From Rhodobacteraceae bacterium DSL-40 (lineage in GTDB: Bacteria; Pseudomonadota; Alphaproteobacteria; Rhodobacterales; Rhodobacteraceae), in the NCBI GenBank assembly GCA_003258405.1, contig QKPN01000003.1, positions 372,001-436,000 of the forward strand: 64,000 nucleotides of DNA. Direction: 5' to 3'. The position numbers and the translations under genes were made by a program. How positions within the stretch are numbered: the first letter of the stretch is position 1; each line of letters starts with the position of its first letter. This document shows, in pieces, positions 1 to 64,000 of the stretch. Under the pieces are notes generated by a model. The model searched no databases and was not told the DNA's origin. It worked only from the letters and a program-made list of their open reading frames with translations.

Positions 1-700
1 CCGCGCGGGCGGCGATCTCGCTCATCGCGGCCTCGCGGCCCGCGCCGGTGTGGAAGACGTCGATGACCTGGGCGGCGAGCGCGATCCGGGAGAAGAGCGG
101 GATCTCCCGGCCCCGGAGCCCGGCCGGGCGGCCGCCGCCGTCCCAGTGCTCGTCGAGCGCCTGGATCCCCGCGCAGACGGCGGCCGAGAACCCCATCATG
201 CCGGCGATCTGCGCCCCCTGCTGGCAGCGGGTCTCGATCAGTTCGGCGACGATGGTGTCGGACTGCCGCAGGACCCTGGCCAGCGCCCCGAGGCGGCGCC
301 GGAGATCGGCGCCCGGCCCGGTGTGGCGCAGCACGAAGGCCAGCGCCCCGCGCCGCGAGCCGTCCACGGTCTTGAAGGCGTGCTTGAAGGGCTGGTCGTC
401 GGCCAGATAGAGCTGGCAGATCCGGGCGGCGTTGGAACTGCAGCCGAGATCCTTGAGGAGCAGCGTGTAGTAGAGATCAGCGATCCGGGCCTCGTCGAGG
501 CCCATCTGCCGCGCGATCCGCATTCCGATCCAGCAGCTCCGCACGCAATGGCCCTTCGGCTGGCCTTCGGTGAGATCGAGCGCGTGGCTGAGCGCGCCGA
601 GCACCTGGCCGAAGTTGAGGGCCGCCACGGGGGGTGCCTCGGGGGACCCCTCGGGGGGCGCCTCGGGCCGGGTGACCGCGGTCGGTGCCTCTCGGGCCAT
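1..700 (-). CDS. HD-GYP-like signalling protein with degenerate HD motif, partial at the window edge
   Basis: The gene reads leftwards from an ATG at 700 and runs off the window, leaving 233 codons. Residues about 25-233 match the HD-GYP fold: a helix with H51 in KGHCVRS, a second helix ending LLLKDLGCSSNA at 80-91, and the late block HWDGGGRPAGLRGREIPLF at 185-203. In true HD-GYP c-di-GMP phosphodiesterases the second motif reads HD and the late motif GYP. Here they read KD and GRP, so the metal centre is probably altered and hydrolase activity is doubtful. The first 25 residues are Pro/Ala/Glu-rich. It starts 101 bp after mraY on the same strand, so it may be co-transcribed with the dcw genes. 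The missing C-terminus could carry another domain, such as a DNA-binding output. The family call is firm and the function is inferred. Confidence 0.8.
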   Translation of the reverse strand, partial: MAREAPTAVTRPEAPPEGSPEAPPVAALNFGQVLGALSHALDLTEGQPKGHCVRSCWIGMRIARQMGLDEARIADLYYTLLLKDLGCSSNAARICQLYLADDQPFKHAFKTVDGSRRGALAFVLRHTGPGADLRRRLGALARVLRQSDTIVAELIETRCQQGAQIAGMMGFSAAVCAGIQALDEHWDGGGRPAGLRGREIPLFSRIALAAQVIDVFHTGAGREAAMSEIAARA

Positions 701-801
701 GATGCGCCTCGCTTCGAGCCTGGGGCCCGAAGCATGGCGCAGAGGATCTTAACAGACCGTGCCTGCGCCCCGGCGCGGGGCGCGCGGCGGGGGGCGGGCC
801 G

Positions 802-1887
802 CTAGCGGAGCTTGAGGGTGGCGAGGCCGATCATCGCGAGGATGAGCGAGATGATCCAGAACCGGATGACGATCTGGGGCTCCGCCCAGCCGAGCTTCTC
901 GAAATGGTGGTGGATCGGCGCCATGAGGAAGACGCGCTTCTTGGTGCGCTTGTAGTAGGCGACCTGGATGATGACCGAGAGCGCCTCGACGACGAAGAGG
1001 CCGCCGATGATCGCGAGCACGATCTCGTGCTTGGTCGCCACCGCGATGGCGCCGAGGGCGCCGCCGAGGGCGAGCGAGCCGGTGTCGCCCATGAAGACCG
1101 CCGCCGGCGGGGCGTTGTACCAGAGGAAGCCGAGCCCGCCGCCGATCAGGGCCGCGACGAAGATGGTGATCTCGCCGGTTCCGGGGACGAAATGCAGGCC
1201 GAGGTAGTCGGTGAAGTCCACGCGGCCGACGACATAGGCGATGATCCCGAGCGAGGCGGCGGCGATCATCACCGGCATGATCGCGAGCCCGTCGAGCCCG
1301 TCGGTGAGGTTGACCGCATTGGCCGCCCCCACGATCACGAACATGGCGAAGGGCACGAAGAAGACGCCGAGGTTCAGCAGGTAGCGCTTGAAGACCGGGA
1401 AGGCGAGGTCGCCGGAGAGATCGGCGGGGTGGAGATACATCGCCCAGGCCCCGGCGATCAGCGCGATCGCGAAGCCGGCGGCGAGCCGGATCCGGCCCGG
1501 CACCCCGGCATGGGTGTATTTCTTCACCTTGGCGTAGTCGTCGGCGAAGCCGATGAGGCCGAAGCCGAAGGTCACGAACATCACCAGCCAGACGAAGCCG
1601 TTGTCGAGCCGCGCCCAGATCAGGGTGGAGACGAGGAGCGCCGAGAGGATGAGGAGCCCGCCCATGGTCGGGGTGCCGGCCTTGGCGACGATATGGCCTT
1701 CCGGCCCGTCGGTGCGGATCGGCTGGCCCCGACCCTGGCGGAGGCGCAGCGTCTCGATGAGCGGCCGGCCGAACAGGAAGCCGAAGATGAGCGCCGTGAG
1801 GAAGGCACCGCCCGCGCGGAAGGTGATGTAACGGAAGACGTTGAGCAGACTGATGCTGTCGGAAAGGTCAGCGAGGTAATAGAGCAT
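802..1887 (-). CDS. mraY: Phospho-N-acetylmuramoyl-pentapeptide transferase MraY
   Basis: This integral inner-membrane enzyme transfers phospho-MurNAc-pentapeptide to undecaprenyl phosphate, forming lipid I. The 361 aa match the usual length of about 360. Visible signatures are FADDYAK (Asp116-117), NLTDGLDG (193-200), FMGDTGS (Asp268) and HHHFEKLGW (326-334), spread among about ten hydrophobic segments. The start is the ATG at 1887 (MLYYLADL); a longer frame upstream lies inside murF and was discarded. It is the last recognisable murein gene of the minus-strand dcw cluster and starts 10 bp after murF. Confidence 0.97.
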
Positions 1888-1897
1888 CGGGGATTTG

Positions 1898-3346
1898 CTA
1901 TCCCTCCTCGGAGTTGGCAGGGCGTGCCTCGCCCAGCTGCTTGATGGCCTCGACCACGAGCCCCATGCGCGAGCCGAAGGAGCCCTTGACCATGGCGATG
2001 TCGCCCGCGTCAAGCAGGCGGCGTGCCCGCGCGGCCATCTGGGCCGAGGTCTGGAACCATTCGCCGCGCTGCGCGGCCGGGAGCGCCTCGTGGAGCGCCT
2101 GCATCCGCTTGCCCGCGCAATGCACGACCGAGATGCCCGCGAGCGCCGGGACGCGCGCGAGGCTGGCGTGGAGGGCGACCTCGCCGGGCCCGAGCTCGAG
2201 CATGTCGCCGAGGAAGGCGATGCGGCGGCCCTTGGCGACCCGGCCGACGCCATCGACCGGCTTTTCGGCGGCGAGCACCTCGAGGGTCGCGGCCATGGCG
2301 GCGGGATTGGCGTTGTAGCTCTCGTCGATGAGGGTGATCGCGCCGTCCATGCCGGCCGGGCCGAGGCGGACGGTCCAGCGCGCGCCGCGCCCGTCGGGGG
2401 GCGTCCAGTCGGCGAGCGCGATGGCGCCGCGGGCCATGTCGGCGCCGAGCGCCTCGACCGCGGCGAGGACACCGAGGCCATTCATCGCGAGGTGCCGCCC
2501 GCGCGCGGCGATGCGGAAGAGGAAGGGCCGGCCGTGGGCGCGCGCCGAGACCGCGGTGCCGGTGTCGGCGAAGCTGAGCCCGGTGAGCCGGAACTCGGGC
2601 CGGCCCAAGGTGCCGAAGCGCACCGCGCGGACCTTCTGCCGCCGGGCGGCGCGGAGCAGCACCGGGTAGGTCGGCGTGTCGCGGTTGAGCACGAGGGTGC
2701 CGCCGGGTTCGAGCCCGCGCGCGATCGAGGCCTTTTCGCGGGCGATGCCGGAGACATCGCCGAAGGCCGCGAGATGCACCGCCGCGACCGTGGTGATGAG
2801 CGCGACATGCGGCCGGGCGAGGCGGGCCAGCGGCTCGATCTCGCCGGGCGCGTTCATGCCGATCTCGATCACCGCGTAATCGGCGTCGCGCGGCATCCGG
2901 GCGAGCGTGAGCGGCACGCCCCAGTGGTTGTTGAAGCTCTTCTCGGCGGCATGGACCCGGCCCTCGGCGCCGAGCGCGGTGCGGAGCATCTCCTTGGAGC
3001 CGGTCTTGCCGACCGAACCGGTCACCGCGACGAGCTTGCCGCCGAAACGGGCCCGCCCGGCCGCTCCGAGCGCCCGCAGGGCGTCCATGACGTCGGGCAC
3101 GATGAGGAGGGGCGCGTCGGCGGAAACGCCGTCAGGACGGCGCGAGACGAGCGCTGCGGCCGCGCCCTTCGCCAGCGCATCGGCGACGAAGTCGTGGCCG
3201 TCGCGCTGATCGGCGAGGGCGATGAAGAGATCGCCGGGCACGAGCGAGCGGGTGTCGATCGAGACGCCCTGCGCCGCCCAGTCAGGGCCGGAGCTGCCGC
3301 CGGTTGCCGCCACCGCCTCGTCGCGGGTCCAGAGCGGCGGTGTCAT
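1898..3346 (-). CDS. murF: UDP-N-acetylmuramoyl-tripeptide--D-alanyl-D-alanine ligase MurF
   Basis: This cytoplasmic ATP-dependent ligase adds D-Ala-D-Ala to UDP-MurNAc-tripeptide. It has 482 aa with the Mur-ligase layout: an N-terminal UDP-binding domain ([14 protein letters not shown] at 31-44), the ATP loop [12 protein letters not shown] (109-120), the central block [14 protein letters not shown], and the C-terminal block [11 protein letters not shown]. The P-loop reads GSVGKTG rather than the commoner GTxGKT, which is a known tolerance in MurF. The ATG at 3346 overlaps the murE stop by 4 bp (ATGA), so the two are translationally coupled. Confidence 0.97.
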
Positions 3347-4866
3347 GCGCCGGTGCCGTCGAGGGCCGCCACCGCAACGCTCGCCTGCTCGATGTCATCG
3401 AAGGGCAGCACGTCGGAGCCGATGATCTGGCCGGTCTCGTGCCCCTTGCCGGCGATCAGCAGCGCGTCGCCGGGCTGGAGCGCGTCGACCGCGGTGAGGA
3501 TCGCCTCGGCCCGGTCGCCGATCTCGGTCGCCTCGGGGCAGCCGGCCATCACCTCGGCCCGGATCGCGGCCGCATCCTCGGTGCGCGGGTTGTCGTCGGT
3601 GACGAAGACCACGTCGGCGGCCCTGGCCGCGGCCGCGCCCATGAGCGGGCGCTTGCCCCGGTCGCGGTCGCCGCCGGCGCCGAAGACGACGAGGAGCCGG
3701 CCCATCACATGCGGCCGGAGCGCGCGGAGCGCCGTCTCGATCGCATCGGGGGTGTGGGCGTAATCGACGAAGACCGAGGCGCCGCTCGTGCGCGTCGCGG
3801 CAAGCTCCATGCGGCCGCGGACCGTGCAGAGGTGCGGCAGGGCGGAAAAGACCGCCATGGGTTCGCTGCCCGAGCCGATGGCGAGCCCCGCCGCGACAAG
3901 CGCGTTATGGGCCTGGAAGCCGCCGATCAGGTCGAGGCGCACGCGCTGGCTCTTGCCGCTCCAGGAGAAGAGCACCTCCTGGCCGGTGGCATCGAAGCGC
4001 TGCGCGAGCAGGCGCAGGTCGCACATTTCCGAGCGGCCGACGGTCAGCAGCGCCTGGCCCCTGTCCTGTGCGGCCTGGAGCACGCGGGTGCCGTGGGGAT
4101 CGTCGAGGTTGATGACGGCCGTGCCCTGGCGCGGCAGCACCCGCTCGAAGAGCCCGAGCTTGGCCTCGAAATAGGCCTCGAAATCCTGGTGGTAGTCGAG
4201 GTGGTCACGGGTGATGTTGGTGAAGCCCGCCGCCGAGAGGCGCACGCCGTCGAGGCGGAACTGGTCGAGCCCGTGGCTCGATGCCTCCATCGCGGCATGG
4301 GTCACGCCCATGTCGGCGAGCTCGTCGAGGAGGCGATGCAGGGTGATCGGCTCGGGCGTGGTGTGGCCGAGGGGGGCGGAGACCGCGCCCTCGACGCCCA
4401 CGGTGCCGAAATTCACCGCGCGTTCCTCGAGCCCTTCCCAGATCTGGCGGGTGAAGCTCGCGACCGAGGTCTTGCCGTTGGTGCCGGTGACGGCGACGAT
4501 CACGTCGGGCTGGCCGGAGAAGAAGCGCGCGGCGGCGATGGCGAGCACCCGGCGCGGCTGATCGGAGATGATGACGGGCACCCGGAGCGCGCCGCGCATC
4601 TCGCGCTCGGCAACCTCGAGGCCCTTGGCGTCGGTCAGCACCGCCACCGCGCCCATGCGGAGCGCGAAGGGCACGAACTCCGCGCCATGGACATTCGCCC
4701 CCGGCAGCGCCGCGAAGAGGTGGCCGGGCTCCGTCTGCCGGCTGTCGACCGAAAGGCCGGTAATTTCGGGCAGATTGCCCGACCAGTCGCCGCCGCGCCG
4801 CGTTCCGGCGAGAAGGCCGAGGGCCTCGAAACCCATGAGGGTATCGGTCCGTTCCGTTCCGCTCAT
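3343..4866 (-). CDS. murE: UDP-MurNAc-L-Ala-D-Glu:meso-diaminopimelate ligase MurE
   Basis: This enzyme adds meso-diaminopimelate to UDP-MurNAc-dipeptide. The 507 aa contain the substrate-domain motif SVDSRQTEPGHLFAAL (39-54), the ATP loop TGTNGKTS (127-134), DYAHTPDA (368-375) and DNPR (425-428). DNPR is the motif that selects diaminopimelate over lysine, so the organism makes Gram-negative-type peptidoglycan. I chose the ATG at 4866 (MSGTERTD). A GTG at 4896 would add ten residues and sit right behind ftsI, and cannot be excluded. Its 3' end overlaps murF by 4 bp. Confidence 0.96.
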   Translation of the reverse strand: MSGTERTDTLMGFEALGLLAGTRRGGDWSGNLPEITGLSVDSRQTEPGHLFAALPGANVHGAEFVPFALRMGAVAVLTDAKGLEVAEREMRGALRVPVIISDQPRRVLAIAAARFFSGQPDVIVAVTGTNGKTSVASFTRQIWEGLEERAVNFGTVGVEGAVSAPLGHTTPEPITLHRLLDELADMGVTHAAMEASSHGLDQFRLDGVRLSAAGFTNITRDHLDYHQDFEAYFEAKLGLFERVLPRQGTAVINLDDPHGTRVLQAAQDRGQALLTVGRSEMCDLRLLAQRFDATGQEVLFSWSGKSQRVRLDLIGGFQAHNALVAAGLAIGSGSEPMAVFSALPHLCTVRGRMELAATRTSGASVFVDYAHTPDAIETALRALRPHVMGRLLVVFGAGGDRDRGKRPLMGAAAARAADVVFVTDDNPRTEDAAAIRAEVMAGCPEATEIGDRAEAILTAVDALQPGDALLIAGKGHETGQIIGSDVLPFDDIEQASVAVAALDGTGA

Positions 4867-4900
4867 CACGCCCCGTGTGCCGTGTGTTCCGGCCACCGGG

Positions 4901-6697
4901 CTATTCGTTTCCTGCGAGCGTGTAAAGCACCGGGGTCGCCTCCTTGCCGGGGACCTGCGGGCGGAGGCCCATCACCGGCGCGATCCGGGCGAGTACCTTG
5001 GCCGCGACCGGGGCGGCGGTGAGGCCCGCGGTGCGGAAGCGGGTGCCGTTGATGATGGTCTCGGGCTCGTCGAGGGTGACGATGAGCACGTATTTCGGAT
5101 CGGAGGCCGGGAAGAACCCGGCGAGCGTCGAGATCACCTTGTTGCGGGCATAGCCGCCGGTGGCGTCGGGCTTGTCGGCGGTGCCGGTCTTGGCGGCGAG
5201 CTCGTAGCCCTCGACCTCAGCCTTGGTCGCGGTGCCGCGCACCACGACCTGGCGCATCATCTGGCGCAGCTCGCGCGAGGTGCGCTCGGAGATCACCTGG
5301 GGCGCGGCGGTCTTGTCGATGCCCGGGCGCTCGATGAGCGAGGGCGTCACCCGGTAGCCGCCGTTGGCCAGCGCGGCATAGGCGGCGGCGAGATGCATCG
5401 GCGTCACCGCGATGCCGTGGCCGTAGGAGATCGTCATCGTGGTGAGATCGGACCAGCGCTCGGGCAGCAGGGGCTTGGCGCGGCGCGCCTCGGGCAGCTC
5501 GATCTGCAGCGGATCGAAGAGGCCGAGGCGATCCAGGAAGGCGCGCTGAGCCCCTGCCCCTTCCTCGATCGCGAGCCGCGCCGAGCCGATGTTGGAGGAT
5601 TTCACCAGCACTTCGGTGACGCTGAGCCGCGGGCCGTAGTCGTGGAAATCGCGGATGGTGTAGCGGCCCCAGCGCATCGGCCCCTTGGTGTCGATGACGG
5701 TCTGGGGCGAGACGAGGCCGCTCTCGAGCGCAAGCGCCACGGTGATCGGCTTGAAGGTGGAGCCGAGCTCGTAGCGGCCCTGGGCGGCGCGGTTGAAGAG
5801 CGGGCTGTCGGCGGGATCGCCCGAGACCGGCAGCGCCGGACGGTCGTTCACGTCGAAATCGGGCAGGCTCGCCATCGCCCGGATCTGGCCGGTGTCGGCC
5901 TCCATCAGGATCGCCGAGGCGCCCTTGGCGTTCATTTCCGCCATGCCGTCGGCGAGCACTTCCTCGAGGACGATCTGCGCGCCGAGGTCGATCGAGAGCC
6001 GGAGCGGCTCGCCGATGTGCTCGGGATCGCGCAGCCGCGCGTCCTCGGTGAGCTCGATGCCGGCACTTCCCACCACTTCCGCGGCCCGCACCCCTTCGCG
6101 GCCGAAGCTGGTGGCGCCGAGCACATGGGAGGCCACCGCGCCGTTGGGATAGAGGCGCGCCTCGCGCGGGCCGAAGAGCAGGCCCGGCTCGCCGAGATCG
6201 TGGACGAGCTGGCGCTGTTCGGGCGAGATCGTGCGCTTGATCCACATGAACTTGCGCCCGCTGGTGAAGCGGTCGCGCAGGGCGGCGGCGTCGAGATCGG
6301 GGAAGATGCGCGCGAGCCCGTCGGCGGCGGCGATCGGATCGACCATCTCGGCGGGCTGGGCATAGAGCGAGGCGGTGACGATGTTGGTCGCGAGGATCGC
6401 GCCGTTGCGGTCGGTGATGTCGGCGCGCCGGGCGGTGATCGGCACGGCATCGGCCTCGGCCCGCGGCTCGGCGGGCACCGCGGCCGAGACCAGCGCCATG
6501 CGGCCCGCGACGGTCGAGAAGCCGAGCACGAAGACGGCGCCGAGCAGGATCAGCCGGGCCTCGGCCTTCTTGCGCTCGGCCCTGCGGCTGGCGGCGACGC
6601 GCGCGGCGCGTTCCTCGGCCTCGATCAGGTTGGGATCGGTTCCGGCATCGCGGGCGGAGAGGACGCGGGCGAGCGGGCGGAGCGGACGGCGGATCAT
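4901..6697 (-). CDS. ftsI: Peptidoglycan D,D-transpeptidase FtsI (PBP3)
   Basis: This class B penicillin-binding protein is the septal transpeptidase of the divisome. It has 598 aa. A basic cytoplasmic tail (1-47) precedes one membrane anchor at about 48-70, followed by the pedestal domain and the transpeptidase domain. The active-site triad is clear: S313-T-F-K316, SSN at 368-370, and KTGT at 504-507. The start is the ATG at 6697, overlapping the ftsL stop by 4 bp. The frame is open further upstream but that part lies inside ftsL and rsmH and is not expected to be translated. Confidence 0.97.
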   Translation of the reverse strand: MIRRPLRPLARVLSARDAGTDPNLIEAEERAARVAASRRAERKKAEARLILLGAVFVLGFSTVAGRMALVSAAVPAEPRAEADAVPITARRADITDRNGAILATNIVTASLYAQPAEMVDPIAAADGLARIFPDLDAAALRDRFTSGRKFMWIKRTISPEQRQLVHDLGEPGLLFGPREARLYPNGAVASHVLGATSFGREGVRAAEVVGSAGIELTEDARLRDPEHIGEPLRLSIDLGAQIVLEEVLADGMAEMNAKGASAILMEADTGQIRAMASLPDFDVNDRPALPVSGDPADSPLFNRAAQGRYELGSTFKPITVALALESGLVSPQTVIDTKGPMRWGRYTIRDFHDYGPRLSVTEVLVKSSNIGSARLAIEEGAGAQRAFLDRLGLFDPLQIELPEARRAKPLLPERWSDLTTMTISYGHGIAVTPMHLAAAYAALANGGYRVTPSLIERPGIDKTAAPQVISERTSRELRQMMRQVVVRGTATKAEVEGYELAAKTGTADKPDATGGYARNKVISTLAGFFPASDPKYVLIVTLDEPETIINGTRFRTAGLTAAPVAAKVLARIAPVMGLRPQVPGKEATPVLYTLAGNE

Positions 6698-7026
6698 CGG
6701 TTCTTTCCTCCAGCGGCGGCGTCTTGCAGGGCATCGGGCTGCGGCGGATAGGCGACCATGGCCGCCTCGCCGAACTGCTCCGGGGTGAGCGGAACGAGCC
6801 CGAGTTCGTCGGAATAGGCCGCGACGAGCGTCGTCAGCCGGTCGGGGCGATTGAGATAGGCCCATTCGGCATGGAGCACGCCGAGCGCCTCCTGCTCGCG
6901 GGCGATCTTGACCTGGAGCGCGGCGACGCGGCCGAGCGCTTCCTGCGCGGCGTAGTTCACCCGGTAGGCCCAGGTGGCGCAGACCGCGACGAAGACGATC
7001 GCGGAGAGATGGAAGACGACCTTCAT
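6694..7026 (-). CDS. ftsL: Cell division protein FtsL-like (small bitopic divisome protein)
   Basis: A 110-aa protein with one N-terminal membrane segment ([21 protein letters not shown] region, residues 1-22) and a following heptad-rich coiled coil ([26 protein letters not shown]). FtsL is poorly conserved in sequence. The assignment rests on this topology and on its invariable place between rsmH and ftsI. In other bacteria FtsL works with FtsB and FtsQ to activate the FtsW/FtsI septal synthase. The ATG at 7026 overlaps the rsmH stop by 4 bp; a GTG three codons earlier is possible. Confidence 0.88.
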
Positions 7027-8027
7027 CCGACACACCCCCAGAGCGCCACGGGCGGCAGGCCCAGTTCGGCGGGATCAAGCCGGACGGCGGGCGCATCGAG
7101 CCGCCGGCCGAGGCGGAGCTTTGCCGAGCGCGCACGCGGGTTTGCAGCGAGTTCCTCGTCGCTCGGGGTGATCGCCTTGCGGAGCGCGCGGGCGAAGCGC
7201 GGCTCGTCCTCGTCCTGTTCGGGCGCGTGGCGGCTGCCCTTGGGCTGTCCGCCCGAGGCGGCCTGGAAGAAGCGCTTCACGATGCGGTCCTCCAGCGAAT
7301 GGAAGGTCACCACCGCAAGCCAGCCGCCGGGGGCGAGCACGCTTTCGGCCGCGGCGAGGCCGCGGTCGAGCTCGCCAAGCTCGTCGTTCACCGCGATGCG
7401 GAGCGCCTGGAAGCTGCGGGTGGCGGGATGCGGCTCGCCCGGGCGCTGGCGGCGGGAACAGCTCTCGATGAGGCCCGCGAGCTGGCGGGTGGTGCTGAAG
7501 GGCGCGGTCTTGCGCGCGTTCACGATCGCCCGCGCGAGCCGGCGCGCGTTGCGCTCCTCGCCGAGCTGGAAAAGGATGTCGGCCAGGTCGGCTTCGGGCA
7601 GGCCGTTGACGAGATCGGCGGCGGAGGGCCCGCTCTGCCCCATCCGCATGTCGAGCGGGCCTTCCTTCTGGAAGGAAAAGCCGCGCTCGGCCTGGTCGAT
7701 CTGCATCGAGGAGACGCCGATGTCGAGCACGACGCCATCGAGGCGCGGGGCGCCGGCCGCGGCGGCGATCTCGTCGAGCTCGCCGAAGCAGCCCTGCCGG
7801 AGGTCGAGCCGGTCGCCGTAGCTGGCGGCCCAGGAGGCGGCGCGTTCGAAGGCTTCCGGGTCGCGGTCGACGCCGATCACCCGCTCGGCGCCGGCCTCGA
7901 GCAGGGCGCGGCTGTAGCCGCCGGCCCCGAAGGTGCCGTCCAGCCAGACGCCGGAGACGGGCGAGACCGCCTCGATCAGCGGCTCAAGGAGAACCGGGAT
8001 ATGCGGAGAGACGGGGCCCATCATCAT
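7023..8027 (-). CDS. rsmH: 16S rRNA (cytosine1402-N4)-methyltransferase RsmH (MraW)
   Basis: This SAM-dependent enzyme methylates N4 of C1402 in the ribosomal P site. Its 334 aa match the family length. The signatures are [15 protein letters not shown] near the start, the SAM loop [38 protein letters not shown], and [13 protein letters not shown]. Three ATGs lie in tandem (8027, 8024, 8021). The first overlaps the mraZ stop by 4 bp and has GGGAG just upstream. Confidence 0.97.
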
Positions 8028-8539
8028 GATCCGCTCCCGCTGCCCTCGATCATCGCGAAAAGGCTTTCCATGCCATCAAGCCCGCCATGTTCGTCCATCT
8101 TCTCCGCGATTCCCGCATTGTCGGCGTCATAGGCGGTGGGCGACCAGATCTGGAAATGATCGCCCATGCCCGCGAAGACCGCCTCGCCTTCGATTTCGAA
8201 TTCCTGCCGGAGCTTGGCCGGCAGGATGATGCGCCCGTTGTCGTCGACCTGGGCGTCCATGCTCTTGGTGTTGATGAGGCGCTCCGCGATACGGCGGCGA
8301 TCGGAGAATCGCGGCAGGGCCGAGATCATCTCGTCGATCTCCTCCATGCCCTCCATGGTGTAGCCCTCGATCCGGCCCTTGAATCCGTAGATCAGCACGA
8401 AGGTCGCCGCCCGGTCCTTGTTGTCGCGATCCCAGTCGGGGTCGCCCTCCTCGATGACGCGCCGAAACGAGGCGGGGACGGACACGCGTCCCTTCTGGTC
8501 CACCTTATGGACCGATTCGCCTCTGAAGCGCCGTTTCAC
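8024..8539 (-). CDS. mraZ: Transcriptional regulator MraZ
   Basis: This AbrB-like DNA-binding protein represses the dcw operon, including itself, in bacteria where it has been studied. It has 171 aa with the two characteristic half-repeats: [19 protein letters not shown] near residue 10 and [20 protein letters not shown] near residue 95. The start is a GTG at 8539 with AGGAGA seven bases upstream. It heads the operon behind a leader of about 250 nt that carries a terminator-like hairpin and an ATGG repeat series (described separately). Confidence 0.96.
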
Positions 8540-8571
8540 CGGCCGGTCTCCTGTCCTTCACACCGGAGCGA

Positions 8572-8614
8572 AACAAAAGGCGGGCCGTGCAGTCTCAATG
8601 CACGACCCGCCGCT
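8572..8614 (-). terminator. Attenuator-like intrinsic terminator in the mraZ leader
   Basis: On the minus strand a two-part stem is visible. GGCGGG (8611-8606) pairs with CCCGCC (8584-8579), and TGCAC (8603-8599) pairs with GTGCA (8591-8587), with a 7-nt loop. TTTTGTTT (8578-8571) follows immediately. This has the form of a Rho-independent terminator ending about 35 nt before the mraZ start, so some transcripts should stop before the dcw genes. AGCGGCGGG at the 5' arm can alternatively pair with CCCGCCGCT about 100 nt earlier in the leader (plus-strand 8708-8716), giving a 9-bp competing helix. Confidence 0.7.
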
Positions 8615-8790
8615 TGGTCCGTTCTGGGGGCCTGGGCCCGACTGCGTCCGTTTGTGTGGTCTGCTCTGCTCTTTTGTGTCCGCGTCGGGTCTTCAATGTT
8701 TTCGGAAAGCGGCGGGCCTGTATGAAACCTGCCGTTTTTTTTGTTTTTCGCGGAGCTTGCTGCCCCTGTCCGAATTCCGCTGCCTTCCGT
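8572..8790 (-). ncRNA. UpsM-like sRNA / extended mraZ 5' leader
   Basis: The stretch between mraZ and rnpB (about 550 bp) has no supportable gene and is far more AT-rich than its surroundings. A promoter at 8797-8825 and the terminator ending near 8572 define an RNA of about 219 nt. In Rhodobacter sphaeroides the dcw cluster is preceded by an unusually long leader. Partial termination there releases the sRNA UpsM (about 206 nt), which is processed by RNase E with help from the sRNA StsR. Position, length and terminator all fit. I infer homology by architecture and have not aligned it to UpsM. It contains a run of eight A's and other A-rich single-stranded-looking stretches that could be RNase E sites. 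Confidence 0.6.
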
Positions 8791-8796
8791 GAATTT

Positions 8797-8850
8797 TGGA
8801 TACCATGGGAATTTGTACAACTCAATGGATTTTTATGCCACTCCATGGAC
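8797..8850 (-). promoter_or_regulatory. Predicted mraZ/dcw promoter overlaid by 20-bp-spaced ATGG repeats
   Basis: On the minus strand, TTGAGT (8825-8820) and TATCCA (8802-8797) are separated by 17 bp, as in a housekeeping promoter, with transcription expected near 8790. On the plus strand ATGG occurs at 8805, 8825 and 8845, exactly 20 bp (two helical turns) apart, in CCATGGGA, CAATGGAT and CCATGGAC. MraZ of E. coli binds repeated TGGG-type boxes about 10 bp apart upstream of its own gene. These repeats lie over the spacer and the -35, a sensible place for an autorepressor. Both assignments are predictions. Confidence 0.45.
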
Positions 8851-9043
8851 ATGACGCGACTTTCTCATCTCACATTTGCATCAATTTTGACCGAACCTGT
8901 GGTACCGAGGCAGTGGTTGCGTATCGCGCTGCGGGATAACACAAGATATGCCGGCAACTTAGAGTTGTGTTGCAAAGCAGCAATCCGCGCCTAATCCGAG
9001 CCTGGAAATCGCGATGACGGAGGGGGGGCGGAATCGCGCACGA

Positions 9044-9064
9044 AGAGGCCCGAATCGAGCCTCT
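9044..9064 (-). terminator. Hairpin downstream of rnpB
   Basis: AGAGGC (9044-9049) and GCCTCT (9059-9064) form a 6-bp stem with a 9-nt loop, about 28 bp beyond the predicted 3' end of rnpB. No long U tract follows on the minus strand, so termination would be weak or Rho-aided. It may instead mark the end of a precursor trimmed to mature RNase P RNA. Confidence 0.35.
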
Positions 9065-9091
9065 GGTGGCATGCCGTTCCATGGGATCGGC

Positions 9092-9480
9092 GGCGCGCGC
9101 GGACGGCCTGTAAGCCGGATTCTGTGACGCGCCCGGAGGGGCGCGACGATGACCATTCCTCTTGGCCCGCCGTCGCCGACGGGCTCGAGCAGCCAACCCG
9201 GACCGCTCGGGCGGAAGATCCCTGGGGCAGAGCCCCGCGCGGTCCCTATTTGGCCTTGCTCCTGGCGGGGCTTGCCGTGCCGCTGCCGTTGCCGGAAGCG
9301 CGGTGGGCTCTTACCCCACCGTTTCACCCTTGCCCCCGGCCCGGAGGCCGAAGGCGGTCTGTTCTCTGTGGCGCTTTCCCTCGGGTTGCCCCGGGCGGGC
9401 GTTACCCGCCGCCATTCCTTCCTGGAGTCCGGACTTTCCTCGACCCGATCCGGGCCGCGGCCATCCAGCCATCCGCGCCC
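9092..9480 (-). ncRNA. rnpB: RNase P RNA, class A
   Basis: This is the catalytic RNA of RNase P, which removes tRNA 5' leaders. On the minus strand the universal core GAGGAAAGTCCGGACTCC lies about 45 nt from the 5' end, and the 3' core ACAGAATCCGGCTTACAG near 9124-9107. The ends pair as helix P1: GCGCGGATGGC (9478-9468) with GCCGTCCGCGC (9107-9097). The length of about 390 nt is normal for class A. Internal hallmarks include GGTGAAACGGTGGGGTAAG and GGCAACGGCAGCGGCA. Exact ends are inferred from P1 and the promoter position. It lies directly upstream of the dcw leader on the same strand. Confidence 0.95.
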
Positions 9481-9485
9481 GATCC

Positions 9486-9514
9486 GGTCTAGGGGCGGCG
9501 CACGCGGCGGTCAA
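9486..9514 (-). promoter_or_regulatory. Predicted rnpB promoter
   Basis: On the minus strand TTGACC (9514-9509) and TAGACC (9491-9486) are separated by exactly 17 bp. They place transcription start at about 9480, which is the 5' end expected from helix P1. The match to a sigma-70-type promoter and the agreement with RNA structure make this the best-supported promoter in the window. Confidence 0.65.
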
Positions 9515-9610
9515 TCGGCCCCGGAACGCCGCGCGGGAGGCGTGGCCATCCGGCCACGCGGGGGTGGGATGTACCACACCGACCCGGCCGCGGCCGCCGG
9601 GCCGGCAGCT

Positions 9611-9645
9611 CTCTCCACGCCCCCGCAGGCCGCGGGGCCAGAGAG
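9611..9645. terminator. Two-part inverted repeat between rnpB and the secreted-protein gene
   Basis: CTCTC (9611-9615) pairs with GAGAG (9641-9645), and CCCCGC (9621-9626) with GCGGGG (9632-9637), around a 5-nt loop. It lies between two minus-strand transcription units in a 280-bp gap (9481-9760) with no gene. It probably ends transcription of the gene starting at 10318. No T-run is present. Confidence 0.3.
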
Positions 9646-9760
9646 GGCCCGAGGCCCGGTCAGGCGGGAGAATCGGGGGGACGCAGCGGCGGGCTGCAGA
9701 GACGCTATATATACATGTATCGCGGCGGCGCCCCGGTTGCCTTCCCCGCGGGCTTTCGCG

Positions 9761-10318
9761 TCAGGAAAGCGAGGCCGGGAGGGCGTCGGGATCGAAGCGG
9801 CACCACTCCGCGGCCTTCAGCCAGACAGCGGTGAAGCCCGAGAGCGAATAGGTGTCGAAGATGCGAAACGCGCCTTCGTGCGTGACGCCGATCTCCACGA
9901 CATCGCCGTCGCGCAGCGCCGCCACCGTCTCGGCAGCAAAGCCGTTCGTCATCGAAGCCTCGACCGTGGGCTCGCCGAACGCGTCGATGCCCTGCAGGAT
10001 GGCCATCTCGTCGGAGAGCCAGGTCGGGGTGCCATCGAAGATGAGCGCGATCTCGTCATACACGTCGAGCGGCAGCGGATCATGGCGGAACCAGACCGGG
10101 ATATAGCTGAGCACGCCGTCGTAGCCGTTCTCGCCGATGGAGAAGAGGAGCGCGCCGTTGCCGTCGCCGCCGGTCCGAAGCTCGCAGGCGCCGGTATCGG
10201 TCATGCGGACACGCCAGGCGCCGTGCTCCCAGAAATTGCTGTCGGCCTGGGCCGGGGCGGCAAGGACACCCGCGACGGCAAGGGGGATGGCAAGGGCAAG
10301 GGGTGCGAAACGGCGCAT
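9761..10318 (-). CDS. Secreted protein of unknown function
   Basis: A 185-aa protein whose first 25 residues form a signal peptide (MRRFAPLALAIPLAVAGVLA, then AAPAQA and a likely cleavage). The mature part is acidic, with strand-rich spacing and two cysteines, one in GACELRT near the start and one in AEWCRFD near the end, which could form a disulfide. The closing segment SLSGFTAVWLKAAEWC resembles the C-terminus of small periplasmic proteins of the IalB/invasion-associated type, but I cannot claim membership. It stands alone: nadE, on the same strand, ends about 100 bp upstream. A GAAAGC/GCTTTC hairpin overlaps its stop. Confidence 0.8.
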   Translation of the reverse strand: MRRFAPLALAIPLAVAGVLAAPAQADSNFWEHGAWRVRMTDTGACELRTGGDGNGALLFSIGENGYDGVLSYIPVWFRHDPLPLDVYDEIALIFDGTPTWLSDEMAILQGIDAFGEPTVEASMTNGFAAETVAALRDGDVVEIGVTHEGAFRIFDTYSLSGFTAVWLKAAEWCRFDPDALPASLS

Positions 10319-10415
10319 GACTGGAACTCCGGGCTTTCGGAAAACACCGGAGACGCTAGCGGCAGGGTGTGAAGGCCGGGTTAGCCGGGGCGCCCTTTCC
10401 GGCGCCCCGGCCCGG

Positions 10416-12077
10416 TCAGCTCGGATCGCGCCAGCGGTTGACCATCGGGTAGCGGCGGTCGAGCCAGAAGGCGCGGCGGGTGAGGCGCGCGCCGGGGGCG
10501 GACTGGAAGCGCTTCCATTCGGAGATGTTGAGGAGATGCTCGACGCGCTTCACCGTGTCGCGCTCGTAGCCCGCCGCGACGATCTCGGCGACCGACTGGT
10601 CGTCCTCGACCATGCGCTCGAGGATGCCGTCGAGGATCTCGTAGGACGGCAGGCTGTCCTCGTCCTTCTGGTCGGCGCGCAGCTCGGCCGAGGGCGGCTT
10701 TTCGATGACGCGGGGCGGGATCACCACGCCCGCGGGCGCCTTCATCCACGGGCGGTGGTTTTCGTTGCGCCAGCGGCAGGTCTCGAAGACGCGGGTCTTG
10801 TAGAGATCCTTGATCGGATTGTAGCCGCCGTTCATGTCGCCGTAGATCGTGCAGTAGCCGACCGCGACCTCCGACTTGTTGCCGGTGGTGAGCAGCATGG
10901 CGCCGAACTTGTTGGAGACCGCCATCAGGAGCGTGCCGCGCAGCCGCGACTGGAGGTTCTCCTCCGTCACATCCGGCGCATGGCCCGCGAAGAGTGGCGC
11001 GAGCGTCTCGGTGAGCGCGGCGCGGCCAGGCTCGATCGGCAGCGTGTCGAGCCGGCAGCCGAGGGCCTCGGCCACGCCCGCGGCATCCTCGAGGCTTTCG
11101 GTGGCGGTGTATTCGGAGGGCAGCATGATGCAGTGGACGTTTTCCGGGCCCAGCGCATCGGCGGCGATGGTGGCGACGAGCGCGCTGTCGACCCCGCCCG
11201 AGAGGCCGAGCACCGCCTTCGAGAAGCCCGACTTGGTCATGTAGTCATGGAGCGCCATGACCATGCCGCGGTAGTCCTGCTCGACCACGGGCGGGTGGAC
11301 GGCCCGCTCGCCGGGGCGCGCGCGCCAGCCCGCCTCGGTGCGGTCGAAATCGACATGGGCGATGACCTCGTCGAAGACCGGGAGCTGCACCGCGAGCTGG
11401 CCGCCCGGGTTGAGGACGAAGGAGCCGCCCTCGAAGATCTGGTCGTCCTGGCCGCCCAGCATGTTGAGGTAGACGAGCGGCAGGCCGGTTTCGACGGTGC
11501 GCGCCACCATGTGGTGGATGCGCACGTCGAACTTGCCGCGGCGGTAGGGCGAGCCGTTCGGCACCATCAGGATCTCCGCCCCGCTCTCGGCCATCGTCTC
11601 GGCGACATCAGGATACCAGCTGTCCTCGCAGATCGGCGTGCCCATCCGCAGCGGGCCGATCGCGAAGGGCCCGGCGATCTGGCCGGGCGTGTAGAGGCGC
11701 ATCTCGTCGAAGACGTGGTAGTTCGGCAGGTGATGCTTGCGGGCATAGCCCCTGACCTTCCCGCCCTCGAGAATGGCGTAGACGTTGTAATGCCGGCCGT
11801 CGGCCTCCCTCACCGGCAGGCCGATGCCGAGCGGCGGGCCGTCGGCGACCTCGGCGGCGAGCGTTTCGAGCTCGTTCCAGGCATCGGCGCAGAGCGCGGG
11901 TTTCACGGCGAGATCCTGCGGCTGGTAGCCGAGCAGGAACATCTCGGGCATGGCGACGAAATCGGCGCCGGCGGCCTTGCCCGCGGCATGGGCCTCGCGC
12001 GCCTTCGCGCGGTTGCCCGCGAGATCCCCGAGCGTGGGGTTCATCTGTGCCATGGTCAGCCGAAACGTGCCGGTCAT
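10416..12077 (-). CDS. nadE: Glutamine-dependent NAD+ synthetase
   Basis: This enzyme converts nicotinic acid adenine dinucleotide to NAD+ using glutamine as the ammonia donor. The 553 aa hold two domains. An N-terminal nitrilase-type glutaminase has the triad E45 (MPEMFLLGY), K114 (RKHHLPNYHVFDE) and C150 (TPICEDSWYPD). A C-terminal synthetase has the PP-loop SGGVDS at 293-298. The start is the ATG at 12077; a much longer open frame upstream is only the complement of the MORN gene. It is divergent from the MORN gene, with about 190 bp between the starts. Confidence 0.96.
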   Translation of the reverse strand: MTGTFRLTMAQMNPTLGDLAGNRAKAREAHAAGKAAGADFVAMPEMFLLGYQPQDLAVKPALCADAWNELETLAAEVADGPPLGIGLPVREADGRHYNVYAILEGGKVRGYARKHHLPNYHVFDEMRLYTPGQIAGPFAIGPLRMGTPICEDSWYPDVAETMAESGAEILMVPNGSPYRRGKFDVRIHHMVARTVETGLPLVYLNMLGGQDDQIFEGGSFVLNPGGQLAVQLPVFDEVIAHVDFDRTEAGWRARPGERAVHPPVVEQDYRGMVMALHDYMTKSGFSKAVLGLSGGVDSALVATIAADALGPENVHCIMLPSEYTATESLEDAAGVAEALGCRLDTLPIEPGRAALTETLAPLFAGHAPDVTEENLQSRLRGTLLMAVSNKFGAMLLTTGNKSEVAVGYCTIYGDMNGGYNPIKDLYKTRVFETCRWRNENHRPWMKAPAGVVIPPRVIEKPPSAELRADQKDEDSLPSYEILDGILERMVEDDQSVAEIVAAGYERDTVKRVEHLLNISEWKRFQSAPGARLTRRAFWLDRRYPMVNRWRDPS

Positions 12078-12269
12078 GCCGGATCCCCCGCGCTTGCCTC
12101 GTCCTCCCCGAATACCTTCGGCGCCGGGGCGATGACAAGGGCGGCTCTGATGCGGCGCAGCGGGGCGCCCGACCGCCGGCATGGGGCAATAAGCCATTGT
12201 CCCCGCCGGGGGGGATTGGCTAAGTTCCCGCAACAGCAGATTGACCCGGACCCCGGGCAGGAGACAGGC

Positions 12270-13742
12270 TTGATACGAGCAATCCGCATCGGCACCGCAC
12301 TCGGCGTCCTCTGCCTTGCGCCCGGCCTTGCCATGGCCCAGGCGTCGGTGCAGACCAAGGAATACGACAATGGCGGCGTCTACGAAGGCGAATTCGTCGA
12401 CGGCCGCCAGCAGGGCACCGGCACCTACCGGCTGCCGAACGGCTATGAATACAGCGGCCAGTGGGTCGAGGGCCGCATCGAGGGCGAGGGCAAGGCGACC
12501 TTCCCCAACGGCGCGGTCTACGAGGGCCATTTCGCCGACGGCCGCCCGCAGGGCAAGGGCCGCATGACCTATCCCGACGGCTCGAGCTACGAGGGCGCCT
12601 GGGCAGGCGGCCTCATCGAGGGCGAGGGCGTCGCGACCTATGCCAACGGCATGCGCTACGAGGGCAACTTCACGCAGGGCCAGCAGGACGGCAAGGGCAA
12701 GCTCACCGGGCCGGACGGCTATGTCTACGAGGGCGACTGGGTCGCGGGCGAGAAGGACGGCACCGGCCGGATCACCTATCCCGACGGCAGCGTCTATGAG
12801 GGCGAGATGACGGCCGGCGTGCCGGAAGGCTCCGGCGTGCTCGTCGGCGCGGACGGCTCCCGCTACGAGGGCGGCTGGAAGGGCGGCCAGATCGACGGCG
12901 ACGGCCACCTCGTTCAGGCGGGCGGCGAGAGCTACGAGGGCGCCTTCGTCGCGGGCCGCCGCGAGGGGCTCGGGCGCATGGTCTCGGCCAATGGCGATGT
13001 CTACGAGGGCGGCTTCAAGGCCGACCAGCGCGACGGGGCGGGCACGCTCACCGCGGTCGACGGTTTCTCCTACACCGGCCAGTGGGTCGAGGGCCGCATC
13101 GAGGGCGAAGGCAAGGCGACCTATCCCGACGGCGCGGTCTACGAGGGCCACTTCACCAACGGCCGCGCCGATGGCCAGGGCAAGATCACCTATGCCGACG
13201 GCTCGACCTTCGAGGGCAGCTGGGAGGCCGGGGTGATCGCCGGCGAGGGCAAGGCGGTCTATGCCAACGGCATCACCTACGAGGGCGCCTTCTCCGACGG
13301 GCGCAACAACGGCCGCGGCAAGCTCACCTCGGAGGACGGCTATTCCTACGAGGGGGACTGGAAGGACGGGCTGCGCGATGGCGAGGGCGTCGCGGTCTAT
13401 GCCGACGGCACCCGCTACGAGGGCAGCTTCAAGGAGGGGATGCGCGCGGGCGCGGGCAAGATGACCCTGCCCCAGGGGCATGTCTTCGAGGGCACCTGGA
13501 AGGACGGGCTGCTCAACGGGCCCGGCCGGGCGGAATATCCCAACGGCGATGTCTACGAGGGCAATTTCGTCGACGGGCGGCGCGAGGGCGAGGGCAAGAT
13601 GACCTTTGCCGGCGGGCAGGTCTACGAAGGGCTCTGGAAGGACGGGCAGCCGGCCGGGACGGCAACGGCGACGCCGCCGACGCCGGAGGACGCCCCCGCA
13701 GCCCCCGAGGAGCCCGCGGCAGCGCCTGCGCAGGACGGCTGA
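12270..13742 (+). CDS. Exported MORN-repeat protein (19 repeats)
   Basis: The protein has 490 aa. A TTG at 12270 with AGGAG six bases upstream starts a signal peptide (about 1-23, ending LAMA). Residues 37-463 are 19 consecutive MORN units of 23 aa with the pattern YEGxWxxGxxxGxGxxxxxxG, and the tail (464-490) is Pro/Ala/Glu-rich. MORN arrays form elongated beta-strand ribbons and in other systems mediate protein or membrane contacts; no enzymatic residues are expected. Signal-peptide export suggests a periplasmic or envelope scaffold. Repeats 2-3 and 11-12 are almost identical in DNA, showing a block duplication. The function is unknown. Confidence 0.93.
   Translation: MIRAIRIGTALGVLCLAPGLAMAQASVQTKEYDNGGVYEGEFVDGRQQGTGTYRLPNGYEYSGQWVEGRIEGEGKATFPNGAVYEGHFADGRPQGKGRMTYPDGSSYEGAWAGGLIEGEGVATYANGMRYEGNFTQGQQDGKGKLTGPDGYVYEGDWVAGEKDGTGRITYPDGSVYEGEMTAGVPEGSGVLVGADGSRYEGGWKGGQIDGDGHLVQAGGESYEGAFVAGRREGLGRMVSANGDVYEGGFKADQRDGAGTLTAVDGFSYTGQWVEGRIEGEGKATYPDGAVYEGHFTNGRADGQGKITYADGSTFEGSWEAGVIAGEGKAVYANGITYEGAFSDGRNNGRGKLTSEDGYSYEGDWKDGLRDGEGVAVYADGTRYEGSFKEGMRAGAGKMTLPQGHVFEGTWKDGLLNGPGRAEYPNGDVYEGNFVDGRREGEGKMTFAGGQVYEGLWKDGQPAGTATATPPTPEDAPAAPEEPAAAPAQDG
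12375..13658 (+). repeat. MORN-coding repeat array, 69-bp unit
   Basis: Nineteen in-frame units of 69 bp (the last truncated). The segment beginning GGCCAGTGGGTCGAGGGCCG recurs at 12456 and 13077, a distance of 621 bp, or exactly nine units. Units 1-9 and 10-18 also match pairwise in residues outside the MORN consensus, as expected if an ancestral nine-unit array duplicated as a block. Confidence 0.85.
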
Positions 13743-13758
13743 ACCTTGACGGCAGATT

Positions 13759-13788
13759 GCGCGCGGGGGCGGAAACGGCCCTGCGCGC
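13759..13788 (+). terminator. Intrinsic terminator of the MORN gene
   Basis: GCGCGC (13759-13764) pairs with GCGCGC (13783-13788). Extra G:C pairs lie inside (GGGG with CCCT) around a GGAAAC-type loop. CCTGTTTAT follows on the plus strand. It lies 17 bp beyond the MORN stop codon and just before the convergent gene ending at 13800. Confidence 0.55.
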
Positions 13789-13799
13789 CCTGTTTATGC

Positions 13800-14249
13800 T
13801 CAGTTGATGCGGTCGGTGGCGCCGCCGGGGCCGATCAGCAGCGCGTCCACGTCGCGGCGGACCGAGCGGATCAGGGCGGCGCAGGTTTCATCGCCCTCCC
13901 CTCCCTCTCCCGCGAGGCGGTCCCAGATCGCGAGCTTGGTGCTCACGTCGCGCAGCGATCGGGCCCGGAGCGCGGCCGCCTTCATCGCGACCTGCTGCTC
14001 GAGATCGAGCAGCACATCGGTCTCGCTCGCCGCCTGGCAGGCGAGCGCCCAGGTCAGCTCGTGATCGTGCGCCCGCTCGGCGAGATGTTCGCCGATCATC
14101 CGGAGATAGTCGTGAAGCTTGTCGAGGTCGTCGGGCAGACTCTTCGGTCCGAAGCGCAATGTGCGTATCAGTCCATCATTTTCCATCAGCGCCAGCATCT
14201 TCCCGCCATCCCCCAAAAAAATGCTCGCAATCCCGCCGGAGCGGAGCAT
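13800..14249 (-). CDS. Unknown small helical protein
   Basis: Up to 149 aa, predominantly helical and charged, with no signal peptide or membrane segment. I recognise no domain. A motif-like stretch is HDYLRMIGEHLAERAHDHEL. Internal ATGs at 14198 (MLALMEND) and 14186 (MENDGLIR) are alternative starts. The first 17 residues of the long form (MLRSGGIASIFLGDGGK) look unlike the rest and may not be translated. A 14-bp inverted repeat lies 45 bp before the longest start. It is convergent with the MORN gene and downstream of, and on the same strand as, the LuxR-type regulator. Coding status is likely from codon composition. Confidence 0.65.
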   Translation of the reverse strand: MLRSGGIASIFLGDGGKMLALMENDGLIRTLRFGPKSLPDDLDKLHDYLRMIGEHLAERAHDHELTWALACQAASETDVLLDLEQQVAMKAAALRARSLRDVSTKLAIWDRLAGEGGEGDETCAALIRSVRRDVDALLIGPGGATDRIN

Positions 14250-14293
14250 CGGCTGCGTTTATCCTGCGACCTATGCGAGTGCAATTCCGAGCG

Positions 14294-14307
14294 TCACGCT
14301 AACGTGA
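14294..14307. promoter_or_regulatory. Perfect inverted repeat TCACG-CTAA-CGTGA
   Basis: A 5-bp arm palindrome with a 4-bp centre lies between the end of the LuxR-type gene (14353) and the start of the small unknown gene (14249). It could be an operator for the neighbouring regulator or the stem of its terminator. LuxR-family sites are usually 18-20 bp dyads, so the match is only partial. Confidence 0.3.
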
Positions 14308-14352
14308 TCGCGTGAGGCGCAGGTCAAATCATGTTTCTCCGCGCCGGTTCCA

Positions 14353-15075
14353 TCAGGAATCGCTGCGGATGATTCCGACACCGATCCCCCTTACCGCCGC
14401 AGTAATCCGGTCAAACACACCCAGCTTGAGGTAGATCCGCCGCAGATGTGCGTCAACTGTATGAGCGGAAATCCCCAGGATCTCGGCGATCGAGGGATTG
14501 CTTTTGCCGCGCGCCACCCAGATCAGCACCTCCTGTTCGCGCCGCGAAAGGCTTGGCCGCGGGCCGAGCGCCGGCACCCAGAGGGCGCAGTAGCGGAGGT
14601 GGGCGAGCTGGCAGGCCCACTGCATCTCGTGGAGCGCGCCGGGCTCCATCCGGGTCGTGCCCGGCTCGAACTCGAGGCTTACGAAGCCGTTGCGGCCGTT
14701 GGGGCCATAGACCGAGATGCAGAGGCCGCTCGCCGGATCATCGTCGCGCAGAAGCGCTATCTGCTCGGGGTCGAGCGGACCGTCGAGAACAAGCGGCACC
14801 TCGTCCCAGTAGAAGGGCCTCGGATGCATCAGCGCGTAGCGGAGGTTGCGGTTGGTCCGGTAGTAGCCGGAGCAGAAATAGGTCTGCACCACATCCTCGC
14901 CGAAGCCCTCGGTGGCGAAGCGCAGGCGATCCGCATCCGGCGCGCCGAGCGGCGGCAGATGAGCGTAATAAAGCCGCGCGATGCGGCGCGCCTTTATGTA
15001 GCGGGTGCAGATATCCCAGAGTTTCCAGAGATCCGGGGCCCGCTCCACCTCCCCCTGGTAGTCGCGAAGATCCAT
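14353..15075 (-). CDS. LuxR-type transcriptional regulator with autoinducer-binding-like domain
   Basis: A 240-aa regulator. The C-terminal LuxR helix-turn-helix is clear at about 174-231 (LSRREQEVLIWVARGKSN, then IAEILGISAHTVDAHL). The N-terminal 165 residues have the length and pattern of the acyl-homoserine-lactone domain, including HPRPFYWDEV around W90. The Asp-Pro pair that contacts the lactone amide in TraR (about 15 residues before that Trp) is not evident, so ligand specificity may differ. No luxI-type synthase is in the window, making it an orphan or solo regulator here. It lies downstream of the acyl-CoA synthetase gene, which ends 150 bp upstream on the same strand. Confidence 0.87.
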   Translation of the reverse strand: MDLRDYQGEVERAPDLWKLWDICTRYIKARRIARLYYAHLPPLGAPDADRLRFATEGFGEDVVQTYFCSGYYRTNRNLRYALMHPRPFYWDEVPLVLDGPLDPEQIALLRDDDPASGLCISVYGPNGRNGFVSLEFEPGTTRMEPGALHEMQWACQLAHLRYCALWVPALGPRPSLSRREQEVLIWVARGKSNPSIAEILGISAHTVDAHLRRIYLKLGVFDRITAAVRGIGVGIIRSDS

Positions 15076-15225
15076 TGTCTCGCAATCCTGCCATCACCTG
15101 CTGTCGCCATCCGATAATAGGACCTTATGCTGCGGAAGCACAATCAACCTTGCGCCAGATCATGGCGAAAGGCCGGCATTTCACACGACAGGCGATTGAC
15201 GACGACGCTATCCCGCCCCCGGAGC

Positions 15226-16857
15226 TCAGACCTCGCGCAGGATGCGGCGCTGGATCTTGCCGGTCGCCGTCATCGGCAGATGTTCCACGAAGACGAGCTG
15301 TCGCGGCGCGACATGGGGCGAGATCCGGCTCCTCACCCGCTCGACGAGCTGGGCTTCGAGCCCCTCGGAGGAGGCACCGTCGCGCAGCACGACAAAGGCC
15401 TTCACCACCTCGGTGCGGATCGGATCCGGCACGCCGACGACCCCGGCCATCGCGACATCGGGGTGGCCGGAGAGGCAATCCTCGATCTCGGTCGGGCCGA
15501 TGCGGTAGCCCGAGGAGGTGATGACATCGTCGGTGCGCGACTGGAAGAAGACGTATCCGTCCTCGTCCATCGTGCCCTCGTCCCCGGTGAGCAGCCAGCG
15601 CCCGGCGAATTTCTCCGCCGTCTTTTCCGGGTTGTTCCAGTATCCGAGAAACATCACCGGATCGGGCGCGCGCACTGCGATCTCGCCGGACTCGCCCGGA
15701 GGCAGAGGCCGGCCCGACGGCGAGACGATGGCGACCTGGTGCCCTGGCACGGCGCGACCGGCGGAACCGGGGCGCACCGGCATCCGGGCGGAACAGTTCG
15801 CGATCATCGCGTTGCATTCGGTCTGGCCGTAGAATTCGTTGATGGTGATGCCGAAGACGCCGCTGCCCCAGTCGAGCAGCTCGGCGCCCAGCGCCTCGCC
15901 GGCGGAAGTGACGGTGCGGAGCCCGGGCACGGCGCCGACGCCCGCCTGGCGCATGAGCTTGAGCGCGGTCGGCGGGAAGAAGGTGTTGCGCACCTCCGTG
16001 CGGGTCATGAGATGCGCGGCGCGCTCGGGATCGAATTTCGCCATCCGGTGCGCCACCACCTCGACCCCGAAATAGAGCGAGGGCAGCAGCACGTTGGTGA
16101 GCCCGCCCATCCAGGCCCAGTCGGCCGGGGTCCAGATCCGGTCGCCGGGGCGGCCGAGCGTGTCATGGGCCAGCCCGATGCCGGGGAGATGCCCGAGCAA
16201 TACCCGGTGGCCGTGGAGCGCCCCCTTGGGCGGGCCGGTTGTCCCAGAGGTGTAGCTGAGGAAGGCCGGATCATCGGGGCCGGTCGCCACCAGCTCGCAG
16301 TGGTCGCTCGCCTTGCCGAGCTCCTGCCAGAAGCCCATCACGTCGGTCTCGCGCATGTCGATGGAGAAGACCGTGGTCAGATCGGGCAGGCTTGCGCGGA
16401 TCGCCACCACCTTGGGGAGGTTCGCCTGATCGGTGACGATGGCCTTCGCGCCGGAATCGAGCATGCGGAAATGCAGCCCGTCTTCGCCGAAGAGCGAGAA
16501 GAGCGGCACGACCACGGCACCGATCCGGTAGGCGGCGAGATGGGTGATGAGGGTCTCGGGCGTCTGGGGCAGCAGCACCGCGACCCGGTCGCCGCGGCCG
16601 ATGCCCTGGGCCTTCAGCGCATTCGCAAACCGCCGCGCGGCACGGGCGAGCATGGCGAAGGTCCAGACCCGCTCCTCGCCCTCGGGGCGGATGTAGCGCA
16701 GCGCAACGCGGTCGGGTTCCTGCCGGGCCCAGACGTCGCAGCACACTTCGGCAATGTTGAACCGCCGCCAGCGCGGCCAGCGGAAGGCGGCCCGGAGCTC
16801 GTCCCAGCTGCCGGATTCAGGAAGGAGGGGAAGCCCTGGACTACGCATCACTCTCAT
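15226..16857 (-). CDS. Acyl-CoA synthetase (AMP-forming), acetyl/medium-chain type
   Basis: This ANL-superfamily ligase activates a carboxylate to acyl-AMP and then acyl-CoA. It has 543 aa. Motifs are YTSGTTGPPKGALHGHR (ATP-binding loop), NEFYGQTECN (A5), LTGDEGTMDEDGYVFF (A7), DDVITSSGYRIGPTEIE (A8) and the C-terminal catalytic lysine in TGKIQRR. The domain order resembles the acetyl-CoA synthetase-like/benzoate-CoA ligase-like branch, and the substrate cannot be read from sequence. Two close ATGs (16857, 16848) are possible starts. It is divergent from moaA. Confidence 0.92.
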   Translation of the reverse strand: MRVMRSPGLPLLPESGSWDELRAAFRWPRWRRFNIAEVCCDVWARQEPDRVALRYIRPEGEERVWTFAMLARAARRFANALKAQGIGRGDRVAVLLPQTPETLITHLAAYRIGAVVVPLFSLFGEDGLHFRMLDSGAKAIVTDQANLPKVVAIRASLPDLTTVFSIDMRETDVMGFWQELGKASDHCELVATGPDDPAFLSYTSGTTGPPKGALHGHRVLLGHLPGIGLAHDTLGRPGDRIWTPADWAWMGGLTNVLLPSLYFGVEVVAHRMAKFDPERAAHLMTRTEVRNTFFPPTALKLMRQAGVGAVPGLRTVTSAGEALGAELLDWGSGVFGITINEFYGQTECNAMIANCSARMPVRPGSAGRAVPGHQVAIVSPSGRPLPPGESGEIAVRAPDPVMFLGYWNNPEKTAEKFAGRWLLTGDEGTMDEDGYVFFQSRTDDVITSSGYRIGPTEIEDCLSGHPDVAMAGVVGVPDPIRTEVVKAFVVLRDGASSEGLEAQLVERVRSRISPHVAPRQLVFVEHLPMTATGKIQRRILREV

Positions 16858-16994
16858 CTCGCACCTGCAACATCACTGGAACCTGATGGCACAAGATTGC
16901 GAAATAGCCAAATGGTGGCGTTGCGTTGAGAAAGGAAAAGAGCCATCTTGCGACCCCGCGACAACAATACGAAACACCGCCCCGGGAGTTTGCC

Positions 16995-18008
16995 GTGTCC
17001 GTTCCGCCTCGCCTGATCGACCCGTTCCAGCGGGAGATCACCTACCTTCGGGTCTCGGTGACGGACCGGTGCGATTTCCGCTGTGTCTATTGCATGGCGG
17101 AGCATATGGAATTCCTGCCCAAGGCGGAGTTGCTGACGCTTGAGGAGCTCGACCGGCTCTGCTCGGCCTTCGTCGGGCTCGGGGTGCAGAAGCTGAGGAT
17201 CACCGGTGGCGAGCCCCTGGTGCGCAAGGGCATCATGACCTTCTTCCGCGGCATGGCGCGGCATCTCGAGAGCGGGGCGCTGCGGGAGCTGACCCTCACC
17301 ACCAACGGCAGCCAGCTCGAGCGATTCGCGGCCGAGCTCTTCGATTGCGGCGTGCGGCGGGTGAATGTCTCGCTCGACACGCTCGACGCGGCGAAGTTCA
17401 AGGCGATCACCCGCTGGGGCCGGTTCGAGCAGGTGATGCGCGGGATCGAGGCCGCCGCCGCCGCGGGGCTGGCGATCAAGATCAACGCGGTGGCGCTCCG
17501 GGGCGTCAATTGCGACGAGATCCACGATTTCGTCGCCTGGTGCGGCGCGCGCGGCTTCGATCTCACCTTCATCGAGGTGATGCCGATGGGCGATCTCGGC
17601 GAGGAGGACCGGCTCGACCAGTATTATTCGCTGGAGGCGCTGCGGGCCGATCTCGAGACCCGCTGGACGCTCACCGATACGCAGGAGCGGACGGGAGGCC
17701 CGGCGCGCTATGTGCGGGTGGCGGAGACCGGCGGGCGCATCGGCTTCATCACGCCGCTCTCCCACAACTTCTGTGAAAGCTGCAACCGCGTGCGCCTGAC
17801 CTGCACCGGGCAGCTCTACATGTGCCTCGGCCAGGAGGACGATGCGGATTTGCGCCGGGTGCTGCGCAGCCATCCGGGCGAGGACGCGCCGCTCATCGAG
17901 GCGATCCGGGCGGCGATCGCCCGCAAGCCCAAGGGGCACGACTTCGACTATTCGCGGCAGGAAGTCGCGGGCCAGATGAGCCGCCACATGAGCCACACCG
18001 GCGGCTGA
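16995..18008 (+). CDS. moaA: GTP 3',8-cyclase MoaA (molybdenum cofactor biosynthesis)
   Basis: This radical-SAM enzyme performs the first step of molybdopterin synthesis. The 337 aa carry the N-terminal [4Fe-4S] motif C26-DFR-C30-VY-C33 and the C-terminal cluster in [12 protein letters not shown], then LYMC. The chain ends in Gly-Gly, required for activity in MoaA. I chose the GTG at 16995 ([12 protein letters not shown]) because GGGAG lies six bases upstream and the product then has family length; a TTG at 16926 would add 23 untypical residues. The GFA-family gene follows 25 bp later. Confidence 0.96.
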
Positions 18009-18033
18009 AGCCGCCCCCCGGAGGGAGGTGCGC

Positions 18034-18486
18034 ATGGACTTCACGCCGCTCACGGGCAGCTGCCGCTGCGGCAGGGTGCGGATCGGGATGTCGCAGCCGC
18101 CGGTGATGACCGCGGCCTGCCATTGCCGGGGCTGCCAGCGCATGAGTTCGAGCGCGTTTTCCCTGACCGCGATGGTGCCCGTGCAGGGTTTTCAGGTTCT
18201 TGCGGGCGATCCGGTGCCGGGCGGGCTGCGCGGGCCCGAGCTCGATCACCGGTTCTGCCCGGACTGCATGAGCTGGATCTTCACCCGCATCCGCGGCTGG
18301 GACGAGATGGTCAATGTCCGTCCGGTGATGTTCGAGGACCTTCGCTGGGCCGAGCCCTTCCTCGAGACGATGGCGGCGGAGAAGCTGCCCTGGGTGAACC
18401 TGCCGGTCCGGCGGAGCTATGCGGGCTTTCCGCCCGAGGCGGATTTCCCCGATCTTCTGGCGCAGTTCGCGGCCGAGCGGCACTGA
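18034..18486 (+). CDS. GFA (glutathione-dependent formaldehyde-activating enzyme/CENP-V) family protein
   Basis: A 150-aa zinc-binding protein. The conserved cysteines appear as GSCRCG near the start, CHCRGCQ at about 30-36, and FCPDC at about 76-80, the usual GFA pattern. Family members include the formaldehyde-glutathione adduct enzyme, but most are uncharacterised. The ATG at 18034 is preceded by GGAGGGAGG five bases upstream, an unusually strong ribosome site. It likely shares a transcript with moaA. Its stop codon lies inside a perfect palindrome shared with the polA stop. Confidence 0.9.
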   Translation: MDFTPLTGSCRCGRVRIGMSQPPVMTAACHCRGCQRMSSSAFSLTAMVPVQGFQVLAGDPVPGGLRGPELDHRFCPDCMSWIFTRIRGWDEMVNVRPVMFEDLRWAEPFLETMAAEKLPWVNLPVRRSYAGFPPEADFPDLLAQFAAERH

Positions 18487-18502
18487 GCCGCGCGGCTCAG
18501 TG
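18481..18502. terminator. Perfect 22-bp palindrome spanning two convergent stop codons
   Basis: CACTGAGCCGC is followed immediately by its exact reverse complement. Both the GFA gene (plus) and polA (minus) end His-stop inside it, so the last codon and stop of each gene are the arms of one hairpin. It can act as a bidirectional terminator or 3'-end stabiliser; no T-run is present. Confidence 0.6.
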
Positions 18503-21349
18503 CGCGAGAGCCCAGTTCGGCCCCTGCCCCGCATCGACGACGAGCGGCACATCGAGCGCGACGGCGGGCAGCGCCGCAGCTTCCATCACCGTCTTTACCG
18601 CCGCGATGGTTTCCTCCACCGCGCCTTCCTCGACCTCGAAGACCAGTTCGTCATGGACCTGGAGCAGCATCTTCGCGGGCAGGTGCGCAATGGCCTCGGG
18701 CACGCGGATCATGGCGCGGCGGATCACGTCGGCGGCCGAGCCCTGGATCGGGGCGTTGATCGCGGCGCGCTGCGCGAAGGCGGCCTTGGGGCCCTTCGCA
18801 GCAATCTGCGGCGTGTGGATCCGGCGGCCGAAGAGCGTCTCGACGTACTGGTGCTCCTTCGCGAAGGCCACGGTCTCGTCCATGTATTCGCGGATGCCGG
18901 GGAACCGCTCGAAATAGGTGTCGATGAAGGCCTTCGCCTGCTCGCGCGGGATGCGCAGGTTGTTGGCGAGCCCGAAGGCGGAAATGCCGTAGATCACGCC
19001 GAAATTGATCGCCTTCGCCTGGCGCCGGACCATCGGGTCCATGCCCTCGATCGGCACGCCGAACATCTCGGAGGCGGTCATCGCATGGATGTCGAGCCCG
19101 TCGCGGAACGCCTCCTTAAGCGCCTCGATCCCGGCGACATGGGCAAGGATGCGGAGCTCGATCTGGGAATAGTCGAGCGAGACGAGCAGGCTGCCCTCCG
19201 GGGCGATGAAGGCCTCGCGGATACGGCGGCCCTCCTCGGTGCGGACGGGGATGTTCTGCAGGTTCGGGTCGGTCGAGGCGAGGCGGCCGGTGGCGGCGCC
19301 CGAGATCACGTAGGAGGTGTGGACGCGGCCGGTTTCCGGGTTGATGTGGCTCTGAAGCGCGTCGGTATAGGTCGACTTGAGCTTGGAGAGCTGGCGCCAG
19401 TCGAGCACGCGCGCGGGCAGGTCGTGGCCCTGTGCGGCAAGCTCCTCGAGCACGTCGGCGCCGGTGGCATAGGCGCCGGTCTTGCCCTTCTTGCCGCCCG
19501 CAAGCCCCATCTGGTCGAAGAGCACCTCACCGAGCTGCTTGGGGGAGCCCACGTTGAATTTGCCGCCTGCAAGCGTGTGGATCTCCTCCTCGAGCGCCGC
19601 CATCTTCTGGGCAAAGGCGCCGGACATGCGCGAGAGGTGGTCGCGGTCGACCTTGATGCCCGCCATCTCCATCCTGGCCAGCACCGGAACGAGCGGGCGC
19701 TCCATGGTCTCGTAGACGCGGGTGACGCGGGCGAACGGCAGGCGCGGCTTCAGCACCGCCGAGAGCCGCCAGGTGATCTCGGCGTCTTCCGCGGCATAGG
19801 CCGCGGCCTCCTCGATCGGCACCCGGTCGAAGGTGATCGCCGACTTGCCCGAGCCGAGCAGCGGCTTGATGGGGATCGGCACATGGCCGAGATAGGCCTC
19901 GCTCAGATAGTCCATGCCGTGGCCGTGGAGGCCGGAATGGAGCGCGAAGGACATGAGCATGGTGTCGTCGATCGGCGCCACCGTCACCCCGTGCCGGGCG
20001 AAGATCTTGGCGTCGTATTTCATGTTCTGGCCGATCTTGAGGATCGCGGGATCCTCGAGCACGGGTCGGAGCAGGCCGAGCGCCTCCTCGAGCGGGATCT
20101 GCCCCTCGATGAGCGCCGCCGCGCCGAAGAGGTCGCCCTCGCCCTTCACATGGCCGAGCGGGATGTAGGCCGCAATCCCCGGACCGGTGGAGAGCGAGAT
20201 GCCGACGAGGCCCGCCACCATCTCGTCGAGGCCGGTGGTTTCGGTATCGACCGCGACGATGCCCGCCGCGCGGATGCGCGCGACCCAGGCCTCGAGGGCG
20301 GCGCGGTCCCGCACCGTCTCGTAGCGCGCGGGATCGATCGGCGGAAGCTCCGGGCGCGCCGGCGCCGTCCAGCCCTCGGCGGCGGCACCGTCCGCCCCGC
20401 CGTCGGCGGGGCTCGATGCCCCGGCGCCGGCGCCCCCCGCCCCGGCGGGCAGGGGCGGCTCGACGCCGAATTTCGCCGCCACCCGGCCGGTCAGGGTGCG
20501 GAACTCCATTTCCGAGAGGAAGGTCAGAAGCTTCTCCGGGTCCGGCTCGCGCACCTCGAGCGCCTCGAGCGGCTCGTCGAGCGGCGTGTCGCGGCGGAGC
20601 GTGACGAGATCGCGCGAGACGCGGATCTGGTCGGCATAGTCGATCAGGGTCTGGCGGCGCTTGGGCTGCTTGATCTCGCCCGCCCGCGCCAGCAGCGTGT
20701 CGAGATCGCCGTATTCGCGGATGAGCAGCGCGGCGGTCTTCACGCCGATCCCCGGCGCACCGGGCACGTTGTCGACGGAGTCGCCCGCAAGCGCCTGCAC
20801 GTCGGTGACCTTGTCGGGGGTGACGCCGAACTTCGCCTCGACCTCCTCGAGCCCGATCGGCTTCATCTTGAGCGTGTCGAACATCTCGATGCCGCCGCCC
20901 ACGAGCTGCATGAGGTCCTTGTCGGCGGAGATGATGGTGACACGGCCGCCCGCGTCGCGCGCGAGGCAGGCGTAGGTCGCGATCAGGTCGTCGGCCTCGA
21001 AGCCTTCCTTCTCGATGCAGGGCAGATTGAAGGCGCGGGTGGCATCGCGGATCAGCGGGAACTGCGGGCGCAGATCCTCGGGCGGCTCGGGCCGCTGGGC
21101 CTTGTATTCGGGGTAGATCTCGCTGCGGAAGGTCTTGCCGGAATGATCGAAGATCACCGCGACATGGGTCGGCGCATCCGCCCCCTTCGCGTCCTCGACC
21201 ATCTTGAAGACCATGTTGCAGAAGCCCGCGACCGCCCCCACGGGAAGGCCGTCGGATTTTCGGGTGAGCGGCGGCAGGGCGTGATAGGCCCGGAAGATGA
21301 ATCCCGAGCCGTCGATCAGATGCAGGTGGTGCCCCTTGCCGAAGGACAC
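18497..21349 (-). CDS. polA: DNA polymerase I
   Basis: This enzyme does repair and Okazaki-fragment processing. The 950 aa hold three domains. The 5'-nuclease (1-290) has LIDGSGFIFRAYHALPP, FEADDLIATYA and ISADKDLMQLV. The 3'-5' proofreading domain begins at DTETTG (368-373), with NMKYD and YAAEDAE also intact. The polymerase domain has LVSLDYSQIELRILAH, QAKAINFGVIYG and LLQVHDELVFE. A Gly/Ala/Pro-rich linker (about 301-330) joins nuclease and exonuclease. The start is a GTG at 21349. Unlike some bacterial Pol I proteins, the exonuclease residues are retained. Confidence 0.97.
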   Translation of the reverse strand: MSFGKGHHLHLIDGSGFIFRAYHALPPLTRKSDGLPVGAVAGFCNMVFKMVEDAKGADAPTHVAVIFDHSGKTFRSEIYPEYKAQRPEPPEDLRPQFPLIRDATRAFNLPCIEKEGFEADDLIATYACLARDAGGRVTIISADKDLMQLVGGGIEMFDTLKMKPIGLEEVEAKFGVTPDKVTDVQALAGDSVDNVPGAPGIGVKTAALLIREYGDLDTLLARAGEIKQPKRRQTLIDYADQIRVSRDLVTLRRDTPLDEPLEALEVREPDPEKLLTFLSEMEFRTLTGRVAAKFGVEPPLPAGAGGAGAGASSPADGGADGAAAEGWTAPARPELPPIDPARYETVRDRAALEAWVARIRAAGIVAVDTETTGLDEMVAGLVGISLSTGPGIAAYIPLGHVKGEGDLFGAAALIEGQIPLEEALGLLRPVLEDPAILKIGQNMKYDAKIFARHGVTVAPIDDTMLMSFALHSGLHGHGMDYLSEAYLGHVPIPIKPLLGSGKSAITFDRVPIEEAAAYAAEDAEITWRLSAVLKPRLPFARVTRVYETMERPLVPVLARMEMAGIKVDRDHLSRMSGAFAQKMAALEEEIHTLAGGKFNVGSPKQLGEVLFDQMGLAGGKKGKTGAYATGADVLEELAAQGHDLPARVLDWRQLSKLKSTYTDALQSHINPETGRVHTSYVISGAATGRLASTDPNLQNIPVRTEEGRRIREAFIAPEGSLLVSLDYSQIELRILAHVAGIEALKEAFRDGLDIHAMTASEMFGVPIEGMDPMVRRQAKAINFGVIYGISAFGLANNLRIPREQAKAFIDTYFERFPGIREYMDETVAFAKEHQYVETLFGRRIHTPQIAAKGPKAAFAQRAAINAPIQGSAADVIRRAMIRVPEAIAHLPAKMLLQVHDELVFEVEEGAVEETIAAVKTVMEAAALPAVALDVPLVVDAGQGPNWALAH

Positions 21350-21351
21350 GA

Positions 21352-21537
21352 TCAGTGGTCCGACACCGCCGCGCCCGGCTTCAGCACGTATTTCCGGTCA
21401 CAGTAGCCGCACTCGACGAACCCGGTCTTCGGGTCGATGGTGAGCCAGACCCGCGGGTGCCCCAGCGCGCCGCCGCCGCCGTCGCAGGCGATGCGGGTCG
21501 AGGTCACTTCGATGACTTCCGGGGCTGGTCTGCTCAT
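21352..21537 (-). CDS. CHCC-type zinc-finger protein
   Basis: A 61-aa protein with the motif IACDGGGGALGHPRVWLTID followed by GFVECGYCDRKYVL. Cys, His and the CxxC pair match the zf-CHCC family, related to the NDUFS6 accessory subunit of mitochondrial complex I. Bacterial members are small, and a role in respiratory complex I is inferred from the family only. It ends 2 bp before the polA start and is probably co-transcribed with it. Confidence 0.9.
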   Translation of the reverse strand: MSRPAPEVIEVTSTRIACDGGGGALGHPRVWLTIDPKTGFVECGYCDRKYVLKPGAAVSDH

Positions 21538-21637
21538 GCGGAACTCCGTCAGGCTGCGGCTTGTCTCCCGCTCTCCTTAGCCTGCGGGTGCGGGGCTCGG
21601 CAATGCCAAGCTCGCGCCCGCGGGCCGAGGCGCGCGG

Positions 21638-22021
21638 TCAGGCGGGGTGGACGAGCATCGCGCCGAGCGAGCGGCCGGCGAGGATGTGCATGTGGAAATG
21701 CGGCACTTCCTGGTGCGAATCCGGGCCAGCATTGCCGATCACCCGGTAGCCTGCGCCGCCCGTCCCCGGCGCGACCCCGAGATCGGCCGAAAGCTTCGCA
21801 AGGGTCCGGTAGAAATCGACGATCTCCGCCTCGCTCGCCTCCGCCCCGAAATGGTCGGCGTTCACATAGGCGCCCTTCGGGATCACCAGCACATGCACCG
21901 GGGCCTGGGGCCGGATGTCGTGGAAGGCGAGCGTGTGCTCGGTCTCGCAGATGGTCTTGTTGGGGATCTCGCCGCGCAGGATCTTCGCGAAGATGTTCTG
22001 GTCATCGTAGTCGTAGGGCAT
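21638..22021 (-). CDS. HIT-family nucleotide hydrolase/transferase
   Basis: A 127-aa protein of the HINT (protein kinase C inhibitor-like) branch, which hydrolyses purine nucleoside phosphoramidates. The opening YDDQNIFAKILRGEIPNKTI and the catalytic histidine triad HFHMHILAG near residue 110 are canonical. Its start, an ATG at 22021, is close to family consensus. It lies about 100 bp upstream of the zinc-finger gene on the same strand, with the PfkB gene ending about 90 bp before it. Confidence 0.95.
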   Translation of the reverse strand: MPYDYDDQNIFAKILRGEIPNKTICETEHTLAFHDIRPQAPVHVLVIPKGAYVNADHFGAEASEAEIVDFYRTLAKLSADLGVAPGTGGAGYRVIGNAGPDSHQEVPHFHMHILAGRSLGAMLVHPA

Positions 22022-22110
22022 CCCTGTCGCTCCGCTCGGTCTCGGTTCAGTGCGGCTAGCAAGGCGGAAACGCGCCGGGGGTCAAGGGGCAATCGCCCCC
22101 GGAGCGGGTT

Positions 22111-23106
22111 TCAGGCAACGCCCTCCTGGGCGAAGATCCGGCGCAGGTCCTCCTCGGGGCGCGCGCCGATATGGCTGATGATCTCGGCCGCGGCGATGCA
22201 GCCCATGCGGGTGGCGGTCAGCATGTCGCGGCCCGCGGTGAGGCCGTGGAGCAGGCCCGCGGCGAAGAGATCCCCCGCGCCGGTCGCATCGACCACGCGG
22301 GCCGGCATGGCGGTGGCATGCACCCGCCGGCCGCCGGACATGAGGAAGGCCCCCCGGGCGCCGACGGTGCAGGCGGTCATCGGCACCTCGGCCTGGGCCC
22401 GCCCCATGGCCCATTCGAGCACATCGGTCTGGTAGAGCGACTTGAGCTCGTGCTCGTTGGCGACCAGCAGGTCCACGTCGGAGCGGATCATCGCGAGAAA
22501 GGCCTCGCGGTGGCGCTCGACGCAGAACGGGTCGGAGAGCGTGATCGCGACCTTGCCGCCTGCGGACTTGCAGGCGTGGATGGCGCGGGCGAAGGCCGCG
22601 TGGCTCTCGGGGCCGTCGAAGCGGTAGCCCTCGAGAAAGATCCATTCCGCGTCGGCCATCTGCGCTTCGTCGATGTCGGCGGGGCTGAGGAACTCGGAGA
22701 CGCCGAGGTAGGTGCTCATCGAGCGCTCGCCGTCCGGGGTGACGAGCACCATGCAGCGCCCGGTCTCGTGCGGATGGTCGCGCGGCGCGGGCGGGGTGTC
22801 GAAACCGGCCCCCTGCGCCCGGAGGTCATGGGCGAAGATCGCGCCGAGCTGGTCGTCCTTGACCTTGCCGACATAGGCGGTGCGCACGCCGAGCGCCGCG
22901 AGGCCCGCGATGGTGTTGGCCGCCGAGCCGCCCGAAACCTCGCGCGCGACGCCCATGCTGGAATAAAGCTCGACGGCGCGGTCCCGGCCGACGAGCTGCA
23001 TGATGCCGCGTTCGACCGCGTGTTCGGTCAGGAATTCCTCCCGCACGCGGGAGATCACGTCGACGATGGCATTGCCCACGCCGACGACCTGATAGGTCTT
23101 GCTCAA
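22111..23106 (-). CDS. PfkB-family kinase, adenosine kinase-like
   Basis: A 331-aa ribokinase-fold enzyme. Motifs are VVGVGNAIVDVISRV at the start, GGSAANTIAGLAALG (PfkB signature 1), and DATGAGDLFAAGLLHG near 270-285 with the catalytic Asp and anion hole. Alphaproteobacterial proteins of this type are commonly annotated as adenosine kinase, but the substrate is not proved by sequence. The start is a TTG at 23106 overlapping the nth stop by 4 bp, with GAGGAGA upstream, so translation is coupled to nth. Confidence 0.9.
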   Translation of the reverse strand: MSKTYQVVGVGNAIVDVISRVREEFLTEHAVERGIMQLVGRDRAVELYSSMGVAREVSGGSAANTIAGLAALGVRTAYVGKVKDDQLGAIFAHDLRAQGAGFDTPPAPRDHPHETGRCMVLVTPDGERSMSTYLGVSEFLSPADIDEAQMADAEWIFLEGYRFDGPESHAAFARAIHACKSAGGKVAITLSDPFCVERHREAFLAMIRSDVDLLVANEHELKSLYQTDVLEWAMGRAQAEVPMTACTVGARGAFLMSGGRRVHATAMPARVVDATGAGDLFAAGLLHGLTAGRDMLTATRMGCIAAAEIISHIGARPEEDLRRIFAQEGVA

Positions 23107-23747
23107 ATCGTCTTCTCCTCGAACTCGCAGATATCGCGGATCAGGCAGGCGGCGCAGGCGGGTTTGCGCGCCGTGCAGACATAGCGTCCGTGCAGGATCA
23201 GCCAGTGATGTGCGTGTAGCTGGTAGGGGGCGGGAACGTGATCCTCGATCGCGCGCTCGACCGCCTCGACGGTCTTGCCCTTGGCGATGCCGGTCCGGTT
23301 CCCCACCCGGAAGATGTGGGTATCGACCGCCTGTGCGGGCAGCCGCCACCACATGTTGAGAACGACGTTGGCGGTCTTGCGGCCGACGCCGGGCAGGCTC
23401 TGGAGCGCGGCGCGCGAGGAAGGCACCTCGCCGCCATAGGCCTCGACGAGAATGCGGCTGAGCTTCAGCACGTTCTTCGCCTTGTTGCGGTAGAGACCGA
23501 TCGTGCGGATATGCTCGACGATGCCCTCCTCCCCGAGGGCGAGCATCTTCTCGGGCGTGTCGGCGGCCTGGAAGAGGCCTTCCGTCGCCCGGTTCACGCC
23601 CTTGTCGGTCGCCTGCGCCGAGAGCGCGACGGCGACAAGCAGCGTGTAGGCACTGGTGTGGATGAGCTCGCCTTTCGGCTCGGGCTCGGCAGCGTGGAAG
23701 CGGCGAAAGATCTCCGAGATCGTCGCGTAGTCGAGCTGATCGGGCAT
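23103..23747 (-). CDS. nth: Endonuclease III (DNA glycosylase/AP lyase)
   Basis: This enzyme excises oxidised pyrimidines and nicks abasic sites. The 214 aa show the helix-hairpin-helix SLPGVGRKTANVV with catalytic K124, the essential D142 in VDTHIFRVGNR, and the [4Fe-4S] cysteines C191, C198, C201 and C207. Length and residues are fully typical. It is the first gene of a two-gene unit with the PfkB kinase, and divergent from the AraC-Ogt gene. Confidence 0.97.
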   Translation of the reverse strand: MPDQLDYATISEIFRRFHAAEPEPKGELIHTSAYTLLVAVALSAQATDKGVNRATEGLFQAADTPEKMLALGEEGIVEHIRTIGLYRNKAKNVLKLSRILVEAYGGEVPSSRAALQSLPGVGRKTANVVLNMWWRLPAQAVDTHIFRVGNRTGIAKGKTVEAVERAIEDHVPAPYQLHAHHWLILHGRYVCTARKPACAACLIRDICEFEEKTI

Positions 23748-23874
23748 GGGCCTCCAGGATCGGGGCGCGGCGGGCCCGCCGCTTTTGCACAGGATTCGGG
23801 TGTCTGTGTCTCCGGCAAACGGTTACTTTCCCGCTAATGGCACGGAAACACTGCTGCATGTGGAATAACAGGCG

Positions 23875-24723
23875 ATGACCGAACTGCAACCCTATCATTA
23901 CGGTGTCATGACCCGGGCGCTCGCCCAGATGGACGCCCATGCCCCGGAACAGCTCTCGCTCGAGGCGCTTGCCGCCGGGGTCGGCATGAGTGCGGCGCAT
24001 TTCCAGCGTGTCTTCAGCCAGTGGGTCGGAGTGAGCCCCAAGCGCTACCAGCAGTATCTCGCACTCGACCATGCCAAGCGCCTGCTCGCCGAGCGGCACA
24101 GCGTGCTCGCGACCGCCCATGCCGCGGGGCTGTCGGGCTCGGGGCGGCTCCACGACCTGTTCCTGCGCTGGGAGGCGATGAGCCCGGGGGAATACGCCCG
24201 CGCGGGCGACGGGCTCGAGATCGCCTGGGGCCAATTCGAGACGCCCTTCGGGCCCGCGCTTGCCATGGGCACGGCGCGGGGTCTCTGCGGGCTCGCCTTC
24301 TCGGCCGAGACCGGCGAGGCGGCGGCGATGGCGGACATGCGCGCGCGCTGGCCGAAGGCAGGCTTCCGGGAGGATCGCGCGCGGCTCGCGCCCTGGGTCG
24401 CCGCGGCCTTCGGGGACGGCGGCGAGACGCGGATCCACATGATCGGCGCCCCCTTCCAGATCAAGGTCTGGGAGGCGCTCCTGCAGGTGCCGAGCGGGCA
24501 TGTGACGACCTATTCCGACATTGCCACCGCCATCGGGCGGCCGCGCGCGGTGCGCGCCGTGGGCACGGCGGTGGGGCGCAATCCGGTGAGCTGGCTCATT
24601 CCCTGCCACCGCGCCCTGCGGAAATCGGGCGGGCTCGGCGGCTATCACTGGGGGTTGGGGGTGAAACGGGCGATGCTCGCCTGGGAATCCGCGCGGCTCG
24701 AGGGCACACGCGAGGCGGGATAG
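23875..24723 (+). CDS. AraC-type HTH fused to O6-methylguanine-DNA methyltransferase
   Basis: The protein has 282 aa. Residues about 10-108 form an AraC-type DNA-binding region (LSLEALAAGVGMSAAHFQRV, GVSPKRYQQY, MSPGEYAR). Residues 115-282 form the Ogt methyltransferase with acceptor C244 in the IPCHR motif and GGYHWG after it. E. coli Ada has an extra N-terminal zinc domain that removes methyl phosphotriesters and switches on transcription. That domain is absent, so either another signal drives the HTH or the HTH only serves DNA binding. It is divergent from nth, consistent with a DNA-repair neighbourhood. Confidence 0.95.
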   Translation: MTELQPYHYGVMTRALAQMDAHAPEQLSLEALAAGVGMSAAHFQRVFSQWVGVSPKRYQQYLALDHAKRLLAERHSVLATAHAAGLSGSGRLHDLFLRWEAMSPGEYARAGDGLEIAWGQFETPFGPALAMGTARGLCGLAFSAETGEAAAMADMRARWPKAGFREDRARLAPWVAAAFGDGGETRIHMIGAPFQIKVWEALLQVPSGHVTTYSDIATAIGRPRAVRAVGTAVGRNPVSWLIPCHRALRKSGGLGGYHWGLGVKRAMLAWESARLEGTREAG

Positions 24724-24859
24724 GCCCCGCGCGGAATTCCGCGCGAGGCGGCCGGGCCTCATGACGAAGGCGTGAAACCCGCAGCCGTGACGCTTTCTGC
24801 CGGCGCGCGGTGTATGATAAGGCGGATCCACAACAACAGCACGAACGAGGATCCGAGCA

Positions 24860-25501
24860 GTGTCCGGCAAACTCAATGCATTTTCCGCGCTCGGTGCAGC
24901 GGCGGCCCTTCTCTCCGCCTGCACCTATGCCGACGGCACCCGCAACAACACCGCGACCCAGGCGGTCGCCGGGACCGCGACCGGGGCGCTGATCGGCAAT
25001 CTGGTCGGCGGCGACGAGCAGTCGACGATCATCGGCGGCGTCGTTGGCGGCATCGCGGGCACCGCCCTTGGCAGCCATCTCGACAACCAGCAGCGCGAGC
25101 TTCAGGCCGCGATCGGCGGCAGCGGCGCCGGCATCGTCAACACCGGCAACCAGCTCATCGTGAGCCTGCCCGAAGCGATCACCTTCGCGGTCGACAGCTC
25201 CGACGTGCGGCCCCAGATCCGCGACGACCTGATCGCGGTGTCGCGCAACCTGCAGAAATACCCCAACAGCACCGTTCAGGTGGTCGGGCACACCGACAAC
25301 ACCGGCTCGGCGAACTACAACCAGGGCCTGAGCGAGCGCCGCGCGCAGGCGGTCTCGAACATCCTGATTGCGAGCGGCACGCCCTCCTGGCGCGTCCAGT
25401 CCTTCGGCCGCGGCGCGAGCCAGCCGGTGGCCTCGAACGCAACGGCCGAGGGCCGGGCGGCGAACCGGCGGGTCGAGATCATCATCACGCCGGGCAGCTG
25501 A
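24860..25501 (+). CDS. OmpA-family outer-membrane lipoprotein with glycine-zipper segment
   Basis: A 213-aa protein starting at a GTG (24860). The lipoprotein signal ends in LLSAC with acylated Cys21. Residues 32-78 are Gly/Ala-rich (GTATGALIGNLVGG, then IIGGVVGGIAGTALG), the glycine-zipper pattern of YfiB/YiaD-like proteins. The C-terminal OmpA domain (about 95-212) has FAVDSSDVRP, VVGHTDNTGSANYNQGLSERRA and GRAANRRVEI, which bind peptidoglycan. It probably tethers the outer membrane to the wall. A hairpin follows at 25578. Confidence 0.95.
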   Translation: MSGKLNAFSALGAAAALLSACTYADGTRNNTATQAVAGTATGALIGNLVGGDEQSTIIGGVVGGIAGTALGSHLDNQQRELQAAIGGSGAGIVNTGNQLIVSLPEAITFAVDSSDVRPQIRDDLIAVSRNLQKYPNSTVQVVGHTDNTGSANYNQGLSERRAQAVSNILIASGTPSWRVQSFGRGASQPVASNATAEGRAANRRVEIIITPGS

Positions 25502-25577
25502 GGCGCGGCGCCGTCAGACCGGGCGGGCCTCCGGCAACCGGGGGCCCCGGCCGAAACGGGCCGAGAAGCTGGCGCAA

Positions 25578-25597
25578 GGGCGGCCCTGTGGCCGCCC
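25578..25597. terminator. Hairpin between the convergent ompA-like and DksA-like genes
   Basis: GGGCGGCC (25578-25585) and GGCCGCCC (25590-25597) form an 8-bp stem with a 4-nt loop. The genes on either side converge, so it can serve both. Only weak T content follows on either strand. Confidence 0.5.
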
Positions 25598-25631
25598 TCG
25601 GGTCATTCCGGCATGTGCAGGACGGACGGGT

Positions 25632-25955
25632 TCAGCGACCCTGGGCGCAGGCCCGGCATTTCGGGGTGTGCGGCAGGACATCGAGACGCGCGTCGCTGAT
25701 CGGATCGCCGCATTCGACGCAGATGCCGTAGGTGCCCTGCGCCATGCGGTCGAGGGCCGCACGGATCATGCGGATCTCGAGCTGCCCGGCCTCGCCGAGA
25801 TCCTCGAGCACCTCCTCGTCCTCGCGTTCGGTGGCGCGTTCCTCGAAATCGCGGTTCACCGGCTCGTCGAGTTCGCTCGCGATCCGGTGCAACCGTCCCT
25901 CGAGCTCCTCAAGCCGGGTTTCGAGCAGTTTCCTGCGGTCGTCGGTGGCAATCAT
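25632..25955 (-). CDS. DksA/TraR-family zinc-finger protein
   Basis: A 107-aa protein shorter than E. coli DksA (151 aa). A helical N-terminal hairpin (1-70) contains an acidic tip region (DFEERATEREDEEVLEDL). It ends in the four-cysteine zinc finger CVECG, then CRAC near residues 80-104. DksA-type proteins enter the secondary channel of RNA polymerase and alter initiation, often with ppGpp. Short DksA-like proteins are common in Rhodobacterales. Whether this one is the main DksA or a paralogue cannot be told from the window. Confidence 0.92.
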   Translation of the reverse strand: MIATDDRRKLLETRLEELEGRLHRIASELDEPVNRDFEERATEREDEEVLEDLGEAGQLEIRMIRAALDRMAQGTYGICVECGDPISDARLDVLPHTPKCRACAQGR

Positions 25956-26072
25956 CTCGCGCCCCCCTTGTCATCCATTTTTCATGACTCGCGCATGGAT
26001 CGCGCCGGCGGTCCATGATCCGTGTCAATTCCGGCACTTGCGTGCAGGACAGGATAAATGGCGGGCGGCCCG

Positions 26073-26231
26073 TCAGCGACGGGCGATGATCCAGACCGCA
26101 TGGACGATGCCGGGGATGTAGCCGCAGAGCGTCAGCAGGATGTTGATCCAGAACTGGAGGCCGATCCCGACCTGGAGAAACACGCCGAGCGGCGGCAGCA
26201 GGATGGACAGAAGAATTCGCAGCAGATCCAA
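26073..26231 (-). CDS. Pmp3/YqaE family small membrane protein
   Basis: A 52-aa protein made of two membrane helices: LLRILLSILLPPLGVFLQVG and a second ending IPGIVHAVWIIARR, with the family motif GYIPG. I place the start at a TTG (26231), with GAGGAG nine bases upstream, because it gives exact family length. The ATG at 26303 would add 24 unrelated residues. Members maintain membrane potential or salt tolerance in yeast and plants; the bacterial function is poorly known. Confidence 0.88.
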   Translation of the reverse strand: MDLLRILLSILLPPLGVFLQVGIGLQFWINILLTLCGYIPGIVHAVWIIARR

Positions 26232-26312
26232 TTTTCTCAACTCCTCGATGGGCAGACCACAGGAACGTTTGAGAAACGAGGTTGTTCCCCCCGCCCGGCG
26301 CAAGGGGGCCGC

Positions 26313-27374
26313 TCAGGGGATCGAGAAGATCTCGGCGGCGATCGCAGCGCCGCTGCCCTCGAGACGCCGCTCGGCCGGGCTGTCGTAGACGACGAGCCAG
26401 TCCTCCCCCCAGCGCACGAGGCCTTCGGGGTGATCGACCTTACCGCGATAGGGCAGATCGAGCGCATGGACGACCGCTTCCGGCGGATGGACGCCGCTCT
26501 TGCGCGCCGAGACGGCATCCTTCCAGCGCAGGACATGCGCCGGCCCGTCGCCGGCCATGGCGGGCCCCGCGAGCACGAGCAGGTCGTCGCCGTCGAAGGC
26601 GAGATCGCGCACGCCGAGGCCGCGCGTCGGCAGCAGGTGCGTCCGGTAGCGGCGCTTGCCGTCGATGCGCCGGGGCTTGAGGTGGCCGCTGCCGGTGATC
26701 TTGCAGTCGAGCTCGATCACCACCGCCATGCCGCCGATCACCGGCCCGCGCAGCCCGAGCCAGACGCGCAGCCCGCGGGCGGCGATCCCCTCGATGTCGA
26801 GGCCGTTCTCCTTGCAGGGGATGTCGAGAAACGGGCCGAGGATCGGATCGTCCCGCAGCCAGCGCTTGAGCTTGCTGTGCTTCTTCGAGAGCTTGAAATG
26901 TGCGGCGCGGTTCTCGCCCACTTCGGCGAGCGGCGCCATGCCACCGGAGCGGCGGGTGAGGGGAAAGCGGCCGAGGAACGCGCGGTTCGGGTCGCGCTTG
27001 ATGTCCGTCATGCGGCGGAGCGCCTCGTCCGGCGCATGTCCGGAGACCTTGGGCTTGCCGCGCTTGAGCGAATGCGAGCCCACCACCCAGAGCCAGTTGC
27101 CGTCGCAATCGAGCCCCTCGATATCCATCTCGCCCCCCGGGCCGTCGGGGAGATCGATGAGCGCGCCGAAGGCGAAATGGCGGTGATTGCCCCAGTGGCC
27201 GTCGGCCTCGGTCAGGCGGTCCACCCCCGCGGTTTCGTCGCAGGAGAGGAACAGGCTGTCGCCTGCGCGCGCGGCGGCGGAGAGATCCTGGTGTATTGGA
27301 TCATCAACGTGATCGATCGCCTTGTGATGCCGGAAGCGGAGGATCAGGCGGTCTTTCGGGTCGGGCACGGGCAT
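26313..27374 (-). CDS. DUF3616-type conserved protein
   Basis: A 353-aa soluble protein with no signal peptide. It has recurring strand motifs of a propeller-like fold (DIEGLDCDGNWLWVVGSHSL, GLDIEGIAARGLRVWLGLRG, GVRDLAFDGDDLLVLAG, PEGLVRWGEDWLVVYDS). Each resembles a blade with a central Asp/Glu-Gly pair. The pattern matches the DUF3616 family, whose function is not established. The ATG at 27374 has AGGAGA upstream. It is divergent from the RACo-type gene, 62 bp apart. Confidence 0.82.
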   Translation of the reverse strand: MPVPDPKDRLILRFRHHKAIDHVDDPIHQDLSAAARAGDSLFLSCDETAGVDRLTEADGHWGNHRHFAFGALIDLPDGPGGEMDIEGLDCDGNWLWVVGSHSLKRGKPKVSGHAPDEALRRMTDIKRDPNRAFLGRFPLTRRSGGMAPLAEVGENRAAHFKLSKKHSKLKRWLRDDPILGPFLDIPCKENGLDIEGIAARGLRVWLGLRGPVIGGMAVVIELDCKITGSGHLKPRRIDGKRRYRTHLLPTRGLGVRDLAFDGDDLLVLAGPAMAGDGPAHVLRWKDAVSARKSGVHPPEAVVHALDLPYRGKVDHPEGLVRWGEDWLVVYDSPAERRLEGSGAAIAAEIFSIP

Positions 27375-27436
27375 TCGGTCTCCTGTGGGGCTTGGCGCAC
27401 CGGCCCTCGTTCACTTGCTGCGGAGCCTTCATCGTG

Positions 27437-29539
27437 ATGCGTGCGCCGAATCCCCCCGAGCCTAGCCCAAGCGAGGGCTGTTCCCAAACCCCGGAAGCGG
27501 AGGACGAGGCGCTGGTGATCTTCACCCCGTCGGGCCGCCGCGGCCGGGTGCCGCGCGGCACGCGCGTGCTCGATGCTGCGCGCCGCCTCGGGGTCGATCT
27601 CGATTCCGTCTGCGGCGGGCGGGGGATCTGCTCCAAATGCCAGGTCGCGCCGGCCTTCGGCGATTTCCCCAAGCACGGGCTCCGGTCGGCGGTGGATGCG
27701 CTCTCGGACTGGAATGCGGTCGAGGCGCGCTATGCCGAGAAGCGCGGGCTGGCGGCCGGCCGGCGGCTCGGCTGTCAGGCGCGGATCAAGGGCGATGTGG
27801 TCATCGACGTGCCGCCCGAGAGCCAGGTTCACCGCCAGGTGGTGCGCAAGCGCGCGGAAGCGCGCGCCATCGTCATGGATCCTGCCGTGCGGCCCTTCTA
27901 TGTCGAGGTGGCCGAGCCCGACATGCACGAGCCCTCGGGTGATTTCGAGCGGCTCTGCCGGGCGCTCGAGGCGCAATGGGGGATCGGCGCGGTGGAGGCG
28001 AGCCTGCCGGTGCTCGCCCGGCTCCAGCCGGTGCTGCGGCAGGGCGGCTGGAGCATCACCTGCGTGATCCACCGGGAAGGCGAAACCGGCCCTGCCCGGC
28101 TGCTCGAGGTCTGGCCCGGCTTCCGCGAGGGCCCGCTGCTGGGGCTCGCGATCGATCTCGGTTCGACGACGATCGCCGGCCATCTCTGCGATCTCGCGAC
28201 CGGCGAGGTGCTGGCCTCGGCCGGGCTCATGAACCCGCAGATCCGCTTCGGCGAGGATCTGATGAGCCGTGTGTCCTGGGCGATGATGAACCCCGGCGGT
28301 GCGGCGGAGATGACAAAGGCGGTGCGCGATGCGCTCGGGGCGCTGGCCCGCGCCGCCGCGGCGGAGGCGGGCGTGTCCGCGGACGCGATCTTCGAGGCGG
28401 TGATCGTCGGCAATCCGGTGATGCATCACCTGCTGCTCGGGATCGATCCGGTGGAGCTCGGCCAGGCGCCGTTCGCGCTCGCGGCGGCGGGCGCCCTGCG
28501 GTTCGGCGCGGCCGAGATCGGCCTCGGGCTGCATGCGGAGGCGCGCGTCTACGTGCTCCCCTGCATCGCGGGCCATGTCGGCGCCGATGCCGCGGCGGTG
28601 GCGCTCTCGGAAGCGCCGGACCGCTCGGACGAACTCATGCTCGTCGTCGATGTCGGCACGAATGCCGAGATCCTGCTCGGAGACCGCAGCCGCATTCTGG
28701 CCTGCTCCTCGCCGACCGGGCCCGCCTTCGAGGGCGCGCAGATCGCCTTCGGGCAGCGCGCGGCGCCGGGCGCCATCGAACGGGTGGCGATCGACCCGGT
28801 AACGAAGGTGCCGCGCTTCCGGGTGATCGGCTGCGAGCTCTGGTCCGACGCGCCGGGCTTTGCCGAAGCCGTCGGCGCCACCGGCATCACCGGGATCTGT
28901 GGCTCGGGCATCATCGAGGCGATCGCGGAAATGCGCATGGCCGGGCTCGTCGATGCGAGCGGTCTGATCGGTTCGGCCGAGCAGACCGGGTCGGAGCGCT
29001 CCGTGCCCGAGGGGCGGACTCATGCCTATCTGCTCCATGACGGCAGCGCCGCCGGCGGGCCCCGCATCCTGGTGACGCAGGGCGATGTTCGCGCCATCCA
29101 GCTTGCGAAATCCGCGCTTTACGCCGGAGCGCGGCTGCTCATGGACCGGATGGGGGTCGATGACGTGGCCCGTGTCGTGCTCGCGGGCGCCTTCGGCGCA
29201 CATATCTCGCCGAAACATGCGATGGTGCTCGGCATGATACCGGACTGCGGGATCGGCCAGGTGAGCTCGGCGGGAAATGCGGCGGGCACCGGCGCGCGGA
29301 TCGCGCTGCTCAATGCCGCCGCCCGGCACGAGGTCGAGGCGCTGGTGCGGCGGATCGAGAAGGTCGAAACCGCGATCGAGCCGCAGTTCCAGGCCCATTT
29401 CGTTGCCGCCAACGCCATGCCGCACGCGAGCGATGCCTTCGCCCGGCTCCGCGCCGCGGTGCCGCTCCCCGATGTCTCGTTCAACACCGGCGGAGCGCGC
29501 AGCGGCGAGGGCGGCGGGCGCCGGCGGCGGCGCGGCTGA
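27437..29539 (+). CDS. RACo-type [2Fe-2S]/ASKHA protein, reductive activator of corrinoid proteins
   Basis: The protein has 700 aa. The N-terminal plant-type [2Fe-2S] ferredoxin domain has ligands C59, C65, C68 and C113 (CGGRGICSKC, then LGCQARI). Central linker domains follow, and from about residue 235 an ASKHA-fold ATPase domain (LAIDLGSTTIAGHL, VVDVGTNAEILLG, LAGAFGAHIS). Such proteins (RamA, RACo) use ATP and a reductant to return inactive cob(II)alamin to cob(I)alamin on corrinoid methyltransferase systems. No corrinoid protein or methyltransferase lies in the window, so its partner must be elsewhere. Confidence 0.9.
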   Translation: MRAPNPPEPSPSEGCSQTPEAEDEALVIFTPSGRRGRVPRGTRVLDAARRLGVDLDSVCGGRGICSKCQVAPAFGDFPKHGLRSAVDALSDWNAVEARYAEKRGLAAGRRLGCQARIKGDVVIDVPPESQVHRQVVRKRAEARAIVMDPAVRPFYVEVAEPDMHEPSGDFERLCRALEAQWGIGAVEASLPVLARLQPVLRQGGWSITCVIHREGETGPARLLEVWPGFREGPLLGLAIDLGSTTIAGHLCDLATGEVLASAGLMNPQIRFGEDLMSRVSWAMMNPGGAAEMTKAVRDALGALARAAAAEAGVSADAIFEAVIVGNPVMHHLLLGIDPVELGQAPFALAAAGALRFGAAEIGLGLHAEARVYVLPCIAGHVGADAAAVALSEAPDRSDELMLVVDVGTNAEILLGDRSRILACSSPTGPAFEGAQIAFGQRAAPGAIERVAIDPVTKVPRFRVIGCELWSDAPGFAEAVGATGITGICGSGIIEAIAEMRMAGLVDASGLIGSAEQTGSERSVPEGRTHAYLLHDGSAAGGPRILVTQGDVRAIQLAKSALYAGARLLMDRMGVDDVARVVLAGAFGAHISPKHAMVLGMIPDCGIGQVSSAGNAAGTGARIALLNAAARHEVEALVRRIEKVETAIEPQFQAHFVAANAMPHASDAFARLRAAVPLPDVSFNTGGARSGEGGGRRRRRG

Positions 29540-29546
29540 AGCCGCG
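29531..29546. terminator. Hairpin at convergent 3' ends of the RACo-type gene and hisG
   Basis: CGCGGCT and AGCCGCG flank GA, and the RACo-type stop codon TGA forms part of the loop. hisG ends four bases later on the other strand. As at polA, the stop is embedded in the palindrome. Confidence 0.4.
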
Positions 29547-29547
29547 G

Positions 29548-30258
29548 CTAGGCCGCGAGATCGGGTGCGGCCGAACCGATGCGGGCACAGATCTCGCGGA
29601 GCGCCCGGCGGCTTTCGGGCGACCAGGGCGCGGCGCGGGAGGCGAAGAGCGTCGCCTGGCTCCTCAGCACGAGCCCGTCCTCGAGGATCTTCAGGTGGTT
29701 GTCCCGGAGCGTCGAGCCGGTCGAGGTGATGTCGGCCACGGCTTCGGCGGTGAGGTTCTTCACGCTGCCTTCGGTCGCACCCTGGCTGTCGACGAGCTGG
29801 TAATCCGCGATGTCGTGCTGGCGGAAGAACTCGCGCACGAGATGGTGATATTTCGTCGCGACCCGCAGCCGGTGGCCGTGGATCTGCCGGAAGGCGGCGG
29901 CGGCGGCATCGAGATCGGGCATCGAGGTCACATCGACCCAGAAGGCGGGCACGGCGATGATGAGATCGGCGTGGCCAAAGCCCATCTCCTCCATCTCGAT
30001 CAGCCGCTCGGACCAGCGCGGGATCTCCTCATGGACGAGATCCTGGCCGGTGACGCCGAGATGGAGCCGCCCGGCGGCGAGCTCGCGGGGCACCTCGGCG
30101 GCGGAGAGCAGCACGAGCTCCACGCCCTCGAGGCTGACCGTGCCACGGTATTCGCGCCCGAGATCGCTGCGGGTGATGGTGATGCCGCGGGCGCCGAACC
30201 ATTCGATGGTGGCCTCCTGCAGCCGGCCCTTGGAGGGCACACCGAGCTTGAGGGTCAT
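29548..30258 (-). CDS. hisG: ATP phosphoribosyltransferase, short form, HisG
   Basis: This is the first step of histidine biosynthesis (ATP plus PRPP). The 236 aa lack the C-terminal histidine-feedback domain of long HisG, so it should need HisZ, encoded immediately upstream. Motifs are LGVPSKGRLQEAT, GVTGQDLVHE, VATKYHHLVREFF and the PRPP loop VADITSTGSTLRDN. Its ATG overlaps the hisZ stop by 4 bp. Confidence 0.96.
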   Translation of the reverse strand: MTLKLGVPSKGRLQEATIEWFGARGITITRSDLGREYRGTVSLEGVELVLLSAAEVPRELAAGRLHLGVTGQDLVHEEIPRWSERLIEMEEMGFGHADLIIAVPAFWVDVTSMPDLDAAAAAFRQIHGHRLRVATKYHHLVREFFRQHDIADYQLVDSQGATEGSVKNLTAEAVADITSTGSTLRDNHLKILEDGLVLRSQATLFASRAAPWSPESRRALREICARIGSAAPDLAA

Positions 30259-31406
30259 TGCGGGGAGCCTCCGGTGAGGGCGAGCAGCGCCTCGGGGCGG
30301 ATGATGCCGCCGACCGCGGGCATGCCCTGCCCCTGCCCCAGCACCTCGGTCAGCGCGTCATAGCGCCCGCCGCTGGCGATGGGGGGCAGGTCCGGGCGGC
30401 CCTCGGCGATCGCGCCGAAGACGAAGCCGTCGTAATACTCGAGCGTGGTGCGGCCGAAGCCCGCCTCAAAGGCAAGGGCCGCCGGGTCGATGCCGCGGGC
30501 GGCAAAGGCCGCGAGCCGGGCCTCGAACCGGTCGATCGCCGTGCCGAGGCCGGGCAGGTCGCGGGAAAAATCGCGCAAGGTCGCGAGCACCGAGGCACAG
30601 GTGCCGCGCACCGCCATCAGCGCCTCGAGCGCGCGCACCTTGCCCGGATCGAGCGGCGGCGTCACCGCCTCGGCGACCAGCCGCTCGACGCGGCCCATGA
30701 CCTCCTCGGCGGTGCGCAGGCCGACCGGCGCACCGGCCTCGGCGATCATGGCATCGAGCGTGCCGGACTGCGCGGCTTCGATGAGCGCCGCGCGGCGAAC
30801 CGTCATCTTGGCCTGATCGACGCCGAAGCGGTGGAGAAGCTCCTGGAAACGCGCCGGGCGCCAGAGATGGCGGCGAAGGGCGGCCCGGCGCGGCGCACTG
30901 GTCTCGAGCGCCTCGATCCCCGCGATCGCCAGCCCCATGTCGCCGGTGAGAAGCGAGACCGGCGCGCCCGCGAGCGCCTCGCCGATCAGCGCGAGCACCT
31001 CGGCATCTGCCTCGGCGGGGGCACCCTCGCCGAAGATCTCAAGCCCGGCCTGAAGGTATTCGCGCGGCCGGTCGGAGCCGAACTCCTGTCGCCGCCAGAC
31101 CGGGCCGCAGTAGCTGTAGCGCGCGGGGTTCACGCCCTGCGCCATGTGGAGCCGCACGATCGGCACGGTGAAATCCGGGCGCAGCATCATCTCGGCGCGG
31201 TCGTCGCGGGTCACGAAGGCGCGCGCCCGGATGTCCTCGCCATAGAGGTCGAGCAGCACCTCGGCGGGCTGGAGCGCGGCGGGCTCCACCCGCGCGGCCC
31301 CGGTCTGGCCGAGAACCGAAAGGATGCGGGCGACCTCGGCCTCGAGCGCGGCGAGCCCCGCTCCGACGCGGGCGCCCTTCAGATAGGCCCTGTCAGCGAC
31401 GACCAT
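30255..31406 (-). CDS. hisZ: ATP phosphoribosyltransferase regulatory subunit HisZ
   Basis: A 383-aa HisRS paralogue that lacks the anticodon domain and activates short-form HisG. It retains the class II core motifs (MMLRPDFTVPIVRLHM, YSYCGPVWRRQEFG, FEAGFGRTTLEYYDGFVFG), which bind histidine as the allosteric signal. The start is the ATG at 31406, one base after the hisS stop (TGAGATG). Linkage hisS-hisZ-hisG makes histidine supply and tRNA charging one operon. Confidence 0.94.
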   Translation of the reverse strand: MVVADRAYLKGARVGAGLAALEAEVARILSVLGQTGAARVEPAALQPAEVLLDLYGEDIRARAFVTRDDRAEMMLRPDFTVPIVRLHMAQGVNPARYSYCGPVWRRQEFGSDRPREYLQAGLEIFGEGAPAEADAEVLALIGEALAGAPVSLLTGDMGLAIAGIEALETSAPRRAALRRHLWRPARFQELLHRFGVDQAKMTVRRAALIEAAQSGTLDAMIAEAGAPVGLRTAEEVMGRVERLVAEAVTPPLDPGKVRALEALMAVRGTCASVLATLRDFSRDLPGLGTAIDRFEARLAAFAARGIDPAALAFEAGFGRTTLEYYDGFVFGAIAEGRPDLPPIASGGRYDALTEVLGQGQGMPAVGGIIRPEALLALTGGSPQ

Positions 31407-31407
31407 C

Positions 31408-32904
31408 TCAGCCCCCTGCCCGCGCCAGCATCGCGCGGACCTCCGCGACGAGATCGCCACGCGCGATCTCCATCTGAGCGGGCTGGGCCTGCCAGTCCTC
31501 TCGGGTCTCGATGTTGGCGGCGAGCCGCGCGCCGAGCGCGAGATCCTTGATCTGCACCACGCCGCGCGCCTTCTCGTCGCCCCCCTCGATCACCGCCACC
31601 GGGCAGGCGCGCGCATCGGCATACTTGAGCTGCTTGCCCATGTTGCCACCGCCGAGGAAGACCTCGGCGCGGATGCCGGCCGCGCGCAGCTCGGCGGCCA
31701 TCGCCTGATACTCGGCCATGCGGTCGCGATCCATCACGGTGACAACCACGGGGCCCGCGGGCGCAGCCTCCGCCCGGCCCTTCGCGGCGAGCGCGGCCAG
31801 CAGCCGGTCGACGCCGATGGAGACGCCGGTCGCGGGCACCTTCTCGCCGGTGAAGCGGGTCACGAGATCGTCGTAGCGTCCGCCCCCCGCCACGGAGCCG
31901 AACTGGCGCTTGCGGCCCTTCTCGTCGAGGATCTCGAAGGTGAGCTCGGCCTCGAAGACCGGCCCGGTGTAATAGCCGAGGCCACGCACCACCGAAGGGT
32001 CGATAACCACATGGCCCGCGCCCGAGGCCGCCAGCATCTCGGCGATCGTCTCGAGCTCCTGCACCCCCTCGAGCCCGGTGGCCGAGCCGCCCACCAGCTC
32101 GCGGAGCCGCGCGCAGGTTCCCGCGCCATCCTCGGCACGGGCGTCCATGAAGCCGAGAATCACATCGGCCTGCGCCTCGCCAAGCTGCGCGCCTTCGGTG
32201 AAATCGCCGCTCTCGTCCTTGCGGCCCGCACCGAGCAGCGCGCGCACGCCGTCGAGCCCGAGCCGGTCGAGCTTGTCGATGGCGCGCATCACGATGCCGC
32301 GCCGGGCAGCGTCGCGCTCCGGGTCCGCCGGATCGAGCACGCCCGCGACCTCCATGACGCCGTTCAGCACCTTCCGGTTGTTCACGCGGATCAGGTAGTC
32401 GGCGCGCGCGATGCCGGCAGCCTCCAGCGCCTCGCCGAGCATGCCGCAGATCTCGGCATCCGCCGCCACGCTCGCGGCCCCGACGGTATCCGCATCGCAC
32501 TGGTAGAACTGCCGGAACCGCCCCGGCCCCGGCTTCTCGTTGCGCCAGACCGGACCGACCGCATAGCGGCGATAGGGATTGGGCAGGTCGCGCCGGTGCT
32601 GGGCATAGACGCGCGCCAGCGGCGCGGTGAGATCATAGCGGAGCGCGAGCCAGCCCTCGTCGTCGTCTTCCCAGGCGAACACCCCTTCGTTGGGCCGGTC
32701 CACATCGGGAAGGAACTTGCCCAGCGCCTCGACCGTCTCGACGGCGGAGCTTTCGAGCGGGTCGAAACCGTGGGCATGATAGACTGCGGTCACGCGCGAG
32801 AGCATCTCGGCGCGGTTCGTTACCTCGGCGCCAAAATAGTCACGGAACCCGCGCGGGGTCTCGGCGCGCGGTCTGCGGGGTTTTGCTGCCTTGTTCTTCG
32901 CCAT
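31408..32904 (-). CDS. hisS: Histidyl-tRNA synthetase
   Basis: A class II synthetase of 498 aa. Motifs are [26 protein letters not shown] (motif 2 region), [22 protein letters not shown], and [17 protein letters not shown] with the histidine-binding loop. The C-terminal anticodon-binding domain is [17 protein letters not shown] onward. The ATG at 32904 (MAKNKAAK) gives a basic tail seen in alphaproteobacterial HisRS; a further in-frame start at 32925 is possible. It is first in the operon with hisZ and hisG. No histidine-rich leader peptide is visible upstream. Confidence 0.96.
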
Positions 32905-32967
32905 GGCCTCATCCGGGCTACGCAATTTGCGCGCCCTCGTAACCCGGATGCCGGGCGGGGGGCAAGG

Positions 32968-33444
32968 TCAGCCGAGGGTGAGCGACTTGAAGCCGCCGCG
33001 ATGGAACAGCAGCGGCGGCACGTCGCGCTCGCAGAGCCGCAGCACCTCGCCGACGAGAATCACATGATCGCCCCCGTCATGGCAGGCGGCGGTGCGACAC
33101 TCGAAGCGTGCGGCATATGTCGCAAGCAGCGGCGTGCCGCCTATACCTGTCTCGAGCTCCAGACCCTCGAAGTCGCGGCCAAGGGTCGCGAAGCGCAGGG
33201 CGAGAGGCTTTTCGCCCGCGGGCAGCACATGGATCGTGAAATATTCGGTGCCGGTGAAGCACTCGAAGCGGTCGGAGCCGCGCGCAAGCGACCAGAGCAC
33301 GAGCGGCGGGTCGAGCGAGACGCTCGCGAAACTGTTGATGGTGATGCCGACGGGCCCGCGCGCGCCGTCGGCGGTCACGACGGCGACGCCGGTGGCGAAA
33401 TGACCCAGCGCGTCGCGCAGCTCTCTCTGATCGAATTCGGGCAT
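32968..33444 (-). CDS. Flavin reductase-like FMN-binding protein
   Basis: The 158 aa match the flavin reductase domain (HpaC/NtaB-like) that supplies reduced FMN to monooxygenases. Visible motifs are FATGVAVVTADGARGPVGITINSFASVSLDPPLVLWSL (in pieces about residues 15-52), FTIHVLPAGE and HHVILVGEV-like HVILVGEV. The start chosen is the ATG at 33444 (MPEFDQREL). No partner monooxygenase is adjacent. Confidence 0.92.
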   Translation of the reverse strand: MPEFDQRELRDALGHFATGVAVVTADGARGPVGITINSFASVSLDPPLVLWSLARGSDRFECFTGTEYFTIHVLPAGEKPLALRFATLGRDFEGLELETGIGGTPLLATYAARFECRTAACHDGGDHVILVGEVLRLCERDVPPLLFHRGGFKSLTLG

Positions 33445-33480
33445 GCCCCGCCTCACTCCCCATCGGGCCCCTGAGCGCCC

Positions 33481-33510
33481 TACCTAGGCGCGGAAACGGG
33501 GTCTGTTCAA
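33481..33510 (-). promoter_or_regulatory. Candidate promoter of the flavin reductase gene
   Basis: On the minus strand TTGAAC (33510-33505) and TAGGTA (33486-33481) are 18 bp apart, about 40 bp before the start codon. This is a pattern match only. Confidence 0.3.
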
Positions 33511-33551
33511 GCCGCCATGACGACCCGCGGCCGGACGGTGGCGCCGCCGCC

Positions 33552-35627
33552 TCAGCCCGGCAGCGCGCCCTCCCCCCGCCGTCGCGCGAGAAGCTGGCGC
33601 AGGAACGGCGGCGCGATGAGCGCGAGCCCGATGAGCGTCGCCGTCAGATCCGGCGCGATGAGCAGGAAGGCAGCCGCTCCGAGCAGCAGGCGCTCGAAGA
33701 GCCAGAGCGGTGCGAGCAGCCAGTTGGCAATTGCCGAGGAAAGCGCCCAGACCCCGAGCACGGCGCCCGCGAAGGCCAGCACGAAGGAGGACCAGGTAAA
33801 CCCGTCGGTCACGAGCAGCAGCGAGGGCGAGAAGACGAAGACGAAGGGCACCAGAGCCTTGCCCATGCCGAGGCGGAACGCGGTGTTGCCGGCCTTGAAG
33901 GCGTTCGCCCCGGCGATCCCCGAGGCGGCATAGGCCGCGAGCGCCACTGGTGGCGTGATGTCGGCCAGCACCCCGTAATAGAAGACGAAGAAATGCGCGA
34001 CGAGCGGCTGAACCCCGAGAAGGGCGAGAATGGGCGCCGCCACCGCGATCATGATGAGATAGTTCGCGGTCGTCGGGATGCCGCAGCCCATCAGGATGCA
34101 GACCACCGCCGTCATCATGAGGGTGAAGAGCAGCGTCAGCGTGGAGATGCCCATGAGCTCGAAGGGCAGGAAGCCGAGCGCGGCATGCACCGAGCTCGCC
34201 CAGTTCGCCGCGACCGAGGTCACCATGTAGGCGATCTTGAAGCCGACGCCGGTGAGGGTGACGACCCCGATGATGACGCCGACGAGCGCCGCAGCCGCCG
34301 TGACGGAGAGCGAGTATTTCGCGCCGACCACGAAGCCGTCCCAGAGCTCGCGCACGCTTTCGCGCGCCGCCGTTACCGGGTCGTGGCGCAGCAGGTTCTG
34401 GATCACCAGCACGAGGATGCAGGAGAGGATGCCGTAGAACGCCGCGAGGTAGGGCGTGCGGCCCGAGAGCAGGATCGCCACGAGCACGAAGAGCGGCAGC
34501 GTGGTGAGCCAGCCCGCCTTGAACACGGCCCAGGCCACCGGCAGCTCGTCCTTCGAGAGCCCGCGCAGGCCGCGGCGGCGCGCCTCGAGATGGACCTGCA
34601 CCAGCACGCCGAAGAAATGCATGAAGGCCGGGACAAGGGCTGCTGTGAGGATCGTGGTGAGGGGCACCCCGAGGTATTCGATCATGAGGAAGGCGACCGC
34701 CCCCATCACCGGCGGCGTGATCTGGCCGCCGGTGGAGCTCGCCGCCTCGACTGCGGCGGCGAAGTGGCGGGGATAGCCGATGCGGATCATCGCCGGAATG
34801 GTCAGGGCGCCGGTCGTCACCGTATTGGCGATCGAGGAGCCCGAGATCGAGCCGAGAAGCGCCGAGGAAAGCACCGAGACCTTCGCAGGGCCGCCCGCAT
34901 AGCGCCCCGCCACCGCCGAGGCGAGGTCGATGAAGAGCTGGCCGAGGCCAATGCGCGTCGCGAGCACCCCGAAGAGCACGAAATGGAAGACATAGGTCGA
35001 GATCACCCCGAGAGCCGTGCCGTAGATGCCCTGGCTGGTGAGGTAGAGATGATTGACGATCATCCGCCAGTCCGAGCCGGGATGGGTGAGCACGCCGGGC
35101 ATCGACTGGCCGAACCGGGCATAGGCCAAGAAGAGGATCGCGATCACCGGCAGCGGCCAGCCCATGGCGCGCCGGGTCGCCTCGAGCAGGATCACGATGA
35201 GGATCGTGCCCATCACCACGTCGATCGGCAGCGGGTCCCCGACCCGGAAGGCGAGATCGTTGAAGATCCAGGGCACGTAGAGCGCCGAGACCGCGCCGGC
35301 GATGCCGAAAACCCAGTCGTAGAGCGGCAGGCCGAGCGGCGCGAGCGGGCCGGGCTTGGGCGTGCGTGCCCGCTCCCAGGCCGCGAAGGTCATGAAGATG
35401 AGCGCCAGCGTGAAGGCGAGATGGACGCCACGATGGAGCGTCGCCTGCGGAATGCCGAAGCCTGCGGTGTAGAAGTGGTAGCAGGAGAGGATGAAGAGCG
35501 CGGAGGCCGAAACCCAGTGCAGGAGCGGCGGCAATGGCCGGAAGCGCACCTCCGGGTCGAACTGTTCCTCGAGGGCCTTCATTTCGGCCTCGGTCAGACG
35601 CTCGCTGCGCTCGCTCTCCTGCGACAT
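33552..35627 (-). CDS. TRAP transporter, fused 4TM/12TM permease (TAXI type)
   Basis: A 691-aa membrane protein. The N-terminal part has the four-helix DctQ-like unit, followed by the large DctM-like unit with paired motifs SALLGSISGSSIANTVTTGALTIP and MGCGIPTTANYLIMIAVAAP. These fused permeases work with TAXI solute receptors and are driven by an ion gradient. The receptor gene is immediately upstream on the same strand (109 bp). The ATG at 35627 has GAGAGGGA upstream. The substrate is unknown; characterised TAXI systems take up glutamate-like or other carboxylates. Confidence 0.95.
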   Translation of the reverse strand: MSQESERSERLTEAEMKALEEQFDPEVRFRPLPPLLHWVSASALFILSCYHFYTAGFGIPQATLHRGVHLAFTLALIFMTFAAWERARTPKPGPLAPLGLPLYDWVFGIAGAVSALYVPWIFNDLAFRVGDPLPIDVVMGTILIVILLEATRRAMGWPLPVIAILFLAYARFGQSMPGVLTHPGSDWRMIVNHLYLTSQGIYGTALGVISTYVFHFVLFGVLATRIGLGQLFIDLASAVAGRYAGGPAKVSVLSSALLGSISGSSIANTVTTGALTIPAMIRIGYPRHFAAAVEAASSTGGQITPPVMGAVAFLMIEYLGVPLTTILTAALVPAFMHFFGVLVQVHLEARRRGLRGLSKDELPVAWAVFKAGWLTTLPLFVLVAILLSGRTPYLAAFYGILSCILVLVIQNLLRHDPVTAARESVRELWDGFVVGAKYSLSVTAAAALVGVIIGVVTLTGVGFKIAYMVTSVAANWASSVHAALGFLPFELMGISTLTLLFTLMMTAVVCILMGCGIPTTANYLIMIAVAAPILALLGVQPLVAHFFVFYYGVLADITPPVALAAYAASGIAGANAFKAGNTAFRLGMGKALVPFVFVFSPSLLLVTDGFTWSSFVLAFAGAVLGVWALSSAIANWLLAPLWLFERLLLGAAAFLLIAPDLTATLIGLALIAPPFLRQLLARRRGEGALPG

Positions 35628-35736
35628 GCCGTCCCTCTCTGTCACCCCGGTGATCGGAAGCCCGGGGGCCGGGCTTCCGCAGCGTCGTTCCTGCGCGGTG
35701 CGGAAAGGCGCCGCCCTCCCCGGGCGACGCAGCCCG

Positions 35737-36744
35737 TCATTCGATCAGACCGGCCTCGCGGTAGTATTTCTCCGCGCCGGGATGGAGCGGGATGCCGATA
35801 CCGTCGAGCGCGGTGTCGATCGTGATCTCCTTGCCCTTCTGGTGGCCCGCATCGAGCAGCTTGCGGGTGTTCTCGTTCCAGAGTGCCTTGGTGATCTCGT
35901 AGATGAGCTCCTCGGGCTGATCGGCGCTGGTGACCCACTGCGCCCCGACCGAGATCGTCGTCACGTCGCCATCGACGCCCTCGTAGGTGCCGCCGGGCAC
36001 GGTGTTCTCGGCGAAGAAGCGGTATTCGTCGAGGACCGTGGCGGCTTCGGGGCCGGAAATCGGCACCAGCGTGATGTCGTCCTGGCTCGCAAGCTCGGCG
36101 ATCGCGCCGGCCGGGAAGCCGCCGACGAAGAAGAAGGCATCCATCGCCCCGTCGCGCATGCGCTCGGCCGCCTGGTCGGGCTTGAGATAGGCGGGCTTGA
36201 TGTCGTCCTCGGTCAGGCCATAGGCCTTGAGGATGATATGCGCATCGACGAGCGTGCCAGAGCCCGGCTCGTCGAGCGAGACGGTCTTGCCCCTGAGATC
36301 ACCGACCGAGGTGATGCCGGAATCGGCCGAGGCCACGAGGTGGATCGTCTCGGGATAGAGGTTCGCAATGGCGCGGAGCTTCTCGACCGGTTCGCGGCCT
36401 TCCCAGATGCCGGTGCCGGTCTGGGCCCAGGTCGCGACGTCGGACTGCGAGAAGCCGCTTTCGAGCGAGCCCGAGGCGATGGCGTTCACGTTGGCGACCG
36501 AGCCGTTGGCCGAGAGCGCGGTGGCGATCAGGCCCGGCACGCCGCAGGAGCCGCCTTCGTCGCAGGGCCGCGAGCCCGGCGGGCTCGAGATCGCGTTGGC
36601 GATCAGGCCGCCGATGGGATAGTAGGTGCCGGCCGTGCCGCCGGTGCCGATGCGAAAGAACTGGGGTTGCTGGGCGACGGCCACGCCGGAGACCGCGAGC
36701 CCGGTCAGAAAGACTCCCGCCAGCGTGAAGTGTCGTCTGTTCAT
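35737..36744 (-). CDS. TAXI-family TRAP transporter solute-binding receptor
   Basis: A 335-aa periplasmic protein with a signal peptide cleaved after about residue 24 (SGVAVA-QQ). Family motifs are RIGTGGTAGTYYPIGGLIAN, ESGFSQSDVATWA, LRGKTVSLDEPGSGT and FFFVGGFPAGAIAELA. CDEGGSC holds two cysteines that may form a disulfide. It delivers substrate to the fused permease encoded next to it. Confidence 0.95.
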   Translation of the reverse strand: MNRRHFTLAGVFLTGLAVSGVAVAQQPQFFRIGTGGTAGTYYPIGGLIANAISSPPGSRPCDEGGSCGVPGLIATALSANGSVANVNAIASGSLESGFSQSDVATWAQTGTGIWEGREPVEKLRAIANLYPETIHLVASADSGITSVGDLRGKTVSLDEPGSGTLVDAHIILKAYGLTEDDIKPAYLKPDQAAERMRDGAMDAFFFVGGFPAGAIAELASQDDITLVPISGPEAATVLDEYRFFAENTVPGGTYEGVDGDVTTISVGAQWVTSADQPEELIYEITKALWNENTRKLLDAGHQKGKEITIDTALDGIGIPLHPGAEKYYREAGLIE

Positions 36745-36866
36745 GTTGCGCCCCTTTCAAAGGTTCAGGCTTAAATCCGATTGGCCAAGACAAGCATGGG
36801 GGGCCGCATGGCGCAATCCACGCGGCCGTGAAGCCGGGCTTTCCGGACCAACATAGATGAAATGCC

Positions 36867-38261
36867 TCAAATCACGGCAGGTTCCGGTCCGGATCCGGCG
36901 GAAAGGATGCGAAAGCTCCAGGGCGCCAGCATCACTTTCGTATCAGGGCCGACCTCGAGCGCGGCGCCGGTCTCGAAATCCCGGTAGCGGCCGTGGTGCA
37001 GCGTCTCCTCGAACCCGACCTCCAGCGCCTCGGGCGAGAAGTTGAGCACGGCGAAGACCCGGTGTGCGGTGTTCGCCCGCACGAAGCTCAGCACCTTGCC
37101 CGGCGCGTCGTTCACCACCAGCACCATGCGCGCGCCCCAGGGCGCATTCCAGAGCGCGGTGTTTTCGGCATGGAGCGCGAAGAGCCGCTGGTAGAGATCG
37201 CCCACAGGGTGCGGACGCCATTCGATCGGATCGCGTTCGAAGAATTTCAGCCGCTTCTCGTTGCCCGCCTCCTGGCCGCTGTAGATCATCGGCATGCCCT
37301 CGCCCACCACCGAGAGCGCGATGGCGGGCATGAGCGCGGGGCCCATGGATTCGAACTGCGTGCCTTCCCAGGAATTCTTGTCGTGGTTCTCGATATGGGT
37401 CATGCGCTGCGCCTCGGAGGGCCAGCCGCATTCGTTCTGGGAGTAGTAGACGTAGAGCGCGAAGACATCCGCCTCGCCCTTGCCGATCTTGTGCAGGATG
37501 TCCCACCAGCTCCAGGCGTAGGTGGCATCGAAGGCCCCGGCGTGGAGATCGCGGGCCTCCCATTCGGCGAGCAGGAAGACGGGCTTGATCGCCTCGAGCT
37601 CGTGCCGGGCGTTCTCCCAGAAATCGACCGGGACGTAGCCCGCCACGTCGCAGCGGTAGCCGTCGATATCGGCCTCGCGCACCCAGTAGGTCATTGCCGC
37701 GGTCATGTATTCGCGCAAGGCGGCGCTGGAATAGTCGAGGTCGATGATGTCGTCCCAGTCCCACCAGGGCGTGGGGCGGAAATCGCCCTTCCAGTTGCGG
37801 GCATACCACTCGGGATGTTCGTCGCGGAGCGGGTTGTCCCAGGCGGTGTGGTTCGCGACCCAGTCGAGGATCACCCGCAAGCCGAGCCCGTGGGCGGTGC
37901 GGACGAAGGAGCGGAGCGCTTCGAGATCGCCGAACTCCGGATTGACGCCGTAATAGTCCTTCACCGCGTAGTAGCTGCCGAGGCTGCCCTTGCGGTGCAT
38001 CTCGCCGATCGGGTGGATCGGCATGAGCCAGATGATCGTCGCGCCGAGCGCGCGGATCTGCGGAAGGCCCGCCTCGGCGGCGGCCAGCGTGCCTTCCGCC
38101 GAGAACTGCCGGATGTTGAGCTCGTAGACCACCGCGTTCTTCGTCCATTCGGGATGGGTGAGCCGGACGAAGGGCTTCGGGGTGTAGCGCGCCGCGGCAG
38201 CGGGCAGCACGGTGGCGGAGAGCGCGGCGAGGGCCGGAAGGTCGGAGAGCCAGTCGATCAT
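36867..38261 (-). CDS. Glycoside hydrolase family 13 (alpha-amylase-like) enzyme
   Basis: A 464-aa (beta/alpha)8 enzyme without signal peptide, so cytoplasmic. The catalytic set is complete: nucleophile D205 in DGYRCDVAG, acid/base E233 in LLAEWEA, and D294 in IENHDKNS. Region I is DWVANHTAWD at about 133-142. A C-terminal beta domain follows. A trehalose, oligoglucoside or glycogen substrate is plausible, but none can be assigned. The ATG at 38261 is preferred because upstream in-frame codons look non-coding. No other sugar gene is adjacent. Confidence 0.92.
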   Translation of the reverse strand: MIDWLSDLPALAALSATVLPAAAARYTPKPFVRLTHPEWTKNAVVYELNIRQFSAEGTLAAAEAGLPQIRALGATIIWLMPIHPIGEMHRKGSLGSYYAVKDYYGVNPEFGDLEALRSFVRTAHGLGLRVILDWVANHTAWDNPLRDEHPEWYARNWKGDFRPTPWWDWDDIIDLDYSSAALREYMTAAMTYWVREADIDGYRCDVAGYVPVDFWENARHELEAIKPVFLLAEWEARDLHAGAFDATYAWSWWDILHKIGKGEADVFALYVYYSQNECGWPSEAQRMTHIENHDKNSWEGTQFESMGPALMPAIALSVVGEGMPMIYSGQEAGNEKRLKFFERDPIEWRPHPVGDLYQRLFALHAENTALWNAPWGARMVLVVNDAPGKVLSFVRANTAHRVFAVLNFSPEALEVGFEETLHHGRYRDFETGAALEVGPDTKVMLAPWSFRILSAGSGPEPAVI

Positions 38262-38409
38262 GCGGGCGGGGTCCACTCCTTGGTTGGCGGCGGGGCCGAG
38301 CCTATGCGCCATGGCGGCGGGGCTCAACCATGGCGGGCGCGGAAGATGCGGGGGGTCTCCTGGCGGTGAAAGCGGGGCGTTTCACCGTGAAAATGTGGAA
38401 ATGCCTTTG

Positions 38410-38423
38410 AAATCATTTGATTT
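38410..38423. promoter_or_regulatory. AT-rich palindrome AAATCATTTGATTT upstream of the GH13 gene
   Basis: A perfect 14-bp dyad in an AT-rich patch within the 264-bp gap before the GH13 gene, with TTGACT (minus strand, 38432-38427) beside it. It looks like a repressor operator and promoter. No regulator is encoded next door. Confidence 0.35.
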
Positions 38424-38525
38424 TAGAGTCAACAAATCATGAATCGGCGCGGTTTCGCTCCCTGTGAGCCGATCTTCCCCAAGAAGCGGCTCCCTCGAAA
38501 ACCGGCCTCCGCCGCCGCCGCGGGA

Positions 38526-39380
38526 TCAGGCGCGGCGGGCGGAATAGAGGATGATGCGGGCCGGGAGGCGGGCGCCGTCGGGGGCGGCGAAGGGCGCGAG
38601 GCGGCGGCCGAGATCGGCGAGAATCGCGGCGCGATCGGCCTCGGTGCCCTCCTTCTCGCGCAGGATGCTCGGGATCGGGCCGACATTGCCGGCAAGGGCG
38701 AGGAGTGCGGGCAGGCCGCCGGGATGGTGGAGCGTGACCGTGCACGCCTCGCCCCGGCAGGCGACGAGACCGGCGGCCTCCATCAGCGCGCAGACGCGGG
38801 CGGTGTCGGCGAAGGCCATCGGGCCGGGGCCGTCGGGATCGGCCGGCGCGACCGGACCGAGCCGGGCGACGGCCGCGGCGCGGGGTTCGGAGAACCACGG
38901 ATTGGCGGCGGCCTCGGCCCAGCCCGCGAAGACGATCCGGCCGCCGGGGCGGAGGCTCCGGGCGAGGTTGCGGAAGGCCGCGACCGTATCGTCGAAGAAC
39001 ATGAGCCCGAAGCGCGAGACCACCGCATCGAACGCGGCCTCGGGCAAGGGGTGGATCTGGGTGTCGCCGTGGAGGAAGCGGAGGTTCGCGATCCCGGCCT
39101 CTGCGCGGCGGGCCTCGGCAATGGCGAGGAGCGGCTCGGAAAAGTCGATGCCGGTGACCGAGCCGCCGGGCAGCAGCAGGGGTGCCAGCGCAAGGCAGGA
39201 GGCGCCCGCGCCGCAGCCCGCATCGAGGATCGCCTCACCGGGGCGGGGGGCGAGCGCCTCGAGGAGCGGGCCGGTGGTGGCGGCGTTGAGCGTGTCGAGC
39301 TCGCCGGCCTGACGCGCCCAGTTCTGCCCGCCGGGGCCGGTGTTCCAGAAGGTGTGCTGGCCGTCGTTGCGGGTGGTCAT
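38526..39380 (-). CDS. Class I SAM-dependent methyltransferase
   Basis: A 284-aa soluble protein with SAM motif I ILDAGCGAGASCLALAPLL, motif II-like VTGIDFSEPLLAIAEA, and FDAVVSRFGLMFFDD with LRPGGRIVFAGW (motif III/IV). The start is the ATG at 39380 (MTTRNDGQHTFWNTGPGGQ). The opening NTxxGxxW resembles UbiE/Coq5-like and small-molecule methyltransferases. The substrate is unknown. Confidence 0.9.
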   Translation of the reverse strand: MTTRNDGQHTFWNTGPGGQNWARQAGELDTLNAATTGPLLEALAPRPGEAILDAGCGAGASCLALAPLLLPGGSVTGIDFSEPLLAIAEARRAEAGIANLRFLHGDTQIHPLPEAAFDAVVSRFGLMFFDDTVAAFRNLARSLRPGGRIVFAGWAEAAANPWFSEPRAAAVARLGPVAPADPDGPGPMAFADTARVCALMEAAGLVACRGEACTVTLHHPGGLPALLALAGNVGPIPSILREKEGTEADRAAILADLGRRLAPFAAPDGARLPARIILYSARRA

Positions 39381-39421
39381 GGGAGCCGACCCTCCTTCTG
39401 CTGCGGGTGCCCGCGGACATG

Positions 39422-39449
39422 AAAAGGGCCGCACCTCGCGGCGCGGCCC
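39422..39449 (-). terminator. Intrinsic terminator of trxA
   Basis: On the minus strand GGGCCGC (39449-39443) pairs with GCGGCCC (39432-39426) around a 10-nt loop, and TTTT follows at 39425-39422. It lies 40 bp beyond the trxA stop and overlaps the promoter region of the methyltransferase gene. A second short hairpin (GGCGGA/TCCGCC, 39464-39479) lies between. Confidence 0.7.
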
Positions 39450-39488
39450 AACCGGATCATCGGGGCGGAACGCTCCGCCGGGACGGAA

Positions 39489-39809
39489 TCAGACCGATTC
39501 GTCGATCCAGCTCTTCAGGCTCGCCTTCGGAGCTGCGCCGGTCTTGTTGGAGACAAGCTCGCCGTCCTTGAACATGAAGAGCGCCGGGATGCCGCGCACG
39601 CCGAACTGGGCGGGCAGGCCCGGGTTTTCGTCCACATTGACCTTGGCGATCTTGATCTTGCCTTCATATTCCTCGGCAAGCTCTTCCAGAGCCGGGCCGA
39701 TCATGCGGCAGGGGCCGCACCATTCGGCCCAGAAATCTACCAGTACGGGCACATCGGATTTGATGACCTCGTCCTGGAACGTGTTGTCGGTGACCTTGAC
39801 CGTAGCCAT
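39489..39809 (-). CDS. trxA: Thioredoxin
   Basis: A 106-aa general disulfide reductase. Active site WCGPC (C31, C34), with VLVDFWAEW before it, and conserved Asp26 and the cis-Pro in [12 protein letters not shown]. Length and composition are typical. The ATG at 39809 has GAGGAG upstream. It is probably monocistronic, given its own terminator. Confidence 0.97.
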
Positions 39810-40029
39810 GACGGACTCCTCGCGGGTTTCGAAGTTGGGCTCAACCTATGAACGCGGGGGGGTAGGGTCAAGATGGGCTCCGGCGGCAGGAGAGGCTTGT
39901 GGCGGCAGGGGCGCATTGCCCGGCATGGTGCAGATTTGCGTCGACTCCGTGCAGGATCGCGGTCAACACTCTGGCAATGCCAGAAAATCCGGCGCGCCTC
40001 CCGTGCCGGGCGCCGATGAGGATGTTCCC

Positions 40030-40977
40030 ATGCCCCTGCCCCAGGCCTTCGCCGGCCGGTTGCGATTGCCTGCCGTCGCCGCGCCGATGTTTCTCGTCTC
40101 CGGCCCCGATCTGGTGGTTGAGACCTGCCGGGCCGGGGTGATCGGGACGTTTCCCGCCCTCAATCAGCGCACGAGCGACGGGCTCGCGGCCTGGATCGAG
40201 GAGATAGAGGCACGGCTTGCGGCGGCCGGGGACACGGCGGCCCCCTACGGCATCAACCTGATCGTGCACCGTTCCAACCCGCGGCTGCAGGCCGATCTCG
40301 AGATCGTGGTGGCGCGGCGGGTGCCGCTCGTCATCACCTCGCTCGGCGCGGCGCGCGAGGTGGTCGAGGCGGTGCATTCCTATGGCGGGCTGGTGTTTCA
40401 CGACGTGATCTCGCGGCGCCATGCGGAGAAGGCCGCCGAAGCGGGTGTGGACGGGATCATCGCGGTGGCCGCCGGCGCGGGCGGGCACGCGGGCACGCTG
40501 AGCCCGTTTGCACTGGTGGCGGAGATCCGGGAGGTGTTTGCCGGCACGATCCTGCTCGGGGGCGCGATCTCGACGGGGGCGCATGTGGCCGCCGCCCGCG
40601 CGCTCGGGGCCGATCTCGCCTATCTCGGCACGCGCTTCATCGCAACGCGGGAGGCGATGGTGTCGGAGGCGCAGAAGCGCATGATCCTCGAGAGCCGGGC
40701 GCTCGACGTGATCTACACGCCCGACATCTCGGGGGTGAACGCGAACTTCCTGCGCCCGAGCATCCGCGCGGCGGGGCTCGATCCCGATGCGCTGCCGCCG
40801 CACCGGGTGCTCGACATGGCAAGCGAGGCGAAGGCCTGGAAGTCGATCTGGTCGGCGGGGCACGGGGTCGGGTCGATCTCCGACATTCCCGGGGCGGGCG
40901 CGCTCTGCGGGCGGTTGATCGCGGAATACCGCGCGGCGGTGGCGGCCCTGGCGGCGGAGCCCTTCGCGGCGGGCTGA
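40030..40977 (+). CDS. Nitronate monooxygenase / 2-nitropropane dioxygenase-like FMN enzyme
   Basis: A 315-aa (beta/alpha)8 flavoprotein. Family motifs are LRLPAVAAPMFLVSGPDLV, AGVIGTFPALNQRT, DGIIAVAAGAGGHAGTLSPF, ILLGGAISTGAHVAAARALGADLAYLGTRF and the C-terminal SAGHGVGSI. Members oxidise nitronates or act as related flavin reductases; the precise substrate is open. The start is the ATG at 40030 with GAGGA seven bases upstream. Its 3' end abuts the 63-bp tandem palindromic repeats. Confidence 0.92.
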   Translation: MPLPQAFAGRLRLPAVAAPMFLVSGPDLVVETCRAGVIGTFPALNQRTSDGLAAWIEEIEARLAAAGDTAAPYGINLIVHRSNPRLQADLEIVVARRVPLVITSLGAAREVVEAVHSYGGLVFHDVISRRHAEKAAEAGVDGIIAVAAGAGGHAGTLSPFALVAEIREVFAGTILLGGAISTGAHVAAARALGADLAYLGTRFIATREAMVSEAQKRMILESRALDVIYTPDISGVNANFLRPSIRAAGLDPDALPPHRVLDMASEAKAWKSIWSAGHGVGSISDIPGAGALCGRLIAEYRAAVAALAAEPFAAG

Positions 40978-40983
40978 GGCCGG

Positions 40984-41164
40984 CCGGCACCGGGATGCCT
41001 GTCTGGATCGCGATGCAGGCCGGAACGGTGCTGGTTGGGCGCTTTTGACAGACCAGAATCCTTGTCCGCATTGCGCTGCAAGGCGGAACGGCTCTGGTTC
41101 CACGTTTTTGACAGACCAGAATCCTTTGCCGCATGGCGCTGCTATGCGGAACGGTTCTGGTCTA
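40984..41164. repeat. Three tandem 63-bp palindromic repeats between convergent genes
   Basis: Copies begin at 40984 (degenerate), 41047 and 41110. The last two start with the same GACAGACCAGAATCC and end in TCTGGT. Each full copy is a large imperfect hairpin: ACCAGA at one end with TCTGGT at the other, and an inner pair (TCCGC/GCGGA in copy 2, CCGCAT/ATGCGG in copy 3) around a GCGCTGC-containing loop. Copies 1 and 2 share about two thirds of positions in register without gaps. The array fills the gap between two converging genes, and the last copy runs into the stop codon of the EamA gene. It likely serves as a bidirectional 3'-end structure of REP type. Confidence 0.75.
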
Positions 41165-41587
41165 GCCCCGTGCGACGAGGAGCGCGCCCGCGGCGATCAT
41201 CGCGACGCCCGCCCAGGCGGCGGGGCTGAGGCGCTCGCCGAGGAAGGTGGCGGCGAAGAGCGCGACGAGGACGACGCTGAGCTTGTCGATCGGCGCGACG
41301 CGGGAGGCCTCGCCCGCCTGCAGCGCGCGGAAATAGCAGAGCCATGAGGCGCCGGTCGCGAGCCCCGAGAGGGTGAGGAAGAGCGCGGAGCCGCGCGGGA
41401 GCGTGCCGATTCCCTGCCAGCCGCCGGTGAGCGTGAGGACGAGCGCGAGCCAGGCGAGGATCACCGCGGTGCGCAGGAAAGTCGCGAGATCGGCGGGGAT
41501 GCCCGCGACGCCTGCCTTGGCGAAGATCGCGGTCAGGGCGGCGAAGAGGGCCGAGAGCAGCGCCCAGACGAGCCAGGCCGGGATCAC
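41162..41587 (-). CDS. Half-size EamA/DMT-family membrane protein
   Basis: A 141-aa protein with one EamA domain (about five membrane helices: WLVWALLSALFAALTAIFAKAG at the start, GLATGASWLCYFRALQ, and LSVVLVALFAATFLGERLSP toward the end). Typical DMT transporters have two such domains, so this one should act as a dimer. The substrate is unknown. The ATG at 41587 overlaps the gluQ stop by 4 bp, placing it in the trmFO-gluQ unit. Confidence 0.92.
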   Translation of the reverse strand: MIPAWLVWALLSALFAALTAIFAKAGVAGIPADLATFLRTAVILAWLALVLTLTGGWQGIGTLPRGSALFLTLSGLATGASWLCYFRALQAGEASRVAPIDKLSVVLVALFAATFLGERLSPAAWAGVAMIAAGALLVARG

Positions 41588-42453
41588 CGGGTGGTCTCCG
41601 CGGCACGGAGCCGGGCGCGGAGCTCGGCCGGGGTCACGCCTTCAGCGCGGAAGGCGCGCAGCGCGCGGGCGTCGTCGCGCTTGGCGAGCCGCCGGCCGCT
41701 GTCGTCGCGGATCAGGCGGTGGTGGTGCCAGACCGGGACGGGGAGGCCGAGCAGCGCCTGGAGCAGGCGGTGGAGCGGCGTTACCTCCCAGAGATCCTCG
41801 CCGCGCACGACATGGGTGATGCCCTGGGCGGCGTCATCGCTCACCACGGCAAGGTGATAGGCGACGGCGCCGAGCTCCTTGCGGCCGAGCACCGCATCGC
41901 CGATTTCCGCCTGCATCCGGGCGGGATCGAGCACGTGCCGCCCGCCGTGTGCCGGGCCGGTTTCCTCGAAGGCGAGGCCGGGCCCGGCGTGGGCCAGCGC
42001 GCGGGCGAGATCGAGGCGGATCGCATCGCCCGGGCGGCGGCTCGACATCGGGCGGCCGCGGCAGGTGCCGGGATAGACCGCCGCCCCTTCGGGCGGGCTG
42101 CCCGCGCCTTCCTGCGGCGCGGAGAGGGCCGCGCGGATGTCGGCCCGCGTGCAGGAGCAGGGATAGGTGAGGCCCATCGCGGCGAGCCGGTCGAGGGCGG
42201 CCCCGTAGCGGGGGAGGTGCTCGGACTGGCGCAGCACCGGTTCGGGCCAGGAGAGGCCGAGCCAGGCGAGATCCTCGCGGATCGCCGCCTCGTATTCGGG
42301 GCGCGCCCGCGTGCGGTCGATATCCTCGATGCGGAGCAGGAATTCGCCGCCCGCGGCCCCGGCCATCTCCCAGGCGGTGAGGGCGGAGAAGGCGTGGCCG
42401 AGGTGGAGCCAGCCGGTCGGCGACGGCGCGAAACGGGTGCGGAAGCCCGCCAC
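41584..42453 (-). CDS. gluQ: Glutamyl-queuosine tRNA(Asp) synthetase
   Basis: This GluRS paralogue without anticodon-binding domain attaches glutamate to queuosine at position 34 of tRNA(Asp). The 289 aa include RFAPSPTGWLHLGHA (HIGH-type motif), the zinc site YPCSCTRADIR with YPGTCRG, HVVRGEDLWEVTPLHRLL, and the KMSKS-type motif RRLAKRDDARAL. It implies a queuosine pathway in the cell. It starts 8 bp after trmFO, in a tRNA-modification pair. Confidence 0.95.
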   Translation of the reverse strand: MAGFRTRFAPSPTGWLHLGHAFSALTAWEMAGAAGGEFLLRIEDIDRTRARPEYEAAIREDLAWLGLSWPEPVLRQSEHLPRYGAALDRLAAMGLTYPCSCTRADIRAALSAPQEGAGSPPEGAAVYPGTCRGRPMSSRRPGDAIRLDLARALAHAGPGLAFEETGPAHGGRHVLDPARMQAEIGDAVLGRKELGAVAYHLAVVSDDAAQGITHVVRGEDLWEVTPLHRLLQALLGLPVPVWHHHRLIRDDSGRRLAKRDDARALRAFRAEGVTPAELRARLRAAETTR

Positions 42454-42461
42454 CGGGGCGC

Positions 42462-43838
42462 TCAGGCCGGCGCGGGCGCCAGCGCGGCAGCGTCGCGCCA
42501 GGCGGCGAGATCGGCCTTGGCGCGGTCGGTATAGCCGCGGTAGCGCTCCTTGCGCCCGCGCCGGCCGCCACGCGCCTCCGGGAGCGGCGGGAAGAGGCCG
42601 AAGTTCACGTTCATCGGCTGGAAGGTCCGGGCCTCGGCACCGCCGGTGATGTGGTTGACGAGCGCGCCCATCGCGGTGGTGGGCGGCGGCGGCGGCAGAT
42701 CGCGGCCGAGGCGCTCGGCGGCGGCCATGCGGCCCGCGAGCAGGCCCATCGCCGCACTCTCGACATAGCCCTCGACGCCGGTCACCTGGCCCGCGAAGCG
42801 CAGTGCCGGGCGGGCCCGGAGGCGCATCCGGTCGTCGAGCAGGCGCGGCGAATTGAGGAAGGTGTTGCGGTGGATGCCGCCGAGGCGGGCGAAGGCGGCG
42901 TTCTCGAGGCCCGGGATCATCCGGAAGACCTTGGCCTGCGCGCCGTATTTCATCTTGGTCTGGAAGCCCACGATGTTGAAGAGCGTGCCGAGCGCATTGT
43001 CGCGGCGGAGCTGCACCACGGCATGGGGCTTCACCTCCGGCGCATGCGGGTTGGTGAGGCCGACGGGCTTCAGCGGGCCGAAGCGCAGGGTCTCGCGGCC
43101 GCGTTCGGCCATGACCTCGATCGGCAGGCAGCCCTCGAAATAGGGCGTGTCGCGCTCCCAGTCCTTGAACTCGGTCTTCTCGGCGGCGAGCAACGCGTCG
43201 ATGAAGGCTTCATACTGGGCGCGGTCCATCGGACAGTTGAGATAGGCCGTGCGCTCCGCCTCGGTCTCACCCTTGTCGTAGCGCGACTGGAACCAGGCCC
43301 GGCTGAGATCGACCGATTCGAAATGCACGATGGGCGCGATCGCATCGAAGAAGGCGAGGCCGTCCTCGCCGGTGAGGCCCTGCACGGCCTGCGCCAGCGC
43401 AGGGCTGGTGAGCGGGCCGGTGGCGACGATGACGCTGTCCCATTCCGCGGGCGGCAGGCCCGCGATCTCGCCGCGCTCGATCGTGATGAGCGGATGGGCG
43501 GCGAGACGTTCGGTGATCCAGCGGCTGAAGGGCTCGCGATCGACGGCGAGCGCGCCGCCTGCGGGCAGGGAATGGGCATCGGCCGAGGCCATGACGAGCC
43601 CGTCGAGCGCCCGCATCTCCCAGTGCAGCAGCCCGACGGCGTTCTGTTCGTCATCGTCGGAGCGGAAGGAGTTCGAGCACACCATCTCGGCCAGCCCGTC
43701 CGTCTGGTGGGCGAAGGTGCCGGTCTGGGGGCGCATCTCGTGCAGGATGACGGGCACGCCGAGGCTTGCCGCCTGCCAGGCGGCCTCCGAACCGGCCATG
43801 CCGCCGCCGATGACATGAATGGGGGCGATCTTCTCCAT
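42462..43838 (-). CDS. trmFO: Methylenetetrahydrofolate-tRNA (uracil-5-)-methyltransferase TrmFO
   Basis: This FAD enzyme makes m5U54 in tRNA from methylene-tetrahydrofolate. The 458 aa show the dinucleotide loop [13 protein letters not shown] at the N-terminus, [22 protein letters not shown] with a catalytic Cys, and the C-terminal segment [22 protein letters not shown]. It takes the place of SAM-dependent TrmA here. Starts at 43838 (MEKIAPIH) and 43847 are both possible. The Pro-rich stretch [17 protein letters not shown] is usual for the family. Confidence 0.95.
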
Positions 43839-44124
43839 CCCGCGCATCTAGGCCAGCGCGGTGGAAATGGAAAGAGCGGCGTGCGCGGGATCCGCCCCAA
43901 CACGCAACGCCACCGCGCAAGGACTAGAATGCGCCCTCGCCCCACGGCGGCAGGATGAAACACCAGGAGGCAGGCTCGGTATGAGACCGCAACAGACAGA
44001 ATCGCATCCCGCGCGCCGCACCGGAGCGCTCGCACACGCATGTGCCCGCCGACGGCCGGCCTCCGCCGACGGCGCAGCACAGCCATATTCACCCGATTTC
44101 ATTTCAAAATAGGCGAGACAATCG

Positions 44125-45228
44125 ATGATCAACTGGATGCAGGGCTATCTGAAACGCGATGCGGCGCAAAGGCGGCGCGCGTTCATAATGGATGCGGCGA
44201 TCGTCGGGCTCGGTGTTCTGCTGATCGTGGTGCTTGCGAATTTCTGGATCCGTCTCGGCGAGCTGCGCCAGGCCCAGGCGCGACTGCTCGAGCGCAACAC
44301 CGAGCTGTTGAACCAGGTTGTCGATTTCGAGAGCGAGATCGGCTACGGCGGTTTCATCCACAATTTCAAGAACGCGATCCTGCGGCCCACCGAACTGCTC
44401 TATCTCCACTCGGCCGAGGCCAATCTCGCCAGTTCGTTCCGGACCCTCGACAACATCTCGCGGCTTTCGGCCTCGGCCGGTGCGCCCATCGATCTCCTGC
44501 CCACCCGCAACACGCTGGAACAGTATTCCACGGCGTTGCAGCTGCTGAAGGAGCTGGCGGGCAGCGGCAAGTCCTCCCCGGAACTCGACCGGCTGGTGCG
44601 GATCTATGACGGCGACGCGATCGAGAACCTCGCCCAGCTCGTCGCGTCGGTCCGGCGCGACCTGATCCTCCGCATCGAGAGCCTCAACGAGCAGATCGAT
44701 CAGCTGAGCGACTGGTTCTCGCTCGTCGGCGCAGTGCTGATGACGCTGAGTATATTCATGCTGCGCAAGCGGCAAATGGACACGCAGGGCCTGCGCGGCG
44801 CGGCCGGGCGGCAGACAGCCTATCTGCTCGACCAGATCGACGAGGGCGTGATCGGTCTCTCACCCCGGCGCGAGGTGATCTTCCTCAATGCCGCGGCGCG
44901 GCGACTGCTCGGTCGGGCCGAGGCACTGCCGCCCTTCATCTGGCCGGAGGCGATCCAGATCATCCCGGCGGGCACGTCCGAAGAAGACCTCGAGATCCCG
45001 GACCTGCTGGAGTGCGCGATTTCGGGCGAGAACCTCTCCAACGTCCTCGCGCGGATCACCCGGCCGGGCGGCAACGGCACGCGGCTCGTGCGGTTCACCT
45101 GCCATGAGGTGACGGATGAACTGGCCCGCCCGATCGTCTCGGTCGTGGTCATCATGCGGGAGTCGAGCTATCTGCCCGAGTTCGACAATCTGGGCTCGCA
45201 GACCAGCCTCGGCTTCGCGCCGAGCTGA
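44125..45228 (+). CDS. Membrane sensor protein with periplasmic domain and PAS domain, no output module
   Basis: The protein has 367 aa. TM1 is at about 20-42; a coiled coil and an extracytoplasmic helical domain cover 43-195; TM2 is at about 197-213; a cytoplasmic PAS-like domain covers about 230-350 (LLDQIDEGVIGLSPRREVIF, then LNAAARRLLGRAEALPPFIW). GGFIHNFKNAILRP (H79) looks like a phospho-acceptor box but lies on the periplasmic side, so it is not one; it may be part of a sensory fold. No kinase, GGDEF, EAL or methyl-accepting region follows, and the protein ends 17 residues after the PAS. It must signal through a partner. It stands alone between trmFO and the convergent ABC gene. Confidence 0.83.
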   Translation: MINWMQGYLKRDAAQRRRAFIMDAAIVGLGVLLIVVLANFWIRLGELRQAQARLLERNTELLNQVVDFESEIGYGGFIHNFKNAILRPTELLYLHSAEANLASSFRTLDNISRLSASAGAPIDLLPTRNTLEQYSTALQLLKELAGSGKSSPELDRLVRIYDGDAIENLAQLVASVRRDLILRIESLNEQIDQLSDWFSLVGAVLMTLSIFMLRKRQMDTQGLRGAAGRQTAYLLDQIDEGVIGLSPRREVIFLNAAARRLLGRAEALPPFIWPEAIQIIPAGTSEEDLEIPDLLECAISGENLSNVLARITRPGGNGTRLVRFTCHEVTDELARPIVSVVVIMRESSYLPEFDNLGSQTSLGFAPS

Positions 45229-45238
45229 GCCCCCCCAT

Positions 45239-45257
45239 CCGGCCCGCAGGGGGCCGG
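45239..45257 (+). terminator. Hairpin after the PAS-sensor gene
   Basis: CCGGCCC (45239-45245) and GGGCCGG (45251-45257) form a 7-bp stem with loop GCAGG, 10 bp past the stop. A similar stem with the same GCAGG loop follows sodB's partner at 51830. No T-run is present. Confidence 0.45.
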
Positions 45258-45289
45258 TGCGCGGGGCCGTCGCCCGGCTCTCCCCGGCG

Positions 45290-47116
45290 TCAGGCGGCGT
45301 TCTCGCGCTCGGCGGCCTGCCGCGCCCACATCCGGGCGTAGCGGCCGCGCCGGGCGAGCAGCGCCTCGTGGGTGCCTTCCTCGGCGACCTCGCCCCCTTC
45401 CAGCACGACGATCCGGTCGGCATCGACCACGGTGGAGAGGCGGTGGGCGATGGTGATGACGCTCCGCCCCTCGCCCATCCGGCGCAGGCTGTCCTGGATG
45501 TCGCGCTCGGTCTCCGTGTCGAGCGCGCTCGTCGCCTCGTCGAGCAGGAGGATCGGCGGATCCTTGAGCAGCGTGCGGGCGATCCCCACCCGCTGCTTCT
45601 CGCCGCCCGAGAGCTTGAGGCCGCGCTCGCCGACGACGGTGTCGTAGCCCTCCGGCAAGGAGCGGATGAAATCGTGGATCTGTGCCGCGCGCGCCGCCGC
45701 CTCGATCTGCTCGCGGCTCGCCCCGGGGCGGCCGTAGGCGATGTTGTAGCGGATGGTATCGTTGAAGAGCACGGTGTCCTGCGGGACCATGCCGATCTCG
45801 GCGCGCAGGCTCGTCTGGGTGACGTCGCGCAGGTCCTGGCCGTCGATGAGCACGGCTCCCTCCCGGACATCGTAGAAGCGGAAGAGCAGCCGCCCGATCG
45901 TGGATTTGCCCGAGCCCGAGGGCCCGACCACCGCAACCGTCTCGCCTGGCGCCACGGTGAGATTCAGCCCGCGAAGGATGCCGCGCTCGGTGTCGTAGGC
46001 GAAGCTCACGTCGCGGAACTCGATCCGGCCGCCGCTGACCGCGAGCGGGGCGGCGCCGGGGCGGTCCTCGATCTCGGCGGGCTGGCCGAGCAGGTCGAAC
46101 ATCGCCGCCATGTCGACGAGCGACTGGCGGATCTCGCGATAGACCGTGCCGAGGAAGTTGAGCGGCATGGTGATCTGGATCATGTAGGCGTTGACCATGA
46201 CGAAATCGCCCACGGTGAGGCTGCCGGCCTGCACCCCGCGCGCCGCCATGACCATGACCGCGGCGAGGCCTGCGGTGATGAGCAGCGACTGGCCGAAGTT
46301 GAGCCAGGCGAGCGAGACGCCGGTCTTGACCGCCGCCGCCTCGTAGCCCGCCATCGACTCGTCGTAGCGCCGGACCTCGCGTTCCTCGGCGTTGAAATAC
46401 TTCACCGTCTCGAAGTTCAGCAGGCTGTCGATGGCCTTCTGGTTGGCGTCCTGGTCACGCTCGTTCATCCGCCGGCGGATCTGCACCCGCCATTCGGTGA
46501 CCTTGAAGGTGAACCAGACGTAGAGCGCGATGGTGACGGCGACCACCGCGAGATACCAGATATCGAAGACCCAGAAGAGGATGGCGCCGACAAGGGCGAG
46601 CTCGAGGATGAGCGGGATGATCGAGAACAGCAGGAAGCGCAGCAGGAAATCGACGCCCTTCACCCCGCGTTCGATGATGCGACTGAGCCCGCCGGTCTTG
46701 CGGGTGATGTGGTAGCGCAGGCTGAGCGCGTGGATGTGGCGGAAGGTCTCCATGGCGAGGAGCCGCAGCGCGCGCTGGCCGACGCGGGCGAAGATGCCGT
46801 CGCGGAGCTGGGCGAAGCCTACGCCCGCGAGCCGCATGAGGCCGTAGAAGACCGTGAGCGCGACGGGGCCGGCGACGAGGAGGAAGCCCGCCTGGGCGGC
46901 CGGATCCTCCGGCGCGAGCCCGTCGACGGCGGCCTTGAAGAAGAATGGGGTGGTGACGGTGGCGAGCTTGGAGACCACGAGCGCCGCCATTGCGAGCACG
47001 ACGCGCAGCCGCACCTCCCGGTTGTCGGCGGGCCAGAGGTAGGGCGCAACCTTGCGAATGGTCCGCCATCCGGAACCGCGGGGTTCCGGCGGAAGCGTGT
47101 CGGTGCTGGGTGGCAT
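45290..47116 (-). CDS. Atm1/HMT1-type ABC exporter (half transporter)
   Basis: A 608-aa fusion of a six-helix membrane domain (about 25-335) and an ATPase domain (about 355-595). Walker A VVGPSGSGKST, signature LSGGEKQRVGIARTLL and Walker B ILLLDEATSALD are intact. NFETVKYFNAEEREVRRYDE and TGVSLAWLNFGQSLLI are the Atm1-family glutathione-binding helices. Bacterial relatives export glutathione-metal or oxidised-glutathione species. It follows the LysM gene by 4 bp and is likely co-transcribed with it. Confidence 0.95.
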   Translation of the reverse strand: MPPSTDTLPPEPRGSGWRTIRKVAPYLWPADNREVRLRVVLAMAALVVSKLATVTTPFFFKAAVDGLAPEDPAAQAGFLLVAGPVALTVFYGLMRLAGVGFAQLRDGIFARVGQRALRLLAMETFRHIHALSLRYHITRKTGGLSRIIERGVKGVDFLLRFLLFSIIPLILELALVGAILFWVFDIWYLAVVAVTIALYVWFTFKVTEWRVQIRRRMNERDQDANQKAIDSLLNFETVKYFNAEEREVRRYDESMAGYEAAAVKTGVSLAWLNFGQSLLITAGLAAVMVMAARGVQAGSLTVGDFVMVNAYMIQITMPLNFLGTVYREIRQSLVDMAAMFDLLGQPAEIEDRPGAAPLAVSGGRIEFRDVSFAYDTERGILRGLNLTVAPGETVAVVGPSGSGKSTIGRLLFRFYDVREGAVLIDGQDLRDVTQTSLRAEIGMVPQDTVLFNDTIRYNIAYGRPGASREQIEAAARAAQIHDFIRSLPEGYDTVVGERGLKLSGGEKQRVGIARTLLKDPPILLLDEATSALDTETERDIQDSLRRMGEGRSVITIAHRLSTVVDADRIVVLEGGEVAEEGTHEALLARRGRYARMWARQAAERENAA

Positions 47117-47120
47117 GGGC

Positions 47121-48269
47121 TCAATTCGTCTCGTCGAGGCCCGGAATAGATAGAACCTGACCGGGATAGATCAAGTCCGGGTCGCGAATCAGCTCCTGAT
47201 TCGCGGTGAAGATCTGGGCGTAGAGCACGCCCGAACCGTAATAGCTCCGCGCCAGCGTCCAGAGCGTGCCGCCCGGCTGGACGGTCGCGAGCACGCCCGG
47301 CTGCATGCCGGGCAGCGTACGGCCGGGGCGCGGGCGCGGGCCTTCGGGGAAATCGCGCTGGAAGGGCGTCTCGACGCGGCTCGCGACACGTCCGTCGGCG
47401 CCGACCTGGTCGATCCGCAGCCGGTAGAGCCCCTGGTCGATGTCGGCGAGGCGCAGCACCCAGCGGCCGTTGCCGCCGACATCGCCCTGCTGCACAAGGC
47501 GGTTGTCGACATAGACCCGAAGCCCGGTGCCCCTGGGCCCTGCGCCCTGCAGCTCGATCTCGCCCGACTGGGTGTAGGAGATCGAGCCGAGCGAGACCTG
47601 ATCGGTGTCGATGGGCGCGGCCATTGCCGCGGGGCGCGCGACGGGCAGGACATCGACGGAGCCGGGTCTGAGGATCGCGGTGGCGGCGACGGAGGGTGCG
47701 GGCGCCTGTGCGGCGGGGGCATCCCCGGCGGCGGGCGGCGCGGCCGCGGTGCTGGAGGCGTCGGGCAGCAGCATCACCACCTCGTCGGAGGCGGTGCGGG
47801 TGCCGTCGGCGGTTTCGGCATCCATGGTGAGCGCCTGAGCGCCGCGGGCCGGGTCGGCCCGGAAGATCGCGACGAAACTGCCGTCGTCATCGGCCTCGAC
47901 CGCCGCGAGCGGCATGCCATCGGCATAGATGGTGACCTTGGCATCGGGGCGCGCGGTGCCCGCGACCACCGCCGAACCATCGGGCTCGACGCGCACGATG
48001 TCGAAGGCGGGGCCGGATGCGGGCGGGCGGGCAGCGGCGGGCTCGAAGCCCTCGGCCTGCGGCGCCGCGGACCCGGCGTCCGCGAGCTCTCCGGGGCCTG
48101 CGCCCGGCGCGGCATCGGCCAGCGGCGCCCCGGTCTCGGCGTCCAGCTCCGGCACCTGAGGCACAAGAGGTTCCGGCCGAGTCGCGTAGATGAGGAGCAG
48201 AAGAATCGCCGCCGAGACCGCCCCGGCCGCGAGCTTCCTGCGAGTCCTGGATTCCGTTTTTTCTTCCAT
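47121..48269 (-). CDS. LysM-domain membrane-anchored periplasmic protein
   Basis: The 382 aa comprise a short basic cytoplasmic tail (MEEKTESRTRRK), one membrane anchor (about 14-34), a Pro/Ala-rich spacer, two beta-rich modules (DIVRVEPDGSAVVAGTARPDA, then VSLGSISYTQSGEIELQGAG), and a C-terminal LysM at about 325-378 (PGGTLWTLARSYYGSGVLYA, then PGQVLSIPG) that binds peptidoglycan. The ATG at 48269 has GGAGG nine bases upstream; an ATG three codons earlier sits on the ribosome site. Pairing with the ABC exporter is conserved-looking, but I do not know the shared role. Confidence 0.92.
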   Translation of the reverse strand: MEEKTESRTRRKLAAGAVSAAILLLLIYATRPEPLVPQVPELDAETGAPLADAAPGAGPGELADAGSAAPQAEGFEPAAARPPASGPAFDIVRVEPDGSAVVAGTARPDAKVTIYADGMPLAAVEADDDGSFVAIFRADPARGAQALTMDAETADGTRTASDEVVMLLPDASSTAAAPPAAGDAPAAQAPAPSVAATAILRPGSVDVLPVARPAAMAAPIDTDQVSLGSISYTQSGEIELQGAGPRGTGLRVYVDNRLVQQGDVGGNGRWVLRLADIDQGLYRLRIDQVGADGRVASRVETPFQRDFPEGPRPRPGRTLPGMQPGVLATVQPGGTLWTLARSYYGSGVLYAQIFTANQELIRDPDLIYPGQVLSIPGLDETN

Positions 48270-48424
48270 AGGTTGCATCCTCCATCCGCTCCGGGCGGGG
48301 CGCCCTGTCCGTGCGATCCGGGCTCGCCGTGGGGACGGCAACCTGCTAGCACGTGTGCAGGATTGGCAGGCAATTGTCTTAAAAGTCTCGAAACACAGGA
48401 TAATGTGATCAGGTGAATCTGTCC

Positions 48425-48985
48425 ATGCAGCCCGAATCAGTGAAATCCGTCTGTGTCTTCTGTGGCTCACGTACCGGCACGAACCCCGCCCATGCCGAAG
48501 CGGCGACCGCGCTCGGCACGGCACTGGCCGAGGCGGGCCACCGGCTGGTCTACGGCGCGGGAGACGTGGGCCTCATGGGGGCGGTCGCGCGCGCGGCCCA
48601 GGCAGCGGGCGGCACGACCTTCGGCGTGATCCCGGTGCATCTCATGCGGCGCGAGGTCGGCAAGCGCGACCTCTCTACCTTCATCGTCACGGAGACGATG
48701 CACGAGCGCAAGAAGGTCATGTTCATGAACGCCGATGCGATCGTGACGCTGCCCGGGGGGCCGGGCTCGCTCGACGAGCTCTTCGAGGTGCTGACCTGGC
48801 GCCAGCTCGGGCTGCACCAGAAGCCGGTCTATCTGCTCAATTGCGACGGCTACTGGGACCCGCTGCTGGCGCTGCTGCGCCATGTCGTCGATCAGGGCTT
48901 TGCCGAACCGGAGTTCCTTGCGTTTCTCACCCCGGTCGACAGCGTGGCCTCGCTGATGGCGAGCCTGCGCGAAGCCCTTTCCTGA
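48425..48985 (+). CDS. LOG-family cytokinin-riboside-phosphate hydrolase-like protein
   Basis: The 186 aa form a Rossmann-like fold: VCVFCGSRTGTNPAHAEAA, VYGAGDVGLMGAVARAA, and the LOG motif PGGPGSLDELFEVLTWRQLG. The canonical motif is PGGxGTxxE; here Thr is Ser and Glu is retained. In plants LOG releases cytokinin bases; in bacteria many act as AMP nucleosidase-like enzymes. The start chosen is the ATG at 48425; a GTG at 48413 is possible. The last 94 bp overlap the end of rarD on the other strand. Confidence 0.93.
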   Translation: MQPESVKSVCVFCGSRTGTNPAHAEAATALGTALAEAGHRLVYGAGDVGLMGAVARAAQAAGGTTFGVIPVHLMRREVGKRDLSTFIVTETMHERKKVMFMNADAIVTLPGGPGSLDELFEVLTWRQLGLHQKPVYLLNCDGYWDPLLALLRHVVDQGFAEPEFLAFLTPVDSVASLMASLREALS

Positions 48986-49869
48986 CGCAGGCTCTCGGCG
49001 GCATAGAGCAGCAGCGCGGTCCAGATCATCGGAAAGGCGATGGCGTGCCAGCGGGTGAAGGGCTCGCCGAAGACCGCCACAGCGACGGCGAACTGGAGCG
49101 TCGGATTGAGATACTGGACGAGGCCGAGGGTCGAGTATTTCACCCGCTGCGCAGCGTAGGACATGAGGTTGAGCGGCAGCGCGGTGATGATGCCAGATCC
49201 CACGAGGAGCAGCGAGACCTGCCAGTCATGGCCGAACCAGCCCGCCTGGGCCGCGGTTCCCGGCCCCGTCCAGCCCGCGAAGGTGGCACCCGCGAGCCAG
49301 ACGAGCGCGGCAGGCAGAAGCACCGCGGTTTCGGCAAAGACGGAGATGACCGGGCCGGTACGGGTCCGCTTCTTGAGCAGGCCATAGGTGGCGAAGGTTC
49401 CGGCGAGGATGAGCGCGATCCAGGGCGGCGCGTGGAGGCCGATGGTAAGCACCAGCACCGCCGCAGCCACAAGGGCGAGCGCCGCCGCCTGACCGCGTGA
49501 GAACCGCTCGCCGAAGGTCAGGGCGCCGAGCGTGACCGCCACCAGCGGGAAGATGTAGTAGCCGAGGCTCGCCTCGAGCGCCAGGCCGCCCTGAATCGAA
49601 TAGATGAAGAGAAACCAGTTCGCGCCGATCGAGAGCGCCGCCCAGACGAGCAGGCGCAGCGTCCGGCGGTGGCCGAGCACCTCGGCCACCTCCGCCCCCC
49701 TGCCCCGCACGAGGATCAGCGCGCCGAAGAAGACCGCGCTCCAGAGGATGCGATGGCTGAGCACCTCGAGCGCCGGAACCTCGGCGAGCAGCTTGTAATA
49801 CATCCCCGACAGGCCCCAGGCCGCCGCGGCGGCGGTCATTGCAAGCAGCCCCTTGAACGCATCCGTCAT
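48892..49869 (-). CDS. rarD: RarD-type EamA permease
   Basis: A 325-aa inner-membrane protein with ten predicted helices in two EamA halves. Family motifs are AAAAWGLSGMYYKLL, VLSHRILWSAVFFGALIL, FIYSIQGGLALEASLGYYIFPL and LGLVQYLNPTLQFAVAVAVFGEPF. Substrates of RarD proteins are not established. The C-terminal tail (about 295-325) beyond the last helix is hydrophilic and is encoded opposite the end of the LOG gene. The ATG at 49869 has GGAGG upstream. Confidence 0.93.
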   Translation of the reverse strand: MTDAFKGLLAMTAAAAAWGLSGMYYKLLAEVPALEVLSHRILWSAVFFGALILVRGRGAEVAEVLGHRRTLRLLVWAALSIGANWFLFIYSIQGGLALEASLGYYIFPLVAVTLGALTFGERFSRGQAAALALVAAAVLVLTIGLHAPPWIALILAGTFATYGLLKKRTRTGPVISVFAETAVLLPAALVWLAGATFAGWTGPGTAAQAGWFGHDWQVSLLLVGSGIITALPLNLMSYAAQRVKYSTLGLVQYLNPTLQFAVAVAVFGEPFTRWHAIAFPMIWTALLLYAAESLRQERASRRLAISEATLSTGVRNARNSGSAKP

Positions 49870-50086
49870 CGCTCACCTCCGGCCCTGAGGCCCACGTCCC
49901 GAAGCGCGGCGCCGCGCCCGATCCCGGACCGGACAGTCCGGACTGGGCCTTCATCCGGGTGGCGCATTCCGACCGCCATCACAAGGACGGAATGCCGCGT
50001 GAGAGGCTCGGTCGGATCAACACTTAACAACTCACAGTTGATTGTTTTCGGCGCGGCCTGTAGCTTGTTGCGACGATTGTGCTCCG

Positions 50087-51805
50087 ATGAATGCGCCTGA
50101 TCTTTTGAAAAGTCATTTTTTCCGTTTTCGTATCCTCGTCGTGGGAGCGCTTGCCGCCATGGTTCTCAACAGATTTTCACTTCCCCAGGGGTTGCGCGGC
50201 GACGCCCATCTTCGGCATGGCGCCGCGCCCGGGCGCGACCCGCTCGGCGTCCTGGCCGGCCCGATGCCGGCAGGGGAGCCCCGCATAGGAATTCCCTACC
50301 GTGGCCCCTTGCCGTCGCTTCGGTTCGTCGCCGGCGCGATCGTGCTGCTTCTCGGAATTGCGGGGGTGATGGGGCAATCGACCGGCGATACCTGGCTTGC
50401 CCAGGGCCGCGCGAGCTGGATCCCGCTCGATCCGCTCAACGCCTATGTGCTGATGCTGCTGGGTGGTCTGCTCATGCTCTCGTGGATACCCGCCGCGCGC
50501 ACCGCCTGCTGGATCCTGCCGATCACGACCGGGATCGCAGCCCTGCTGCAATACGCTCTCATCCAGCCGCTGGTGAGCCCGCACGAGCCCGCGATGGAAG
50601 GCAGCGCCGTGCTGATCCTCTGTCCGAGCTCGGCAGCCATGCTCATCCTCGTCGCCAGCAGCATTCTGGTCGCAGCTCCCGCCCCGCTGCTCGCGCTGGC
50701 GATCGACGGCATCATCCTCGGCTTTGCCGGCACAACGCTCGCCGGATATGTCCTCAACCACCCCCCGCTCTTCCTGTCACCGTTCCTCGGCGGCATCTCC
50801 TTCCCGGAAGCCATCGCCTTCAGCGTCATCGGGGTGTTCTTCCTCGCCGCGGACCGGGAGATTGCGAGCATGTCGGCGGCCGCCCGGGGGCAGCCGCCCA
50901 GCCGCCGCACCGCGATCGGGCTCACGGCCTTCGCCCTCACCGCGGGCCTGCGCATCGCCATCACGCCCGCGGAGGCCGGCGCGCACGACCCGAGCGTGTC
51001 CGCCCTCGCCCTCGGCGCCGCGGGGCTTGCCGTCGGGTTTGCCGCCGCCGGCATCGTCCTGCCGCTGCTCTTCCGCCGGGGCGTTCTGAAGGTATCGGGG
51101 GCCCAGGCCGCGCCGAAGCTGCAGCAGGATCTCTCGCGCGCGACGGAGCTGCTCAACACGGCCCATGACGATTATGCCCAGCTTGCGCATGCGCTTGGCG
51201 AGGACATGCGGCTCTTTGCCATTCGCCTGCGCCACAGCGCGCTCCAGCTCAGCGAGCTGCTCAGCGTCGAACGCACCGGAGAGGCGCGGGAGACGGCCGA
51301 GGAGATCCTCTCCGAGGCGCGCGCCCTCTCGCAGCTGCTCGCGAGCCTCGGGCAGCCCGACACGCTCCGGCCCCGGTCGCTCGACATCGAGACGCTGGAC
51401 TTCCGCGACGTGCTGGAGGCGAGCATCGCCCAGGGCGGTTTCCGCAACGGACCCCGTCAGCCGGCGATTCTCAGGGAGCAGGCGCACGGCCGGATCCGGG
51501 GCGACCGGTTCCTGCTGACCTGCGCCGTCGAGCGCCTGCTGGCCCGCGCCATGGCGCGCTCCGCCGATGCGACCCCGATCATCAGCGTGCGCCTCATCGC
51601 CGAGGACGAGATGCAGGAGATCCGGATCTCCTGCGGTGGCATCCCGCCGGCGGGCGAAGCCCAGACGCCGGTGCCCATCCGCCCTTCGACCCAGTTCGTC
51701 GATCGGGTGGCGCGCTGGCATGGCGGTTATCTGAGCGTGACGATCGAGGGCCGCGTCCAGACCTGGATCCTGCACCTTCCGGGCAGTGCCCGTATGGCTG
51801 GCTGA
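50087..51805 (+). CDS. Membrane protein with degenerate histidine-kinase module (pseudokinase/phosphotransferase-like)
   Basis: The protein has 572 aa. Residues 1-340 hold about eight to nine membrane helices. A helical hairpin at about 360-440 contains LAHALGEDMRLF, which aligns with the kinase H-box pattern SHDLQEPLR, keeping the His. The ATPase part (about 455-570) is reduced: LLTCAVERLLARAMARSA corresponds to the N-box but lacks the Asn, the DxGxG loop reads SCGGIPPAGE, and the last part FVDRVARWHGGYLSV, then WILHLPG, matches the end of HATPase domains. ATP binding is therefore unlikely. It may dimerise and relay phosphate, as ChpT does, or be controlled by another kinase. No response regulator is adjacent. 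Confidence 0.82.
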   Translation: MNAPDLLKSHFFRFRILVVGALAAMVLNRFSLPQGLRGDAHLRHGAAPGRDPLGVLAGPMPAGEPRIGIPYRGPLPSLRFVAGAIVLLLGIAGVMGQSTGDTWLAQGRASWIPLDPLNAYVLMLLGGLLMLSWIPAARTACWILPITTGIAALLQYALIQPLVSPHEPAMEGSAVLILCPSSAAMLILVASSILVAAPAPLLALAIDGIILGFAGTTLAGYVLNHPPLFLSPFLGGISFPEAIAFSVIGVFFLAADREIASMSAAARGQPPSRRTAIGLTAFALTAGLRIAITPAEAGAHDPSVSALALGAAGLAVGFAAAGIVLPLLFRRGVLKVSGAQAAPKLQQDLSRATELLNTAHDDYAQLAHALGEDMRLFAIRLRHSALQLSELLSVERTGEARETAEEILSEARALSQLLASLGQPDTLRPRSLDIETLDFRDVLEASIAQGGFRNGPRQPAILREQAHGRIRGDRFLLTCAVERLLARAMARSADATPIISVRLIAEDEMQEIRISCGGIPPAGEAQTPVPIRPSTQFVDRVARWHGGYLSVTIEGRVQTWILHLPGSARMAG

Positions 51806-51829
51806 AAGATGGCGGGCTGAAAATGCAGA

Positions 51830-51850
51830 ACCCGGCCGCAGGGGCCGGGT
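51830..51850 (-). terminator. Terminator of sodB
   Basis: ACCCGGCC (51830-51837) and GGCCGGGT (51843-51850) make an 8-bp stem with a 5-nt loop. On the minus strand TCTGCATTTTC follows, giving a moderate T tract for sodB. It may also stop transcripts from the convergent kinase-like gene. Confidence 0.6.
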
Positions 51851-51913
51851 CCGATCCTGTCTGTCCTGTGCCTTGCGGCGGGGCCGCGGCGCGGACGGGC
51901 AGCCTCGCGTGCC

Positions 51914-52513
51914 TCAGAGCTGCGAGGCGACGTATTCCCAGTTCACCAGCTTGTCGAGGAAGTTGGTGAGATAGGCCGGGCGCTTGTTGCGGAAGTCGAT
52001 GTAGTAGGAATGCTCCCACACGTCGCAGCCGAGCAGGGCCTTCTGGCCGAAGCAAAGCGGGTTCACGCCGTTCTCGGTCTTGGTGACCTTGAGGCCGCCA
52101 TCGCTCTCTGCGACGAGCCAGGCCCAGCCCGAGCCGAACTGGCCGGCGCCGGCGGCGGAGAAGTCGGACTTGAACTGGTCGACGGAGCCGAAGCACTCGG
52201 TCAGCCGCGCTTCGAGATCGCCCGGCATCTTCTTCTCGCCCGGGCCCATCATCTTCCAGAACTGGGTGTGGTTCCAATGCTGGGAGGCGTTGTTGAAGAT
52301 GCCCGACTGGGCCACCGCATCGGCGGAATAGGTGCCGGTGATGATGTCCTCGACCGACTTGCCTTCCCACTCGGTGCCGGCAATCAGCTTGTTGCCGTTG
52401 TCGACATAGGCCTTGTGGTGGATGTCGTGGTGGTACTCGAGCGTTTCCTTCGACATGCCGAGATCGGCAAGCGCGTCATGGGCATAGGGAAGGTCGGGAA
52501 GTTCAAAAGGCAT
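51914..52513 (-). CDS. sodB: Superoxide dismutase, Fe-type
   Basis: A 199-aa cytoplasmic enzyme. Metal ligands are H28, H82 (QHWNHTQFW), D164 and H168 (DVWEHSYY). Gln78, in ASQHWNH, sits at the position that is Gln in Fe-type and Gly in Mn-type enzymes, so iron is the expected metal. FGSGWAWLV and the closing NFLDKLVNWEYVASQL are typical. The ATG at 52513 has AGGGGATATAA in front. No signal peptide is present. Confidence 0.96.
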   Translation of the reverse strand: MPFELPDLPYAHDALADLGMSKETLEYHHDIHHKAYVDNGNKLIAGTEWEGKSVEDIITGTYSADAVAQSGIFNNASQHWNHTQFWKMMGPGEKKMPGDLEARLTECFGSVDQFKSDFSAAGAGQFGSGWAWLVAESDGGLKVTKTENGVNPLCFGQKALLGCDVWEHSYYIDFRNKRPAYLTNFLDKLVNWEYVASQL

Positions 52514-52579
52514 TTATATCCCCTCTGTCTGTTGGGCCGCGCCCCATCGGGAAGCATTCTGGCAACGGCCGGTTATCGC

Positions 52580-52606
52580 CTTATAGGCGCTCCCGTTCCA
52601 AGGCAA
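52580..52606 (-). promoter_or_regulatory. Candidate sodB promoter
   Basis: On the minus strand TTGCCT (52606-52601) and TATAAG (52585-52580), with a short 15-bp spacer, lie about 65 bp before the sodB start in an otherwise empty 157-bp gap. No Fur- or Irr-type box was recognised. Confidence 0.35.
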
Positions 52607-52670
52607 AACCCCTCGGCTGCGGGGAAGTTCCTTACTCAGGGAGCAGCGCGTTCACGGCCTCGCGAGCGGG

Positions 52671-53036
52671 TCAGACCGGGACGAGCGCGGCCGCGACGCG
52701 GCGGCCCTCGGCCAGGAGCACGTTGTAGGTCCGGCAGGCGGAGGGCGTGACCATGAACTCGACGCCGATGCCCGCCGCCTCGAGGCGGGTGCGCTCGGCG
52801 AGGAAATCCGCTCCGGGCTGCACGAGGGTCGCGCCGAGGCCGACGAGCAGGACGTCGATCTCGGCCGCGCGGTCCGCGAAGATCGAGAGATCGTGGAGCC
52901 CGGCCCAGGCCATAAGGCCGCCGGGCAGTACCGCAAGCGGCCCGCGGTGCACCTCGCCCGCGATGCGGAAGGCGCCGGGCCCGTAGCCGTCGATCGGCCG
53001 TGCGCCGTCCCGGAACGTCATCTCGACGGTCTGCAT
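52671..53036 (-). CDS. Mth938-domain (DUF498/AAMDC-like) protein
   Basis: A 121-aa protein with the Mth938 fold pattern: IDGYGPGAFRIAGEVHRGPLAVLPG, then IDVLLVGLGATLVQPGADF and GVEFMVTPSACRTYNVLLAEGRRVAAALVPV at the end. The gene commonly follows secDF in alphaproteobacteria, as here (71 bp after secF). Mitochondrial relatives (NDUFAF3) assist complex I assembly; the bacterial role is unclear. The ATG at 53036 has GAGGA upstream. Confidence 0.92.
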   Translation of the reverse strand: MQTVEMTFRDGARPIDGYGPGAFRIAGEVHRGPLAVLPGGLMAWAGLHDLSIFADRAAEIDVLLVGLGATLVQPGADFLAERTRLEAAGIGVEFMVTPSACRTYNVLLAEGRRVAAALVPV

Positions 53037-53060
53037 TGCTGTCCTCCCTCGCAAGGTCGC

Positions 53061-53090
53061 GGGGCGCGGCGCCCCGGTCGGAGCCGGGGC
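53061..53090 (-). terminator. Overlapping GC-rich hairpins between secF and the Mth938 gene
   Basis: GCCCCGG (53071-53077) pairs with CCGGGGC (53084-53090), and alternatively GGGGCG (53061-53066) pairs with CGCCCC (53070-53075). The two are mutually exclusive. Partial termination or mRNA processing between the genes is plausible. Confidence 0.35.
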
Positions 53091-53107
53091 GCGCGGCAGG
53101 GACGCGC

Positions 53108-54067
53108 TCAGGCGTCCACGTTGGCGAACTTGGTACCTGCCGCGCCGCCGCCCGGCTTGCTCCAGTCCCGCTTGACGCCGAGCCGCAGCACGATGGCGCT
53201 CGCGACCCAGATCGAGGAATAGGTGCCGCTCAGCACCCCGAAGATCACCGCGAAGGCAAAGCCCCAGGTGACCGGGCCACCGAGCAGAAGCAGGGCAACG
53301 AGCGCGATGAGCGTCGTGCCGGAGGTGAGCACCGTGCGGCTGAGCGTCTCGTTGAGCGCGAGGTTCATCACGTCCTTGAGCGGCTTGGTCTTGTATTTGC
53401 GCAGGTTCTCGCGGACGCGGTCGAAGACCACCACCGTGTCGTTGATCGAGTAGCCGATGATCGTGAGGATCGCGGCGACGATCTGGAGGTTGAACTCGAA
53501 CTGCAGGAGCGAAAAGATCCCGACCGTCACGATGGCATCGTGAATGAGCGAGATCGCCGCCCCCACCGCGAACTGCCACTCGAAGCGCAGCCAGATGTAG
53601 AACATGATGGCGACCACCGCGAGCGCGACCGCGATGACGCCGGTCTGCACCAGCTCGCCCGAGACCTTGCCGCCGACACTGTCGACCTGGAGATACTGGA
53701 CGCCCGGATAGGCAGCATCGAGCGCGCCGCGCACGGTGGCAACGACCTGCGACTGGTCGGCCTCGCCGTTCGAGCCGATGCGCATCAGCACGACCTGGCC
53801 GCCATGGCCGCCCGAAGCCTCGGTGACGGCGACCGCGCCGAGATCGAGGCCATTCAGCAGCGTGCGATAGTCGCCGATTTCGTGGGTTTCGGGAAACTCG
53901 GCGAGGATCAGCGAGCCGCCGAGGAAATCGACGCCGAAGTTGAGCCCCCGCACCGGCAGCAGGATCAGGGTGCCGATCACGCCGATGATCGATACGGCGA
54001 GCCAGAAGCGCATCGGGCGGAAGAAATCGAGATTGGTCTCCTCGGGGACCAGGCGCAGGCGCATCAT
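53108..54067 (-). CDS. secF: Protein translocase subunit SecF
   Basis: A 319-aa inner-membrane protein that, with SecD, uses proton flow to pull exported proteins through SecYEG. Six membrane helices are seen, with the periplasmic P1 domain after the first. Motifs are NFGVDFLGGSLILAEF and SINDTVVVFDRVREN. Two ATGs (54067, 54064) are in tandem. A 25-codon reading frame lies between secD and secF. Confidence 0.97.
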   Translation of the reverse strand: MMRLRLVPEETNLDFFRPMRFWLAVSIIGVIGTLILLPVRGLNFGVDFLGGSLILAEFPETHEIGDYRTLLNGLDLGAVAVTEASGGHGGQVVLMRIGSNGEADQSQVVATVRGALDAAYPGVQYLQVDSVGGKVSGELVQTGVIAVALAVVAIMFYIWLRFEWQFAVGAAISLIHDAIVTVGIFSLLQFEFNLQIVAAILTIIGYSINDTVVVFDRVRENLRKYKTKPLKDVMNLALNETLSRTVLTSGTTLIALVALLLLGGPVTWGFAFAVIFGVLSGTYSSIWVASAIVLRLGVKRDWSKPGGGAAGTKFANVDA

Positions 54068-54070
54068 GAT

Positions 54071-54148
54071 CTATCGTCTCCCGCTGGCGGAGGGGCGCGC
54101 GGGCCCGCAGCGCGTTGCCGTGCTCGTCGTTGCCTTGGTCATCGTCAT
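54071..54148 (-). other. Possible 25-codon reading frame between secD and secF
   Basis: The ATG at 54148 overlaps the secD stop (ATGA). The frame is basic, Thr/Ser-rich in its first half and ends ASGRR-stop. The secF ribosome site GGGAGA lies within its last codons. It may simply be spacer. If translated, it would couple secF initiation to secD. Confidence 0.2.
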
Positions 54149-55812
54149 AGCGCGAGCACCTTCGGGCGCCGCCGGTCGAACCAGCCCGTGATCATCATGC
54201 GGGTGACGAAGACGGCGGTAAAGACCGAGCAGAGGAGGCCGAGGGCCAGCGTCACGCCGAAGCCGCGGACAGGACCGGCGCCGATCGCATAGAGGATCAC
54301 CGCGACGATGAGCGTGGTGAGGTTGCCGTCGAGGATCGAGGAGAAGGCTTTCTCGAAGCCGAGCTCGATTGCCCGTGCGGGCCCCCGCCCGGACCTCGCT
54401 TCCTCGCGGATGCGTTCGAAGATCAGCACGTTGGCGTCCACCGCCATGCCGATCGTGAGCACGAGGCCCGCGATGCCCGGCATGGTGAGCGTGGCGCCGA
54501 GCAGGGTCATGAGCGCGAGGATCAGCACGATGTTGGTGACGAGCGCGATCGAGGCGAAGACCCCGAAGAGCCCGTAACTCGCGATGATGAAGGCGATGAT
54601 GGCGACGGCGGCGACCGCCGCGGCGATCTCGCCCGACTCGATCGAGTCGCGCCCGAGCTCCGGGCCGACCGTGCGCTGCTCGAGCACCTTGATCTCGGCG
54701 GGAAGCGCACCGGCGCGCAGCAGCACCGCGAGGCGGTTCGATTCCTCGGGCGAGAAATTGCCGGTGATGATCCCCGATCCACCCGCGATATGGGTCTGGA
54801 TGACCGGCGCGGAGATCACCTCGCCGTCGAGCACGATCGCGAAGGGTTCACCGATATGATCGGCCGTGAAGCGGCCGAAGGCGGCGCCGCCGCTGGCGTT
54901 GAAGCGGAAGCTCACCGCCGGGCGGCCGTTCTGGTCGAAGCTTGGCTGGGCATCGACGAGCTGCTCGCCGGTGACCACTGCGCGACGTTCGAGCACGTAG
55001 TAGAGCCCGTCGGTGTCCATCGCCGGATAGAGCACCTCGTCGAGGCCGGGTTCGGTGTCGGGGTTATCGGTGCGCGAGACGACGGCATGGAAGGACAGCC
55101 GCGCCGTCTGGCCGATGACCTTCAGGAGCTCCTCGGCGGAGCCGATGCCGGGGACCTGGACAAGGATGCGGTCGCTGCCCTGGCGCTGGATCGTCGGTTC
55201 CCGCGTGCCGGTCTCGTCGACGCGGCGGCGGATGATCTCGAGGCTCTGCTGGAGCGTGCGTTCGTCGATCGCGGCGCGCTCGGCGTCCGAAAGGGTCACG
55301 ACGATGCGGTCCCCGTCGGCATTCGCCTCGAAATCGCGCGAGCCGGCGCCGGTGAAGGAGAGCACCGGCTGCGAGGCCGCGCGCACCGCGTCGAGCGCCG
55401 CGCTCATCGCCTGCGGGTTGCCGATGCGGATCTCCAGCTCGTCGGGCTTGCTCTCGAGCCGGCGCACGGTGCCGATCTCGTCGCGCTTGTCGCGCAGCGC
55501 GTCGCGCAGGACGGGCCAGAGGCTCTCCATGCGCTCGGCATAGACGTCCGAGGTCTGGACCTCGACGAGCACATGCGCGCCGCCCCGAAGGTCGAGCCCA
55601 AGATTGACGAGACCCGAGGGCAGATAGGAGGGCCAGGCGGCCGCATCCGCCTCGAGTTCGGGCGTGGGCTGGGCCCCCTGCTCGAGCGCGAGCCGGGCGT
55701 CATTGGCGCGCTCGACCCGGTTGTAGAACAGGTTCGGAAAGGCGGTGGCGAGGCCGGCCAGGCAGACGAGAAGAATGGCCAGTCGCTTCCAGAGCGGGAA
55801 TTGCAGCATCAA
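54145..55812 (-). CDS. secD: Protein translocase subunit SecD
   Basis: A 555-aa six-helix partner of SecF. The first helix (LAILLVCLAGLATAFPNLF) is followed by VNLGLDLRGGAHVLVEV and a large periplasmic domain. The C-terminal membrane half has GMAVDANVLIFERIREE and FTAVFVTRMM. The conserved Asp of the proton path (LDLRGG region) is present. It lies 57 bp after yajC in the usual yajC-secD-secF order. Confidence 0.97.
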   Translation of the reverse strand: MMLQFPLWKRLAILLVCLAGLATAFPNLFYNRVERANDARLALEQGAQPTPELEADAAAWPSYLPSGLVNLGLDLRGGAHVLVEVQTSDVYAERMESLWPVLRDALRDKRDEIGTVRRLESKPDELEIRIGNPQAMSAALDAVRAASQPVLSFTGAGSRDFEANADGDRIVVTLSDAERAAIDERTLQQSLEIIRRRVDETGTREPTIQRQGSDRILVQVPGIGSAEELLKVIGQTARLSFHAVVSRTDNPDTEPGLDEVLYPAMDTDGLYYVLERRAVVTGEQLVDAQPSFDQNGRPAVSFRFNASGGAAFGRFTADHIGEPFAIVLDGEVISAPVIQTHIAGGSGIITGNFSPEESNRLAVLLRAGALPAEIKVLEQRTVGPELGRDSIESGEIAAAVAAVAIIAFIIASYGLFGVFASIALVTNIVLILALMTLLGATLTMPGIAGLVLTIGMAVDANVLIFERIREEARSGRGPARAIELGFEKAFSSILDGNLTTLIVAVILYAIGAGPVRGFGVTLALGLLCSVFTAVFVTRMMITGWFDRRRPKVLAL

Positions 55813-55869
55813 GGGGTCCTATTCCCAGCGCAGGGCGCCCGGATCCGGCGCCCCGCGACACGGCGCGCG

Positions 55870-56196
55870 TCAGCCCTCGGCGGGCTCGGTCTTGCTCAGA
55901 ACCTGGCTGATCGTCGGCCGCACGACCTTGACCTTCACGTTGGGCGCGATCTCGAGCTCGACCTCGTTGTCGGCGACCTTGGTCACCTTGCCGATGAGGC
56001 CGCCCGAGGTGACGACCTGGTCGCCGCGGCGCAGGGCCGCAACCATGGCCTTGTGCTCCTTCACCTTCTTCTGCTGCGGGCGGATCATCAGGAAATACAT
56101 GATGACGAAGATGAGCAGGATCGGCACGAAGCTGATCAGTCCTCCGGCGCCGGCGGGCGCCCCCGCGGCTTGCGCAAATGCAGGTGTTGCGAACAT
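55870..56196 (-). CDS. yajC: Preprotein translocase subunit YajC
   Basis: A 108-aa single-span protein of the Sec holotranslocon. The N-terminus MFATPAFAQAAGAPAGAGG precedes the membrane helix ISFVPILLIFVIMYFLMIRP. The soluble tail QQKKVKEHKAMVAALRRGD and VVTSGGLIGKVTKV are family hallmarks. It heads the yajC-secD-secF-Mth938 operon. A longer open frame upstream is not expected to be coding. Confidence 0.95.
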   Translation of the reverse strand: MFATPAFAQAAGAPAGAGGLISFVPILLIFVIMYFLMIRPQQKKVKEHKAMVAALRRGDQVVTSGGLIGKVTKVADNEVELEIAPNVKVKVVRPTISQVLSKTEPAEG

Positions 56197-56477
56197 GAAT
56201 GGCCCTTCCGCTTGTCGCGGGGCCGGGGCCCCGTCTGGTTCCAGTTCGGGCCGCCCTCGCCGCCCGCAAAATCGCGCGGACACTACCGTCCGCCTCTGCC
56301 AATGGCAAGGCACGGCGGCCCGGGCGCTCTTGCGCCATGCGAGGGCCCGGGATCGCCACGTTTCCGCCTGCATCCGCAGGTTTTTCCGATCGGGTGTGAT
56401 GGCCGTCACAGTGGCTCTCCGGTACGGCGCGGTAAAGTTTCTGTTCAAATACCGGTTTCGAGGTATCAGGACGGCCG

Positions 56478-57080
56478 ATGACGCAACTGCAGGGACCAGC
56501 TGGAGAGGCGGTCGCGCGGGGAACACCCCCCGGCGCACTCTTCTGGCCCGTGGGCGCGATCGAGGCCGAGGCGATCGAGGGTGTCGCAAGCCGGCTGCGC
56601 GGGCCACGGGATCTGCTCTGCATCCTCCGCAACACCACCGAGTATGACATCGAGGTTGACTGGCATCTCGGCCATGGCCGCTACGAGGGGCGCGCGGGTG
56701 ACATCGTGCTTCCCGCCCGCGGGCTTGCTGCCACGCGCCCGGCCGCGCTCTACGCCCCCGGCTTTGCCGCCGGGGATGGGGGGTGCAATGTCGTGCTGGT
56801 CATTTCGCCGCGCCGGACCGGCTGCCGCATGGAGCGGCGCTTCGGCCTGCTGGTGGCAACCCCGCCGGGACCGGACGGCGCCGCGGATCACCTGGGCTTC
56901 AGCCCGCTCGATCCGGCGACCGTCGAGCCCAAACGCGCGCTCTTCGCGCTCAATGCGGTGACCGAGCGCCACCGGCGCGCGGCCGGTGTCTTCAGCGCGC
57001 GCCTCGGCCCCTCCTGCCGCATGATCGCGGTGCTCGAGGGGCTCGCGCCCGTCCGCTGCTGGGTGCATTTCCTGCCCTGA
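56478..57080 (+). CDS. Unknown protein
   Basis: A 200-aa protein that I do not recognise. It has no signal peptide or membrane segment. The middle is strand-rich (DLLCILRNTTEYDIEVDWHL) and the second half has a helix around LNAVTERHRRAAGVF. Five cysteines occur, without metal-site spacing. The plus-strand start is separated from the divergent yajC by a 281-bp gap with no gene. It is convergent with the pirin gene, and its stop lies within a CCTGCC/GGCAGG hairpin. Confidence 0.7.
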   Translation: MTQLQGPAGEAVARGTPPGALFWPVGAIEAEAIEGVASRLRGPRDLLCILRNTTEYDIEVDWHLGHGRYEGRAGDIVLPARGLAATRPAALYAPGFAAGDGGCNVVLVISPRRTGCRMERRFGLLVATPPGPDGAADHLGFSPLDPATVEPKRALFALNAVTERHRRAAGVFSARLGPSCRMIAVLEGLAPVRCWVHFLP

Positions 57081-57086
57081 GGCAGG
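57071..57086 (+). terminator. Hairpin across the stop codon of the unknown gene
   Basis: CCTGCC (57071-57076) and GGCAGG (57081-57086) flank CTGA, which contains the TGA stop. The pirin gene ends 13 bp further on the other strand. No T-run is present. Confidence 0.35.
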
Positions 57087-57098
57087 CGGCCTCCGGCG

Positions 57099-58010
57099 TC
57101 AGGCGCTCTCGCGGATGAAGGTCCCTGCCTGAAGGTCGCGCATGGCGCGGATCAGCTCCTCGCGGGTGTTCATCACGATCGGGCCGTGCCAGGCCACCGG
57201 CTCCTGCAGCGGACGGCCCGTCACCAGCAGGAAGCGCATGCCCTCGGGCCCGGCCTCGACGCGCACCGAATCGCCGGTGTCGAAGCGCACCAGGGTGCGG
57301 TTGCCGGTCAGGTCACGGATGTTGAGCTCCTCGCCCCGGAACTCCTTTTCCACCCGCACGCCAACGGGGTTCGAGGCATCGCGGAACCGGCCCGAGCCTG
57401 CGAAGACATAGGCGAAGGCGCTGGCGTAGGTATCGACCGGCAGGGTCTTCACCACATTGGGTGGCACCGAGACGTCGATATACATCGGCTCGGCCGCGAT
57501 CCCGTCCACCGGCCCCGTCTTGCCCCAGAAGCTGCCCACGACGATGCGCACGCGGGTGCCGTCATCGTCGATGATCTCGGGAATGTCGCCGCCCTGGATG
57601 TCCTGGTAGCGCGGGCGGGTCATCTTGAGCGAGGAAGGCAGGTTCGCCCAGAGCTGGAAGCCGTGCATCTGGCCCTTCGCGTTTCCGCGCGGCATTTCCT
57701 GGTGCATGATGCCCGAGCCCGCGGTCATCCACTGGACCGAGCCCGCCCCGAGCAGGCCACGATTGCCGAGGCTGTCGGAATGCTCCACCTCGCCCTCGAG
57801 CACATAGGTTATGGTCTCGATGCCGCGATGCGGATGCCAGGGAAACCCGGCCCTGTAGCGGGCAGGATCGTCATTGCGGAAATCGTCGAGGAGCAGGAAC
57901 GGATCGCTCTCCGCCGGATCGCCGAATCCGAAGACCCGGTGCAGGTGCACGCCCGCCCCTTCCGTGGTCGGCATGGCGCGGCTTTCGCTCTTCACGGCTC
58001 TGAAAGACAT
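57099..58010 (-). CDS. Pirin-family bicupin protein
   Basis: A 303-aa protein with the pirin N-terminal cupin: DPFLLLDDF, FPWHPHRGIETITYVLEGEVEHSDSLG (metal-binding His/Glu residues), GSVQWMTAGSGIMHQEMP. A second cupin follows. Bacterial pirins can be quercetinase-like dioxygenases or redox-sensing regulators. The ATG at 58010 is chosen since the upstream codons read through promoter DNA. It is divergent from the TPR-sulfotransferase gene, 181 bp away. Confidence 0.95.
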   Translation of the reverse strand: MSFRAVKSESRAMPTTEGAGVHLHRVFGFGDPAESDPFLLLDDFRNDDPARYRAGFPWHPHRGIETITYVLEGEVEHSDSLGNRGLLGAGSVQWMTAGSGIMHQEMPRGNAKGQMHGFQLWANLPSSLKMTRPRYQDIQGGDIPEIIDDDGTRVRIVVGSFWGKTGPVDGIAAEPMYIDVSVPPNVVKTLPVDTYASAFAYVFAGSGRFRDASNPVGVRVEKEFRGEELNIRDLTGNRTLVRFDTGDSVRVEAGPEGMRFLLVTGRPLQEPVAWHGPIVMNTREELIRAMRDLQAGTFIRESA

Positions 58011-58191
58011 GTCGCATCTCCCGTCATTTGCTTGCCGCAAAGATAACCCCGGCCACTCCGGAGACAACGAGCCCGCAACTCGACAGATTGTTTCCAATCA
58101 AACGCCACCACACGCCGAGCATTCGGAATTTGGAAACCCTTTGCGCGGAGACCTTGGGGCCTGAGCACCAGCAGAACGCGAGGACCGGGCC

Positions 58192-60057
58192 ATGACGGGC
58201 AAGCCGCAATCGATCGACCGCACGCTGTCCCGGGCGAAAACGCACGCGCGGAAGGGCGATCTCGCCGAGGCCGAGGCACTCTATCGCGACGTGCTGGCGC
58301 GCTTTCCGCAGAACCAGCGCGCGCTCAGCGGCCTGCGCGAGATCACCAGCGAGGTGCTCGACCACAAACGCAGCGCGCTGAAGCGCCGGGCCCGGCCCAC
58401 CGCCGAGGGGCCCGATCCGGCGCGCTCGGCCTGCATCCGCGGCCAGAAGCTGCTCGCGGGCGGCGACGCGGCGGGGGCGGAGGCGGCCTATGCCGAAGCC
58501 ATCGCCGCGGATCCCGCCTGCGCCGAGGCCCATGGCGGGCGGAGCGCGGCGCTGCGCCAGCTCGGCCGCACCGCCGAGGCCGCGGATTGCGCGCGCCAGG
58601 CGATCCTCCTCAAGCCCTCCCTGCCAATGGCTCATGTCAATCTCGGCTGCGCGCTTGTCGCGCTCGACCAGCCGCAGGACGCGCTCACTTCCTTCGCCGC
58701 GGCGATGAAGCTCAACCCGGACTACGCCGAGACCTATGTGAACACCGCCGAGGCGCTGATGATGCTCGGCAAGCACGAAGAGGCGCTCTCGAGCTATGAC
58801 ATCGCGCTGAAGCTCAGCCCGGAGGCGCCGGAGATTCACAACAAGCTCGGCGCCGCCCTCTATGCGATGGGCCGGCATGCCGAGGCGCTCGTGGCGCTCG
58901 AGGCCGCCCGGAGCCGCGCGCCGGAGGCCTCGGCCGTCCAGAACAACATCGGGGCAGTGCTGGGGGCGATGGGCGATCGCAAGTCCGCCGCCGGGCATTT
59001 CGCCCGCGCCATCGCGCTCAGACCCGACTACGCGGAGGCCCATTTCAATCTCTGCAATCACCGCAAGCACGAGGCAAACGATCCGCATCTCGACGAGATG
59101 CGGGCGCTGCTCGCGCGCAAGGACCTGCCCGCCCTCGACCGCATCTTCCTCGACTTCGGTCTCGGCAAGGCGCTCGAGGACGCAGGGCTCTGGGAGGAAA
59201 GCTTCGCGCGCTACCAGGAAGGCAACAGGCTGCGGAAACGCGAATCGGGCTACAGCTTCCGCACCGATCTCGCGCTCTTTTCCCGCATTCGCGCGGCTTT
59301 CCCCGAGGCCGGGCCGCCGGCGATCCCGGAGCGCCCCGGCGACGGCCCCCGCCCCGTCTTCGTGCTCGGGATGCCGCGCTCGGGCACCTCGCTCATCGAG
59401 CAGATCCTCGCCAGCCACGGCAGCGTCCATGGTGCGGGAGAACTCGAATTCATGGCCCGGGCCGCCGGGCGCGCGCTCGGCCTCGAGGGTGCGAGCCTCG
59501 ACGGGCCGGTCACGGCCGAGCAGCTCTGCCTTGTCCGCGACGAATACCGCGCCGAGCTGGCAAAGCTCGGGATTGCCCGGCCCGTCGTGGTCGACAAGAT
59601 GCCGCTCAACTTCCGCTTCGTGGGCTTCATCGCCGCCGCGCTGCCCGAGGCGCGCATCATCCATGTCGAGCGCGATCCGGTCGCGACCTGCTGGTCGATC
59701 TTCAAGCACCGCTTCACCAGCCGGGGTAACGGCTATGCCTACGACCTCGAGGATCTCGGGCGCTACTTCCGCCTCTACCGCGCGCTGATGGCCTTCTGGC
59801 ACCAGCGCTTCCCCGGCCGGATCCTCGATGTGAACTACGAGCACCTGACGGAGAACCAGGAGGCAGACAGCCGCCGGATGATCGCGCATGCCGGGCTCGA
59901 CTGGGAGGACGCCTGCCTCGACTTCCACCAGACCCGGCGGGCGGTGATGACGGCGAGTGCCGCACAGGTGCGTCGCAAGATGTATCGCGGCAGCTCGGAG
60001 GCCTGGCACAATTACGAGCCCTGGCTCGGGCCGCTCAGGGCGGCGCTCGCGGACTGA
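58192..60057 (+). CDS. TPR-repeat protein with C-terminal sulfotransferase domain
   Basis: The protein has 621 aa. Residues about 10-290 are a TPR array (about seven to eight units, e.g. GDLAEAEALYRDVLARFP, AHVNLGCALVALDQPQDAL, ETYVNTAEALMMLGKHEEAL). From about 385 is a sulfotransferase with the PAPS-binding loop GMPRSGTSLIEQILASH and 3'-phosphate motif HVERDPVATCWSIF. It could sulfate a protein or glycan held by the TPRs. No signal peptide is present, so it acts in the cytoplasm. The acceptor is unknown. It appears monocistronic. Confidence 0.93.
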   Translation: MTGKPQSIDRTLSRAKTHARKGDLAEAEALYRDVLARFPQNQRALSGLREITSEVLDHKRSALKRRARPTAEGPDPARSACIRGQKLLAGGDAAGAEAAYAEAIAADPACAEAHGGRSAALRQLGRTAEAADCARQAILLKPSLPMAHVNLGCALVALDQPQDALTSFAAAMKLNPDYAETYVNTAEALMMLGKHEEALSSYDIALKLSPEAPEIHNKLGAALYAMGRHAEALVALEAARSRAPEASAVQNNIGAVLGAMGDRKSAAGHFARAIALRPDYAEAHFNLCNHRKHEANDPHLDEMRALLARKDLPALDRIFLDFGLGKALEDAGLWEESFARYQEGNRLRKRESGYSFRTDLALFSRIRAAFPEAGPPAIPERPGDGPRPVFVLGMPRSGTSLIEQILASHGSVHGAGELEFMARAAGRALGLEGASLDGPVTAEQLCLVRDEYRAELAKLGIARPVVVDKMPLNFRFVGFIAAALPEARIIHVERDPVATCWSIFKHRFTSRGNGYAYDLEDLGRYFRLYRALMAFWHQRFPGRILDVNYEHLTENQEADSRRMIAHAGLDWEDACLDFHQTRRAVMTASAAQVRRKMYRGSSEAWHNYEPWLGPLRAALAD

Positions 60058-60144
60058 GGCGGCCGACGTCCGCCCGGCCCGCGCCCGCCTTTCCCCGCGG
60101 CAGGAGAATCCGCTAGGATCGCGCGCAGCAAACGGGAGGAAAGC

Positions 60145-61110
60145 ATGGCCGTCTCACCCATCCGCTGGGGTATTCTCGGCGCGGCGAAGATCGCGCGCGA
60201 ATTCGTCTGTCCCGCGCTCCACAAGAGCAGCCGGGGCGAGGTTGCCGCCGTGGCGAGCCGGGATGCCGCACGCGCCGCGGCGCTGGCGGCACGCTATGAC
60301 GCCCGCAGCTTCGGAAGCTACGACGCGCTGCTCGCCGATCCCGACATCGACGCCGTCTACATCCCGCTCCACAACGCCGCCCATGTGGAATGGACCCTGA
60401 AGAGCCTCGAGGCGGGCAAGCACGTGCTTTGCGAGAAGCCGATCGCGCTCCGCGCCGAGGAGATCGACAGCATCATCGCCGCGCGCGACCGCACCGGGCT
60501 CTTCGCGGCGGAGGGCTTCATGGTGACCCACCACCCGCAGTGGCGCTGCGTGCGGGAGCTGCTGGCCGAGGGCGCGATCGGGCGGCTGCGCCATGTGCAG
60601 GGCGCTTTCAGCTTCTTCAATGACGACGCGGAGAATGTCCGCAACCAGGCCGATCTCGCCGGGGGCGCGCTGCGCGACATTGGCGTCTATCCCTGCATCG
60701 TCACCCGCTTCGTCACCGGGGCCGAGCCCGAGAGCGTCACCGCCTCGGTCGACTGGGAAAACGGCATCGACGCCACCGCCCGCGTCGCCGCCGTCTTCCC
60801 GGAGTTCCACATGGACTTCTACATCTCGATGCGCATGGCGCCGCGCCAGCTCATGACCTTCCATGGCGAGACGGGATGGCTCTCGGTGCATGCGCCCTTC
60901 AATGCCGAGGTCTACGGCCCCGTGATCGTCGAGCTGCGCTCTGCCGATGGCAGCACCCGGCGCGAACGCTTCGACCGGGCGGAGCAGTATCACCTCCAGG
61001 CCGATGCGGTGCATGCCGCGATCCTCGACGGCGCCAGCTATCCCTGCCCGCTCGAGTTCTCGCGCGGCAACCAGCGCATGATCGACATGATCTACGACGC
61101 CGCCGGCTGA
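60145..61110 (+). CDS. Gfo/Idh/MocA-family NAD(P)-dependent oxidoreductase
   Basis: A 321-aa enzyme. The Rossmann start IRWGILGAAKIAREFVCPAL, the nucleotide/catalytic motif GKHVLCEKPIAL with Lys, and GGALRDIGVYPCIVTRFVTG with the second catalytic site match the family. Close relatives act on sugars or inositols, and the substrate is not assignable. The ATG at 60145 has GGGAGGAAAG in front. Confidence 0.94.
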   Translation: MAVSPIRWGILGAAKIAREFVCPALHKSSRGEVAAVASRDAARAAALAARYDARSFGSYDALLADPDIDAVYIPLHNAAHVEWTLKSLEAGKHVLCEKPIALRAEEIDSIIAARDRTGLFAAEGFMVTHHPQWRCVRELLAEGAIGRLRHVQGAFSFFNDDAENVRNQADLAGGALRDIGVYPCIVTRFVTGAEPESVTASVDWENGIDATARVAAVFPEFHMDFYISMRMAPRQLMTFHGETGWLSVHAPFNAEVYGPVIVELRSADGSTRRERFDRAEQYHLQADAVHAAILDGASYPCPLEFSRGNQRMIDMIYDAAG

Positions 61111-61123
61111 CCGCCCGCGCCGC

Positions 61124-61396
61124 TCAGCTCCCGGAGCGGGCGGCGGCCACGCGCTCGAGCAGGCGGAGAAGAAGCAGGTTGACGGCCGGCGCCAGCGCCG
61201 CGGCGGCTGGCCATGCGCCTTCCGGCAGATGGTCGATCCAGCGCACCCAGGGCTGGCCGAGCAGGATGAGGTAGACCCCCGAGAGCGGATCGCGCGCGAC
61301 GCCCGCAATTCCATAGGTGCCAAGCAGGAAGACGATCAGCGCCAAGGCGTAGAGCCCGACGAAGACCCACAGCACTCCCCGCAGAAATCGTGACAT
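61124..61396 (-). CDS. Small membrane protein of unknown function
   Basis: A 90-aa protein with two to three hydrophobic segments (FLRGVLWVFVGLYALALIVF at the start, YGIAGVARDPLSGVYLILLG, then PAAAALAPAVNLLLLRLLE) and a basic C-terminus. I recognise no family. It is convergent with the Gfo/Idh gene, with 13 bp between stops. Confidence 0.75.
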   Translation of the reverse strand: MSRFLRGVLWVFVGLYALALIVFLLGTYGIAGVARDPLSGVYLILLGQPWVRWIDHLPEGAWPAAAALAPAVNLLLLRLLERVAAARSGS

Positions 61397-61553
61397 TCCT
61401 GCCCTCCCGGCAAGTTGTTTTCAGCTTAGCGCAAGGAATATTGCATACTCCTTGGACATTCGGGCCGCGAATCGTGCGCCGCAGGCCCCGCACGCCAAAA
61501 TGGCGTCTTGTATATCAACGAGTATTGCCCGATCCTGAGAAGGGGCTTTTGAC

Positions 61554-62249
61554 ATGCGCAGACTGTTTCACCTGCCTGGCCTCTTGGCCATGGGATTTGC
61601 CGTCACCGGTTGCATGATGGAGACCGGAACGGTCGAGGAGGTGCCGCCACCAAGCCGCGCCGTGACCGCCGCTGCGCCCGTGGTGCAGCCGCTTGCACCG
61701 GTGCTTGATGCGGCGACCCTCGCCCATTACGCGGCACTGCCGGACGGCAGTCGCACCGTGCCCGCAATCGACGTGACGAAATACCACCCGGCCCTGCTGC
61801 GCAACGAGGTGGCTTTCGAGACGGCCGAGGCGCCGGGCTCCGTCGTGATCGATACCAAGGGGCCGTTTCTCTACTACATCGAGGGCGAAGGCCGGGCGAC
61901 GCGCTACGGCATCGCAGTGGGCCGCGAGGGCTTCGGCTGGACCGGTCAGGGCGTCATCGCCCGGAGCGCACGCTGGCCGACCTGGACGCCGCCCCCCGAA
62001 ATGATCGCCCGCGACCCGAGCCTCGAACGCTGGCGCGAGGGACAGCCCGGCGGCGTCAACAACCCGCTCGGCGCCCGCGCCCTCTACATCTACTTCGACG
62101 GCCACGACTCGGGCTACCGCATCCACGGCACCAACCATCCGGGCAGCATCGGCTATGCCGCCTCCTCGGGCTGCTTCCGCATGCTGAACCAGGACGTGAT
62201 CGAGCTCCAGAGCCGGGTGCAACCGGGCGCGCATGTCGTCGTGATGTAA
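61554..62249 (+). CDS. L,D-transpeptidase (YkuD/ErfK) lipoprotein
   Basis: A 231-aa envelope enzyme. The lipoprotein signal ends FAVTGC with acylated C20. The YkuD domain (about 95-231) has YRIHGTNHPGSIGYAASSGCFRM, with the catalytic His and Cys of the family. It cross-links peptidoglycan through diaminopimelate or attaches lipoproteins. Consistent with this, murE here is of the diaminopimelate type. Confidence 0.94.
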   Translation: MRRLFHLPGLLAMGFAVTGCMMETGTVEEVPPPSRAVTAAAPVVQPLAPVLDAATLAHYAALPDGSRTVPAIDVTKYHPALLRNEVAFETAEAPGSVVIDTKGPFLYYIEGEGRATRYGIAVGREGFGWTGQGVIARSARWPTWTPPPEMIARDPSLERWREGQPGGVNNPLGARALYIYFDGHDSGYRIHGTNHPGSIGYAASSGCFRMLNQDVIELQSRVQPGAHVVVM

Positions 62250-62266
62250 GCCCGGCGCGCCGCCCG

Positions 62267-62719
62267 TCAGGCCCGCTCGTCCTTGGGCGAGCCCATGACC
62301 ACATAGGTCACGATGGAATTCACCTGCGGCAGGGTGCCGAGCACATCGGTGTGGAAGACCTTGTAGGCGGCAAGGTCGGCCACCTCGACCCTCAGCAGAT
62401 ATTCCACCGTACCGGTGACGTTGTGGCACTCGCGCACCTCCGGCGCCCGCGCCACGCCGCGCTCGAACGCCTCCTGCGCGGCCTTTGTGTGCACCGAAAG
62501 TCCGACCGCCATGTAGGCCACAAAGCCAATCTCGCGCGCGCCCGGATCGATCACCGCGCGGTAGCCGAGGATCACCCCCGAGCGCTCGAGCTCCTGCACC
62601 CGGCGCAGACAGGCCGAAGGCGAGAGCCCCACCCGCTCGGCGAGCTCGGCATTGCTGAGCCGCCCGTCCGCCGCCAGCTCCTGCAATATCCTGTCGTTTA
62701 TCCGGTCTATTTTCGTCAT
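62267..62719 (-). CDS. Lrp/AsnC-family transcriptional regulator
   Basis: The 150 aa comprise an N-terminal winged HTH (IDRINDRILQELAADGRLSNAELAERVGLSPSACLRRVQ) and a C-terminal RAM/AsnC ligand domain (VRECHNVTGTVEYLLRVEV). It is divergent from the LysE-type exporter, 72 bp apart, a classic arrangement for amino-acid-responsive control of export. Confidence 0.95.
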   Translation of the reverse strand: MTKIDRINDRILQELAADGRLSNAELAERVGLSPSACLRRVQELERSGVILGYRAVIDPGAREIGFVAYMAVGLSVHTKAAQEAFERGVARAPEVRECHNVTGTVEYLLRVEVADLAAYKVFHTDVLGTLPQVNSIVTYVVMGSPKDERA

Positions 62720-62746
62720 ATATTGTGTCTATACGACCATAACGCC

Positions 62747-62765
62747 CAATTTAGCAAGCAAATTG
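62747..62765. promoter_or_regulatory. Candidate operator in the lrp-lysE intergenic region
   Basis: CAATTT and AAATTG flank AGCAAGC, making a 19-bp dyad in the AT-rich 72-bp gap between the divergent regulator and exporter. Lrp/AsnC proteins bind AT-rich dyads, so this is the likely site for the adjacent regulator. Confidence 0.5.
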
Positions 62766-62791
62766 CCTCCAGTTTCGCATATACTTGCGCC

Positions 62792-63388
62792 ATGACACAG
62801 GAACAGATCACCGCCCTTGCCCTCTTCGTCCTCGTAGGCACGATCACCCCGGGGCCGAACAACCTGATGCTGATGGCCTCCGGGGCCAATTTCGGCGCGC
62901 TCCGGACGCTGCCGCACATGTTCGGCATCTCCTTCGGCATGATTGTAATGGTCTCGCTGGTGGGAATCGGCCTCATGGGGCTCCTCGAGGCCTGGCCCGC
63001 GGCGGGGCTCGCGCTCAAGGTCGCCTGCGTCGTCTATCTGCTTTGGCTTGCCTGGAAAATCGCGTCGGCCGCGCCGCCCTCGGCCGAGGCCGCAGCGGCG
63101 CGAAGGCCCTTCAGCTTCCTGCAGGCCGCGCTCTTCCAGTGGGTGAACCCCAAGGCCTGGACCATCGCGCTGACCGGCATCACCGTCTATGCCCCCAGCC
63201 GCGACCTCCACACCATCCTCGCGGTGGCGCTCGCCTTCGGCCTGATCGGCTTGCCCGCCATCGCGCTCTGGGCGCTGCTCGGACAGAACCTGCGCCGCTT
63301 CCTCAGCAATCCACGGCGCCTCCGGGTCTTCAATGCCGCGATCGCTCTGCTGCTGGTCAGCTCGCTCTGGCCGGTGCTGCTCGCCTGA
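62792..63388 (+). CDS. LysE/RhtB-family amino-acid exporter
   Basis: A 198-aa permease with about six membrane helices. Motifs are LFVLVGTITPGPNNLMLMASGANFG (helix 1 signature), FGISFGMIVMVSLVGIGL and LFQWVNPKAWTIALTGI. The start is the ATG at 62792. The substrate is probably one or more amino acids, under control of the divergent Lrp-type gene. Confidence 0.95.
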   Translation: MTQEQITALALFVLVGTITPGPNNLMLMASGANFGALRTLPHMFGISFGMIVMVSLVGIGLMGLLEAWPAAGLALKVACVVYLLWLAWKIASAAPPSAEAAAARRPFSFLQAALFQWVNPKAWTIALTGITVYAPSRDLHTILAVALAFGLIGLPAIALWALLGQNLRRFLSNPRRLRVFNAAIALLLVSSLWPVLLA

Positions 63389-63475
63389 TGCAGGAATGCC
63401 GCGGCGCGGACGCAACCGCCGCCCGCGGGCACGCGGCCACTTGCAAACCCCGGCGCATGCGCGGATATTCGCGCG

Positions 63476-64000
63476 ATGAGTCTTCCTCCCGGCTTCCTTG
63501 ACGAGCTTCGCAACCGCGTCTCGATCGCTCAGGTCGTGGGCCGAAAGGTCACGTGGGACCCGCGGAAGAGCATCGCTGCGCGCGGCGATTACTGGGCCCC
63601 CTGCCCCTTCCACCATGAGAAGACTGCATCGTTCCATGTCGACGATGCAAAGGGATTTTACTACTGCTTCGGCTGCCATGCCAAGGGGGACGCGCTGAGC
63701 TTCCTGCGCGAGACCGAGAACATGGGCTTCATGGAGGCGGTCGAGACGCTCGCGCGCGAGGCGGGCATGAGCCTGCCGGCGCAGGATCCCGCCGCCGCCG
63801 CCCGCGCCGCCGAGGCCAAGGGGCTCGCGGAGGCGATGGAGGCCGCCGTCCAGTTCTACCGGCTGCAGCTCAACGGCGCTCGCGCCACGGCCGCCCGCGC
63901 CTATCTCGAGCGGCGCGGGCTTGCGCGGGCCACGATCGAGCGCTTCGAGATCGGCTTTGCCCCGGAGGGCCGCACGCTTCTGCTCGAGCATCTCACGGAC
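63476..64000 (+). CDS. dnaG: DNA primase DnaG, N-terminal part (cut by the window edge)
   Basis: The first 175 codons are present, from an ATG at 63476. The CHC2 zinc-binding domain is complete: CPFHHEKTASFHV, then YYCFGCHAKGDALSFLRE. A helical region leads into the TOPRIM catalytic core, which is not in the window. DnaG makes RNA primers for replication. In many alphaproteobacteria rpoD follows dnaG, which would lie just outside. Confidence 0.95.
   Translation, partial: MSLPPGFLDELRNRVSIAQVVGRKVTWDPRKSIAARGDYWAPCPFHHEKTASFHVDDAKGFYYCFGCHAKGDALSFLRETENMGFMEAVETLAREAGMSLPAQDPAAAARAAEAKGLAEAMEAAVQFYRLQLNGARATAARAYLERRGLARATIERFEIGFAPEGRTLLLEHLTD

Follow-up and report, generated by a model that had tools for sequence, protein, structure and literature searches.

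An UpsM-like mraZ leader of a Rhodobacteraceae bacterium, most likely controlled through a StsR-like small RNA rather than through an intrinsic antiterminator

In the excerpts of the published work on which this comparison draws, UpsM of R. sphaeroides is an sRNA of 206 nt that arises by partial termination, its terminator letting through about one transcript in 100 in vivo (PMC5089854). RNase E processes UpsM to a product of 130 nt (PMC5089854, PMC6238624), and its cleavage is promoted by StsR (RSs0827), an sRNA of 72 nt under RpoHI/RpoHII control that pairs with UpsM and with the dcw leader (PMC8307010, PMC8625941, PMC11354728). A riboswitch-like refolding of R2 with R4 is also described there, which the family consensus did not reproduce (PMC5089854). 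Listeria SreA/SreB, likewise a leader RNA that terminates and acts in trans, is discussed in the same paper; that leader is a riboswitch, whereas the likely input in the case presented here is another sRNA (PMC5089854). The protein encoded by the first gene behind such leaders, MraZ, is a repressor of its own cluster (PMC8475190). These excerpts, taken from papers other than Grutzner et al. 2021, the main one on StsR and UpsM, say nothing of how far StsR or its pairing site (site A below) is conserved, nor of a contact between StsR and the R2 loop.

The window analyzed here, a stretch of 64,000 nucleotides from Rhodobacteraceae bacterium DSL-40, carries the following elements at its mraZ locus:

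9476-9095, minus strand: RNase P RNA (RF00010, 277.7 bits), directly upstream of the mraZ leader
8797-8825, minus strand: promoter-like pair, with a –35 element TTGAGT (8825-8820), a 17-nt spacer and a –10 element TATCCA (8802-8797)
8778-8789, minus strand: 5′ strand of helix P1, from the fold and the swap test
8752-8766, minus strand: hairpin P1a (GGGGC..GCUCC), from the fold, conserved in the alignment
8703-8714, minus strand: 3′ strand of helix P1, from the fold; the RNase E cut would be expected in or just 3′ of this strand
8637-8689, minus strand: hairpin R2, from the fold, with the stem 8689-8681 / 8646-8637 and a large apical loop
8571-8611, minus strand: intrinsic terminator (R4), with a 13-bp stem (8611-8579) and a U-rich tail (8578-8571)
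8539-8024, minus strand: mraZ, gene 1 of the dcw cluster, an ORF with a GTG start (Pfam MraZ, E = 5.6e-20)
downstream, minus strand: ORF for a penicillin-binding transpeptidase, ftsI by position
downstream, minus strand: ORF for a Mur ligase, murE by position

The gap between the RNase P RNA and mraZ on the minus strand measures 0.55 kb; an RNase P RNA is also present at the locus of a relative (L009). The order of genes on the minus strand is mraZ, rsmH (an ORF for a MraW-type methyltransferase), an ORF of 113 amino acids, and the transpeptidase and Mur ligase ORFs. The third of these, for which Pfam gave no match, we take from its position behind rsmH to be ftsL. MraZ relatives occur in 295 of the 296 genomes of the family.

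An initial annotation of this DNA had described a leader of mraZ resembling UpsM, with a promoter pattern, a hairpin just before mraZ, a transcript of about 219 nt and a competing 9-bp antiterminator that may make the switch conditional. All of this stood up to the present analysis except the antiterminator as a conserved conditional switch. The promoter-like pair agrees with the consensus at 8 of 12 bases, and a scan demanding 9 of 12 therefore returned nothing. A TTG-N-xA pair is found in 138 of 138 leaders, a count that is weak on its own because the rule is very loose, and the promoter region is conserved in the alignment. Transcription is estimated to start at ∼8790, which predicts a transcript of 218 nt. 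The terminator stem has an energy of –26.2 kcal/mol and is followed by TTTTGTTT. Compared with shuffled sequences, the whole leader folds with a z score of –3.31, only 1 of 200 shuffles being equally good.

To place the leader among its relatives, we used a set of 139 leaders (39 loci and 100 stretches), each from a different genome of the family, drawn from the best-scoring MraZ matches listed and from the genus of the window, so that distant members of the family are thinly represented. For most of the 100 stretches, the orientation was taken from the best motif match; the MraZ N-terminus agreed with this orientation in 95 and disagreed in none, and the 5 undecided stretches agree with the strands of the MraZ search. 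A model of the pre-terminator region built from 58 leaders, with the window left out, has a single match in the 64 kb of the window (95.8 bits, E = 8.5e-24), which supports the assignment to UpsM-like leaders that the initial annotation had made. In a draw of 241 genomes from the class, the same model recovered four genomes of the family at E ≤ 5.8e-22 (one of them, G050, was also in the training set), and the 237 genomes of other families gave a single partial match (E = 0.0018). When a terminator is defined by a stem energy below –15 kcal/mol and three or more T in the next nine bases, 138 of the 139 leaders contain one; the exception, L014, has none. A stricter tail with at least five T in the first eight bases after the stem, as in the window, is present in 72 of the 139, and a terminator search with the stricter rule gave 31 of 43 loci. 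Many terminator loops of the family, including several from other members of the genus, contain GGCAGC(A), which is absent from the loop of the window (8598-8592).

Located directly upstream of mraZ behind a promoter-like pair of its own, with a strong intrinsic terminator some 200 nt beyond its estimated start and with homology to other leaders of the family, the window leader is, judged by its sequence, a further member of the UpsM kind. In the excerpts available, R. sphaeroides UpsM likewise precedes mraZ in a related family, with one upstream promoter, an intrinsic terminator and hairpins before this terminator, and at 206 nt it compares with ∼219 nt in the window (PMC5089854). The likeness is drawn from the published description of UpsM, and the window and its genus, unlike R. 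sphaeroides UpsM, have a divergent R2.

R1 is reported as hardly conserved in the published text at hand (PMC5089854), whereas the part preceding R2 in our leaders holds the most conserved block of the entire RNA. This block, which the initial annotation had passed over, has its counterpart in a second gene of the same genome:

8716-8732, minus strand: site A, GCAGGUUUCAUACAGGC, the proposed StsR pairing site, from its conservation and its complement in the same genome
G000:C136:65297-65372, minus strand: candidate StsR gene, carrying a second copy of site A in antisense

The 16-nt core of site A is found within two edits in 138 of the 139 leaders (L195 needs five); 130 carry an exact copy of its 3′ seed, AUACAGGC, and 57 of the full 17 nt. 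If G.U pairs are allowed, 116 of 139 leaders can form an unbroken helix of at least 14 bp with the canonical StsR, against which UpsM variants on the 5′ side, for example GCAGGC or TCAGGU, are tolerated. In the genome of the window, the exact complement of site A lies at G000:C136:65337-65353 inside the candidate gene; all 17 of 17 nt pair, 18 with the neighboring base, at –36.3 kcal/mol. A search for site A with two mismatches allowed gave at least two matches in 30 of 37 family genomes and none in G304, as well as one match each in 6 of 24 genomes from other families. The reversed control gave 6 matches in the family genomes and 1 in those of other families.

According to Pfam matches in the window's own genome only, the candidate gene sits between an ORF for a short-chain dehydrogenase and one for the solute-binding protein of a transporter. 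A comparison of 38 sequences revealed CTTGG- and TATA-like boxes, a near-invariant 5′ part of 40 nt and a terminator that varies in sequence. The CTTGG-N-TATA pattern conserved before the candidate is presumably an RpoH promoter. The predicted hairpin of the RNA exposes GCCUGUAU in its loop, and the 5′ end (ACUGCUC) is mostly free. In the candidate at L074:2798-2873 (minus strand) and its 37 relatives, the first 20 nt are as invariant as the part pairing with site A, so that the RNA probably has further fixed partners.

A 36-nt pattern from the 5′ part, with three mismatches allowed, occurs once each in 290 of 296 genomes of the family and in none of the 284 genomes that the class draw contributed from other families; the reversed control gave 0. 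Among the matches listed, all are exact except those in G016 and G026 (one mismatch each). A covariance model detected divergent copies in four of the six family genomes lacking the pattern (G025, G093, G123, G198) and only chance-level matches in the other two (G120, G139); in G304, which belongs to the window's own genus, it gave weak matches only (E = 0.05). In G304, G120 and G139 the transporter gene has other gene neighborhoods with no StsR beside it, and the leaders of all three retain full or partial site A. A joint loss of StsR and site A, suspected for G139 and G025, was discarded: the G139 leader keeps the seed and GAGCAG, and the StsR of G025 is divergent. The same applies to a StsR outside the family, where 27 of 189 genomes gave matches at E up to 0.1 (the best with 30.8 bits, E = 1.4e-4); the two inspected, the top-scoring L208 and L209, have 15 and 17 mismatches in 36 positions and do not resemble StsR. 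Rfam returned for StsR only matches below the gathering scores, such as RF00519.

Going by length, layout and complementarity, the partner sRNA of ∼72 nt is most likely StsR. The published excerpts give 72 nt for StsR (RSs0827), compared with ∼72-78 nt for the candidate, and describe for R. sphaeroides StsR, to which ours is likened by description, a promoter and a terminator of its own and base pairing to UpsM (PMC8307010, PMC8625941, PMC11354728). G093 offers what appears to be one natural compensatory case: StsR and site A (located by eye in leader L220) are both changed, and the native pair (–32.5 kcal/mol) is better than either cross pair (–29.7 kcal/mol for its UpsM with canonical StsR, –27.2 kcal/mol for canonical UpsM with its StsR). 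Compensation was not found in G025, the native pair reaching –15.2 kcal/mol versus –20.1 kcal/mol for its UpsM with canonical StsR, which leaves one case for and one against. In G198, there is an apparent insertion near the StsR 5′ end (L198), and the leader (L223) carries a doubled, partly degenerate site A.

The free 5′ end of StsR has a possible partner of its own within R2:

8661-8671, minus strand: site B, GAGCAGAGCAG, in the loop of R2, with two complements of the StsR 5′ CUGCUC that overlap

In the predicted fold of the window leader, site B is 0.9 unpaired. GAGCAG is present in R2 of 105 out of 108 leaders with the common core, with 12.2 expected from shuffles, and in 20 of the 30 without it, with 1.9 expected. 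Seven of these 30 keep most of the R2 core, and the other 23 are truly divergent; here GAGCAG is the commonest hexamer (13/23), followed by GCAGTC, a part of the R2 stem (11). Some leaders lack GAGCAG though their genomes carry the StsR pattern, and any covariation at site B is invisible because the StsR 5′ end hardly varies. We propose that the StsR 5′ CUGCUC probably contacts GAGCAG in the R2 loop as a weaker second contact. R2 of the family leaders (e.g., L017 and L026) contains a long near-invariant block, GCGAGCAGACAUCCCCCCAGGUGGCGCGCGC, the core of which is found in 108 of 138; StsR accounts only for the GAGCAG part of it.

The leader is most likely controlled through StsR and not by an intrinsic antiterminator, and we are rather confident of the explanation as a whole: a leader of the UpsM kind, controlled through its StsR site, with an antiterminator that is most likely incidental. 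RNA polymerase would start near 8790, and, if the published behavior of R. sphaeroides applies, most transcripts would stop at the hairpin 8611-8579 to yield an sRNA of ∼219 nt and the remaining ones would read through into mraZ and the cluster. Site A (8732-8716) would pair with the ∼72-nt sRNA encoded elsewhere in the genome, most likely StsR, whose free 5′ end, CUGCUC, would probably join GAGCAG in the loop of R2. If R. sphaeroides is a guide, RNase E would then likely cleave within the P1 3′ strand or beside it, and this cleavage would reduce expression of the dcw genes in stationary phase and during stress. In a large family, this leader stands upstream of genes for cell division and wall synthesis; should the StsR contact prove as conserved as its sequences indicate, stress-to-division signaling by one sRNA acting on another would be a family-wide rule and no peculiarity of a single species.

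Counting the 130 nt of the published product back from the estimated terminator end, across 138 leaders, puts the start of the fragment 3′ of site A by a median of 11 nt (quartiles 10-14), the median position falling within the P1 3′ strand. In the window this start would lie at ∼8701, just past the P1 3′ strand and, by counting, ∼15 nt after site A. When sites A and B were blocked in the folds of the 138 leaders, P1 and the terminator remained unchanged on average; these folds consider blocked bases only, the strain of a 17-bp duplex inside the P1 junction being outside the model. The idea that StsR opens P1 by occupying site A was dropped, as the mean unpaired fraction was 0.19 both before and after blocking and an opening of more than 0.2 was seen in 4 of 138 leaders. 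Because site blocking leaves the P1 3′ strand closed, the published account of RNase E access was not reproduced by this simple model.

We tentatively consider a more specific role, in which the leader is a family-wide RNA-sensing attenuator and the StsR loop on the AUACAGGC seed, together with the 5′ tail on the R2 loop, sets terminator read-through; if so, the near-invariant StsR 5′ half would reflect a dedicated contact. Rather doubtful, though compatible with StsR-mediated control and differing from it in emphasis, is the reading of UpsM as mainly a sponge, an abundant terminated RNA that titrates StsR and has read-through control as a by-product. In the excerpts at hand, UpsM is called the sRNA with the highest abundance in exponential-phase R. 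sphaeroides, and the rpoE mRNA is a further StsR target (PMC5089854, PMC8307010, PMC11354728), both in keeping with a sponge, but StsR is described there as also acting on the dcw leader in cis (PMC8307010, PMC8625941).

The antiterminator of the initial annotation involves two short stretches:

8708-8716, minus strand: CCCGCCGCU, the proposed antiterminator strand, overlapping the P1 3′ strand and exactly complementary to 8614-8606
8606-8614, minus strand: AGCGGCGGG, overlapping the terminator 5′ arm, from the sequence

The 9-bp complementarity of CCCGCCGCU (8716-8708) and AGCGGCGGG (8614-8606) is exact as annotated, and inspection by eye lengthens it to 12 pairs, one of them G.U (8718-8707 with 8615-8604). 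Site A ends on the first base of the antiterminator strand. The two mutually exclusive folds that had been suggested are plausible, with –78.4 kcal/mol for the minimum free energy fold and –75.3 kcal/mol with the nine pairs forced. The pairing probability in the window varies with the chosen ends from 0.06 to 0.38, and the pairing beats 39 of 40 dinucleotide shuffles.

A conserved conditional switch is a different matter. If a helix is under selection, each strand should pair best with the partner from its own leader, and we compared native with swapped strands in 138 leaders. The terminator arms (native –28.7, swapped –20.4 kcal/mol) and P1 (–15.7 and –12.2 kcal/mol) show this behavior; the antiterminator does not, with –13.0 kcal/mol native, –13.2 kcal/mol swapped and a mean rank of 0.54 (chance 0.5). 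The leaders are related and not independent, and the swap and shuffle ranks are no probabilities. An invariant helix would likewise give no swap effect, and we therefore added a comparison with shuffled strands. Here the antiterminator had a mean gain of 0.59 kcal/mol and a mean rank of 0.42. In none of the 138 leaders did it beat all 40 shuffles, compared with 73 for P1 and 135 for the terminator. The highest column probability exceeded 0.3 for the antiterminator in 2 of 138 leaders, and 0.9 for P1 in 102 and for the terminator in all 138. RNAalifold on a MAFFT alignment returned only five pairs, in the outer R2 stem, and no P1; the alignment is poor around P1, which is why we preferred the alignment-free swap test. 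Covariation, which the initial annotation had named as a test of both helices, is seen in the terminator arms and not in the antiterminator helix, and on the swap test, the shuffles and the family-wide pairing probabilities we reject the antiterminator as a conserved switch.

Because of these results, we regard the 9-bp antiterminator as real complementarity that is most likely incidental, or at most peculiar to the species of the window, where the pairing may form. Such a complementarity can arise incidentally because it reuses the P1 3′ strand and the G+C-rich terminator arm. That the window's species has an intrinsic two-state attenuator, with the P1 3′ strand CCCGCCGCU capturing the terminator 5′ arm, would fit the exact 9-bp complement with its 12 pairs by eye, a forced fold only 3.1 kcal/mol above the minimum, a probability that reaches 0.38 for one set of ends and the 39 of 40 shuffles beaten; we nevertheless find it very improbable given the lack of covariation and the small excess over shuffles across the 138 leaders. 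Moreover, the highest column probability is ≤0.05 in the 10 other members of the genus (0.06 for the window in the same run), and the probability in the window drops to ≤0.11 once site A is blocked, so that StsR would oppose this pairing if it mattered.

Equally hard to credit is a metabolite riboswitch with R1/R2 as the aptamer and StsR as a secondary factor, an idea of Weber et al. 2016 suggested in the excerpted text (PMC5089854) and in line with the very conserved R2 core of 108 of 138 leaders, as the R2-terminator pairing of this type was rejected for want of covariation in the swap test, 30 of 138 leaders lack the core or have it in altered form, the most conserved block exactly complements another sRNA, and Rfam gave no match to the leader at E up to 1.

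The promoter-like pair of the window is itself overlaid by a repeated motif:

8800-8830, minus strand: phased NCCNA/NCCCA repeats, MraZ-box-like, over the promoter with a 10-bp period

These repeats resemble the consensus of MraZ boxes; if they are such boxes, autorepression by MraZ would be added at the same promoter. With a strict pattern, NCCNA-N5-NCCCA is present in 52 of the 139 leaders, whereas none of seven other spacings occurs in more than 6.
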